Shown one piece after another: positions 1 through 39,475 of a DNA stretch of 39,475 nucleotides (position 1 is the stretch's first letter; every line of letters starts with the position of its first letter). Below the pieces are notes generated by a model, which saw nothing but the letters and a program-made list of their open reading frames with translations, was not told the origin of the DNA and did not search any database. Location of the stretch: positions 1 through 39,475 of the forward strand of contig JAUIEW010000015.1 in assembly GCA_030429365.1 (NCBI GenBank), written 5' to 3'. The position numbers were made by a program, and so were the translations under genes. The DNA is from Phycisphaerae bacterium (GTDB taxonomy: Bacteria > Planctomycetota > Phycisphaerae > UBA1845).

Positions 1-116
1 GAGAACTTGCACCCTTCACACGTGACCAGGTTGGTGTCGATGGCGCTGGGGAGGGCATCGGAACCGTGGCAATGCGGGCATGTCCATGTCATCTCGAGCA
101 TTGTGTCTCTCGTCAT
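1..116 (-). CDS. Zinc-ribbon protein, partial (cut by window edge)
   Basis: The minus strand reads an open frame from an ATG at 116 down to the window edge, so only the first 38 residues are visible. It has two CxxC knuckles, CPHC at residues 13-16 and CEGC at 33-36, spaced as in a small zinc ribbon. An alternative ATG lies five codons in. An AAAGGAGG tract lies about 20 bases upstream of the ATG, farther than ideal. Zinc binding is inferred from the Cys spacing. The rest of the protein and its role cannot be seen. Confidence 0.6.
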   Translation of the reverse strand, partial: MTRDTMLEMTWTCPHCHGSDALPSAIDTNLVTCEGCKF

Positions 117-473
117 GTTCGGCCCGATTGGTTCGACCTCCTTTGGTTCCATGAAACCTTTGCGGATCATATCACAGGTTTGCGCGTTTCAATGCTTCAT
201 TTTTTGAACGTCTCGGGCCTCAATTTGGGTTTAACCTATATCTTGTGTGGGTGATGTGCGCTGTTACATCTTGTTGGAAAAGGTTGTGGTTGAAGGTGGA
301 ACGACCGTTGGGGAATGTGCGGATGCACGATTCTATTTCACAAGTTGCCGAGAAATGTTGACCAATTCCTTTGTCCTCTCCCGATGAATCCATTACAAAG
401 ACACTCTGATAATTGGCGATTGGATGCGCTGTTATCAAACCCGTTTCAAACCCTACAGAATTGAAAAAACACG
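117..473. other. Intergenic region, divergent
   Basis: This 357-base stretch separates a leftward and a rightward gene, so it should carry both promoters. I see no convincing -35/-10 pair, hairpin or repeat. A minus-strand open frame crosses it (about 220-489), but it has no recognisable domain and overlaps the start of the next gene, so I do not call it. Confidence 0.4.
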
Positions 474-1043
474 ATGGACGAACGAACACGGATGTTCCGA
501 GTTTTGAGTAGCCTTGCCCTCGCGATGGTGGGTGGTGGGGGCATTCTCTTCTGGCTTGAACCTGATTCAGGCATCACCTTCACCCTGACGCCTTCCCAAT
601 ACGCTCAAAAAGCTGTGAGTTCCTGCCCGACGCTGACCCAGCCTTGGCGGGGCGTGACCATTGTGCCCATCGATTCTGTTGCATCAACGCGGACGCTGAC
701 GGCTGTCGGGCAGCGTGAAGACCTGCATTTTCTGGTGATGCCCGATGGGGCGGTTGTGGCCCAGAGCCTCTGGCTTTCACAGTCGAATTGGGACGTTTCG
801 GATCAAGGCACGGATGCGCCGATCATTCGAGTGGGCATGCACGTTCCTGGTGAGGGCGGAAAAATCGGAGCCGATCAGTTTGAAGGATTGCGGGCTCTTT
901 GGACGACGCTCAACGACCGCATCGGTCATTCGGGGGGTGTGATTCCGCTGAATCTGAAGTTTGCCGGAGCAGATGTGTTTGAAGGGTTGCAGGACACCAT
1001 CTCTGCCGATTTGCTCGATTTTCCCAGTCGGGCTAAAGGGTAG
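474..1043 (+). CDS. Membrane-anchored, catalytically degenerate amidase-fold protein (pseudoenzyme candidate)
   Basis: This 189-residue protein has one N-terminal hydrophobic segment (about 8-28) that anchors or exports it. By eye it aligns with the Amidase_2 domain encoded at 6821-7588. PWRGVTIVPIDS (57-68) matches RWREIVLHHS, DLHFLVMPDGAVVAQSLW (83-100) matches the GYHFVIGNG...SRW stretch, and IIRVGMHVPGE (117-127) matches IGICLVGNF. The zinc-binding HH is PID here, and the second His and the Cys of the DCPG motif have no counterpart, so hydrolase activity is unlikely. I infer an amidase fold kept for binding or structure. The ATG at 474 has no clear ribosome binding site; ATG 492 is the alternative. 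The stop codon lies inside a short tandem repeat. Confidence 0.6.
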   Translation: MDERTRMFRVLSSLALAMVGGGGILFWLEPDSGITFTLTPSQYAQKAVSSCPTLTQPWRGVTIVPIDSVASTRTLTAVGQREDLHFLVMPDGAVVAQSLWLSQSNWDVSDQGTDAPIIRVGMHVPGEGGKIGADQFEGLRALWTTLNDRIGHSGGVIPLNLKFAGADVFEGLQDTISADLLDFPSRAKG

Positions 1044-1077
1044 TCGGGCCAAAGGGTAGCAGTTCAGGCCAAAGGGT
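1026..1077. repeat. Short tandem repeat, AAAGGGT-containing unit, three copies
   Basis: The unit AGTCGGGCYAAAGGGT occurs at 1026-1041 and 1042-1057, and a looser copy (AGTTCAGGCCAAAGGGT) at 1061-1077. The first copy contains the stop codon of the upstream gene, so the repeat encodes its last residues. It lies in the gap between two convergent genes. No stem-loop is evident. Confidence 0.7.
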
Positions 1078-1273
1078 GACCGTGCCCGAATCCCGCCTCA
1101 ACAACGACTGAAGTGCAAGTCGGTTCACTCTTTGACAGGCTGGAGGTTGGCGTTTATCAGACGCGCCTGTCTTTTGCGCATTGGAGTCCCATGCGCATAC
1201 CGTCTCTACGCGGTATCGTAAGATTGTCTTGGAAACCCGGGCAGGCTTTCGTCCACCCTGCGTTCGATCCGGT

Positions 1274-1561
1274 CTAAGCGAACATGTCGATGCGGTCACC
1301 CAAGCCTGGGTGAGAAGCCGCCTGTCGCTCAGCCCTCTCGAACTCGTTTCCTGTTTCGACTTCGCGCTGCTGTGTGAACTGCTCGAAGTCTGTCGGTGTT
1401 ACGGCTTGGGCTGTCTCTGTTTTGTCCCTTGCGTCGTGCGGACGCACCCACATGGGTGGCGAACCCGCATCCTCGGGGAACGATGCCACTTGCCGGTCTG
1501 TCAATCGTGTCTGCTCGTTAGCTGCGGGGATTGCTCCCACTGCGTTAACCAACCCTACCAT
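1274..1561 (-). CDS. Small hypothetical hydrophilic protein
   Basis: The call rests mainly on the start. ATG 1561 is preceded by a very strong purine tract (AGGAGAGGAGGAG) at good spacing, which favours this start over the longer frame beginning at 1627. The 95-residue product is rich in Glu, Gln, Arg, Asp and Pro, with no signal peptide or membrane segment, and looks largely disordered. It ends GLGDRIDMFA. I do not recognise a family. Overlapping plus-strand frames at 1181-1618 and 1374-1643 lack comparable start signals. Confidence 0.5.
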   Translation of the reverse strand: MVGLVNAVGAIPAANEQTRLTDRQVASFPEDAGSPPMWVRPHDARDKTETAQAVTPTDFEQFTQQREVETGNEFERAERQAASHPGLGDRIDMFA

Positions 1562-1859
1562 CGCTCTCCTCCTCTCCTCTTTCAAATGTGGGCAACCAGC
1601 ACTGGGGGGCTGGATTGACCCAAACATACGCTTCCTTATTTGAGATATGATATCCCCCGCGAATGAACACTTGATTTTTCAAAAACCCTTCATCAATCTC
1701 GGCCCGCATAACCTCCAGAGTCCGCTTCACGCCCCCGTAAAGGCCGATAACTCCAGTCAAAACGGGCAGGTTCCGATATTAAACGCGAGTACCGCCGTTC
1801 TGCGCCGATTGTGATGATCGGACGCTGATTCCGTTATTGAGCGGTTGAAGGAGCCGTCC

Positions 1860-4800
1860 ATGGATTCCACGTATTTCGAAACGTTTGGATTGAATCGTCC
1901 TCCGTTTGAGGAAACGACCAGCGTCACGTTCTTCCACGCCAACTCCGCATGCGAACGCATCATGCAGGCCGTGAAAGAGCAGCTCAACAGCGGTGGGGTG
2001 TCGCTCATCAAAGGTGCGGACGGTTGCGGCAAGAGCATCCTCGCCCAGGCGATGGTGGCGCGGTTTAAGTCCGAGGCGCGGATTCTCTCGTTATCGGTTC
2101 CGCCACCCAACGCGACTCAAAAGCAGGCGAATCCGGGCCAGTCGGACATCGGTGGAACATCACGCCGTGGTATCGATCAGGTCGCCGGCGAAATCGTGGA
2201 GATCATCGCGGAGGCGACGGACAAAAAGTGCGCCGTCATCATCGATCAGGCGCAGCACCTTCTGACGGACGACCTTGTATCCCTGTACGAGCACATCGAT
2301 TCGGCCGGCAAACGTGGGCTGAAGCTTTCGGTTGTGCTGGTTGGCAGCGAAGCGATCGAGAACACGCTCCGAACAGACGAACTCAAGACGATCGCCGGCG
2401 CAGTGAAGCGACTTGGCGAATTGACCGCCATGCACGGGGCTGACACCGAAAACTACATCCTGAATCGAATGAGCGTCGCCGGTGCGAAGAACAAAAAGAT
2501 ATTTGCACGCAAGGCCATTCGGCGCATCGCTGAAATGACCGGGGGTGTTCCCAGAAAAATAAACGACTTAGCGAAGAGAGCCATGCACCACGCCGCCAAA
2601 GAAAAACAGACCAACATCACCGCGTCTATGGTTTCCAAGTGCGCCGCAGATTCGGGGCAGGAAGAAAACCAGCAGCAGCAATTACAAGAGCGTCCCAAGA
2701 TCTCATCCGGCAAAGTCGAAGGGATGGTCCGACAGCTTCAGGAGGCACTGGCCAAGATCCCGGCGACGGTCGGCGGCGGTACGGGTCAGGATCAAGACGA
2801 TGTCGCCCACACCCTCGAAGAATTGGCGGAAAGCACGGGAGAAGCCGATGCCCGTGCATCATCGCTCAAAGCCGCGATTCAGCGGGCGGAAGAGACGCAT
2901 GGCCAACTCGTTGACTTCGCGGATGCCCTTTCACGCATCGGTTCATCAACGGACGAACGCATCGAATTGTTGCTCACCAGTCTGGAGTCGGCTCAGCAGA
3001 TTCACGAAGAGTTGCAGCACATTGGCGATCAGGCCCAGGCGTTGATCGACGAGTCGCGCAATGTCGTCGCCGACGAGCATGACAAGATGCTTGCGCAGTT
3101 GGACGAATTGACCTGTCGGCGGGAAGAGCTGTCGAATGTTATCGATCAGTTCAAACACGAGCAGGAAGAGGCATTGCGCGACGCCCGACGGGAAGTCGAA
3201 GAGAAGGTCGCCATCATTCGCGACGAAATGGATGCGGCTGGCTCTGAATCCAAACGCGTCCTCGCCGATGCCGAACATGCACTGAAACGCGCCGAGCGCA
3301 ACCTCAAAGATACGTCGAACCTGGGTGAGCAGGTCGAGCAGTCGCTCAACGATGCCCGGCACTTGGAAGGGAATCTGTCCAAGACGTTTGCGCAGATTCG
3401 CCAGGACCTGTCGACCCATCGAGAAAATGCTGCGGCGGCCACCACTGCCCACGAGCAATGTCGCCAAGCCGCCATGGATGCGCGCAAGATCGCGGAAGAG
3501 ACAACAGCAGGCGCGGCGAAGCTGATCGAGTTGGACGCCCAAGCCAAGGCCCAACAGGAACAACTCGAAGGCTCCATCGAAAACGCCAACGCGACGGCTG
3601 GGCAAATTCACAAGCAGATCGAAGATGCCCGCCGGGAATTCGAAGAACGCCACGAAACGATTCACGACAGCATTCGCCAGGTTGGTGATGGTATCCAGGA
3701 GCGGTTGGCCGGCGGGATTCAAGAGGTTGTCCGGCTGACCGACAACGCAACGGACAAGATCAACCGTGCGGCGATCGCCATCGACGAGCAGAAGAACGAT
3801 TCGGTCAACGCGATCAAGACGCTAAGTGACGAATCGACAACCGAAATTCACTCGGCGCGGGATAAGTCAGCCAATTCGATCAAGACGTGTCGCGATGATG
3901 CGATGGATGCGATTCAGTCCGCCGGTCAGCAGATCGAAGCCCGCATCGCCGACAGCATCCGTCGCTATGAGCAACTCGTTGCGGCGGAAGATGCGGCGGC
4001 GAAGCGTGCAGAAGAAGCCACAGCCCACGCCAGCACGATGATGAACCGCGTCAGTCAAAGCGAAGCCAAGCTTGCCGAAACGCAGCAGTCGATCCTCAAT
4101 ATCGAAGCACTGGCGGCAGAGACCCTGGCATCGGTTCAGTCGCGTCTCAAGACGATGCAGGACTCGGTGAACGTTATCGTCGACAGCGGTGCGTCACGGG
4201 CCAAGATGATGCTGGACGAGTCGCTGGCAGCGTTCCAGGACGAAGCGCTCGGAATCTCAGAATCGCTGCGGAACTCGGCCACCGACATTCAGGACTCGAT
4301 GCAGTCGCAGGCGCAGGAGATTGGAGCCAACTTCGAAACCAGAAAGCATGCCGCTCAGGAAATCATCGATCAGTTCGCGGTGTCGGTTGACGAACTTGCC
4401 CTCAGCAAGATCACTCACGCCCGAGAAACCGTTGAGCGGATAGCGGCTGACGCCAAGTCGGCGCTTGAACAGCACAAGTCCAGCCTCATCAAGGATGTCG
4501 AAGCCCATGCGGCGAACTGCGATGTCCGGATGACGGAGCTGTCGCAGAGCAAGACCGATCAGGTCAGTCGTCAGATTCAGGAGCAGGGCGGTATCGCCAT
4601 CACCACGATTCAAAAGACCGCGACGGAATCGAAAGAAAACCTCAAGAATCTCTCACTCGAAATCGACAAGAAGTCCCGCGCCGCACTCGTGACGGTTGAA
4701 GACACGGCGATCGCAACGTCAGAACAGGCTGAGAAGCGGGTCAACACAGCCGCTCTCGCAGCCGCGAAAGCCATTCAGGACAAAATCGCCAGCGCCACCG

Positions 4801-6032
4801 AGACGGTCACAATCCTCGATGAGGCCATCGTCAGCGGTAACGACATGGTCGCCCACGCGGACGAGCGTCGCGAGAAGATCAACCAATTGATCCAAGAAGT
4901 CTGGGCGCTGACCAACACGACTGATCACCGCGCCCGTTCGCTTGAAGCACTGTCCACCAAAGCCAAGGCGTGCGAAGAGAACATCGGTTCGCTGGTCGAT
5001 CAAGCCGCCTCGCGCATCGTCGCCCTTCAGGATCAAAACCAGTTGGCCGACCAGAACGGCGCCAACCTCGCGTCGCAGCAGGAACAGGCCGAGACGCTGT
5101 CAGAAGAGCTTTCGAAGCAGTTGAACGTGGCCAAGTCGCTGCACGGTGAGTTGAACGAAGCGAACGCGGCTGGCAAGCAGATCGAAGCCAGCATGGCCGC
5201 CCACGCCGAGGAGATTCAAGAGCTTGTGGCGACGGCTGACGCGATCGTGAAAACCATTCGTGAAGACGACGAGCGGGCGGCAGAGATCAGTGCAAGCGTC
5301 AAGCACTCGGCTGGCATCGCGGAAAACGTCGAGAAGCGTCTCGGCGACTTGCAGCAGTCGTTGGCCGACCCGATCAGCACGATTCAAAACGCCCGCGCCC
5401 AAGCCGACGAACTCAACGAGTTGTGCCTGGCAGTCAAGCGCATCTTCAGGGGCGTGTCGCAAGCCAGTCTCGATGCCAATGAACGCATCAAGATGATGGG
5501 CAAGATGCTCAGCGCATCGCACAAGACAGCCGAAACCATGAAGCAGTGGGTGACGGAAGCGGAGCATTCACGCGAGCGACTCGAAGCGGCGATCAAGTCA
5601 GCCCCTTCAATCAACGACACGCATCCGGCGACCTTGATGCCCGATACGTCCGACTTTGTCGACAGCATTCCGTCACCGGTGGGCGCGAATGACTTGGCGG
5701 CTGTCACCAAAGTGGCGCGATCTGCGCCGCCGCAGCAGGCGCCCAAAACCGCATCGAACGGTCGCTCAGCAGGATCGAGCCAAGCCACAACATCGTCGAA
5801 ACCCAAGACGATCAAGTTTGAGGGTCCGGAAGCAGAAGATGTGGAGGAGCGGTTCGAGCCAGCCAGTACCGTGAAACGCGCGAATCAGCGGGCTGTCGCG
5901 ACCAATCCAAAACCGGCGAAGATCGATTCGGAAGAGACGTTCGAGCAGCCTCAGAAGCGAAATCGACTCAGCGCTGAAGACGTCCGCAGCCTCATCGAAG
6001 CCGCGAAGAAAAAGTCGTCGGCAGTTGGCTAA
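1860..6032 (+). CDS. ExeA/GspA-like AAA+ ATPase fused to a very long coiled coil
   Basis: ATG 1860 has AAGGAG six bases upstream, better than the TTG at 1845, and gives 1390 residues. Residues 1-270 form an ExeA-type ATPase: an N-terminal YFETFGLNRPPFE block, Walker A GADGCGKS (52-59), Walker B CAVIIDQAQHL (124-134) and the terminal GGVPRKINDLAKRAM block (228-242). The Walker B motif reads DQ where ExeA relatives have DE, so the catalytic glutamate is missing. Residues about 285-1240 are almost unbroken coiled coil, rich in Ala, Glu, Gln and Lys. The last 150 residues are low-complexity and end in a short basic helix. No membrane segment is seen. ExeA proteins act at the cell wall in secretin assembly; here a cytoplasmic scaffold or positioning role is only an inference. 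A strong terminator follows at 6089. Confidence 0.85.
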   Translation: MDSTYFETFGLNRPPFEETTSVTFFHANSACERIMQAVKEQLNSGGVSLIKGADGCGKSILAQAMVARFKSEARILSLSVPPPNATQKQANPGQSDIGGTSRRGIDQVAGEIVEIIAEATDKKCAVIIDQAQHLLTDDLVSLYEHIDSAGKRGLKLSVVLVGSEAIENTLRTDELKTIAGAVKRLGELTAMHGADTENYILNRMSVAGAKNKKIFARKAIRRIAEMTGGVPRKINDLAKRAMHHAAKEKQTNITASMVSKCAADSGQEENQQQQLQERPKISSGKVEGMVRQLQEALAKIPATVGGGTGQDQDDVAHTLEELAESTGEADARASSLKAAIQRAEETHGQLVDFADALSRIGSSTDERIELLLTSLESAQQIHEELQHIGDQAQALIDESRNVVADEHDKMLAQLDELTCRREELSNVIDQFKHEQEEALRDARREVEEKVAIIRDEMDAAGSESKRVLADAEHALKRAERNLKDTSNLGEQVEQSLNDARHLEGNLSKTFAQIRQDLSTHRENAAAATTAHEQCRQAAMDARKIAEETTAGAAKLIELDAQAKAQQEQLEGSIENANATAGQIHKQIEDARREFEERHETIHDSIRQVGDGIQERLAGGIQEVVRLTDNATDKINRAAIAIDEQKNDSVNAIKTLSDESTTEIHSARDKSANSIKTCRDDAMDAIQSAGQQIEARIADSIRRYEQLVAAEDAAAKRAEEATAHASTMMNRVSQSEAKLAETQQSILNIEALAAETLASVQSRLKTMQDSVNVIVDSGASRAKMMLDESLAAFQDEALGISESLRNSATDIQDSMQSQAQEIGANFETRKHAAQEIIDQFAVSVDELALSKITHARETVERIAADAKSALEQHKSSLIKDVEAHAANCDVRMTELSQSKTDQVSRQIQEQGGIAITTIQKTATESKENLKNLSLEIDKKSRAALVTVEDTAIATSEQAEKRVNTAALAAAKAIQDKIASATETVTILDEAIVSGNDMVAHADERREKINQLIQEVWALTNTTDHRARSLEALSTKAKACEENIGSLVDQAASRIVALQDQNQLADQNGANLASQQEQAETLSEELSKQLNVAKSLHGELNEANAAGKQIEASMAAHAEEIQELVATADAIVKTIREDDERAAEISASVKHSAGIAENVEKRLGDLQQSLADPISTIQNARAQADELNELCLAVKRIFRGVSQASLDANERIKMMGKMLSASHKTAETMKQWVTEAEHSRERLEAAIKSAPSINDTHPATLMPDTSDFVDSIPSPVGANDLAAVTKVARSAPPQQAPKTASNGRSAGSSQATTSSKPKTIKFEGPEAEDVEERFEPASTVKRANQRAVATNPKPAKIDSEETFEQPQKRNRLSAEDVRSLIEAAKKKSSAVG

Positions 6033-6088
6033 ACGAGTTGCCCGCAGTCGTCCGGGATCGTTGGCACAACCACGGCATGAATAGACTC

Positions 6089-6130
6089 AACTCCGTTTCG
6101 CCGAAAGTTCGGTGAAGCGGAGTTGTTTTT
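6089..6130 (+). terminator. Intrinsic terminator after the ATPase/coiled-coil gene
   Basis: A 17-base arm AACTCCGTTTCGCCGAA (6089-6105) pairs with 6108-6124, with two G-U type positions and a two-base loop, followed by GTTTTT. It sits 57 bases after the stop codon on the same strand. Confidence 0.85.
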
Positions 6131-6287
6131 GTATTCCCACGAATTGCGAGAAGCAGCTGTTGATCGGAGTCGGACTCCGCCAAGGTATTCGTCAATGTCA
6201 ATGCTGGAACGCTGTGACCGCAGATAAAGCGTGGTGGGATGACGCCCTCTGTCCTCAGGGGGCGGGGCTGAAACGACTAAGAGTTGG

Positions 6288-6536
6288 TTATCCGAATTCC
6301 GAATCCGACTCGCGGCACAGCATCGCGAGATCCTGATCGATGCGTTGCAGCATCTTGTCGATGCTCGTGGCTTCATCGTATCCGTTGGTGTGGATGGCCC
6401 GGCGGAGGCGCATGACTTTGGCCCAGCGAAGATCGGGAACGGCACTTAAGCGTTCTTTCCAGAATGCCAGTTCGTCTTCATCAATGTTTGGACGCAGTCT
6501 TGCGCTATGTGGCTCTTCTTGATATGGCATCAACAT
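6288..6536 (-). CDS. FlgM-like anti-sigma factor family protein
   Basis: The 82-residue frame starts at ATG 6536, with AGGAGG six bases upstream. Residues 36-70 read DLRWAKVMRLRRAIHTNGYD, then a helix with IDKMLQRIDQDL. This matches the C-terminal FlgM pattern R..KV..LR.AI..G.Y....I....L, the part that binds the flagellar sigma factor sigma-28. The N-terminal half is short and hydrophilic, as in FlgM. No flagellar genes lie nearby, so the target sigma factor cannot be named. The assignment is by motif only; another small helical protein is possible. Confidence 0.5.
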   Translation of the reverse strand: MLMPYQEEPHSARLRPNIDEDELAFWKERLSAVPDLRWAKVMRLRRAIHTNGYDEATSIDKMLQRIDQDLAMLCRESDSEFG

Positions 6537-6820
6537 CAACTCCCTCCTCTGGGTCGGCCCGTATTATCGTGCCATATGGGGGAAACTCATTACTGCTTTT
6601 TCTCTGGTTGTATTATCGTTCAAAAGCCCCATCCGACTGTACGCAAAACCGCGATGATCGGCATGGAGTGGGTCGTGAAAGCGCGTCCAAAAAACGGATG
6701 GTCGCATTTTGGCCGTCGTGCCGATATGCTCCTAAAGGCGGACTTGTCGGGCCAATCTGGTTCAAGATGGCGATGGTAAATGAGCCAAGATGGGAGATTG
6801 TTTTGTTGAAGGGTTCGAGC

Positions 6821-7588
6821 ATGATGGGTGTTGGAAAAGGACTAAAGTTGGCTGCAGGGTTCATTCTGATTTGCGGCGCGGTCGGAGGGTGTGCGGATCA
6901 GAAAAAAGGGATGGACCGTTTCTCCAAACCCATCTTCGCGACCAAGCCACGGCCCCGTAACCGGGTAATCCCGACGCCCGCTCCACCCCCTGTTCAGCAC
7001 TATGCCCAGCGACCGGTCCCGCGCCCCGCTCCCCGTCCTTTGCAGAGGCCTCAGACGGTGGTGGCCGAGCCAGGCTGGATTCCGCCCGGCGGGATCAAGA
7101 ATCGTTGGCGTGAGATCGTGCTGCACCACAGCGCGACGGCCAAGGGCGGCGCAGTCGCATTTGACCACGAGCATCGAAACGTTCGTAAGTGGGACGAACT
7201 CGGATACCATTTCGTCATCGGTAACGGTACGGACACCTATGACGGCAAGATCGAGGTGGGGTCTCGCTGGACGAAGCAAAAGACCGGCGCCCACTGCAAG
7301 ACGGGTGACAACTTCTACAACGAGCACGGCATCGGGATTTGCCTGGTTGGGAATTTCCAGAACACATCACCCACATCGGCTCAGATGGCCAGCGTCGACA
7401 AACTCGTCTTGTTCCTATCGCAACAATGCGGACTGTCGGCAGCCAACATCAAGAGTCACGGCGGCGTAACACACAAGACCGACTGCCCCGGGCGTCGGTT
7501 CCCTCTTTCAACGGTAAAGCGAAACTTAAGTCTGGCTCAGTCAAAGATGCAGACCGACATGTTGGCCACCGCCAACGTGGGGCGCTAG
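6821..7588 (+). CDS. N-acetylmuramoyl-L-alanine amidase (Amidase_2), lipoprotein
   Basis: This family cuts the amide bond between N-acetylmuramic acid and the peptide stem of peptidoglycan, using zinc. ATG 6821 (AAGGG about 10 bases upstream) gives 255 residues with a lipoprotein signal ending VGGC (Cys24), so the protein is probably tethered to the envelope. A Pro/Arg-rich linker (41-80) follows. The catalytic domain runs from about 95 to 235. Likely zinc ligands are His102 in LHHS, His213 in SHGG and Cys222 in DCPG. YHFVI (129-133) and GICLVGNF (172-179) are family blocks. The open frame extends upstream to 6464, but that part lacks a signal sequence and overlaps the FlgM-like gene region. 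A degenerate relative lies at 474-1043. Confidence 0.88.
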   Translation: MMGVGKGLKLAAGFILICGAVGGCADQKKGMDRFSKPIFATKPRPRNRVIPTPAPPPVQHYAQRPVPRPAPRPLQRPQTVVAEPGWIPPGGIKNRWREIVLHHSATAKGGAVAFDHEHRNVRKWDELGYHFVIGNGTDTYDGKIEVGSRWTKQKTGAHCKTGDNFYNEHGIGICLVGNFQNTSPTSAQMASVDKLVLFLSQQCGLSAANIKSHGGVTHKTDCPGRRFPLSTVKRNLSLAQSKMQTDMLATANVGR

Positions 7589-7682
7589 CATCCTCAGGTT
7601 GCTGAATGCCATCGCGGGGCCAAACGGTTGGCTCGGCGGGTTCGCCAAGCCGTGCATCCAGTTTGACACTACACGCGAAACA

Positions 7683-7727
7683 GGGGGAGGCGGGCGCTGC
7701 GGTGTCTGCTCAGGCCCCCTCATTTTT
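7683..7727 (+). terminator. Probable intrinsic terminator after the amidase gene
   Basis: A GGGGG run at 7683-7687 can pair with CCCCC at 7715-7719, with further GC pairing inside, and TTTTT follows at 7723-7727. The loop is long (27 bases), so the call is moderate. Confidence 0.45.
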
Positions 7728-7880
7728 GACGCAGAATCGATGTTGGTCGCGGCGACATTATCGGACAACTGGACAGTGACCAAGATGTATAATCGATCAT
7801 ATCGGAAGTTCTAAACCGCACCCCGATCGCTTCCGATGTGTAGAACAATAGGAATCTGCGGAATGCGAGGAACTCGGTGA

Positions 7881-7909
7881 TTGTCTTGCCTTCGTGGGCG
7901 GCATAACTT
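7881..7909 (+). promoter_or_regulatory. Possible sigma-70-type promoter for the small lipoprotein gene
   Basis: TTGTCT (7881-7886) and TAACTT (7904-7909) are separated by exactly 17 bases, about 75 bases upstream of ATG 7983. Both hexamers match the consensus at about four of six positions. Promoter rules in this lineage are poorly known. Confidence 0.3.
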
Positions 7910-7982
7910 AGCCTCTTGACGGTGACCGCGCTTTCGCCGCGTTCGACAAGCCATCAACCGCAATACATCAGGAGCATACACA

Positions 7983-8213
7983 ATGGCAAAGCGAGGCAAG
8001 AATCGCATGAAGAGAAAGGCATTGGCCGCTCTTTTCGTGGGTGGTAGCGTTCTTCAGCTCGGATCGTGCGATCCAACCGTTCGCAGCACACTGCTGACTG
8101 GTTTGGAAGCGACGGCCAGCACGCTTACGCAGACATTCATCACGGCCTACTTCACCGGATTGCAACAGGACATCGACGGTGGGTCGTCGTCAGGTCTGAC
8201 GACAACGCCATAA
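7983..8213 (+). CDS. Small predicted lipoprotein or secreted protein
   Basis: The 76-residue product starts at ATG 7983 with AGGAG about 8 bases upstream. It has a basic start, a hydrophobic core (12-27) and a lipobox-like LGSC with Cys29. The mature part is 48 residues, Thr- and Leu-rich, with an amphipathic helix (LLTGLEATASTLTQTFITAYF) and a Gly/Ser tail. No known domain is recognised. It is a single-gene unit with its own terminator just downstream. Confidence 0.7.
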   Translation: MAKRGKNRMKRKALAALFVGGSVLQLGSCDPTVRSTLLTGLEATASTLTQTFITAYFTGLQQDIDGGSSSGLTTTP

Positions 8214-8355
8214 GCTTCGGTCGCAGCAGACGACTGCGCCTCGGCAGGTCACCGTCTCTTGACGATCAAGGTGCGCCACTGCCCGCTCGCGTTTGCTGGC
8301 TGACTTGATTCCTGCGTCTTCGGCTGAACTGCCAGGACAAACGAACGAAACCCCA

Positions 8356-8382
8356 AGCGTAGCCTGTCGGCTGCGCTTTTTT
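8356..8382 (+). terminator. Intrinsic terminator
   Basis: AGCGTAGCC (8356-8364) pairs with GGCTGCGCT (8369-8377) around the loop TGTC, with one G-U pair, and a run of six T follows from 8377. It ends the 7983-8213 transcript before the convergent operon. Confidence 0.85.
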
Positions 8383-8418
8383 CATGCGCCGATGTTGGCT
8401 GGCGCATGGCGACATGTT

Positions 8419-9552
8419 TCAGGCCATGTTGAGGTATTGGCCGGCGATTTGAAGTCCGAGCAATGTGATCGCGATTGAGAGCACGCCGGCCATCGCGACG
8501 ATCATGGCGAGTTCGGTCGTTTGAAGTCCGATCGTGTATCCGCGACTTGCGCCGATGTGCCGCATCGTTTCCAACTCCGCTCGCCGCAACTGGGCCGACA
8601 GCACCACGATCAAACCGACAAACAACAGCGTCGCAATCAGCACGAAGACGTAATATGTGTCGAAGAATGTCTGAATCTGCACGACCATCGCCAGAATTTC
8701 TTCAATGATCAACGAGCACTCTTGAAGCTGCAGCGTGTCCGAATTTTCATAACGGGCTTCGAGGATCGTTGCACCTTTTTGATCCTTCGGTGTGATGATA
8801 GCCGCAGTCACCGGTGTTTCGGCTGGAAATGCGTGCAGGTGGAATGACGATCGGTTTTCCGGTGTGACTTCGTGATAGGCGACGCCCTTGCCATGCGCGT
8901 CCGCGCTGGAATGCTCCGGATCGGCGTGACCATGCATCAGGCCATCGAGTAACCAGGACGTCTCAAGGCTCGTAAACAAGACGCGATCGTCGGCCGTCCC
9001 GGAAGGCTTGAGAATGCCAATCACATTGAGATTGACGGGGTTCGTCCCCGCAATGTCGTAGAGCGATTTGCGGTCGGTGAGAATGCGATCGCCGACCTTT
9101 AGCCGCAGTTCTTCCGCGGCAATCGATCCGACCACGACATCGCCCAAGTCGAAATCAACGCGGCCATCACTTGCCGCCAACTGGCGAAATTCGAAGTAAG
9201 CGACTGGCACGCCCACGACCGGAATGTCCTTCGCCGTATGCCCAAGGTGCAGCGGAATCGCCGTTCCCCATTTGGATCGCTCCAGTTGGTTCACATCCTC
9301 CAGGTAAATCGCATCGAGATCGGCATCACCGAAGTAGAGAGACTTGAGAACCAGGTCGAAACGATTGCCGCGTGCGCCGAGGATGTATGGTGTCGCGTTG
9401 GCCCGCGATCGCAGCGATGCGCCGTACTTTGAAATGATCAGGTGCGACGCAATCGGCAGGGCGATCGTCAGCGTGAGTCCCATGACGAGGATCGCGCTTC
9501 GAAACTTGTAGAAGCGCAGGTGCTGCCAAGCCATGAAAAGCATGTGTTTCAT
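8419..9552 (-). CDS. ABC transporter permease, FtsX/MacB type, with His-rich periplasmic loop
   Basis: The 377-residue protein has the FtsX plan: one N-terminal membrane segment (about 20-40), a large periplasmic domain, and three C-terminal segments (about 285-315, 345-362 and the C-terminal end). Such permeases usually act on lipids, lipoproteins or envelope substrates rather than importing solutes. The cytoplasmic coupling region RRAELETMRHIGASR (323-337) is typical. Unusually, the periplasmic domain carries seven His within residues 207-240, which suggests metal contact; this is inference. Its ATG overlaps the TGA of the ATPase gene (ATGA), so the two are translationally coupled. It is the last gene of the six-gene minus-strand operon. 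Confidence 0.85.
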   Translation of the reverse strand: MKHMLFMAWQHLRFYKFRSAILVMGLTLTIALPIASHLIISKYGASLRSRANATPYILGARGNRFDLVLKSLYFGDADLDAIYLEDVNQLERSKWGTAIPLHLGHTAKDIPVVGVPVAYFEFRQLAASDGRVDFDLGDVVVGSIAAEELRLKVGDRILTDRKSLYDIAGTNPVNLNVIGILKPSGTADDRVLFTSLETSWLLDGLMHGHADPEHSSADAHGKGVAYHEVTPENRSSFHLHAFPAETPVTAAIITPKDQKGATILEARYENSDTLQLQECSLIIEEILAMVVQIQTFFDTYYVFVLIATLLFVGLIVVLSAQLRRAELETMRHIGASRGYTIGLQTTELAMIVAMAGVLSIAITLLGLQIAGQYLNMA

Positions 9553-10214
9553 TGGTGCGCCGCCGTTGCAAACTGCGTTACATCAATCGTCCGGTCAAAA
9601 CGATTCAACAATTCTATGTTGTGCGTCACCATGATAAGCGTTGCTTTCGACGCTTTGGCGCGGTCCGTGAGAATGGCCATGACTTCGTTGGTGGTGGCCG
9701 CATCGAGATTGCCGGTGGGCTCGTCGGCCAACACGATCGAAGGTGACGTGATCAGGGCGCGGCAGATGGCGATGCGCTGACGTTCGCCGAACGAGAGCTG
9801 CCGTGGATACCGCGTCAGATGTCGATCGAGACCGACGCTCTGTGCAAGTTGATCGGCGCGATCGTTGGCATCTGAGGGCATCGTCAGCGCGCCCAGCCTG
9901 AACGGAAGGAGGATGTTGTCGCGCACGTTGAGATATTCGAGCAGCGAGAATTCCTGAAACACCATGCCGATCCGCTTCAATCGAAAGCGTCTGCGGGCCG
10001 CATCATCCAGCCCGGTCAGCTTCGTATCGCAGGTGGTGATCGATCCCTTTTGAGGGATGAGTGCGCCCGCGATGAGATTCACCAGGGTCGATTTTCCGCT
10101 GCCACTCGGGCCGACGATTGCCACGTGCTGTCCATCATCGACGGCAAGCTCGGGGATCGACACGGCAAACGCCCGATCGGGATAGGTGAATTCGACGTCG
10201 GTGAATTGAACCAT
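9549..10214 (-). CDS. ABC transporter ATP-binding protein, LolD/MacB type
   Basis: The 221-residue ATPase has Walker A GPSGSGKST (35-43), the Q-loop region MVFQEFSLL, the signature LSFGERQR (140-147, where the usual second residue Gly is Phe), Walker B IVLADEP and the switch His in MVTHN. It belongs to the LolD/FtsE/MacB group that powers FtsX-type permeases. Its stop overlaps the start of the permease gene, and its start is 24 bases after the preceding stop, so these two proteins almost certainly form one transporter. The substrate is unknown. Confidence 0.92.
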   Translation of the reverse strand: MVQFTDVEFTYPDRAFAVSIPELAVDDGQHVAIVGPSGSGKSTLVNLIAGALIPQKGSITTCDTKLTGLDDAARRRFRLKRIGMVFQEFSLLEYLNVRDNILLPFRLGALTMPSDANDRADQLAQSVGLDRHLTRYPRQLSFGERQRIAICRALITSPSIVLADEPTGNLDAATTNEVMAILTDRAKASKATLIMVTHNIELLNRFDRTIDVTQFATAAHQ

Positions 10215-10238
10215 GGTTATGCGAGCAATCGTCGTGAC

Positions 10239-11591
10239 TTATGTTTCGGGCATTGCCGACTTCATGTCGGTCCTGATGATTTTCCAGAATCCGTCGCGCG
10301 GGGCAACCGTATAAATCGCTTCAAAGATACTGGAGGTGTCGTGCACATGACCCCAATGGTACACCATGCCCTCGACGCGCCACCGGCTCTTGATCTCGAA
10401 TGCTCCGTCGCTTCTTGGCTGCGGGTCGACGAGCTGCGATTCGAGCACTTCCATTGACTTCACTTTGGCGACCGCACCGCCTTGTTCAGCCGACACCAGC
10501 CCCGCTTGAATTTCCTTGTACACCGAATCGAGCAGCGGGCCGTCAACGCTTTGCGCGAGCACGTCGTATATGTCGCTTTCGCTGCGAAAATCAAACGCGC
10601 GATAGACGTTGGACAGCAGGGCGTCGAAGATTTCAGATGCCCGCTGTTGAAACGGTTCGATTGGCGTCGGTGTTGGGGCATCGCTTGGCGTGAACCCGCC
10701 GACATGTCGCAGCTGAAACGCGGTGACTGCGGTGATGAGAATCACGACCGTGCGAATTCGCCACGGCCGTTTGGCCCGACCGCCGAGCCAACAGCCAGCC
10801 AACCCTGCGGCTACGATGATGATGGAAAGAACCGGAAGCGTTCGCCCCTCATGTTCGACCGGCGGGGCGGGGATGCGCATGTCCTGTTGCGCTTTGGGCG
10901 CTTCCCATGCGATCGTCGGCTTGTCGCCCGTGAATGTGATGATGCGACTTCGAACACGCGTGTCGAGTCGGGCCGCGAGACTGGGCTTGACAGGATCGCC
11001 GAACGCATCCACGGAGTAGGCGGTCGCGAAGATGTTCCAGAAGAGTTCGACGTGCTTTGGTTCGTCGGGCGTGGGGAAGGACACGCGCACACGGGCGTCG
11101 GGTGGGAGTGTTTCGCTTTCCTTGATGTCGGCTGACGCGCTGGAGCGAACGAATTTGAAGCCGTCAAACTGCGGGTTGCACTCCGAACCATTAATCTTCA
11201 ACGGCGGCAGCTGCGAAAAATGGGCTTCGATGCTTTGGCGTTCGGCTGCCTCCTGCTTGGGATCTTCAAAGATGAAAGTGTTCTCTTCGAGTCTCAGCTT
11301 CAGGTGGCCCCGTTCTTGCGGGACGAGCGTGTTGAGGAAGCCGTTGGACAGTGAAATGTCGTAGACAACCCGATCGGATTCGATGTTGATGATCAGTCCC
11401 AGGGCGGGGTGTTCGTGTGTGACCAACTCGAAGGGCCCGTGCGGGTGCGCATGGACTGCACTGGGGCGGACCGACATGTTCAGCGCAACCAACAATACGA
11501 TTGCGCGAAACAGATCAGCCCACCCCAGATAAAGACAGCGGGGCGATTGGCCCCTGATACTTTGGCGCCCCCGGCTATTCTGGTTTGGCAT
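10239..11591 (-). CDS. Membrane-anchored envelope protein of the ABC operon, unknown function
   Basis: The 450-residue product has a late N-terminal signal sequence (about 27-48, ending SAVHA before HPHGPF). A periplasmic domain follows (49-245), then two close membrane segments (about 251-270 and 280-295) and a C-terminal domain (310-450) containing DVLAQSVDGPLLDSVYKEIQ. I do not recognise a family. ATG 11591 lies inside the last codons of the upstream peptidase gene, which suggests translational coupling. A start nearer the signal sequence (Met39) would leave too little hydrophobic sequence. The position directly before the ATPase and permease suggests a partner or substrate-handling part of that transporter. 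The mature start HPHGPFELVTHEHP is His-rich, like the permease loop. Confidence 0.7.
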   Translation of the reverse strand: MPNQNSRGRQSIRGQSPRCLYLGWADLFRAIVLLVALNMSVRPSAVHAHPHGPFELVTHEHPALGLIINIESDRVVYDISLSNGFLNTLVPQERGHLKLRLEENTFIFEDPKQEAAERQSIEAHFSQLPPLKINGSECNPQFDGFKFVRSSASADIKESETLPPDARVRVSFPTPDEPKHVELFWNIFATAYSVDAFGDPVKPSLAARLDTRVRSRIITFTGDKPTIAWEAPKAQQDMRIPAPPVEHEGRTLPVLSIIIVAAGLAGCWLGGRAKRPWRIRTVVILITAVTAFQLRHVGGFTPSDAPTPTPIEPFQQRASEIFDALLSNVYRAFDFRSESDIYDVLAQSVDGPLLDSVYKEIQAGLVSAEQGGAVAKVKSMEVLESQLVDPQPRSDGAFEIKSRWRVEGMVYHWGHVHDTSSIFEAIYTVAPRDGFWKIIRTDMKSAMPET

Positions 11592-13371
11592 CGGAGACCA
11601 GCAGGAATTCCTCGAAACGGGTTGCTTTCATGTCGGACACTTCCAGCGCGCCGTAGGCAACCAGGGCGAGCGGCCAATCGATGTCCTCGTTGAGTTGATC
11701 AGCCCGCAGCGAGGGGAAGCGTCCCGTGCATTTTTCATCGACGAATAAGGCGATTTCATCGGTCACCACACAAGTGACCGCATGTTCCTGGCGATCGGTC
11801 AAGACAAAACCGACTTCGATGCCGGTGTCGTCGCCGCGATGGTCGAGCATTCCCAGCCCGACATGAACCGGCGCGTCGTATGAGGCCTCCGGTGCGCGAA
11901 TCTTGCACTTGAACGCCATCGGCGGCTCTTCGTTGATCCGCACGCCGAGGAGCGAACCAATCGCACTGGGCTTCATCGAGCAGACCAACTTGTCGCCTTC
12001 GACTTTCCAGAACCGTTTGGAACCTCCGACGTCTTTGAAATGATCCAGCGAATCGGTGCGAATGTCGCCCCAGAACTCAGCGTGTTCTGCGGTGGCCAAC
12101 TCGCTGAACGACGCCTGCACCAAGGGCTTGTCCAAGGCTTCTGCCGTCTTGACTTCACCCTCGTCGATTTTCTCGCCATAGCGCACGTATTGCTCACGGG
12201 CCCATTCCGCCCAACGCCTTTCAAACTCATCCACGGCGATGTCTTCGGGCAGTCCCAACGCGCCAGCCGTTGCCTCGTCATGGCTCTTGCCTTGCTTGAG
12301 CGCCGTGAAAAACGCAGACGCGGCATCCGGCCCATACTGTTCGAGCAGGAACAGGATCATCGTCGCGCTCTGCTCATAGAATCGCCAGACACGATCGCCT
12401 CGGTGCGGATACTGCTTCTGGGCGAAGAGGTCGCGGAAGCGATAGTATTCGCCGGCGGCTGCATCGCGACCGGTCTTTGCCGCTTCGGCGTAGTGGTTGC
12501 GGGTCTGCTCCATGCGTCGGGCCATCCCCTCATCGATCCAGCGGGGGACAGCCGTTCCGCCAAACCACTCATGGATCACCATGTGAACCAATTCATGGGG
12601 AAGGGTGCCTTCCAGCGCATCACGGTCCAATTGCCCATCTTCGTCGAGCATGTACATCGCGATGAAGATCGGGACGCCGGTTCGGGTGTCACTATATGTC
12701 ACTCCAGCGCTGCCCTGGAATGCCGGATTGAAGCCGACGTAGTCCTTGCTGTCCTTGAAAATCAGAATCGGGATTCGAAGGGCCCACTCCTGCCCGACGT
12801 GGAAGTACTTTTCAAGCAGGAATTCCGTGTACTTTTCGGCCAACTGGTTGGCTGCGTATGCCGACCTTCCCGTCGGGGCGTACATCTTGAAGAAGGGGCT
12901 TTCGTAGAGAACCGGGGGCAGCTTGCCGCGACCGCCGACGGGCTTGACGGAATCGACGTCGGCTTCGAGCCTCTTCCAATCGATGCGTCCCACGTCGACC
13001 TTGTACGGGTCGTTTTCCCACGTTTCTCCAGGGTCGAAGTCAGGTTTCTGCGGGCCTCGGATGCGAAGTAGCCCCAAGCGCGCGAGTTGCGTGCGCTCGG
13101 GATCATCGGTGATGGTTTTTAACTCCGTCCATATCTCGGCAGCTTGTTCGTTTTTCTCAAGCTTTTCGTACGACTGAGCGAGCAAGACGTACGCCTCTTC
13201 GTGGCCGGGGTTGCCTTTGATTTCTTCGGTCAACTCGTTGACCACTTCGGCATATTCACCTTTTGCATATTTGGACTGCAGTTCGGTCAAGGACGATGCC
13301 CAAGTGCTGGTGGCAAAGCCCATGCATGTGCCGGCAAGAAGTCCGCCTAAAATCAATGTCTTGTTTTTCAT
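11575..13371 (-). CDS. Secreted gluzincin metallopeptidase (peptidase MA-like) with TPR segment
   Basis: From ATG 13371 the product has 598 residues with a clean signal peptide (MKNKTLILGG... to about residue 26). TPR-like helices fill about 28-105. The peptidase domain contains PHELVH, with His259, Glu260 and His263, followed 18 residues later by Glu281 in WIDEGMA. This is the HExxH...E gluzincin pattern of the peptidase_MA family. The C-terminal part (about 420-598) looks beta-rich, perhaps a concanavalin-like or 3-keto-disaccharide hydrolase-like domain, which is tentative. ATG 13395 is an alternative start; the frame stays open to 13653, but that extension overlaps the neighbouring gene. 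It is the third gene of the operon. Predicted location is the periplasm or outside the cell. Confidence 0.8.
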   Translation of the reverse strand: MKNKTLILGGLLAGTCMGFATSTWASSLTELQSKYAKGEYAEVVNELTEEIKGNPGHEEAYVLLAQSYEKLEKNEQAAEIWTELKTITDDPERTQLARLGLLRIRGPQKPDFDPGETWENDPYKVDVGRIDWKRLEADVDSVKPVGGRGKLPPVLYESPFFKMYAPTGRSAYAANQLAEKYTEFLLEKYFHVGQEWALRIPILIFKDSKDYVGFNPAFQGSAGVTYSDTRTGVPIFIAMYMLDEDGQLDRDALEGTLPHELVHMVIHEWFGGTAVPRWIDEGMARRMEQTRNHYAEAAKTGRDAAAGEYYRFRDLFAQKQYPHRGDRVWRFYEQSATMILFLLEQYGPDAASAFFTALKQGKSHDEATAGALGLPEDIAVDEFERRWAEWAREQYVRYGEKIDEGEVKTAEALDKPLVQASFSELATAEHAEFWGDIRTDSLDHFKDVGGSKRFWKVEGDKLVCSMKPSAIGSLLGVRINEEPPMAFKCKIRAPEASYDAPVHVGLGMLDHRGDDTGIEVGFVLTDRQEHAVTCVVTDEIALFVDEKCTGRFPSLRADQLNEDIDWPLALVAYGALEVSDMKATRFEEFLLVSDAKPE

Positions 13372-13460
13372 GGTGTCGATAGTCCTGATTGACATTTTTC
13401 CTGGAGCCTTACAACACGTGCCCGGAATTTGTGTTCCAACTATTCGCAATGAGCGTCGGG

Positions 13461-14768
13461 TCAGACGCGTGTCCGATCCCGATTGCGATTGGTGTTTTGT
13501 TCCATTTGCTTGACGCGTTCGAGCGTGTCTTCCCATTGCTTGATGAACGGCGTCAGCTTCTCGGGGAAACCGCGAGCGCGTTTGAGCAGGTATTCGATCA
13601 GTTTGGTCATGGGGCGACTCAGGTCCAGAAATTCGTCGCACGCGTCGCGCCATTGTTCGCGCTGATCCGCGGTAAGCCGGCCATCATCGCCGCCGAACGA
13701 AAAGTTGCGATTGTCGGGGTAGGCGCCTGAAAGCATTGCAATCAAGTTGCGATACACCTGTTCAAGATGAACGACTTCCGTGCGAACGAGATCCAATTCG
13801 AATCCCGATGCATATCCCGGCAGGATGGCCTGGGCCTTGTAGATTGACTGTTCGGTCTTGTGCATCAATTCCAGATAGGGCAGCGTTTCTTCGACGATCA
13901 ACCGGCGGTCCGGGTCATCCTTGTCTTGAATGACTTCGATGATCGCGCGGTACGTTTCCTCAGGGTCCAGCGAATCGGAAAACGCGCCAACGCTGATCTT
14001 GTCGTTGCGCACGATCTGGTTGAGGTATTCCATCAGCGCTGCCCGCATGATCTCGCGATCCTGAAGCGAGTTTCGTTCCTTGGCTTTGTTGCGCATGTCC
14101 CGCTCCATAAATTCTTTGGTGCGGACACCGCCGACCTTGCGCAGGTTGCGCTCGGGGTTTTCTTCAAAAATGTCCTTGTGCGCCTTGGCTCGGATTTTGT
14201 CGGATTCCAATTTGGACTCAGACATTTCATCAAGCATTTCATCGACTTTGGTCCAGTCGCCTTTGCGCTCAAAGTTTTCGATCAGCAACCATTTGATGCG
14301 GCTGTCATCAAATTCCGTTCCCTTCCCAAGGAGCGGTTCGATCAGCGGTGGGATTTCGTCGAAGCGGCCCAACTCGTAGAGGGCGTCGGCGTTCTTTAAC
14401 GTCTGGGCCAGGTCGGTCAGCTCTGAATAGTTGCGTACGCTGTTGATCGAAAACACGGCGCTGCCTTCGCGGTTTTCCTTGATGATTTTTTCGATCTTGT
14501 TGCGCTTGTACGACTTGTCACCGAAACGCGTCTTGATCTTGACGAATCGGGTGCTCTCGCGAAGGATCTCACCCTCGACAATCGTACCGTCCTTCAAGAC
14601 GATAGTGTCACCCACAGCCGACTGGGCGCCGGCTAGGACACACAGCATCACAAGGCCCAGCATCGCCAGGGAGCCAACCGATCGCTTCGTTTTGATCAAA
14701 CGCGACAATATCGATACGCGTGTTTTTGCGGTTCTCATTTTATGTTGCCAAATTCCTCGAAAACTCAT
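13461..14768 (-). CDS. Secreted coiled-coil/helical protein with N-terminal SH3-like segment
   Basis: This 435-residue product begins at ATG 14768 (GTG 14777 and ATG 14738 are possible) and has a signal sequence ending near GAQSAVG (about 53). Directly after it comes DTIVLKDGTIVEGEILREST, then FVKIKTRFGDKSYKRNKIEKI, a small beta domain often seen at the start of secreted planctomycete proteins. The rest (100-435) is helical and highly charged, without a recognisable domain. It sits between the cyclase-repeat/DUF4159 gene (66 bases upstream) and the peptidase, so it probably belongs to the same envelope system. Confidence 0.75.
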   Translation of the reverse strand: MSFRGIWQHKMRTAKTRVSILSRLIKTKRSVGSLAMLGLVMLCVLAGAQSAVGDTIVLKDGTIVEGEILRESTRFVKIKTRFGDKSYKRNKIEKIIKENREGSAVFSINSVRNYSELTDLAQTLKNADALYELGRFDEIPPLIEPLLGKGTEFDDSRIKWLLIENFERKGDWTKVDEMLDEMSESKLESDKIRAKAHKDIFEENPERNLRKVGGVRTKEFMERDMRNKAKERNSLQDREIMRAALMEYLNQIVRNDKISVGAFSDSLDPEETYRAIIEVIQDKDDPDRRLIVEETLPYLELMHKTEQSIYKAQAILPGYASGFELDLVRTEVVHLEQVYRNLIAMLSGAYPDNRNFSFGGDDGRLTADQREQWRDACDEFLDLSRPMTKLIEYLLKRARGFPEKLTPFIKQWEDTLERVKQMEQNTNRNRDRTRV

Positions 14769-14834
14769 GACGGTCACTAATTCCAGTTGGCGTTTGCCCC
14801 TTGCCCCGCGCCCTGTTGGCGGTGCGTTTTGGTT

Positions 14835-17759
14835 CTACATGGTCTTGGGCAACGATCTTTGCAAAGAGTATAGCACCAGGTTCGCGGCCAGCTGCCGACT
14901 TGCTTCAGGCATGATTCCGCGACACTTCGGGTAAAGGAAATATCCGAGGCCGCTGCCCACGTCATGGGTGCTGAACACGCCGACTTCTTCGCCGTCGCGC
15001 TCGATGACGTACGCGTCAATACGCGGCAGCTTTTCCAGATCGTCGCGCAGATCGCGGCGCATCGCTACCGTGCGGACGTCGTATCCAAAGGTCTCGTAGA
15101 GCTTCCCGTTTAGAAGCGGATGGTTGGCGACGAGCTTGCGAATGCGGATGTCGCCGTCGAGTTTCTGAAGGTCCGCTCGGAATGACTCGGCCCAATTCGG
15201 ATCGCCTGTCAGGACTTCTGCGAACAGGAACGCGCCTTTGTCGATCTGCTTGTTGATCATGTCCAGCTGCTTGTCGGTGATTTTCTCCGGGCCCGCACAG
15301 GCAATCCACACCAGTCGGACGTCGTCGGCTGGCTTGTCGAGGGGCGTGCTCTCGATGGACATGCGGTAGCCGGATTCAATCGAGCGGTTCAAGGTTTCCA
15401 TCTGGTCGGGAAATGCCGGTTGGGTTCCGCCCATTTCCGCGTAGGCGACTTTCATGGAACGGGCTGTCGAGGTTCCTTTTTCCCAAGTCGAAAGCAGGAA
15501 ACTGCTGCGTGGGGGATCGCCGTCCATGGTGTAGTGAAGGAGATTGTCGAAAAACTCAAAGGGTGTCTTGTCGCCTTCGATGTCGTAGGTGTTGAGTTTG
15601 CACGACCAGTCTTTGGGCGTGAGGAATGCAAAATCCTTCAAACCGTTGCCGATCGTTCGCATGCCCCCGAGGTCTTCGTGCTTGAGTTTGTGCTTGGCCG
15701 TGAGGATCGCACTGTCTTCGGAAATGGGGCTGAGCTTGTACTCGCCGAAGGCCTTGGCGAGACCGGCTTCCACTTCCGCACGGCGCTGTTCGTGATCTTC
15801 TGCGATATTGAAGACTGCCACACCACCGCCGAAACAATAGTCGCGAAGTTTCTTCCAGTATCCATCTTCAAAGTCCAATTCGCCCGCAACGTGCACATAC
15901 TGAATCGGTACACGAACCATCTCGTCGATCGAATCATCCACATCAAAGACGCGCCAGTTGAGCGGCTTCTTGCGACTTCTGCGGAGGAATCGAGCGAGGT
16001 GGTCGCCATCACGCGAGAAGTCCAGATCGGAGTCTTCGCTGGCGATATGTCGTTGAAACACGATCGGTGCGCTGCCGGCATCGAGCAGGTTCAGGGCGGC
16101 TGCACTGAAAACGAGGCTCCCCGCGAAGAGACCGCTGCCCTGGTCGAAGTAGGGCATGATCGATTCGGCTTCGGTGCGGAACACATCTTTTTCGTGAAGA
16201 TGGAGGACGCCCGATTGCTCCGTGAAGCTTTGCATGGCCAACGCGTTGATGATCGGGTTGGGCTGGCTATTGAGCGTCGGCAGTTTCTTGTAATACTCGT
16301 CGTAGTAGTCGTCGAGCCAGTCCATGCCTTGTCGAAGTCCCGACAGGTGGCGCGAGTTGCTGAGGTATTGCGTGCATCGGGTTGAGCCAGCCGCGAAGGC
16401 CATGTCGAGGGTCATGAACAATCCACTCATGCCCCAAGCTGTGTTCATCGTTGTCGTCGCTTCACCCAGTCCGCCGGATTTGTCGAGCCTGGCACGAAAA
16501 CCGCCATCGCGAGCCTGGGCGTCACGGAAGTAACGGGCCGCATTGATCCAGGTTCTTGAATCGATCTTGTATCCGGCGTAGTACGCTTCGCGCAATGCCG
16601 AAACCGCATCAAGCGTGCTCGAGTTGTCGGTCTTCAGGTCGCGCTTTTCGGTTTGATCCTCGGGGTTAGTCGACGTGGACCAGCCGCCATCATCGTACTG
16701 GGCGTCAACCAGCGTGTTGATGTCGCCAGCCACGCATTGGCGGTACTCGGGAAGTCCGTAGTTGGCGAGGAAGAACAAGCGATTGCCGACGGAATTGGTC
16801 GTGGTCGGCTCCTGCTCGGCCAGCCATTTCATCGCAGCCTTCATGGGCTTGGTTGAGAGGTCCTCACCCTGGCGTGCGAGCGTGTCGAGAATGTACGCCG
16901 TGATTCCGACGCTGTCGCTGACGCTGCCTGCATTCCAGTACCCCTGCTGGTTTTGGCTTCGCTTGAGTGCATCGGCAGTTCGCTCATGGGCGGTGACGAT
17001 TTGTTCTTCGAGCACATCGTCGATGGTGATGTAGCGGGTCGGCGTTGGGAGCGGAGGTTCCTTGCCTTCAAGCAGTGCCTCGTTCAACTCGCGCAGGCTG
17101 ACCCGCGTGAAGATCACGTTGCCCTTGAAGTTTTGTGGGAACCGGAGAACCAACCACTGCCCACCGGTGACGAAATCAAAATCCGGCGTCTTGACCACGC
17201 CGCGCCGTGCAAAGTCGTCGTATGATTTGATTTCTTTAGGCCAGGCCAGCTTGGCTTGAGCGCCCATGAATTGACCGTCTGCCCAAAATGCCGGCGCGAT
17301 CATTTCCAATTCAGGGACATCACCTTTTCCGTTTCCCCTGCAGATGATGTTGTAGGAATACTCGCGATTGGGGCGAATGCTGCCGAGTAAGTCGAACCAC
17401 ACCTCAATGTCATAGTCGCCTTTGACATCTTTAATTTGAGAGGCGTCCACCATCAATCCGGCAAGGTTTCCTCCCTGGACATATCCGACAACCAAACTCG
17501 AAGCGAGGCCGCCCGCCGATTGACTGCGGGCAATGACGCGGCCAAAACTCTGGCGGCCGGGAATCTCAAAGATCGCCTCGCGTTCCGTTCCACTTAGTCG
17601 AACGCTCGCACGGGTCGGTGGCTGCTCAAGATCGCCGTTGGCAACCATGTTTGGATTGGCATTGGCATGGGCGGCCAACAGCGCATAGCAGAAACCTGCA
17701 CCAAGGATTGCAACCCACTTACTCAAATTCGGTGAGCGCCTGCCTGAAACGTTTGTCAT
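14835..17759 (-). CDS. Secreted protein with squalene-cyclase-like repeats and two DUF4159-like domains
   Basis: ATG 17759, with GGAG nine bases upstream, gives 974 residues and a signal peptide (about 12-33). The frame stays open to 17873 but that part has no signal. Residues about 35-235 form a beta-rich domain. Residues about 260-570 hold prenyltransferase/squalene-cyclase-type alpha/alpha repeats, with AQYDDGGWST and AQARDGGF as the QxxDGGW-like turns. Two DUF4159-like domains follow: RVFDVDDSIDEMVRVPIQYV onward (about 603-745), and MKVAYAEMGGTQPAFP to the end (about 770-974). Cyclase chemistry is unlikely, since the canonical DXDD motif is not evident, so the repeats may be structural. 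This is the first gene of the six-gene operon. Confidence 0.8.
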   Translation of the reverse strand: MTNVSGRRSPNLSKWVAILGAGFCYALLAAHANANPNMVANGDLEQPPTRASVRLSGTEREAIFEIPGRQSFGRVIARSQSAGGLASSLVVGYVQGGNLAGLMVDASQIKDVKGDYDIEVWFDLLGSIRPNREYSYNIICRGNGKGDVPELEMIAPAFWADGQFMGAQAKLAWPKEIKSYDDFARRGVVKTPDFDFVTGGQWLVLRFPQNFKGNVIFTRVSLRELNEALLEGKEPPLPTPTRYITIDDVLEEQIVTAHERTADALKRSQNQQGYWNAGSVSDSVGITAYILDTLARQGEDLSTKPMKAAMKWLAEQEPTTTNSVGNRLFFLANYGLPEYRQCVAGDINTLVDAQYDDGGWSTSTNPEDQTEKRDLKTDNSSTLDAVSALREAYYAGYKIDSRTWINAARYFRDAQARDGGFRARLDKSGGLGEATTTMNTAWGMSGLFMTLDMAFAAGSTRCTQYLSNSRHLSGLRQGMDWLDDYYDEYYKKLPTLNSQPNPIINALAMQSFTEQSGVLHLHEKDVFRTEAESIMPYFDQGSGLFAGSLVFSAAALNLLDAGSAPIVFQRHIASEDSDLDFSRDGDHLARFLRRSRKKPLNWRVFDVDDSIDEMVRVPIQYVHVAGELDFEDGYWKKLRDYCFGGGVAVFNIAEDHEQRRAEVEAGLAKAFGEYKLSPISEDSAILTAKHKLKHEDLGGMRTIGNGLKDFAFLTPKDWSCKLNTYDIEGDKTPFEFFDNLLHYTMDGDPPRSSFLLSTWEKGTSTARSMKVAYAEMGGTQPAFPDQMETLNRSIESGYRMSIESTPLDKPADDVRLVWIACAGPEKITDKQLDMINKQIDKGAFLFAEVLTGDPNWAESFRADLQKLDGDIRIRKLVANHPLLNGKLYETFGYDVRTVAMRRDLRDDLEKLPRIDAYVIERDGEEVGVFSTHDVGSGLGYFLYPKCRGIMPEASRQLAANLVLYSLQRSLPKTM

Positions 17760-18292
17760 GTTTGGAAACTCCGCAGAGGAAATGCCATGCCAATTCGATT
17801 GCTTTATCGCGTGAAGGATAATGGCCGACCATTCAGGTGCGACCCGTCCACCGACCTCGGACTCGCCCCACAACGGTGAGCGTCACCAACCACTTCGAGC
17901 ATTGTACAGCAGGACGAATCGAAGTGGGCCCTGAGGGAAGCTGCGCGCGGTTCGCGGCGCTGACTTCCGTGGTGTGCGCCTGGTTGCCGTGGGTCGTTAA
18001 ATCCCGATGCGTACAGTCTTAACCGATGCACGAAACTGATAAAACTAACGTTTTTAGTTTATGCGTCCATGAACTAGATTGCCAGTATCCATTGTTGTAG
18101 CGTCTTGCAATCTTAAGCAGTACTTCATGGACGAGGCGGGACAATGGAAACCGGCATCGTTCATCATGGATGACTGCTCAGCGTCAACGGTTGAGCTAAG
18201 TTTAGTAATTATAGTTGGTTATGTAAAGTTGCCCGGGCGGTTGGTTTGACTCGGCACGCTCCGAAGACAAAAGCCCATTGGGATGAACGGCT
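17760..18292. other. Divergent intergenic region with two inverted repeats
   Basis: This 533-base gap separates the leftward envelope operon from the rightward TSUP gene and should hold both promoters. The part at 18030-18230 is clearly AT-richer than its surroundings. It contains a short perfect hairpin, AAACTAA-CGTTT-TTAGTTT (18042-18060), and a wider inverted repeat, GTCCATGAA (18065-18073) with TTCATGGAC (18124-18132). No -35/-10 pair stands out. The small open frames here have no supporting signals. Confidence 0.5.
18042..18132. promoter_or_regulatory. Pair of inverted repeats, possible operator or leader structure
   Basis: A 7-base stem with a 5-base loop (18042-18060) is followed at once by a 9-base perfect inverted repeat with arms 18065-18073 and 18124-18132. 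They lie about 160-250 bases upstream of the TSUP start and in the upstream region of the divergent operon. A regulatory role is inferred from symmetry and position only. Confidence 0.35.
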
Positions 18293-19063
18293 TTGAATAG
18301 CATCACCATAGTCCTGCCGTTGGCTGCCCTGATCGCGTCGGTCATCTCCGGCATCATCGGCATGGGTGGCGGTATTTTGCTCTTGGCTGTGATGCTGTCG
18401 TTCTTGGATCACGGCGAGGCCATCCCGCTCCATGCGGTGGTTCAGCTGTGCAGCAATACGACGCGGTCGATTGCATTCTGGAAGAGTGCGGACCTTCGCG
18501 CCGTCCGGCGCTTCATCATGGGAATGCTCCCGGGGGCCGTGGTGGGTACGCTGGCGCTCTACTGGATTGGGCGCATCGAAGCCGGCGAGCCTTATCTCAA
18601 GATGCTCGTTGGTCTGTACGTTTTGATCGCGCCGTTCGTACCGAAGGGTAAGTCGCAGGAATCGCCGACGCCGGAAACAAGCTTGCGCGGATTCTTCTCC
18701 ATCGGATTCCTTGCGGGCGCAATGGCGCTGACGATCGGTGCCATCGGCCCGCTGATCGCGCCCATCTTTTCCCGTCATGGGTACGTCAAGGAACGCCTCA
18801 TCGCCACGAAAGCGGTGTGTCAAACACTGACACATTTCATCAAGCTACCTGCTTTCCTGATCCTTGGAACGTTTGACGGCATCGCCACCGGGACGCTTTC
18901 GCTTCTCATGGTCGCAGCCGTGATCCCGGGAACGCTTCTTGGCAAGCATCTGTTGAAGTATGTGTCTCCGAGCCTCTTCGTCTGGATGTTCAAAATTGCA
19001 CTGGTGGTCGCTGGTATGAAGGTTCTCATTGTTGATGGTATCATGAAGCTGAAGATCAACTAA
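18293..19063 (+). CDS. TSUP (TauE/SafE-like) membrane permease
   Basis: The 256-residue protein is almost entirely hydrophobic, with about seven to eight membrane segments. It opens with PLAALIASVISGIIGMGGGILLL, the Gly-rich first-helix motif of the TauE/SafE family, and shows the repeated second half (SIGFLAGAMALTIGAIGPLIAP). TSUP proteins move sulfite, sulfoacetate or related anions across the inner membrane; no substrate is indicated here. The start is a TTG at 18293, needed because the nearby ATG at 18283 is in another frame and stops after five codons. The glycosidase gene follows four bases after the stop, so the two are cotranscribed. Confidence 0.85.
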   Translation: MNSITIVLPLAALIASVISGIIGMGGGILLLAVMLSFLDHGEAIPLHAVVQLCSNTTRSIAFWKSADLRAVRRFIMGMLPGAVVGTLALYWIGRIEAGEPYLKMLVGLYVLIAPFVPKGKSQESPTPETSLRGFFSIGFLAGAMALTIGAIGPLIAPIFSRHGYVKERLIATKAVCQTLTHFIKLPAFLILGTFDGIATGTLSLLMVAAVIPGTLLGKHLLKYVSPSLFVWMFKIALVVAGMKVLIVDGIMKLKIN

Positions 19064-19067
19064 TCGA

Positions 19068-20141
19068 ATGCCCGAATTCGACACGAACATGGAACCATCG
19101 CTGGATATCAAAATCGGTCAGATGATCATGGTTGGATTTCGCGGGCCGCAGATCACCGCGAGTTCGCCGATCGTCGAATGCATTCGTGATTGCCATCTCG
19201 GCGGTGTGTGGTTGTGCGACTTTCGCGGACCGGCGGGCGAAGACCTTGGCAATGTCACGTCCAAGGGGCAACTGCGTGAATTGGTCGCGGCGTTGAAACA
19301 GTCGGCAGAGATTCCTTTGCTGATGGCGATCGATGCGGAAGGTGGAAGCGTGATCCGCCTCAAGCCCGAATACGGATTTCCGCCCACAAAGTCAGCGGCT
19401 GATTTGGGAGCAGCCGGCGATGTGGAAGCGACTCGGACGCAGGCGCGACAGATCGCCGAAGCACTTCGCGACCTCGGGTTCAATTTGAATTTCGCCCCGG
19501 TGCTCGACACGAACCTCAATCCAGGCAACCCCGCGCTGGGCAAACGGGGGCGATGTTTTTCATCCGACCCCGATGTTGTCGGCGAATTGGCCAGCGTATT
19601 TGTCGAAGAGCATCATCGCGTCGGCATTGGTTGTGCGGTGAAACACTTTCCCGGTCAGGGCAGCGCGGCGTCTGATACGCACGTGGGGTTTGTCGACGCA
19701 AGCGATTGCTGGTCGCGCGATGAGTTGAAGCCGTTTGCAACGTTGATCGGAAAGGGGTTGGCTGACGCGATGCTGACAGGGCATCAGTTTGTCAAACAAC
19801 TGGACCCGGTGTATCCGTCCACGCTCTCGAGGGCGGTTGCGACGGGTCTCGTTCGCGATGAACTCGGGTTTGAGGGCGTGTTGTTCTCAGACGATTTGGG
19901 GATGGGGGCGATCGGAGGTAACTACGCGTTCGATGAAGCGATCGCTTTGGCAATCGAAGCCGGCATCGATGTGATGCTCCATGCCAACACCGAGGTCCAT
20001 CATCTCGACATCGGACAGCGGATACACAACTCAATCCGTCAACATGTTGCGACCGGCCGAATCAGCGAAGAGCGCATTGACATTTCTTATCGGCGCATCG
20101 CGCGACTTAAGGATACATTGAACACCAGCACCTTGGGTTGA
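19068..20141 (+). CDS. nagZ: Glycoside hydrolase family 3, NagZ-like beta-N-acetylhexosaminidase
   Basis: The 357-residue protein has no signal peptide, as expected for the cytoplasmic NagZ that removes GlcNAc from recycled muropeptides. Family motifs are present: GQMIMVGF near the start, GRCFSSDP (161-168, usually GRSFGxDP), KHFPGQG (192-198), SDTH (202-205, holding the mobile acid/base His) and SDDLGMGAI (274-282, with the catalytic Asp). The second His of the usual KHFPGHG is Gln. It starts at ATG 19068, four bases after the TSUP stop. Other GH3 specificities are possible, but length and motifs fit NagZ best. It ends 11 bases before a convergent gene, with no visible terminator. Confidence 0.82.
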   Translation: MPEFDTNMEPSLDIKIGQMIMVGFRGPQITASSPIVECIRDCHLGGVWLCDFRGPAGEDLGNVTSKGQLRELVAALKQSAEIPLLMAIDAEGGSVIRLKPEYGFPPTKSAADLGAAGDVEATRTQARQIAEALRDLGFNLNFAPVLDTNLNPGNPALGKRGRCFSSDPDVVGELASVFVEEHHRVGIGCAVKHFPGQGSAASDTHVGFVDASDCWSRDELKPFATLIGKGLADAMLTGHQFVKQLDPVYPSTLSRAVATGLVRDELGFEGVLFSDDLGMGAIGGNYAFDEAIALAIEAGIDVMLHANTEVHHLDIGQRIHNSIRQHVATGRISEERIDISYRRIARLKDTLNTSTLG

Positions 20142-20152
20142 GCGGAATCGCG

Positions 20153-20539
20153 CTAGTTGTCGTTTGCGCTGTACGCCGCATACGCCAGCAGTACCCAGCC
20201 AGCCAGCATCAACACGCCGCCGATGGGCGTGATCGCTCCCAACTTTTTGATGCCAGTGAGCGCCAGCGCGTAGAGGCTGAACGAGAAGATGCACGCGCCG
20301 ATGGTGAAGCAGTATCCGGAGGCGTTGATCGTTTTCGACGGGAATCTGGAGGCCAGAAACGCGACGCCAATTAGTGCAAGGGCGTGATACATCTCATAGC
20401 GCGCGCCCGTTTCAAAGTTGGCTGTCATGTTTTCGCCTGCGTTGGCCAAACGTTCCTTCAACCCGTGCGCGCCGAACGCGCCGAGGGCTACCGAAACAAA
20501 TCCATGAATTGCCGCACAAATCAACCACACTCGCCACAT
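20153..20539 (-). CDS. DUF423 family membrane protein
   Basis: The 128-residue protein has four predicted membrane segments and the DUF423 (YgdD-like) signature GAFGAHGLK near the N terminus, followed by FETGARYEMYHALALIGVAF. The family is small, widespread and of unknown function. It lies 56 bases downstream of the fxsA-like gene on the same strand, so the two may be cotranscribed. The ribosome binding site is weak. Confidence 0.88.
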   Translation of the reverse strand: MWRVWLICAAIHGFVSVALGAFGAHGLKERLANAGENMTANFETGARYEMYHALALIGVAFLASRFPSKTINASGYCFTIGACIFSFSLYALALTGIKKLGAITPIGGVLMLAGWVLLAYAAYSANDN

Positions 20540-20595
20540 TGTTGCTTGCTCGCTTAAAAGGTTTGATAAGGTTATGAAACACTGTTGTCACTGCT

Positions 20596-21114
20596 CTATT
20601 GGTTTTTTGACTCGGATGTGTCGCTTGAGTCAGGTGTTACGTCTCGGTAGGACACGTCGATGAATTGATCGTCGTTGTCGGTGGCGGACGATGCCGTACC
20701 GCCGAAAAATTCCGCGCCGCCAAAATGAATCGTGGTCGTTTGGCCCGATCGCATCGCGACTCGGTGACTGAAGTGGGCTTGGAGCGACTTGCGAAACAAG
20801 CGACGGATCGGAGCGATGAGCAGCGCGAAACCAACCGCGTCGGTGATGACCCCGGGCGTCACCAGAAGGACAGCCGCAGCAAAGATCATCATCCCTTCGA
20901 TCATCTCATCGGTGGGGATTGCACCTGAGGCGACGCGCTCCTGAATCCTGGTCATCGCCCGCATGCCTTCGCGACGGGCGAGAGCCGCTCCAATGACCCC
21001 AGTCAGAATGATCAATCCGATGGTTGGGCCGACGTGGATGACCTGCCCGATCCGGATCAGCAGCCACAGTTCAACGACCGGTACGACGACAAAAAGTAAG
21101 AACAACCAGGGCAT
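20596..21114 (-). CDS. fxsA: FxsA family membrane protein
   Basis: FxsA is an inner-membrane protein that in E. coli relieves exclusion of phage T7 by F plasmids; its normal role is unknown. From ATG 21114 the product has 172 residues: PWLFLLFVVVPVVELWLLIRIG at the N terminus, the GVIGAALARREG loop, a second membrane pair with LVTPGVITDAVGFALLI, then a polar Ser/Asp-rich tail. The frame extends to 21222, but the extension is not hydrophobic and FxsA proteins begin directly at the first membrane segment. Confidence 0.88.
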   Translation of the reverse strand: MPWLFLLFVVVPVVELWLLIRIGQVIHVGPTIGLIILTGVIGAALARREGMRAMTRIQERVASGAIPTDEMIEGMMIFAAAVLLVTPGVITDAVGFALLIAPIRRLFRKSLQAHFSHRVAMRSGQTTTIHFGGAEFFGGTASSATDNDDQFIDVSYRDVTPDSSDTSESKNQ

Positions 21115-21352
21115 CTTTTTACGCAATCCAAAATGGGCCCGACCACAGTCACGGCAGTCCGACGGGCTGCAGTATCGAATCGTTGGCCAAGGCGTCAAGC
21201 AACCGCGCCACGCGCTACGCAATTAACGTAACTCACCGCCTATCTGTGAATATAGGAGGAATGGCTTCGATTGGCCCAAAAAGTGTCAAAAATAACAAAA
21301 TAATCTGTCAAGAAATGGGCACGAACGACGTATATAACAATGGAGGCGGGCA

Positions 21353-21382
21353 ATGATGATGCCGCCAAGAAAAATCGGCTGA
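21353..21382 (+). CDS. Possible leader peptide, 9 codons
   Basis: GGAGG at 21342-21346 lies six bases before three consecutive ATG codons, and the frame reads MMMPPRKIG before a TGA. Its start signal is among the best in the window, yet the frame is tiny. It may be a leader of the transcript that ends at the terminator near 21583, or chance. Confidence 0.25.
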   Translation: MMMPPRKIG

Positions 21383-21478
21383 CCTGAAAGGTTGGGATTG
21401 GCCGGTGCCAATTGGACGATAGAAAGGCACGACGGTTGGGAGTCAGTGGACAAGAAAGTCGCACGCCCCAACGATCGA

Positions 21479-21583
21479 ATGAATGCAACGATTGCTGAGA
21501 ACTCAGCAAGCTAACAATACTCCTCCTTCTCCTTCTCGTAGAGACCCCACCGCCGCAAGGCTCTGGGGTCTCTTTTCTTTTTT
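21479..21583 (+). ncRNA. Candidate small RNA 3' end: hairpin, CU-rich single strand, terminator
   Basis: In order there is a perfect hairpin TTGCTGAG-AA-CTCAGCAA (21492-21509), an unpaired CU-rich stretch containing ACTCCTCCTTCTCCTTCTC, and a very strong intrinsic terminator. The CU stretch contains CCTCCTT, which resembles the anti-Shine-Dalgarno end of 16S rRNA. No protein gene on this strand ends at this terminator. The 5' end is unknown and could lie as far back as about 21260. A role by pairing with ribosome binding sites is inference. Confidence 0.4.
21540..21583 (+). terminator. Strong intrinsic terminator without an upstream protein gene
   Basis: AGAGACCCCA (21540-21549) pairs with TGGGGTCTCT (21564-21573) around a 14-base loop, followed by TTTCTTTTTT. 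On the plus strand the nearest upstream gene ends at 20141, with two minus-strand genes between, so it must serve a non-coding or very short transcript. Confidence 0.85.
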
Positions 21584-21634
21584 ACCGAATGATTTCGAGT
21601 CGGTGGGGGCGGTACTCAACTGGACCGTCCTTTG

Positions 21635-21665
21635 TTTTCCCCTGGATTCCCGCCTGCGCGGGAAT
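21635..21665. repeat. Dispersed palindromic repeat, copy 1
   Basis: TTTTCCCCTGG followed by the palindrome ATTCCCGCCTGCGCGGGAAT. The same sequence recurs at 32657-32687, and a variant at 29685-29708. It lies between the candidate small RNA and the DUF547 gene. Confidence 0.8.
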
Positions 21666-21704
21666 GTCGGCGATGCCGGGCCGCTGCGTTTGTGCTACTG
21701 CGCT

Positions 21705-22583
21705 TTAGCCGCCGGATCTTGGCGACCAGGCGTTGAGTGCCCGATCGAACGGCAGAGGCGTTACCCGATAGCCTGAGGCGCGGGCGAGGAATTGCCTTCG
21801 CTGCGGACCGGCAAGGTGCATGAGACAGTTCAGCATGGTGGCGGTCGTGTTGCGCGTTTCATTTCGAAATAGCGAATAGAAGGCCTCGCGATTGGTCCAG
21901 ATGTCGAGGGACACGAGCAACTGCTGACGTTCGTGATCGACCACCACCATTTTCGGATTGTCGATCGAGCGCATCGCCAACTCGTTCAAGCGCTCGGTGA
22001 GCCCGTTGCCGCGATAGGGTTGATCGGCCAACGGCGGTGAACCCTTGGCGGCTGAGCACAGCGCGAAATGGAATCGGGCGTTGCCTTTGCTTTCTTCTGC
22101 TGCTTGCTCGCGGATGTCAGCCAGGCTGACGATCTTGCCATCAATTCTGAAACGATAGTCGTATTCGAGATCGCGCATCGCGACGTCGTGCATCGTCGAT
22201 GGGATATCGGCGGAGAGGACGGCTTTGAGCACGCAGGCGTTGTAGCAGTTGATCAAATAGGCCAATCGCGCCGACGGATCGCCGAAAAATGACGGCGTCG
22301 TGACCGGTCCGACGAACGCAATCTGATCGAGGTAAGCGTCGAGCTTGCTCGGATCGCGCTTCAACGTTTCATAATCGACGAGTCCGTCGCGCACGCACGT
22401 CCGCAGCACATCGGCCCACGGGCGATCGTCATAGACCGTGGGCGCTTCAGCCGGGCGAACGGCTTGCGGGTCAAACAAATCCGCCTTCGGGTGCCCGCAC
22501 CCCGCCAGTATGCAAAACGCGCCGATGATGACGGCGCATCGCAAGAATGCAAAATATCGTTGATGACCGGCTACCTTCGCCAC
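21705..22583 (-). CDS. DUF547 family lipoprotein
   Basis: The 292-residue product starts at GTG 22583, with GAGGAG inside the end of the upstream gene at good spacing. It has a lipoprotein signal ending LAGC (Cys29). DUF547 blocks are clear: RLAYLINCYNACVLKAVL (about 105-122), the central IDGKIVSLADIREQ, and RFHFALCSAAKGSPPL (about 168-183). The family is widespread and of unknown function; conserved Cys and His residues have suggested an enzymatic fold. It begins three bases after the DUF1015 gene's stop, so the pair is cotranscribed and probably coupled. Confidence 0.88.
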   Translation of the reverse strand: MAKVAGHQRYFAFLRCAVIIGAFCILAGCGHPKADLFDPQAVRPAEAPTVYDDRPWADVLRTCVRDGLVDYETLKRDPSKLDAYLDQIAFVGPVTTPSFFGDPSARLAYLINCYNACVLKAVLSADIPSTMHDVAMRDLEYDYRFRIDGKIVSLADIREQAAEESKGNARFHFALCSAAKGSPPLADQPYRGNGLTERLNELAMRSIDNPKMVVVDHERQQLLVSLDIWTNREAFYSLFRNETRNTTATMLNCLMHLAGPQRRQFLARASGYRVTPLPFDRALNAWSPRSGG

Positions 22584-22586
22584 GCA

Positions 22587-23831
22587 TTACTCCTCGTATA
22601 GCTGATGAATGGTCAAGCCAGTTGCCAGTTTCGGATAGAAGAACGTGCTCTTTTGCGGCATGAGTTCGCCGGCTTCGCTGACGGCACGGAGCTGTTCCAT
22701 TGGCGTGGCTTTCGGCAACACTGCGACGCCGCCTTTTTCCTCGGCCATCTTGCAGGCGAGTTCGGTCGACTTGGCGTAGTCGATTTTGAAGTTCGCGTTG
22801 GCCGACAGCGTATCGATGAGGTAGCGGTGCAGGTAGGCCACGTCGAGTTCGCGCCAAGCGGGGGCGTGGTCCGATGCAATGTCTTCGAGAATAGCGCGGT
22901 TGGTGAAGCGTACGCCGGCTTTCTTCTTGGATGCACCGTCGTAGAGATGCATGTCAGCCGATGTGTCGTCGGCGGCTTCGATCCCATCGGACCAACCTTC
23001 CATCAGTGCGCTGAGATTGGCGCCGGTTCCCGAGAGGACGCGGTTGTATCCCTGGATCACGCAGCCGGGGTCGTCCATGCTGGCGAGCACCATCATCACG
23101 AAGTTGGCTGGGTGATTGGGCGGTAGGGCTGAACCGTGCATTTCGGCGAGGTACTGCCGGTAGTTTAGCGCCGTGGTGTATCGGTGGTGACCGTCGGCGA
23201 TGTAGAAGTTCTTGTTGATGAGCGCGTTGGCGACGCCGTCAATCGCTTGCTCATCGGTGACGACCCACATCTCGTGCTGCACGCCGTCGAATTTGGCGAC
23301 CGCATCGGGCTTGCCGCTGATCGGCGAGGCGAGGGCTCTGCCGACCGCGTTTTCCGGATCGGTATAAACGGAGAAGATCGGCGACAGGTTGCAGCGCGTT
23401 TCTCGCGTCAGTGCGAATCGATCGGCTTTGGGGCCGCCGAAGGTCTCTTCGTGCGGAAGGATCAGACCTTCGTTGAATTCATGAAGCCGCGCCGCGACGA
23501 TGATCTGATGTCGCGTGTGTTTCTTTCCGTCGATCTCAAACGTCTGGTTATAGGCGTAGACGGCTGGCTTGTCTTCGCGGACGAGCACCCCCAGCGCCGT
23601 CCAGCTTTCCAGATTGAACTGGGCGTCGACGTAGGCTTGCTGCGGGCCTTCGTCTTTGGGCGGGATGTGGGGCAGATCGACCGCGACGATGTTGTGTTCG
23701 TCCTTGGCCAGCAGCGCGTCTTTGTCGGCCTTGTCCAGCACGTCATAAGGCGGCGCCAAGACACCGGACAAATCGCCGCCGAAGCGGTCAAAGTCATATC
23801 GCAGTGCTCGAAAGGGCGCGACTTCAGGCAT
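22587..23831 (-). CDS. DUF1015 family protein
   Basis: From ATG 23831, with GAGGGAG at good spacing, the product has 414 residues, the normal family length; the open frame upstream to 24161 is not supported. It starts PEVAPFRALRYDFDRFGGDLSGVLAPPYDV, the family's N-terminal block. It contains FYIADGHHRYTTALNYR near the middle, the most conserved DUF1015 motif, with two His and an Asp that look catalytic or metal-binding. No signal peptide is present, so it is cytoplasmic. Function is not established for the family. It shares an operon with the DUF547 lipoprotein. Confidence 0.93.
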   Translation of the reverse strand: MPEVAPFRALRYDFDRFGGDLSGVLAPPYDVLDKADKDALLAKDEHNIVAVDLPHIPPKDEGPQQAYVDAQFNLESWTALGVLVREDKPAVYAYNQTFEIDGKKHTRHQIIVAARLHEFNEGLILPHEETFGGPKADRFALTRETRCNLSPIFSVYTDPENAVGRALASPISGKPDAVAKFDGVQHEMWVVTDEQAIDGVANALINKNFYIADGHHRYTTALNYRQYLAEMHGSALPPNHPANFVMMVLASMDDPGCVIQGYNRVLSGTGANLSALMEGWSDGIEAADDTSADMHLYDGASKKKAGVRFTNRAILEDIASDHAPAWRELDVAYLHRYLIDTLSANANFKIDYAKSTELACKMAEEKGGVAVLPKATPMEQLRAVSEAGELMPQKSTFFYPKLATGLTIHQLYEE

Positions 23832-24178
23832 CGTTAACTCCCTCGTTACTTTGAGTTTCCAGATCACGCAGCGTGTGCGTTTTGTTACCCGGTTGGCGAC
23901 GGGGCAGGGCTGATGGTGTGTTCGCCCTCCACGTGCCGGTGGTGCAGCGTATCGGTTGCCCGTCTGACCTGCAACCTTATACGGGCGGGCGGATCGGGCG
24001 TTTGGTGCCAGCGTTTGGGGGATGCTGAAAGCGCCTGCAATGCTGCATATCAGGCGTGGTGCGGCGGTTTTCTGGCGTCGGTTGTTGTCGCAAGCCGATA
24101 TATCACGGAGTGGTTCTCGCGCTGGTATTATCGCGCCGGGCGTGAGTGCGGCGAAGGGCACACTTGGGAGTGTGAAAC
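23832..24178. other. Divergent intergenic region
   Basis: This 347-base gap lies between the leftward DUF1015 gene and the rightward QueC-like gene. I find no clear promoter hexamers, hairpins or repeats, and no convincing short gene. The overlapping plus frames here have poor composition. Confidence 0.4.
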
Positions 24179-24880
24179 GTGTCGAATTGCGTTGTTCTGT
24201 GTAGCGGTGGAATCAACAGCACGGTGGCTGCGGTGCATGCGGCCCGTGAGCGCGATGTGCATCTGCTGCATGTCGATTTCGGCCAGGTGGCTGCGACGGC
24301 TCAACGCAGCGCGGTGCATGATATCGCCCAGGCGATCGGCTGCGACACCATCGACATCGACTTGCCGCATCTGACCGCCATCGCCAGACTCCATCGCAAC
24401 GCCAACGGTCAATCGGGCGAGCATCTGGACTCGGCGAATCAGAACACGCCCAAGCTGACGGTCGCGTCCGTTCCGCTGTTGATGGCCGAACTGCTCGGGA
24501 TCGGTGTGCAGACTGCGATTCGACTTGGCGCGGCGGCTGTCGTCGTTGGATCAAGTGAAGCCGCCAGCGAAACCGAATCGGAAGCCGGTCCGGGAAATGG
24601 CGCGGCATACCTTCGTCAGGATTATTATTACCTGTTCAGTCGATTGGTGGAGATGTCGGTGAGCGCGAGGAATCCGGTTCACCTCGAAACCCCGCTGATC
24701 GATTTCACCCGCGACGAGATCGTCAAGATCGGTTCAAGATTCGACACGCCCTTTGATCTGACCTACGCCTGCAAAACCGACCTCGGCACCCACTGCGGCA
24801 CCTGCATCGACTGCGCCGCCCGCCACCGAGCCTTCAATGCCGCCAAGATGCAAGACCCAGCAATGGCCGCCGCAATGTAG
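24179..24880 (+). CDS. Divergent QueC-like PP-loop ATPase
   Basis: QueC makes 7-cyano-7-deazaguanine (preQ0) from CDG with ammonia and ATP. This 233-residue protein has a PP-loop N terminus and the QueC zinc site CX8CX2CX2C (Cys198, 206, 209, 212), and its length is typical. However, the PP-loop reads SGGINS (9-14) where SGGxDS is expected. The VPGRN block is replaced by VASVPLL, and the GYPDCR substrate block by SEAASETESEAGPGNG. It may therefore act on another substrate. QueC-like paralogues are known in some anti-phage systems (Cap9, QatC), but no such neighbours are here. No queD or queE is visible. The start is GTG 24179 with GGAG nine bases upstream. Confidence 0.75.
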   Translation: MSNCVVLCSGGINSTVAAVHAARERDVHLLHVDFGQVAATAQRSAVHDIAQAIGCDTIDIDLPHLTAIARLHRNANGQSGEHLDSANQNTPKLTVASVPLLMAELLGIGVQTAIRLGAAAVVVGSSEAASETESEAGPGNGAAYLRQDYYYLFSRLVEMSVSARNPVHLETPLIDFTRDEIVKIGSRFDTPFDLTYACKTDLGTHCGTCIDCAARHRAFNAAKMQDPAMAAAM

Positions 24881-24897
24881 GGTGGGCCGTGCCCACC
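24881..24897. repeat. Palindrome GGTGGGC-CGT-GCCCACC in a convergent gap
   Basis: A perfect 7-base stem with a 3-base loop begins directly after the QueC-like stop codon and fills half of the 32-base gap to the convergent membrane-protein gene. There is no T run. It may act as a bidirectional transcription stop or be one copy of a dispersed palindrome. Confidence 0.65.
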
Positions 24898-24912
24898 AAG
24901 TTCTGCACGTGG

Positions 24913-25578
24913 CTAGACCGTTTGCGGTCCTTCAATTTTCCGACCAACCTTTTTGAATCCAGTCATTCGGTCCGTGTGAACCTCGATAAAGTCAGCGCCT
25001 GCATTCTCCAGGAATGCGACGAGACGGCGTCCAAGTGCTTCGACCTGCTGTCTTGAGCCCCCGTCGCCTACTTCAAACAAATCGTAATCTCTTGGCCAAC
25101 CTTTGCCGTTCCATTTATCTTCGTACTTGAACCAGAGTAGCCATCCGAACGCTTGTTCGTCGGAGGAATCTGCGAACTGCCCGGCACTCCAGTCCACTGA
25201 GATAGCTCTGTCCAAACTTACATTGAGATAGTAGAAGTCAAAGAAAAGCAGTCGATATCCAAATGCAACTTTGGTTCCCTTCAGGGCTGCCTTATCACTT
25301 GATTCTGCGCACTTCATGATTTCGACGAACTGATTTCGCGCAAGCAAACCAAGGAATGCGATGACCATGCGTACAGGGCTTGCTTCGTATACGAAGGCGA
25401 TGACGATGAAGAACCCGACGAGAAGCAACCACAGACTCGATCGGATCATGGCATCGCGAGCGACAAGATTTTGGATGGCCGCGTATGTTGGGATGGCGAG
25501 TAACGAGAAGGCGATTCCAAGGGCCAGGATGGCTCTCGGGAGATAATGCCATGGTCTCTTGAGACTGAGGCGTTGCAT
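24913..25578 (-). CDS. Hypothetical membrane protein
   Basis: The 221-residue product (ATG 25578; TTG 25599 is possible) has two N-terminal membrane segments (about 13-35 and 47-65), a third weaker hydrophobic stretch (about 68-82), and a hydrophilic C-terminal domain. That domain contains FGYRLLFFDFYYLNVSLDRA and WPRDYDLFEVGDGG. Its gene is AT-richer than its neighbours by eye. No family is recognised. It is convergent with the QueC-like gene and divergent from pilT. Confidence 0.65.
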   Translation of the reverse strand: MQRLSLKRPWHYLPRAILALGIAFSLLAIPTYAAIQNLVARDAMIRSSLWLLLVGFFIVIAFVYEASPVRMVIAFLGLLARNQFVEIMKCAESSDKAALKGTKVAFGYRLLFFDFYYLNVSLDRAISVDWSAGQFADSSDEQAFGWLLWFKYEDKWNGKGWPRDYDLFEVGDGGSRQQVEALGRRLVAFLENAGADFIEVHTDRMTGFKKVGRKIEGPQTV

Positions 25579-25787
25579 GCCTTTAGCATAGACCTTCAAA
25601 TTGGCAGAATCTATTTCTCAGCCGCATTGGCCAAACGCATCAGGAGGGATTTTGCAGGCAAGCGACAAGTTATGACGAGAGTCTCGGCGATTGGAGCTTT
25701 TCCCGTCAGGCTATGCTCGTTGCATGCGTGTTGCTTGGTCACTAATGTGTCTGGAGAATAGTGTGCCGAGTGTCCTAAGGAGTCCCC

Positions 25788-26819
25788 GTGTCTGACATCG
25801 CAAACATCCTCAACCTCGCCCGCAGCAAGAAGGCTGGCGACGTTCATATTGTGGCTGGTTCGCCGGTGCTTTTTCGTGTTGGCGGGGAACTTCAGCCGGT
25901 GACGCGCGAAGTTCTGGATTCGAAGATGGCCAAGGACCTGACCTACGCGCTCCTTACGCCGAAGCAGGTCGAAGAATTTGAACGCGACCTCGACATCGAC
26001 TTCATGTATGCCGACGCGCAAAAGCGGCGGTATCGCGTAAACGTCAGTTTCAATGATGGCGAGATCGGAGCCGTCTTGCGGCTTCTTGCCAGCGAACCGA
26101 TGACGCTCGATCAAATCCGCATGCCCGACATCGTTCGCAAGTTCGCCCACGCCCGCAAAGGACTCGTGCTCATCACCGGGGCGACCAGCGAGGGCAAGAC
26201 CACCACGATGGCCGCCATGATCGACGAGATCAATGAGACGGCCAAGCGACACATCGTCACCATCGAAGACCCGATCGAATACGTGCACGCGAACAAGAAT
26301 TCGGTGGTGCGTCAGCGCGAAGTCGGCAAGGACACGAAATCGTTCGGGCGCGGGCTGCGTGCGGCGCTTCGACAAGACCCGGATGTCATCGCCATCGGTG
26401 AGATGCGCGACTATGACACGATCAAGATCGCGCTGACAGCCGCTGAGACGGGCGTGTTGGTGATGTCCACGCTACACGTGATCTCGATCGACAAGATCGT
26501 CGAGCGGTTGCTTTCATACGCACCGGACAGCGGCGACGGGCACATTCGAAACCTGATGGCCGAGTCCCTTCTCGGCGTGATTCATCAGGAGTTAATGCCC
26601 ACGAATGATGGCGGCAAGCGGGTGGCGTGCGAAACGCTCGTCGCGACCGACGCGGTGCGCAACGTGCTGCGAAACAAGGGGACGTTTCATCTGCGAAACG
26701 CGATCACAACCGGCCAACGTCATGGCATGCAGACGATGAAGGCGTCGCTCGATGCGATTTTGGCGGAGGGTGTCATCAGCGAGTCGACATATCATCGCGT
26801 GCTTGAGAATTACGTTTAG
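25788..26819 (+). CDS. pilT: PilT-type twitching motility retraction ATPase
   Basis: PilT is the hexameric ATPase that retracts type IV pili. The 343-residue length is normal. Visible motifs are Walker A GATSEGKT (131-138; PilT usually has GPTGSGKS), the Asp box VTIEDPIEY (157-165), Walker B IAIGEMRD (201-208) and the His box MSTLHVIS (226-233, usually GTLHTNS). The start is GTG 25788 with AAGGAG five bases upstream. No pilB, pilC or pilin gene is in the window. The altered Walker A and His box suggest a PilT paralogue that may serve another machine; other motifs argue it is still an active ATPase. Confidence 0.87.
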   Translation: MSDIANILNLARSKKAGDVHIVAGSPVLFRVGGELQPVTREVLDSKMAKDLTYALLTPKQVEEFERDLDIDFMYADAQKRRYRVNVSFNDGEIGAVLRLLASEPMTLDQIRMPDIVRKFAHARKGLVLITGATSEGKTTTMAAMIDEINETAKRHIVTIEDPIEYVHANKNSVVRQREVGKDTKSFGRGLRAALRQDPDVIAIGEMRDYDTIKIALTAAETGVLVMSTLHVISIDKIVERLLSYAPDSGDGHIRNLMAESLLGVIHQELMPTNDGGKRVACETLVATDAVRNVLRNKGTFHLRNAITTGQRHGMQTMKASLDAILAEGVISESTYHRVLENYV

Positions 26820-26828
26820 ATAAACGTG

Positions 26829-26889
26829 GGTCGGGTCATCGACCCGACAATAAGCCAATCGAATCCGCCGTCGGGTCGATGACCCGACC
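26829..26889. repeat. Nested palindrome in the pilT/transporter convergent gap
   Basis: Arm 26829-26848 (GGTCGGGTCATCGACCCGAC) is the exact reverse complement of arm 26870-26889, with a 21-base spacer. Each arm is itself a hairpin (GTCGGGT/ACCCGAC). The structure fills the gap between two convergent genes, so it could stop transcription from both sides or be a mobile palindromic repeat. Confidence 0.8.
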
Positions 26890-26899
26890 TACTATCCAA

Positions 26900-28153
26900 C
26901 TATCCGTCCCCAAAAAACTCGTTGTAGCCCACGTAGATGAAAAACAAGACGCACAGCGTGAGAAGCACGTTCGTCAGAATACCACTTTTGTACTGCTTGC
27001 CGACCCATGCGGTGCGGTTGTTCATGATGAGCAGCGTGGCTGCGAGGAAGGGCATGAACATGGCGGCCATCACGGCGTAATAGATTTGCACTTTTTGCAG
27101 GCTGATGTTCGTCATGAGGATCGGGACGATCGCCAGACCGATCAAGAACGCGCGGTAGGATTTGGTTTTGGTATAGTCGATGTCGCGGCGCTGGTTGGCG
27201 CTTGCACCGGACCGGATGAGCATGAAGTCGGCGAAGAGGTAGGGGATGCTCTGCCACACCCCGAGCAGGCTTGAAAACACCGCACCCCAGAACCCGATTA
27301 AGAATAGCCACTTGCCAAACGCGCCCATGACGCCTTCGAGTTGCGCCGCGAGTTCGATCGAGACGTTTTCGCCGCCCGGTTCCAGCTTCAATCTCGAACC
27401 GATCATCAGCATCGCAACCCCAAAGAGCGACGTCATCGTGTAACCGATCGCCAGGTCGACGCGCGAATCGCGCAAACCGCTGATACCCTTGCGACCGGCT
27501 TCTCTGATCCAGTAACCGTACGAGAGCAGCGTCACCGACCCGCCCACACCGCCAAGCACGCCCAGCACGAACTTGGTGTCGTCGCCATTGAAGGTAGGTT
27601 TGACGATGCCCAGCGCGACGGCTGACCAGTCGGGTTTGATCAGGACGGCTGTCGCGATCACCGCGCAGAACATAATCCCGATGCACACGGACATCAGTTT
27701 TTCAAACAGTGCAAATCCGCCGATCCAGACGAGTGTCAAACCGAGGAGCGAATGGATGATGCCCCAGACGATTTTGGCATGTTGCACCGATAAGCCGAGG
27801 TCGTAGATGCCCGCGCCGGCGACTCCGCATGCGCTGATGAGCGCACCACCGGTGAAGACCGACCAGATCAACAGGTATGTGACAAACACCCAGCGGACCG
27901 GTGCGCCCAAACGATCGTTCCAGCCTTCGAGCAAGGTGGTGTCGGTGGCGAGTTGCCAGCGGGCGAGGCCTTCGTTGAGCGTCCATTTCAAAATGCCGCC
28001 GATAAGGGCTGCCCACGCGATGACGACGCCGACGTTGGATCCGGCGATGCTGGCCGTGATGAGGTCGCCCGCGCCCACACCGGTCGCGGCGATGAGGATG
28101 CCCGGTGCGATTCGATAGAACAAACCGGATTTATTGTTTTGCGGGTCGGTCAT
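26900..28153 (-). CDS. NRAMP-family transporter with altered metal-binding motifs
   Basis: The 417-residue protein has about 11 membrane segments and an NRAMP-like layout, starting APGILIAATGVGAGDLITAS (16-35). Classical NRAMP proteins (MntH) import Mn2+ or Fe2+ with protons, using DPGN in helix 1 and a Met-Pro-His in helix 6. Here helix 1 reads GAGD in the DPGN position, and the helix-6 region reads GGVGGSVTLLSYGYW with no MPH. It may move another ion or substrate; NRAMP-related proteins with changed motifs are known. Signals for regulation (for example an MntR or Fur box) are not apparent upstream. Confidence 0.85.
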   Translation of the reverse strand: MTDPQNNKSGLFYRIAPGILIAATGVGAGDLITASIAGSNVGVVIAWAALIGGILKWTLNEGLARWQLATDTTLLEGWNDRLGAPVRWVFVTYLLIWSVFTGGALISACGVAGAGIYDLGLSVQHAKIVWGIIHSLLGLTLVWIGGFALFEKLMSVCIGIMFCAVIATAVLIKPDWSAVALGIVKPTFNGDDTKFVLGVLGGVGGSVTLLSYGYWIREAGRKGISGLRDSRVDLAIGYTMTSLFGVAMLMIGSRLKLEPGGENVSIELAAQLEGVMGAFGKWLFLIGFWGAVFSSLLGVWQSIPYLFADFMLIRSGASANQRRDIDYTKTKSYRAFLIGLAIVPILMTNISLQKVQIYYAVMAAMFMPFLAATLLIMNNRTAWVGKQYKSGILTNVLLTLCVLFFIYVGYNEFFGDG

Positions 28154-28271
28154 CGTCGGTTGAGGTTACCGCAATCCCGCTACGCTGTCGCCATTTGATC
28201 GCGTTGCAGGCGGTTGTGGATCGCGGCGGTTGAAGGGACGGTCCGCATGCGTTCAAATGCAGGCGTCAGAC

Positions 28272-28344
28272 GGGCCCATAGCTCAGCGGTTAGAGCAGTC
28301 GACTCATAATCGATTGGTCCGGGGTTCGAATCCCTGTGGGCCCA
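28272..28344 (+). tRNA. tRNA-Ile2 (anticodon CAU, lysidine type)
   Basis: The cloverleaf is complete: acceptor GGGCCCA/TGGGCCC, D arm GCTC...GAGC, anticodon arm with loop CTCATAA, and T arm CGGGG-TTCGAAT-CCCTG, with discriminator A. CCA is not encoded. The anticodon CAT could mean Met, but GACTCATAATCG...TTGGTC closely matches tRNA-Ile2, in which TilS converts C34 to lysidine so that it reads AUA. I therefore call Ile2 rather than elongator Met. Confidence 0.9.
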
Positions 28345-28409
28345 TTCGCATCATCTCAGAGTAGCCGGGCTGGCGAGAACACGTTTGCGTTCTTTGGAAG
28401 GAGCTTGTG

Positions 28410-28619
28410 ATGATCTGGAAGAAACTGCGCGGGTTGGTATTGGTCTTGGCGATGGGCTCGATGGTGGGGCTGCTGGCGTCGTGCCAGGAACCGAGCGATG
28501 GCGAATCCGACGCGATGTTCTGCACCGACGAGACCGATTGCGAAGAGGGCGAAGTCTGTGTCTTCGATTCGGCCGAAGGCGGAACGGTCTGCCGCGACGG
28601 CAGTTTGTTCGGGCTATAA
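28410..28619 (+). CDS. Small Cys-rich lipoprotein
   Basis: ATG 28410 has AAGGAG six bases upstream (GTG 28407 is too close). The 69-residue product has a lipoprotein signal ending LLASC (Cys25). The mature peptide is acidic and contains CTDETDCEEGEVCVF, then another Cys in TVCRDG. This C-(5)-C-(5)-C-(x)-C spacing resembles small extracellular disulphide knots found in many secreted proteins. No precise family or function is assigned. It lies between the tRNA and a large nested palindrome. Confidence 0.75.
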   Translation: MIWKKLRGLVLVLAMGSMVGLLASCQEPSDGESDAMFCTDETDCEEGEVCVFDSAEGGTVCRDGSLFGL

Positions 28620-28641
28620 CCAGACGAGCGCGTAAGTCCCT

Positions 28642-28715
28642 GTGCCACTGCTCTGTGAGCAGTGCGGATATACGGTAACCATTCGCGCCAAGCACTGCTC
28701 ACAGAGCAGTGGCAC
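28642..28715. repeat. Nested palindrome with 24-base arms in a convergent gap
   Basis: Arm 28642-28665 is the exact reverse complement of arm 28692-28715, with a 26-base spacer. Each arm is itself a hairpin, CACTGCTC-TGT-GAGCAGTG. It sits between the small lipoprotein gene and the convergent methyltransferase gene, the same plan as at 26829-26889 but with a different sequence. A bidirectional terminator or REP-type element is likely. Confidence 0.85.
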
Positions 28716-28749
28716 GGTTCGTTTGTTGCACAGTTGGTATGGGTTTGCC

Positions 28750-29568
28750 CTACGCCTGCTTTTGAATCAGGAAGCGTTGGTAGCGTGATTTGCCGGTGGC
28801 GAAGCGCTGCTGGATGCACGAACCTTCGACGCCTGCAAACTGACGGAAGAGCGGTCGGAGCAACGTCGGCGCGAGTTTCTTGACCAACTCGTTGTTGTGT
28901 TCGGTGTTGTCAGCCAACCCCTTGGCAACGTTCTGCGTGATGTCTTCGTCTTCAAGGACGGTCAAGCCCGACTCGGCGATCTGTTTCTTCCACGCCGGGA
29001 CTTCTTCTTCATTGCGGAAATCGGTGTAGAGAAAGTGACCGCCCGGCCGCAGCACGCGCCGCACTTCGCTTAGAAATCTCGGCACGTCGGTGTAGTCGTG
29101 GGACGCTTCGACGTTGACGACCGCATCGCACGACTCGCTATCGACCGGAAGTCGTTGGGCGTCTCCGCAGATGTAACCCAATCCCGGTTCGCCGTGCTGC
29201 TTGTTGCAGAACTTCACCGCACGCGGCTGACGATCGATACCGCACATGCGACGGGCTTTCAGATAGCGCTTGATGTACTTTGCACCGCCGCCGCGTCCAC
29301 TGCTGACTTCGAGGACGTCGCGCCCCGTCAGATCGACGCGGCTGACGACGTGATGATAAAGCTGGATGTAGATGCGATTGTGTTCGTCGGCTGGCTCGAG
29401 TTGAACGGGCTCGGTGCCGATCGGCGAGAAGCCGTAATTGAGGAAGCAGACGTCGGCAGAGTTGTCGATTTTCTTGTTGAGGTAACGATAGAGATTCTTC
29501 GAGACGGTGTCCTTGACGCTTTCGAGGCGCAAGATGTCGTTGACCTTATCGACAATCGTATTGATCAC
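28750..29568 (-). CDS. Class I SAM-dependent methyltransferase
   Basis: The 272-residue protein has the SAM-binding motif DVLEVSSGRGGG (84-95), the acidic strand end GIDRQP (110-115), GDAQRLP (135-141) and the post-motif VLRPGGHFLYTDF. Before the SAM domain it carries CFLNYGFSPIG (41-51), a block shared with phthiotriolone-type and related lipid or polyketide O-methyltransferases, so a small hydrophobic substrate is possible. The start is GTG 29568 with AAAGGA eight bases upstream. No biosynthetic partners are next to it. Confidence 0.85.
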   Translation of the reverse strand: MINTIVDKVNDILRLESVKDTVSKNLYRYLNKKIDNSADVCFLNYGFSPIGTEPVQLEPADEHNRIYIQLYHHVVSRVDLTGRDVLEVSSGRGGGAKYIKRYLKARRMCGIDRQPRAVKFCNKQHGEPGLGYICGDAQRLPVDSESCDAVVNVEASHDYTDVPRFLSEVRRVLRPGGHFLYTDFRNEEEVPAWKKQIAESGLTVLEDEDITQNVAKGLADNTEHNNELVKKLAPTLLRPLFRQFAGVEGSCIQQRFATGKSRYQRFLIQKQA

Positions 29569-29864
29569 AGTTTGAATCCTTTGTCAGTCCGCCATGGGCG
29601 GTCGATTTCAAGTTGGACGCTCGTCCGATTCGTCACTCCCGCGCAGGCGGAAGTCCAGTGCGGACGCTTAGCCATAAACGGATTCTGGATTCCCGCTTTC
29701 GCGGGAATGACGACCTGTGCGTGAATGACGGCCTGCTGCTACTCGCCAAATCGCTCGTGGGGACATGCTAGCGGCAACTTGCCAATCGGCAAGGCAGAAG
29801 TCGCGCGAATGGGTGGGGCGTTTGCCTGTGTTTTCTTAGGTGACGTTGTGCGGCATCGCCGATA
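29569..29864. other. Intergenic region with inverted copies of a dispersed repeat
   Basis: This 296-base gap between two leftward genes holds a reversed, imperfect copy of the dispersed palindrome (about 29630-29658, with CTCCCGCGCAGGCGGAAGTCC) and a direct copy, ATTCCCGCTTTCGCGGGAAT (29689-29708). No open frame or promoter is convincing. Confidence 0.6.
29630..29712. repeat. Dispersed palindromic repeat, paired copies in opposite orientation
   Basis: GTCACTCCCGCGCAGGCGG...GTCCAG is followed about 25 bases later by CTGGATTCCCGC...GCGGGAATGAC. The two copies face each other, so the block can fold as one long hairpin, like paired REP units. Related copies are at 21635 and 32657. Confidence 0.75.
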
Positions 29865-32423
29865 TTACTCGTCTTCCGGACAATCGTAAGCGGTTTCAGG
29901 GTCAAAACCGGGGTCGCGAGCGAAGGTCAGGGTCTGGACGGCTTGCTCGAAAGTTCCGGCTTTTGCGACGATGAAATACCCGTGCCAGACCTGAACGCGC
30001 GGATCGGTGTTGCCCTCAAAGTCGGTGAAGATGTCGTCCATGTAAGGGCAGCCGCAGGTCTCCGCTTCCGGATCGCAGCCGAACCAGTCGGGCGAAATCG
30101 GAAAGCTGAAGAGCGCTTCCATCGTGGCTTCTTCGGCGTCTGACGGGAGCGAGAAACTCCGCGATGCGCTGAGCATGCAGTTGGCTTGCAGTTGGGGGAA
30201 GTCGGCGCCCTGACCGTGTTGAAACAACACCCATCCATGATCGCGCGCGCCAGCCACCGGCTGACCGTCGATCTCCACGCCCTGTCGTTCCTCCTGTGTG
30301 CAGAAGCAGCCAAGGTTGCAGCGCGAACAGCCGGCCGAGACGAAGACTTCGACACTCGACGAACCGCCTGATGGGACGTCGTACGAAATGCGGACGTTGA
30401 GACGATCACCGCCGACAATTTCCGTGTCGGCTTCGATGATGCGGAGGCGTTCACCGCGCTGATACTCATCCTGCGGAAAGTCGGTGCATTCATTTTCGGG
30501 AACGTCGAGTCCTTCGATCTTGGTGGTAGCCGCCCCCAGGAAGACGCCATTGGCATCGGTCGCGCGGACCGTGACGGTATCGATGTCACCGATTCGGAAC
30601 GAGGTCGCGCGATAGCGGGCGACGCTCTCGGTGGTGGTAAGCGATGTGGTGTTGTCGCCGTCGTCTTCATCGGCGAGTGCGGCGACGATAAAACCGTTGT
30701 CACCGGTGGTGCTCCATTCGTAGGTGACCGGAAGAGCCGGGCTGCCCGCGACGAATGCGGAGATGTCTTTGGACAACACGGTTTCGGTCAGGCGAACGGG
30801 CGACGGTGAGAGTTTCACTGTTGCGGCTTCTGCTTGCCAGAACGTGGCATCGCTTGAACGTCCAAGGTGATCGATAACTTGGGCGACATCGCGATTGTCG
30901 AAACTGTTGTAGATCGCGAGCAGAAAACTCTCCATTCGGGCGAGACGCTGCATACCGCTGGCCATCTCCACCGGGCTGATCTGCTGGGCGGTGCGCGTGT
31001 CGTACGCGAGCGTCAATGCGTTGATCAGGTCGAAGCGAAAAGCCTGGTTGTTGACCATCCGATCCATGACAACGCGCAGGGCTTCGACGTATCCGTCGCG
31101 CGATGTCAGTTGGACGCCAGCCCCTTCCAAAATAGGGAGAATCAACTGCGAAAGCGTTCGACCCACCTCCGGGGCCTGGTCGAATAGCGTCGAAACATTC
31201 GCTCCCAGTCCCATCTGTTCACTCAACGGGATGAGCACTTTGAACACAAAGCTTTCAAGGCGCTGCTCCTCCAGCTTGGATTCCCACTCGCTGCGGACGT
31301 TGGCGTACTTCGTATCGTTGATAATCGACGGATCGATGGGATTAAACGATGGGCCGAGGAAAACAAGTTCGTACTCGGTGCGACTTGAGCCTTCGTGCTG
31401 CGGCAAATCGATCGGGCCGACCTCGCGATCATCCCAGACAGCGCTTTCGAAGTCAGTCACGGTGATCGTGGCAAGGGCGACCGACGCGCTGAATTGCCGC
31501 GACAGGGTGCGCGCATCGGGAATTGGAATCGCATCGCCGATCTGTTGATAGACATCGTGTTCGGTGCGGTTGCCTTCAAGGTTTTCGTACGCAGTTTCAA
31601 GAATGTAAAGCAAGCCCGAACGGGCGAATGAATTCTGCACTGTAAACGTCGGCGTGTCGCCTGCCGGGATCATCCGGATGCCGCCGAGAATACTCTCGGG
31701 CGTGATTGAAATAAGTGCGTCGCGACCGACTTCGCCGCGCGTTTTCAAGGCTAACTTGCCGTCGAGGTTGCCCGCGATTTCGTCGCTGACTTCGTTGATG
31801 AAATTGATGGTTTCCATCTCGACGCTTTCCGTCACGTCCGGGTCGCAGTTGAGGGCTGTTCGATCCTTGGTCAGCGCGAAGGCGATGACGTCCGCCAACC
31901 GCTGCACCGCGTCGGAGTCGTTGATCTCAGACAACAGATTGCCCGTTGCTTCCGGAGGGAGTGACCAGCCGCCGACGGCCATGTATAGGAGAGCAGCCGC
32001 GGTTGTCTTTGTGTTGATCGTCGGCGGATCGCGAAAGAACAGGTACTGATGCCAACTCAGCATCACGATCGTTCCATTCTGGTCCACGACTTGAAGCAGT
32101 GTCGGTTCGTTGGAGATTGCACCCACGGTAAACAAACCGTCAGCCGCAACCGGTGCATCACCGATGTTGGAACGGACGCGGAGATTCTGCGCGGTAAACG
32201 ACACGCCCGGCGGCACTTCGACCACACCTTGCGCGAAGATGTTTTCCGTCACAAACCCGTCGCCAACCGTGCCTGTCCCCGGTGCGTCGGGGATGCCGGT
32301 ATTGTCGTCATTGCCCGAACCGCCACCATCGCCATTTCCCGGAGGCGCGGGCGGGGTGCATCCGACCATCGTCGCAAGCAAGAGGGTGGATGCGACACCG
32401 ATGAGTGTTTTGGAAAAACGCAT
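29865..32423 (-). CDS. Large lipoprotein with Ig-like segment and Cys-rich C-terminal region
   Basis: ATG 32423, with GAGGAG eight bases upstream, gives 852 residues and a lipoprotein signal ending TMVGC (Cys22). A Pro/Gly/Asp-rich linker follows (23-55), then a beta-rich segment and a long mostly helical region (about 120-560). An Ig- or PKD-like segment has ALPVTYEWSTTGDNGFIV and DTVTVRATDANG (about 590-670). A Cys-rich region has CSRCNLGCFC and ETCGCPYMDD. The frame upstream to 32585 lacks a signal sequence. No enzymatic motif is seen. It is probably an envelope-anchored structural or binding protein. Confidence 0.78.
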   Translation of the reverse strand: MRFSKTLIGVASTLLLATMVGCTPPAPPGNGDGGGSGNDDNTGIPDAPGTGTVGDGFVTENIFAQGVVEVPPGVSFTAQNLRVRSNIGDAPVAADGLFTVGAISNEPTLLQVVDQNGTIVMLSWHQYLFFRDPPTINTKTTAAALLYMAVGGWSLPPEATGNLLSEINDSDAVQRLADVIAFALTKDRTALNCDPDVTESVEMETINFINEVSDEIAGNLDGKLALKTRGEVGRDALISITPESILGGIRMIPAGDTPTFTVQNSFARSGLLYILETAYENLEGNRTEHDVYQQIGDAIPIPDARTLSRQFSASVALATITVTDFESAVWDDREVGPIDLPQHEGSSRTEYELVFLGPSFNPIDPSIINDTKYANVRSEWESKLEEQRLESFVFKVLIPLSEQMGLGANVSTLFDQAPEVGRTLSQLILPILEGAGVQLTSRDGYVEALRVVMDRMVNNQAFRFDLINALTLAYDTRTAQQISPVEMASGMQRLARMESFLLAIYNSFDNRDVAQVIDHLGRSSDATFWQAEAATVKLSPSPVRLTETVLSKDISAFVAGSPALPVTYEWSTTGDNGFIVAALADEDDGDNTTSLTTTESVARYRATSFRIGDIDTVTVRATDANGVFLGAATTKIEGLDVPENECTDFPQDEYQRGERLRIIEADTEIVGGDRLNVRISYDVPSGGSSSVEVFVSAGCSRCNLGCFCTQEERQGVEIDGQPVAGARDHGWVLFQHGQGADFPQLQANCMLSASRSFSLPSDAEEATMEALFSFPISPDWFGCDPEAETCGCPYMDDIFTDFEGNTDPRVQVWHGYFIVAKAGTFEQAVQTLTFARDPGFDPETAYDCPEDE

Positions 32424-32726
32424 GCGACTGTCTCCTCGGCGTTGCGTGTGCTGACGGGTGGGTTGGCTCTTGTCAGGACGATAGCGGGGAGCAACGCCGA
32501 TCCCCAACACCAAATTGTGCGCATGGTGTGGGCGTCTGAAACGATTTTGCGTTTCGGGACTGAGAGGGCAATGAAGCCGGTTCATCGCCCTTGATTGCGG
32601 TTTGCTCGTTTACTCTTTGCGGTACTTGGGGTGGTACTCGCCGTGTTTGACTTTGGTTTTCCCCTGGATTCCCGCCTGCGCGGGAATGACGTCCTTTTTC
32701 GGGAATGACAGCCTTTTTGCGGCGCT
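32424..32726. other. Intergenic region with dispersed repeat
   Basis: This 303-base gap between two leftward genes contains the dispersed palindromic repeat at 32657-32687, with a partial echo (CGGGAATGACA) at about 32700. I see no clear gene. The lipoprotein promoter should lie here but no hexamer pair is convincing. Confidence 0.5.
32657..32687. repeat. Dispersed palindromic repeat, copy 3
   Basis: TTTTCCCCTGG plus ATTCCCGCCTGCGCGGGAAT is identical over 31 bases to the copy at 21635-21665. Here it continues as GAC, the usual extension of this type of repeat. Confidence 0.8.
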
Positions 32727-34094
32727 TTAGTTGGCCATCTTGTCGAATAAGTGCGCTGACGTGCGGATGCCCTTGTAGAAATCGTCAACGACCATGAATT
32801 CGTTGGGTCCGTGCAGGTTGCAAGTGGGCAGGCTGAAACCCACCATCAGCGACTCGGCGCCGAGCACCTTCTTAAAGAGCGGCAGAATCGGAAGCGACCC
32901 ACCCTCGCGCGTGAAGGCGGGGGCGACGCCGAAACCAGCTTCGACGGCGGCTGCGGCTTGCTTGAGACCGGGATTGGTCAGCGGGCACATGTAGGCATCG
33001 CAAAGGGTGAAGGTTTTGATCGTATGGTCAATGCCTGCCGGCGTATGCTTTTCGACGAATTTGTCGAACGACGCGCTGATTTTCGCTGCAGACTGATTGG
33101 GAACGAGTCGCATGGAGACCTTGGCCATCGCTTTCGCGGGGATGATGGTCATCGAGCCTTCACCGGTGAATCCGCAGAGCAGACCGTTGACATCGAGCGT
33201 CGGGCGCAACCAGCGGCGCTGCAAGGTGGTGAAGCCTTTTTCACCGACGAGCGCCTTGGCTCCGACGGAGTTGCGATACTCTTCTTCGTCGAAGGGCAGT
33301 GTCTTGAGCGATGCGAGTTCTTCGGGCGTGCTGTCGAGCACGTCGTCGTAAAAACCTTCGATGGTGACGCGGTGATCGGCGTCTTTCATCTTGGCAATCA
33401 ATTCGTTGAGCGCGTTACCGGGATTGGGGAACGTTCCGCCGAACGCGCCGCTGTGCAGGTCCTGCGTCTGAGCCGTGTAGTTGATTTCCTTGTAAACCAT
33501 GCCCTTGGTGCCATAGGTGATCGCCGGTTTCTCTTCGCTGAGCTTCGGCGTGTCGGAAAGGCAGACGTAGTTGCAGGCGAGGCGGTCTTTTTGTTCTTCG
33601 AGAATTTTTCCCAGATGCTTGGAGCCGATTTCCTCTTCGCCTTCGATCAGGAATTTCACGCGGATGGGCAGTTTGCCAGCCACCTTCTTCCACGCTTCGG
33701 CTGCGAGCATGTGGGTGAAGACCTGTCCCTTGTCGTCGGCCGAGCCGCGGGCGTACAGGCGACCATCGCGCACTTCGGGGGCGAATGGTTCGGACTTCCA
33801 AAGGCTCGGATCGCCCGTGGGTTGGACATCGTAGTGACCGTAGATGAGCACGGTCGGACCGTCGCCATCGACGGGACCGGTGTCGGCGATGACGGCCGGG
33901 TGTCCTTCGGTCTCGAGGATCATCGACTCGATGCCGCAGTTTTCGAAGAATCCGTGAATCCAGTTGGCGGCCGCTCGGATACCGGGCTTGGCCTCCGGGT
34001 CTGTGGAAATGCTGGGAATTCGCAGCAGTTCGTTGAGTCGAACAAGGGCGTCTTCGCGGCTGGCGTCGATATGGCTGATGATGTCGTTGATCAC
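32727..34094 (-). CDS. M20 family metallodipeptidase
   Basis: M20 dipeptidases cut dipeptides or acylated amino acids with two zinc ions. GTG 34094 (GGGG eight bases upstream) gives 455 residues, the usual size. Motifs are GHYDVQP (86-92, with zinc His87 and Asp89), ARGSADDKGQ (115-124, bridging Asp120), EGEEEIGS (151-158, catalytic Glu and zinc Glu), the dimerisation domain with LHSGAFGG, FTREGGSLPI, and NLHGPNEFM near the C terminus with the last zinc His. No signal peptide is present, so it is cytoplasmic. An open frame extends to 34157 but lacks support. It is divergent from the exporter operon. Confidence 0.93.
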   Translation of the reverse strand: MINDIISHIDASREDALVRLNELLRIPSISTDPEAKPGIRAAANWIHGFFENCGIESMILETEGHPAVIADTGPVDGDGPTVLIYGHYDVQPTGDPSLWKSEPFAPEVRDGRLYARGSADDKGQVFTHMLAAEAWKKVAGKLPIRVKFLIEGEEEIGSKHLGKILEEQKDRLACNYVCLSDTPKLSEEKPAITYGTKGMVYKEINYTAQTQDLHSGAFGGTFPNPGNALNELIAKMKDADHRVTIEGFYDDVLDSTPEELASLKTLPFDEEEYRNSVGAKALVGEKGFTTLQRRWLRPTLDVNGLLCGFTGEGSMTIIPAKAMAKVSMRLVPNQSAAKISASFDKFVEKHTPAGIDHTIKTFTLCDAYMCPLTNPGLKQAAAAVEAGFGVAPAFTREGGSLPILPLFKKVLGAESLMVGFSLPTCNLHGPNEFMVVDDFYKGIRTSAHLFDKMAN

Positions 34095-34263
34095 GATGGT
34101 TTCCCCACAAAAAGCGACAGAATCAGGTAGGATTGGCCACGATCGTAGCAGGCGCACGAATGGGTGTCTACAGCACCGCGTCGATGCCGATGCGGTAGGC
34201 TTCGATTTTGAATCGATGGGACAACTATCGACAGGCCGCGACGAGAACCCAAGATGCGTATCG

Positions 34264-34292
34264 TTGTTGGACGTCGATCAGAGCGGTATAAC
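34264..34292 (+). promoter_or_regulatory. Probable sigma-70-type promoter of the MacA/MacB-type operon
   Basis: TTGTTG (34264-34269) and TATAAC (34287-34292) are separated by exactly 17 bases, about 100 bases upstream of the adaptor gene's start and in the right orientation. This is the best hexamer pair I found in the window. Confidence 0.45.
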
Positions 34293-34390
34293 GTGCGGTT
34301 GGTCGAAGTAGTTGGGGCAATCGAAACCGTCCAAGTCGAGCCTATCGCGCTATCAACGGATTGTCATGCGCGACGAAGGAGCGTGCCAAG

Positions 34391-35797
34391 TTGAAGAAGT
34401 GGATCATTATTCTGGTCGTAGCCGTGCTGATCTATATCGGTTGGACCAAGCTTAGCGGAGCCAGGGTCAATCTTGCGTTCCTCCAGGAGAAAACGGCGAT
34501 CGTCGGTCGGGGTGACTTGACGATTCCCATCACCGGGACGGGGGAAATCCAACCGAAATCCCGCAGCGTGATCAAACCTGAAGCCAGCGGCGAGGTTATC
34601 GAGATCCCGGTAGACCCGGGTCAGATGGTCACTGCTGGTCAATTGCTGATTCGACTCGATCAAGAGGAAGAGCAGCGTAATGTCACCCGCGCGAAGAACG
34701 AAGTCGCTCGGGCATCGGCGACGTTGGAACAACAGAAGCTCCGTCTTCAGGAGCGCAAGACCAGCGCCTTGGCACAGATCGACGCGCGAATCAAAGGCGC
34801 CGAAGCGCAAATCGAAGACGCCGAATTCAGCTACGAAAAGACGAAGGCTCTGTTCGATTCCGGTCGCGGGGCCAGCAAAGACGAACTGACCACTGTCAAG
34901 GCGCGCTATGATCAACTGGTCGCCCAGCTTGACGGCTTCAAAGCCGACCGGGAGCAGGCGGAGATTGCGATTGGTTTGTCGGAACATGACGTGGAGTTGG
35001 CTGAGAAGGCTTTTGAGATCGCCGAAACCAATTTGCGTGATGCCGAAAAGCGCCTCCGCGAAACGGAGATTCGTTCGCCCATCGATGGCATGGTTTCCAA
35101 GATCAATGTCGCGGTGGGGACCATTGTGCAGGGCGGAAAGACGACGTTTACCGGTGGAACCGAGTTGGCTGTCGTCTCGGACATTTCGGACATGTACGTG
35201 CAGACGGAAGTGTCGGATGCTGACATCGGCGCGGTGATGTGGTTGGCACAGCCCGAAGCCCGGCCCGGTGGTTTGGAACTGGCCCAGAAACTCGCTGACG
35301 ACGATGTTGTTCCGTTGGTCAGTACCAACAGCATCGTGCCGGAGTTGGGGATGGAAGGGGTTCCGGTTACGGTGATGGTCGATTCGTTTCGCGATCAGGA
35401 GTTCACGGGTGTGATCGAACGCATCGATCCCGAACCGCGTAAAGCCCAGAACATCGTGACGTACATCGTTCAGATTCGCGTCACCAGCAAGAACCGGATG
35501 ATGCTCGCGCTCGTGCCCGGGATGCAAGCCGATGTCGAATTCACGGCTGAGGCAGTGACCGATGCGACGTTGATTCCGCACGAGGCGATTCATCGCGGAC
35601 CGAACGACGAACTTGGTGTATACGTTCGCGAGCTTGATCCCGAGACCAAGGAGCACAAGCCGCGGTTCGTGTCCTGCCGGTTTGGGCTGGACAACGGTCT
35701 TTACGCCGAGTTGGTCGAAGGCGAAGGCGTCACCAGCGGGATCGAAGTGTACACCAAGTTGCCTCCGCGACTTGGTGAGGATGATGAAGACGAATAG
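34391..35797 (+). CDS. Periplasmic adaptor protein, MacA/HlyD type
   Basis: The adaptor bridges an inner-membrane ABC permease to the outer membrane. TTG 34391 has AAGGAG nine bases upstream and gives 468 residues; TTG 34361 is less well placed. A single N-terminal anchor (about 4-20) is followed by the split lipoyl domain (IKPEASGEVIEIPVDPGQMVTAGQLLIRLD), a coiled-coil hairpin (about 95-235) and the returning strand ETEIRSPIDGMVSKINVAVGTIVQGG. Beta-barrel and membrane-proximal domains complete it, ending in an acidic tail. The ATPase and permease genes follow directly, so the three form one MacAB-like exporter. The substrate is unknown, and no TolC-type gene is in the window. Confidence 0.9.
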   Translation: MKKWIIILVVAVLIYIGWTKLSGARVNLAFLQEKTAIVGRGDLTIPITGTGEIQPKSRSVIKPEASGEVIEIPVDPGQMVTAGQLLIRLDQEEEQRNVTRAKNEVARASATLEQQKLRLQERKTSALAQIDARIKGAEAQIEDAEFSYEKTKALFDSGRGASKDELTTVKARYDQLVAQLDGFKADREQAEIAIGLSEHDVELAEKAFEIAETNLRDAEKRLRETEIRSPIDGMVSKINVAVGTIVQGGKTTFTGGTELAVVSDISDMYVQTEVSDADIGAVMWLAQPEARPGGLELAQKLADDDVVPLVSTNSIVPELGMEGVPVTVMVDSFRDQEFTGVIERIDPEPRKAQNIVTYIVQIRVTSKNRMMLALVPGMQADVEFTAEAVTDATLIPHEAIHRGPNDELGVYVRELDPETKEHKPRFVSCRFGLDNGLYAELVEGEGVTSGIEVYTKLPPRLGEDDEDE

Positions 35798-35822
35798 GCA
35801 ATCGCCAGGTCACGACGACATA

Positions 35823-36560
35823 ATGATTGAGCTTCGGCAACTTCGCAAGCACTACAAGATGGGCGATTCGATCGTTCACGCGCTCGACGGCGCCGACCTC
35901 GATATCGGTGCGGGCGAGTTCGTGTCGCTGACCGGTGCGTCGGGTAGCGGCAAAAGCACGATGATGCACCTGATCGGCTGCCTCGATCGACCGACTTCGG
36001 GTAGCTACAGGCTCGACGGCATCGCGGTGAATCGCATGGGCGATCGACAACTTGCCGTCGTCCGCAATCGCAAGATCGGTTTCGTTTTTCAGACGTTCAA
36101 CCTGATCAACCGCACGTCGGCGGTCGACAATGTGGCGGTTCCCCTGATTTACAGTCGCAAGACCAGCACGAAAACGGCAGCGATGGCCGCCCTTGAAAAA
36201 GTCGGTTTGACCAAGCGTGCGTCGCACAAGCCGAGTGAACTGTCCGGTGGTGAAAGGCAGCGCGTCGCCATCGCCCGCGCGATCGTCAATGAACCGAAAT
36301 TAATCCTCGCCGACGAACCGACGGGGAACCTCGATTCGCGAACCGGCGAGCAGATCATGGCCATCTTCCATCAACTGCACGCGGCTGGTACGACGATCGT
36401 GCTGGTGACGCACGAGATGGATGTCGCCGCGCAGGCCAAGCGAATCATTCGCATGCGCGACGGTAAGATCGTGGCGGATGAAATTCTGGATGACGCGAAA
36501 CGATCCGCATTGCAAGCTGAAGCACATGCCGGATCGCAACCCGTGGGGAGTCCGACGTAG
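35823..36560 (+). CDS. ABC transporter ATP-binding protein, MacB/LolD type
   Basis: The 245-residue ATPase starts [14 protein letters not shown], the usual N terminus of the group. It has Walker A GASGSGKS (38-45), Q-loop FVFQTFNLI, signature LSGGERQR (140-147), Walker B LILADEP (160-166) and switch His in LVTHEMD. In MacB of E. coli the ATPase and permease are fused; here they are separate, as is common elsewhere. An alternative ATG at 35781 would overlap the adaptor gene and add 14 residues. It is part of the adaptor-ATPase-permease operon. Confidence 0.93.
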
Positions 36561-36620
36561 TTTGCCAATAGTGTGTCGCTGCGGTTGCGCCACATGAGGA
36601 TTTGTTCTTAAGAGTACGCC

Positions 36621-37829
36621 ATGTTTCTACTTCGAATATGCATGATGGCCGCCAGCAGTCTTCGCGCGAATCTCATGCGCTCGATTCTGGCGTGCCTTGG
36701 CGTCATCTTTGGCGTGGCGGCGGTCGTGTCCGCGATGGCGATCCTCGAAGGGTCCACCCGCGATGCGGTGAAACGATTCGAAACGCTTGGCGCCGACCAG
36801 ATCATCGTGACCAACGGAAACGATGGGCGACGCGGTCAGCGCAGCGTGGTGCGCTTGTCATTGACCCATGCAGATGCCGACGCGCTTGGTGAATTGGAGT
36901 CGGTCGAGAACACGGCCCCCGAATCGTTGATCACCGCGCAAATCAAGTATTTCGAAAAAAACCTGAGCATTCAGTTGCTTGCGACCAACCAGAACTACGC
37001 GCGGATCAACGGATATAAACCGGAGCGCGGTCGCGAGTTGACCAAGCAGGACGTGATCAGCGGCCGCAAAGTCTGCGTGCTTGGTTACAAAGTCGCCAAG
37101 GAACTGTTTGGCGAAACGCCGGCGGTGGGGACGCGGGTTCGAATCGGCGGTCTGGGATTCACGGTCGTGGGCGTGATGGAGAAGAAGGGTTTCCTCGGCA
37201 TGCGTGACGTGGATGAACAGGTGATCATTCCGCTGACCACCGGGTTGACGCGCTTGTTCGGCAACAAGTACGTGCAGTTCATCACCATCCAGGCACAAAA
37301 CAGCAATGAACTCGACAGCGTCACGCAGGAAGTCAAACGCAAGATGCGCGTCGAACACAGCATCCGCGCCGGCGAACCCGACGACTTTCGCGTGATGACC
37401 AAAGAGCAGATCACCCAGAGCGTCGGCGGATTTGTCGACATCATGGCCATCGTGCTCTACAGCATCGCGGGGATTTCGCTGGTGGTCGGTGGGATCGGAA
37501 TCACCAACATCATGCTGGTCTCGGTGACGGAGCGCACCCGCGAGATCGGGGTGAGGATGGCCGTCGGCGCCAAGCGCGGCGACATCCTGCTTCAGTTCCT
37601 TCTGGAAGCCGGTGTGGTCAGCGTATTCGGCGGCGGACTTGGCGTGCTGCTTGGTCGGGGATTCACGAAGATGCTTGAGAACGTCACGGTCGTTCTGCAG
37701 ACATACACCACGAGCCGCAGCATCATGATGGCCTTGGGAATGGCGTTCTTCACGGGCGTCGCGGCTGGTTTGTATCCGGCATTTCGCGCATCGCGCCTGG
37801 ACCCGGTCGAGGCGTTGCGACACGAGTAG
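36621..37829 (+). CDS. ABC transporter permease, MacB/FtsX type
   Basis: The 402-residue protein has a first membrane segment (about 20-42), a periplasmic MacB_PCD domain (about 45-270) and an FtsX domain with three segments (about 272-300, 325-350, 362-385). The last two flank the RASRLDPVEALRHE C terminus. The cytoplasmic coupling stretch TERTREIGVRMAVGAKRGDI (about 299-318) is the family signature. It completes the tripartite exporter with the two genes before it. Substrates of such exporters include peptides, lipids and macrolides; none is indicated here. Confidence 0.93.
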   Translation: MFLLRICMMAASSLRANLMRSILACLGVIFGVAAVVSAMAILEGSTRDAVKRFETLGADQIIVTNGNDGRRGQRSVVRLSLTHADADALGELESVENTAPESLITAQIKYFEKNLSIQLLATNQNYARINGYKPERGRELTKQDVISGRKVCVLGYKVAKELFGETPAVGTRVRIGGLGFTVVGVMEKKGFLGMRDVDEQVIIPLTTGLTRLFGNKYVQFITIQAQNSNELDSVTQEVKRKMRVEHSIRAGEPDDFRVMTKEQITQSVGGFVDIMAIVLYSIAGISLVVGGIGITNIMLVSVTERTREIGVRMAVGAKRGDILLQFLLEAGVVSVFGGGLGVLLGRGFTKMLENVTVVLQTYTTSRSIMMALGMAFFTGVAAGLYPAFRASRLDPVEALRHE

Positions 37830-37855
37830 AAACTCTCCCACATACGGAGGTCGCG

Positions 37856-38638
37856 ATGAAACCGATTGCCTCCATGTTGTTCGCATTGGCTGTCGCGGCT
37901 GCCACCTTGATCAGTGGATGCGGGCCCACCCTTTCTGAACTTCAGCTGCAAGAAAAAGCGGGATTGATCTGGATGTTTCCCGGTGTTGAGGGTGGTCCCT
38001 TGGCGCTGACCGATGCGCGGCGGGCGTTTCGCGATGCCGGGGTGAAGTCGCGCATTCGCACGCACGACTATGGCCGGCCTTTCGGTTTGCTCGCCAACCT
38101 GATGGCCTACGAAAGCAACCGCCGTGCGGCTGAGAACATCGCAGCGCAGATCGTTGAATACCGCGTCAAGCATCCCGATACCCCGATCGACCTCGTCGGA
38201 TATTCGGGCGGTGGGGGGATGGCCGTCATGGTGGCTGAGGCGGTTGCCAAAGATGTGCGGCTGCACAATGTCATCCTATGTCAGCCGGCAATCAGTCCAA
38301 CGTACAATCTCAACAAAGCGCTGCGCCGCGTCGACGGCACGCTTGTGAATCTCTACGCGCCCAACGATTGGTTCATGCTGGGGTTGGGGACGAGTTTGTT
38401 TGGAACGATGGATCGGCAGTATGTGTCGGCGGCTGGCAAGGATGGTTTTGCCGAACCGCTGATTCTGGATGACCCGCAACTGGCAAAACATTTCAAACAG
38501 CAAATGTGGACGCCGGACTTGATCATGAAGGGCCACGGTGGGATGCACGCGGGGATCCTGAGTTATGGATGGAATCGCAACACCGTCGCCCCGTGGCTCG
38601 TCGCACAAGCGGTCGAAGCGATCGACATGAACAAATAG
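37856..38638 (+). CDS. Alpha/beta-hydrolase-like lipoprotein
   Basis: The 260-residue product has a lipoprotein signal ending LISGC (Cys22), with GGAGG well placed before ATG 37856. The nucleophile elbow GYSGGGG (115-121) gives Ser117. Asp171 in APNDW and His231 in GGMHAG are plausible triad partners, and the early strand GLIWMFPGVEGG supplies the oxyanion region. An esterase, lipase or thioesterase-like role at the envelope is likely, but the substrate is unknown. It lies 26 bases after the permease gene, so it is probably transcribed with the exporter. Confidence 0.75.
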   Translation: MKPIASMLFALAVAAATLISGCGPTLSELQLQEKAGLIWMFPGVEGGPLALTDARRAFRDAGVKSRIRTHDYGRPFGLLANLMAYESNRRAAENIAAQIVEYRVKHPDTPIDLVGYSGGGGMAVMVAEAVAKDVRLHNVILCQPAISPTYNLNKALRRVDGTLVNLYAPNDWFMLGLGTSLFGTMDRQYVSAAGKDGFAEPLILDDPQLAKHFKQQMWTPDLIMKGHGGMHAGILSYGWNRNTVAPWLVAQAVEAIDMNK

Positions 38639-38803
38639 GCAGTCTCATTTCCTGTAGATCCTGATTTTTGTTTGCGTGCCTTTGTTTTGAGTCGCCGTAT
38701 CTGTCGGCGGGCCTATTCTGCTGGTGCGAATCAGCCGCCCACAGTAGTATCATTTCCACGAATTGCTATCGATGTTGGTATTCAGGGTCGAGGAGACAAA
38801 CAG

Positions 38804-39475
38804 ATGGTTCATTCTTGGGGTCGGTCGAATTTTAATCGTTTGTTGGTTGCGGGTTTGGTCTGCATGGGGGCGATGGCTTGGGCGGGGCAAACGGCCTTTG
38901 CTGAGGACGGAGCTTCCAAGACGGAACTAACCGCGTGCGGTCTGCGCGTCGTGCCGAAGCCTTACGAAGGCAATGACATGATGCGTGCGTTCAACGCATT
39001 CGAAGGTACGTCTCTGGCAATCCTCGTGCATCAACCGAGTGGCGGGTTGATCTCGTTTGATTCAGACGCCAGCAAAATTGAATCGTTCACCGACGACAAG
39101 GGCAAAGACTTGCTCAAATCATCGAGCGATTTTGGCATGCCCGCGCTTCCGATGTCGCCGGATTTCAGCGAAGACGGGAAAGCCGTCATCATCGAAGTCA
39201 ACGGCGGTCAGACTCCCACCAAAGGAGCCACATCGCTAAACGTCAAAGGCAAACTTATCTTCAAAGCCGCGACGCAGAGGAAGAGCTACACGCACAAGGA
39301 TCTCGAACTCAAAGCCGACGCCAAAGTCAATGCCGGTCCGATCGAGATGACCATCGGCCGCGCCGGCAAGCCGGAGTGGGGCGAAGAACCGCTTGAGATC
39401 GTTCTGCAAGCCAAGAAGCGCCTGGACGAAATCGCTTCGATTCGCTTTCTCGATGCCGATGGGAAGGAGATTGAA
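38804..39475 (+). CDS. Secreted protein of unknown function, partial (runs off window end)
   Basis: ATG 38804, with GAGGAG eight bases upstream, opens a frame that continues to the last base, giving 224 visible residues. A signal peptide (about 8-33, ending QTAFA) precedes a hydrophilic beta-rich region. Visible stretches include FEGTSLAILVHQPSGGLISFD, the acidic FTDDKGKDLLKS, SPDFSEDGKAVIIEVNG and KGKLIFKAATQRKSY. I do not recognise a family. The stop lies beyond the window, so length and C-terminal domains are unknown. Confidence 0.8.
   Translation, partial: MVHSWGRSNFNRLLVAGLVCMGAMAWAGQTAFAEDGASKTELTACGLRVVPKPYEGNDMMRAFNAFEGTSLAILVHQPSGGLISFDSDASKIESFTDDKGKDLLKSSSDFGMPALPMSPDFSEDGKAVIIEVNGGQTPTKGATSLNVKGKLIFKAATQRKSYTHKDLELKADAKVNAGPIEMTIGRAGKPEWGEEPLEIVLQAKKRLDEIASIRFLDADGKEIE

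Follow-up and report, generated by a model that had tools for sequence, protein, structure and literature searches.

A family-specific coiled-coil protein of uncultured planctomycetes with a likely pseudo-ATPase head of ExeA descent

A near-universal, uncharacterised, family-specific gene of uncultured planctomycetes lies at positions 1860..6032 (forward strand) of the window, that is, of the whole analysed stretch of 39,475 nucleotides, which is an entire contig (C26). With a probability of about 0.55, we read its 1390-aa product as a cytoplasmic coiled-coil scaffold that is specific to the family, is mostly encoded in single copy and carries an auxiliary, nucleotide-binding pseudo-ATPase head derived from ExeA. 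In this gene a Walker B change of the type made in the laboratory to inactivate such enzymes has been repeated by evolution, and the protein was kept. According to our model, the conserved core would consist of the stalk, the signature at its C-terminal end and the short helix of the tail, and the tail helix probably docks a partner. Catalysis would have been lost once in the family ancestor by replacement of Glu130 with Gln, together with the arginine finger, Arg143 and, partly, sensor 1. The head would still fold and very probably bind ATP or ADP, being a nucleotide-stabilised assembly or docking module and not a motor; several lineages would have deleted it because it is auxiliary. Self-assembly and partner docking we infer from the anatomy of the protein alone.

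The gene begins with ATG at 1860, its stop codon ends at 6032, and it has orthologues. A ribosome-binding site AAGGAG, read directly from the DNA, lies 6 nt upstream of the start (1848..1853, forward strand, as are all features below). The source genome comprises 5.23 Mb in 455 contigs, and the genomes compared are apparently metagenome assemblies (MAGs). Phycisphaerae MAGs are the nearest named records, the closest being Phycisphaerales bacterium UBA1845, whose head is 76% identical; from the name of this MAG, the order of the window's family is presumably GTDB UBA1845, which has been described (PMC11266412). By family we mean here the taxonomic family of the window, represented by 51 species in 32 genera. 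No description of the protein was found in the open-access literature. Comparison with the nearest relative, within the genus, gave dN/dS of about 0.14 for the ATPase and about 0.08 for the coil, rough values with synonymous sites near saturation, which indicate a real gene under purifying selection.

The first 273 residues (1860..2678) form an ExeA/ORC-type AAA+ domain. Residues 45-169 score 27.7 bits with Pfam AAA_22, over its cut-off of 27, and NCBIfam TIGR03015 (XrtA/PEP-CTERM ATPase, ExeA-like) aligns to residues 5-264 with 70.9 bits, far below the equivalog cut-off of 324.5. The AlphaFold2 model of the head (pLDDT 84.5) matches Cdc6 and MuB with Z of 17.8 and TnsC with 17.7. The initial annotation had described just this combination, an ExeA-like AAA+ domain followed by a long coiled coil, and the coil indeed extends for about 945 residues. 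It had also noted a glutamine in place of the catalytic glutamate of Walker B. The motif (VIIDQ, residues 126-130, 2235..2249) reads VIIDQAQ, with Asp129 encoded by GAT and the glutamine by CAG at 2247-2249; the change is real, and its correct number is 130, not 129.

Is this glutamine a sequencing error or a one-off change? Its distribution rules out both. A search of the family with the head detected one to three ExeA-like genes in nearly every genome, and in the alignments of the long-coil group 28 species from 16 genera show DQ in Walker B, two more show DG and one shows DN, while Glu occurs in 0/31. All five species (5/5) of the window's genus encode it with CAG or CAA. The check suggested at the outset, whether planctomycete orthologues share the glutamine, came out positive for this one family, where the change is old and conserved. 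We also scanned 84,980 species genomes for the pattern [LV][IVL][VI]DQA[EQ][NH]L with subsequent tblastn confirmation, which reaches only relatives within tblastn range of the window's protein; this gave 20 relatives, of which 19 bear a planctomycete label; the remaining one is labelled Alphaproteobacteria, yet is 66% identical to the window. Two further orthologous heads, G008 and G030, have Asp at position 130 (DD) with an intact P-loop, and these could retain slow hydrolysis.

The shorter ExeA paralogues in the same family genomes carry DEAQ or DDA(H/Q), and in two sister families the long fusions of ExeA and coil nearly all have DEAQ, rarely DEGQ or DDAQ. Since most outgroups (paralogues, sister families and the rest of the class) have Glu at this place and a minority Asp, the direction of the change was from Glu to Gln. 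The 31 heads with Gln, Gly or Asn at position 130, from 16 or more genera (noE rows), were compared with 49 E/D-type rows. With Walker B positions +1 and +3 masked, two label changes sufficed to place the noE rows on the tree, where shuffled labels took about 25, as expected if the catalytic Glu was lost once. Homologues with DE and the same architecture had been proposed beforehand as a sign of error or of an isolated change. They are present in the sister families, but they indicate ancestry. True orthology of these DEAQ long-coil proteins is possible: hhalign aligned their C-termini to those of the window's family (E 9e-10, score 75), a homology that is suggestive only, because coiled-coil controls score too (up to 58, with E up to 2e-7). 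The polarity of the change as loss, not gain, leans on these DE homologues with their suggestively homologous C-termini.

Walker A (GADGCGKS, residues 52-59, 2013..2036) is intact in the window and also in L164 and L168; retention of the P-loop may partly mirror folding constraints. Among the noE rows, Gly55, Gly57, Lys58, Ser/Thr59 and Asp129 are each kept in 31/31, Asn235 in 30/31, and Arg232 of sensor 2 (GxPR, 2553..2555) in 29/31 against 49/49 of E/D-type rows; Tyr199 and Arg203 are kept as well. The opposite was found for another group of residues. Arg143 is present in 0/31 noE against 49/49 E/D-type rows, Asn147 in 1/31 against 47/49, and Arg181 in 6/31 against 48/49, while Gln163, at the sensor-1 position, is partially lost (17/31 against 46/49). 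Residue 181, an alanine in the window (2400..2402), is the final residue of helix 4, which precedes strand 5 in the AlphaFold2 model, and we take this position to be the arginine-finger place of AAA+ proteins. All seven of the binding residues chosen are retained, for which the hypergeometric P is 0.016, a modest and threshold-dependent value. The pattern means that the nucleotide-binding set has been kept and the hydrolysis residues have gone, among them the one that should act in trans, as in a binding-competent pseudo-ATPase. Judged by sequence, the head is likely a pseudo-ATPase with a hydrolysis defect, and binding of nucleotide, where the head is kept, is probable because the nucleotide pocket is otherwise retained.

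The same alignment bears on the idea of an active ATPase with a relocated base. Most genera have DQAE instead of the canonical DEAQ, and Glu132, found in 24/31 noE rows where E/D-type relatives have Gln or His, would then serve as the base. We regard this as improbable. The window's own genus has DQAQ (5/5), which makes the swap a weak explanation, as has G011, and G031 has DQAH; in the AlphaFold2 model the turn that follows the strand contains residue 132, and the arginine finger and Arg143 were lost simultaneously.

Behind the head, residues ~301-1247 (2760..5600) form the coiled coil. Its 3.5-residue hydrophobic periodicity has z=19 relative to shuffled sequences, as expected for a long rod of the intermediate-filament-like type, and only two prolines occur in residues 290-1235. 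The modelled C-terminal stretch is one straight, continuous helix up to residue 1247 (pLDDT 91.8). No transmembrane segment was detected in the 1390 residues (maximum KD19 0.87). SMC and Rad50 kinship was considered and rejected: SMC models match the coil only (928-1247 and 824-1187), far below cut-off, and the head is AAA_22.

The end of the stalk (residues 1171-1256, 5370..5627) carries a conserved, family-specific signature, P..I...AxxQAxxL..VC.AVRKVF.GLS..SL followed by WV.EA...RL...PS...THP. The protein closes with a tail helix, NRLSAEDVRSLIEAAKKK (residues 1367-1390, 5958..6029; consensus RaxEIxxLIxEAKra), which is common to nearly all orthologues. All complete long-coil members share the same order of C-terminal block (WV.EA...RL...P.I..THP), low-complexity linker and tail helix (R..EI..LI.EAK); the block is degenerate in G013. 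Compared with the nearest relative, this block is 95% identical and the head 77%. Pfam matches of the block (DUF948, tropomyosin and others; DUF948 in 9/16 members) were taken as coiled-coil background, and no sequence match for it was found in the PDB. Searching with 52 residues of the C-terminal block, independently of the ATPase, we found the gene in 46/51 family genomes (29/30 if only the good genomes are counted), and nearly all of them have a single clear copy. The rest of a 297-genome class sample, beyond the family, gave three weak matches, and of 391 genomes from the phylum the window's was the only one hit by a longer, 145-aa C-terminal profile.

Eight of the genes with the C-terminal block, from seven genera, have no ATPase domain (G006, G019, G035, G037, G038, G041, G042 and G043), which is why the head-based search missed them. 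Each has a start codon and a short N-terminus that passes directly into the coil and then the C-terminal block; the G042 protein, for example, has 855 aa. They are scattered across the tree, and head presence or absence changed at least five times on the C-terminal tree, with genes truncated at contig ends or interrupted by an assembly gap left unscored. No ATPase remnant was seen in six frames of the DNA fetched for these loci, and no separate DQ-type head was found in their genomes, where the ExeA-like genes examined are not DQ-type. We infer that absence of the head is loss and not late gain. Together with the ATPase-independent C-terminal marker, the eight genes show that the coiled coil is the core of the protein and that the ATPase is dispensable.

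If the head can be dispensed with, is it simply a functionless vestige, drifting and then deleted, so that only the coiled coil matters? Passive decay of this kind would agree with the eight deletions, with the finding of Gln, Gly, Asn and Asp at position 130, and with the higher dN of the head within the genus (0.14, against 0.085 for the coil and 0.02 for the C-terminus). Drift, however, should yield half-broken P-loops, and none was found: GK[ST] is intact in 33/33 heads examined, or else the head is wholly absent. The head also remains under purifying selection, at the dN/dS given above. On balance we find decay rather doubtful.

A head that binds and does not hydrolyse may also be read in a stronger sense, as the ATP-locked switch suggested at the outset. 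For the head considered alone this is compatible with the data: a hydrolysis defect is likely, and ATP binding is plausible with the pocket kept. What the gene essentially does cannot be this lock, because the presumed arginine finger and Arg143 have gone and at least eight species lack the head. In one version, which we put forward tentatively, the head would be a fixed 'ATP-trap', an AAA+ cap with ATP permanently bound and no cycling, by which the family's own giant coiled-coil cytoskeletal scaffold is nucleated or anchored, and the lineages without the cap would anchor it otherwise. The further proposal of the initial annotation, that such a switch positions envelope machinery for secretion or pili, did not hold, and we consider it very improbable. 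It drew on ExeA/GspA ancestry and on an E-to-Q change at the site used in the laboratory (PMC7018516). Neither the transmembrane segment nor the periplasmic domain of GspA was found, since KD19 stays low and no further Pfam domain exceeds its cut-off. No secretion or pilus genes were seen adjoining the gene, which sits beside an amidase gene and small uncharacterised ones; genes for YkuD/LysM and RDD proteins occur close to some orthologues only, and the head-less orthologues would have no switch at all.

A conserved operon partner was sought in the same neighbourhoods and rejected. At about 12 orthologue loci the upstream genes are an unnamed one of ~200 aa, one that is lipoprotein-like, one for an RDD membrane protein and one for an L,D-transpeptidase, but this set is absent from the window's genus and was not found near the head-less genes, where the flanks are short.

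The dead head might instead join active ExeA paralogues to tether or tune them, like the inactive subunits of ORC or clamp loaders. Candidate partners are at hand: the window's genome encodes DEAQ ExeA paralogues of 525 and 274 aa, one or two DEAQ/DDA paralogues are usual in family genomes, and subunits of ORC/Cdc6 and clamp loaders are the closest folds. Such a regulatory role is nevertheless unlikely, since the presumed arginine finger and Arg143, needed at a mixed interface, are mostly lost, orthologues without a head exist, and the gene was not seen linked to the paralogues in the genomes.

The auxiliary, nucleotide-binding head on a conserved scaffold remains our preferred reading. Within it, one family and its relatives provide a series from DEAQ (sister families) through DQ (most members) and DG, DN or DD to complete absence of the domain; the partner region is conserved all along the series. 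This is a rare clean record of an AAA+ motor turning into a pseudo-enzyme and then being discarded, and it makes the selectable value of nucleotide binding alone testable.

With ExeA/GspA and the XrtA/PEP-CTERM ATPases (TIGR03015, AAA_22) the protein shares an AAA+ domain that aligns over its full length, the P-loop, the Walker B Asp and the GxPR sensor 2. It differs from them in that the catalytic Glu and, in most members, the arginine finger are missing, that it has neither a transmembrane nor a periplasmic domain, and that it carries a giant coil and a unique C-terminus. The ExeA-coiled coil fusions of the sister families (L103-L127, same order) are similar in architecture and size (1000-2270 aa), with possible C-terminal homology, but nearly all have intact DEAQ and they lack the WV.EA...THP block. 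MuB, TnsC and Cdc6/ORC (8xvb, 7plh, 1fnn) resemble the head in fold, with Z of about 17.8, and differ by their role in DNA replication or transposition and by the absence of a coiled coil. Binding without hydrolysis has parallels in other AAA+ proteins. In Msp1 the engineered Walker B E-to-Q change inactivates hydrolysis and leaves ATP binding intact (PMC7018516). Among the natural sites of Pex1/Pex6 D1, Pex6 D1 holds ATP that it cannot hydrolyse and has a structural role (PMC10518020), though Pex1/Pex6 is a eukaryotic double-ring unfoldase with no family-level homology. By analogy, the head described here would most likely be a nucleotide-stabilised assembly or docking module. The best works-like model for the whole protein may be FrzS/AglZ of Myxococcus, with pseudo-receiver, coiled coil and C-terminal tail; in FrzS the degenerate N-terminal receiver, the coiled coil and the tail are all needed for localisation (PMC1974792), although its head is unrelated and its coil is much shorter.

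Additional ExeA-like paralogues with a degenerate Walker B were seen in genomes G042 and G043 (L181, L182, L184 and L185, reading VENAHRL, VDGANAL, ADTADDL and VEDAHRL), and these same genomes carry the coiled-coil gene without its head. Judging by these four Walker B sequences, ExeA degeneration appears to be recurrent in the window's family. One orthologue (L052, contig G045:C164, 8099-9862) totals only 587 aa and keeps the DQ head and the C-terminal block, a natural short-coil version useful in structure work.

JANQQE010000032.1 (L145) is labelled Alphaproteobacteria, yet its gene is 66% identical to that of the window; it is a mislabelled planctomycete MAG. At L177 (G044:C211, 1-360), half an ATPase is preceded by about 110 N-terminal residues resembling unrelated phage-tail-like sequence, and this contig is probably chimeric.

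In about a dozen loci (L044-L063 and L131) a conserved set lies upstream of the gene: an unknown protein of about 200 aa (motif GRCxVTGRP.EEGEEFYSVLFE), a lipoprotein-like protein of about 290 aa, an RDD membrane protein and an L,D-transpeptidase (LysM/YkuD). This set was not seen at loci of the window's own genus. In the window, a small unknown protein (474-1043) lies upstream and an N-acetylmuramoyl-L-alanine amidase (Amidase_2, 6701-7588) downstream, and ORFs at matching positions again flank the gene in the other genomes of the genus.

The sister families f2 and f3 of the same order have DEAQ-bearing ExeA ATPases within long-coil proteins of 1000-2270 residues (L103-L127), fusions which are apparently undescribed. 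Their C-termini share a conserved motif of their own, HT.RVGQLVGIIRQLYG.MDAR...LR.RL plus LGE.V.RNQKLN.WLK, which differs from the C-terminal block of the window's family.
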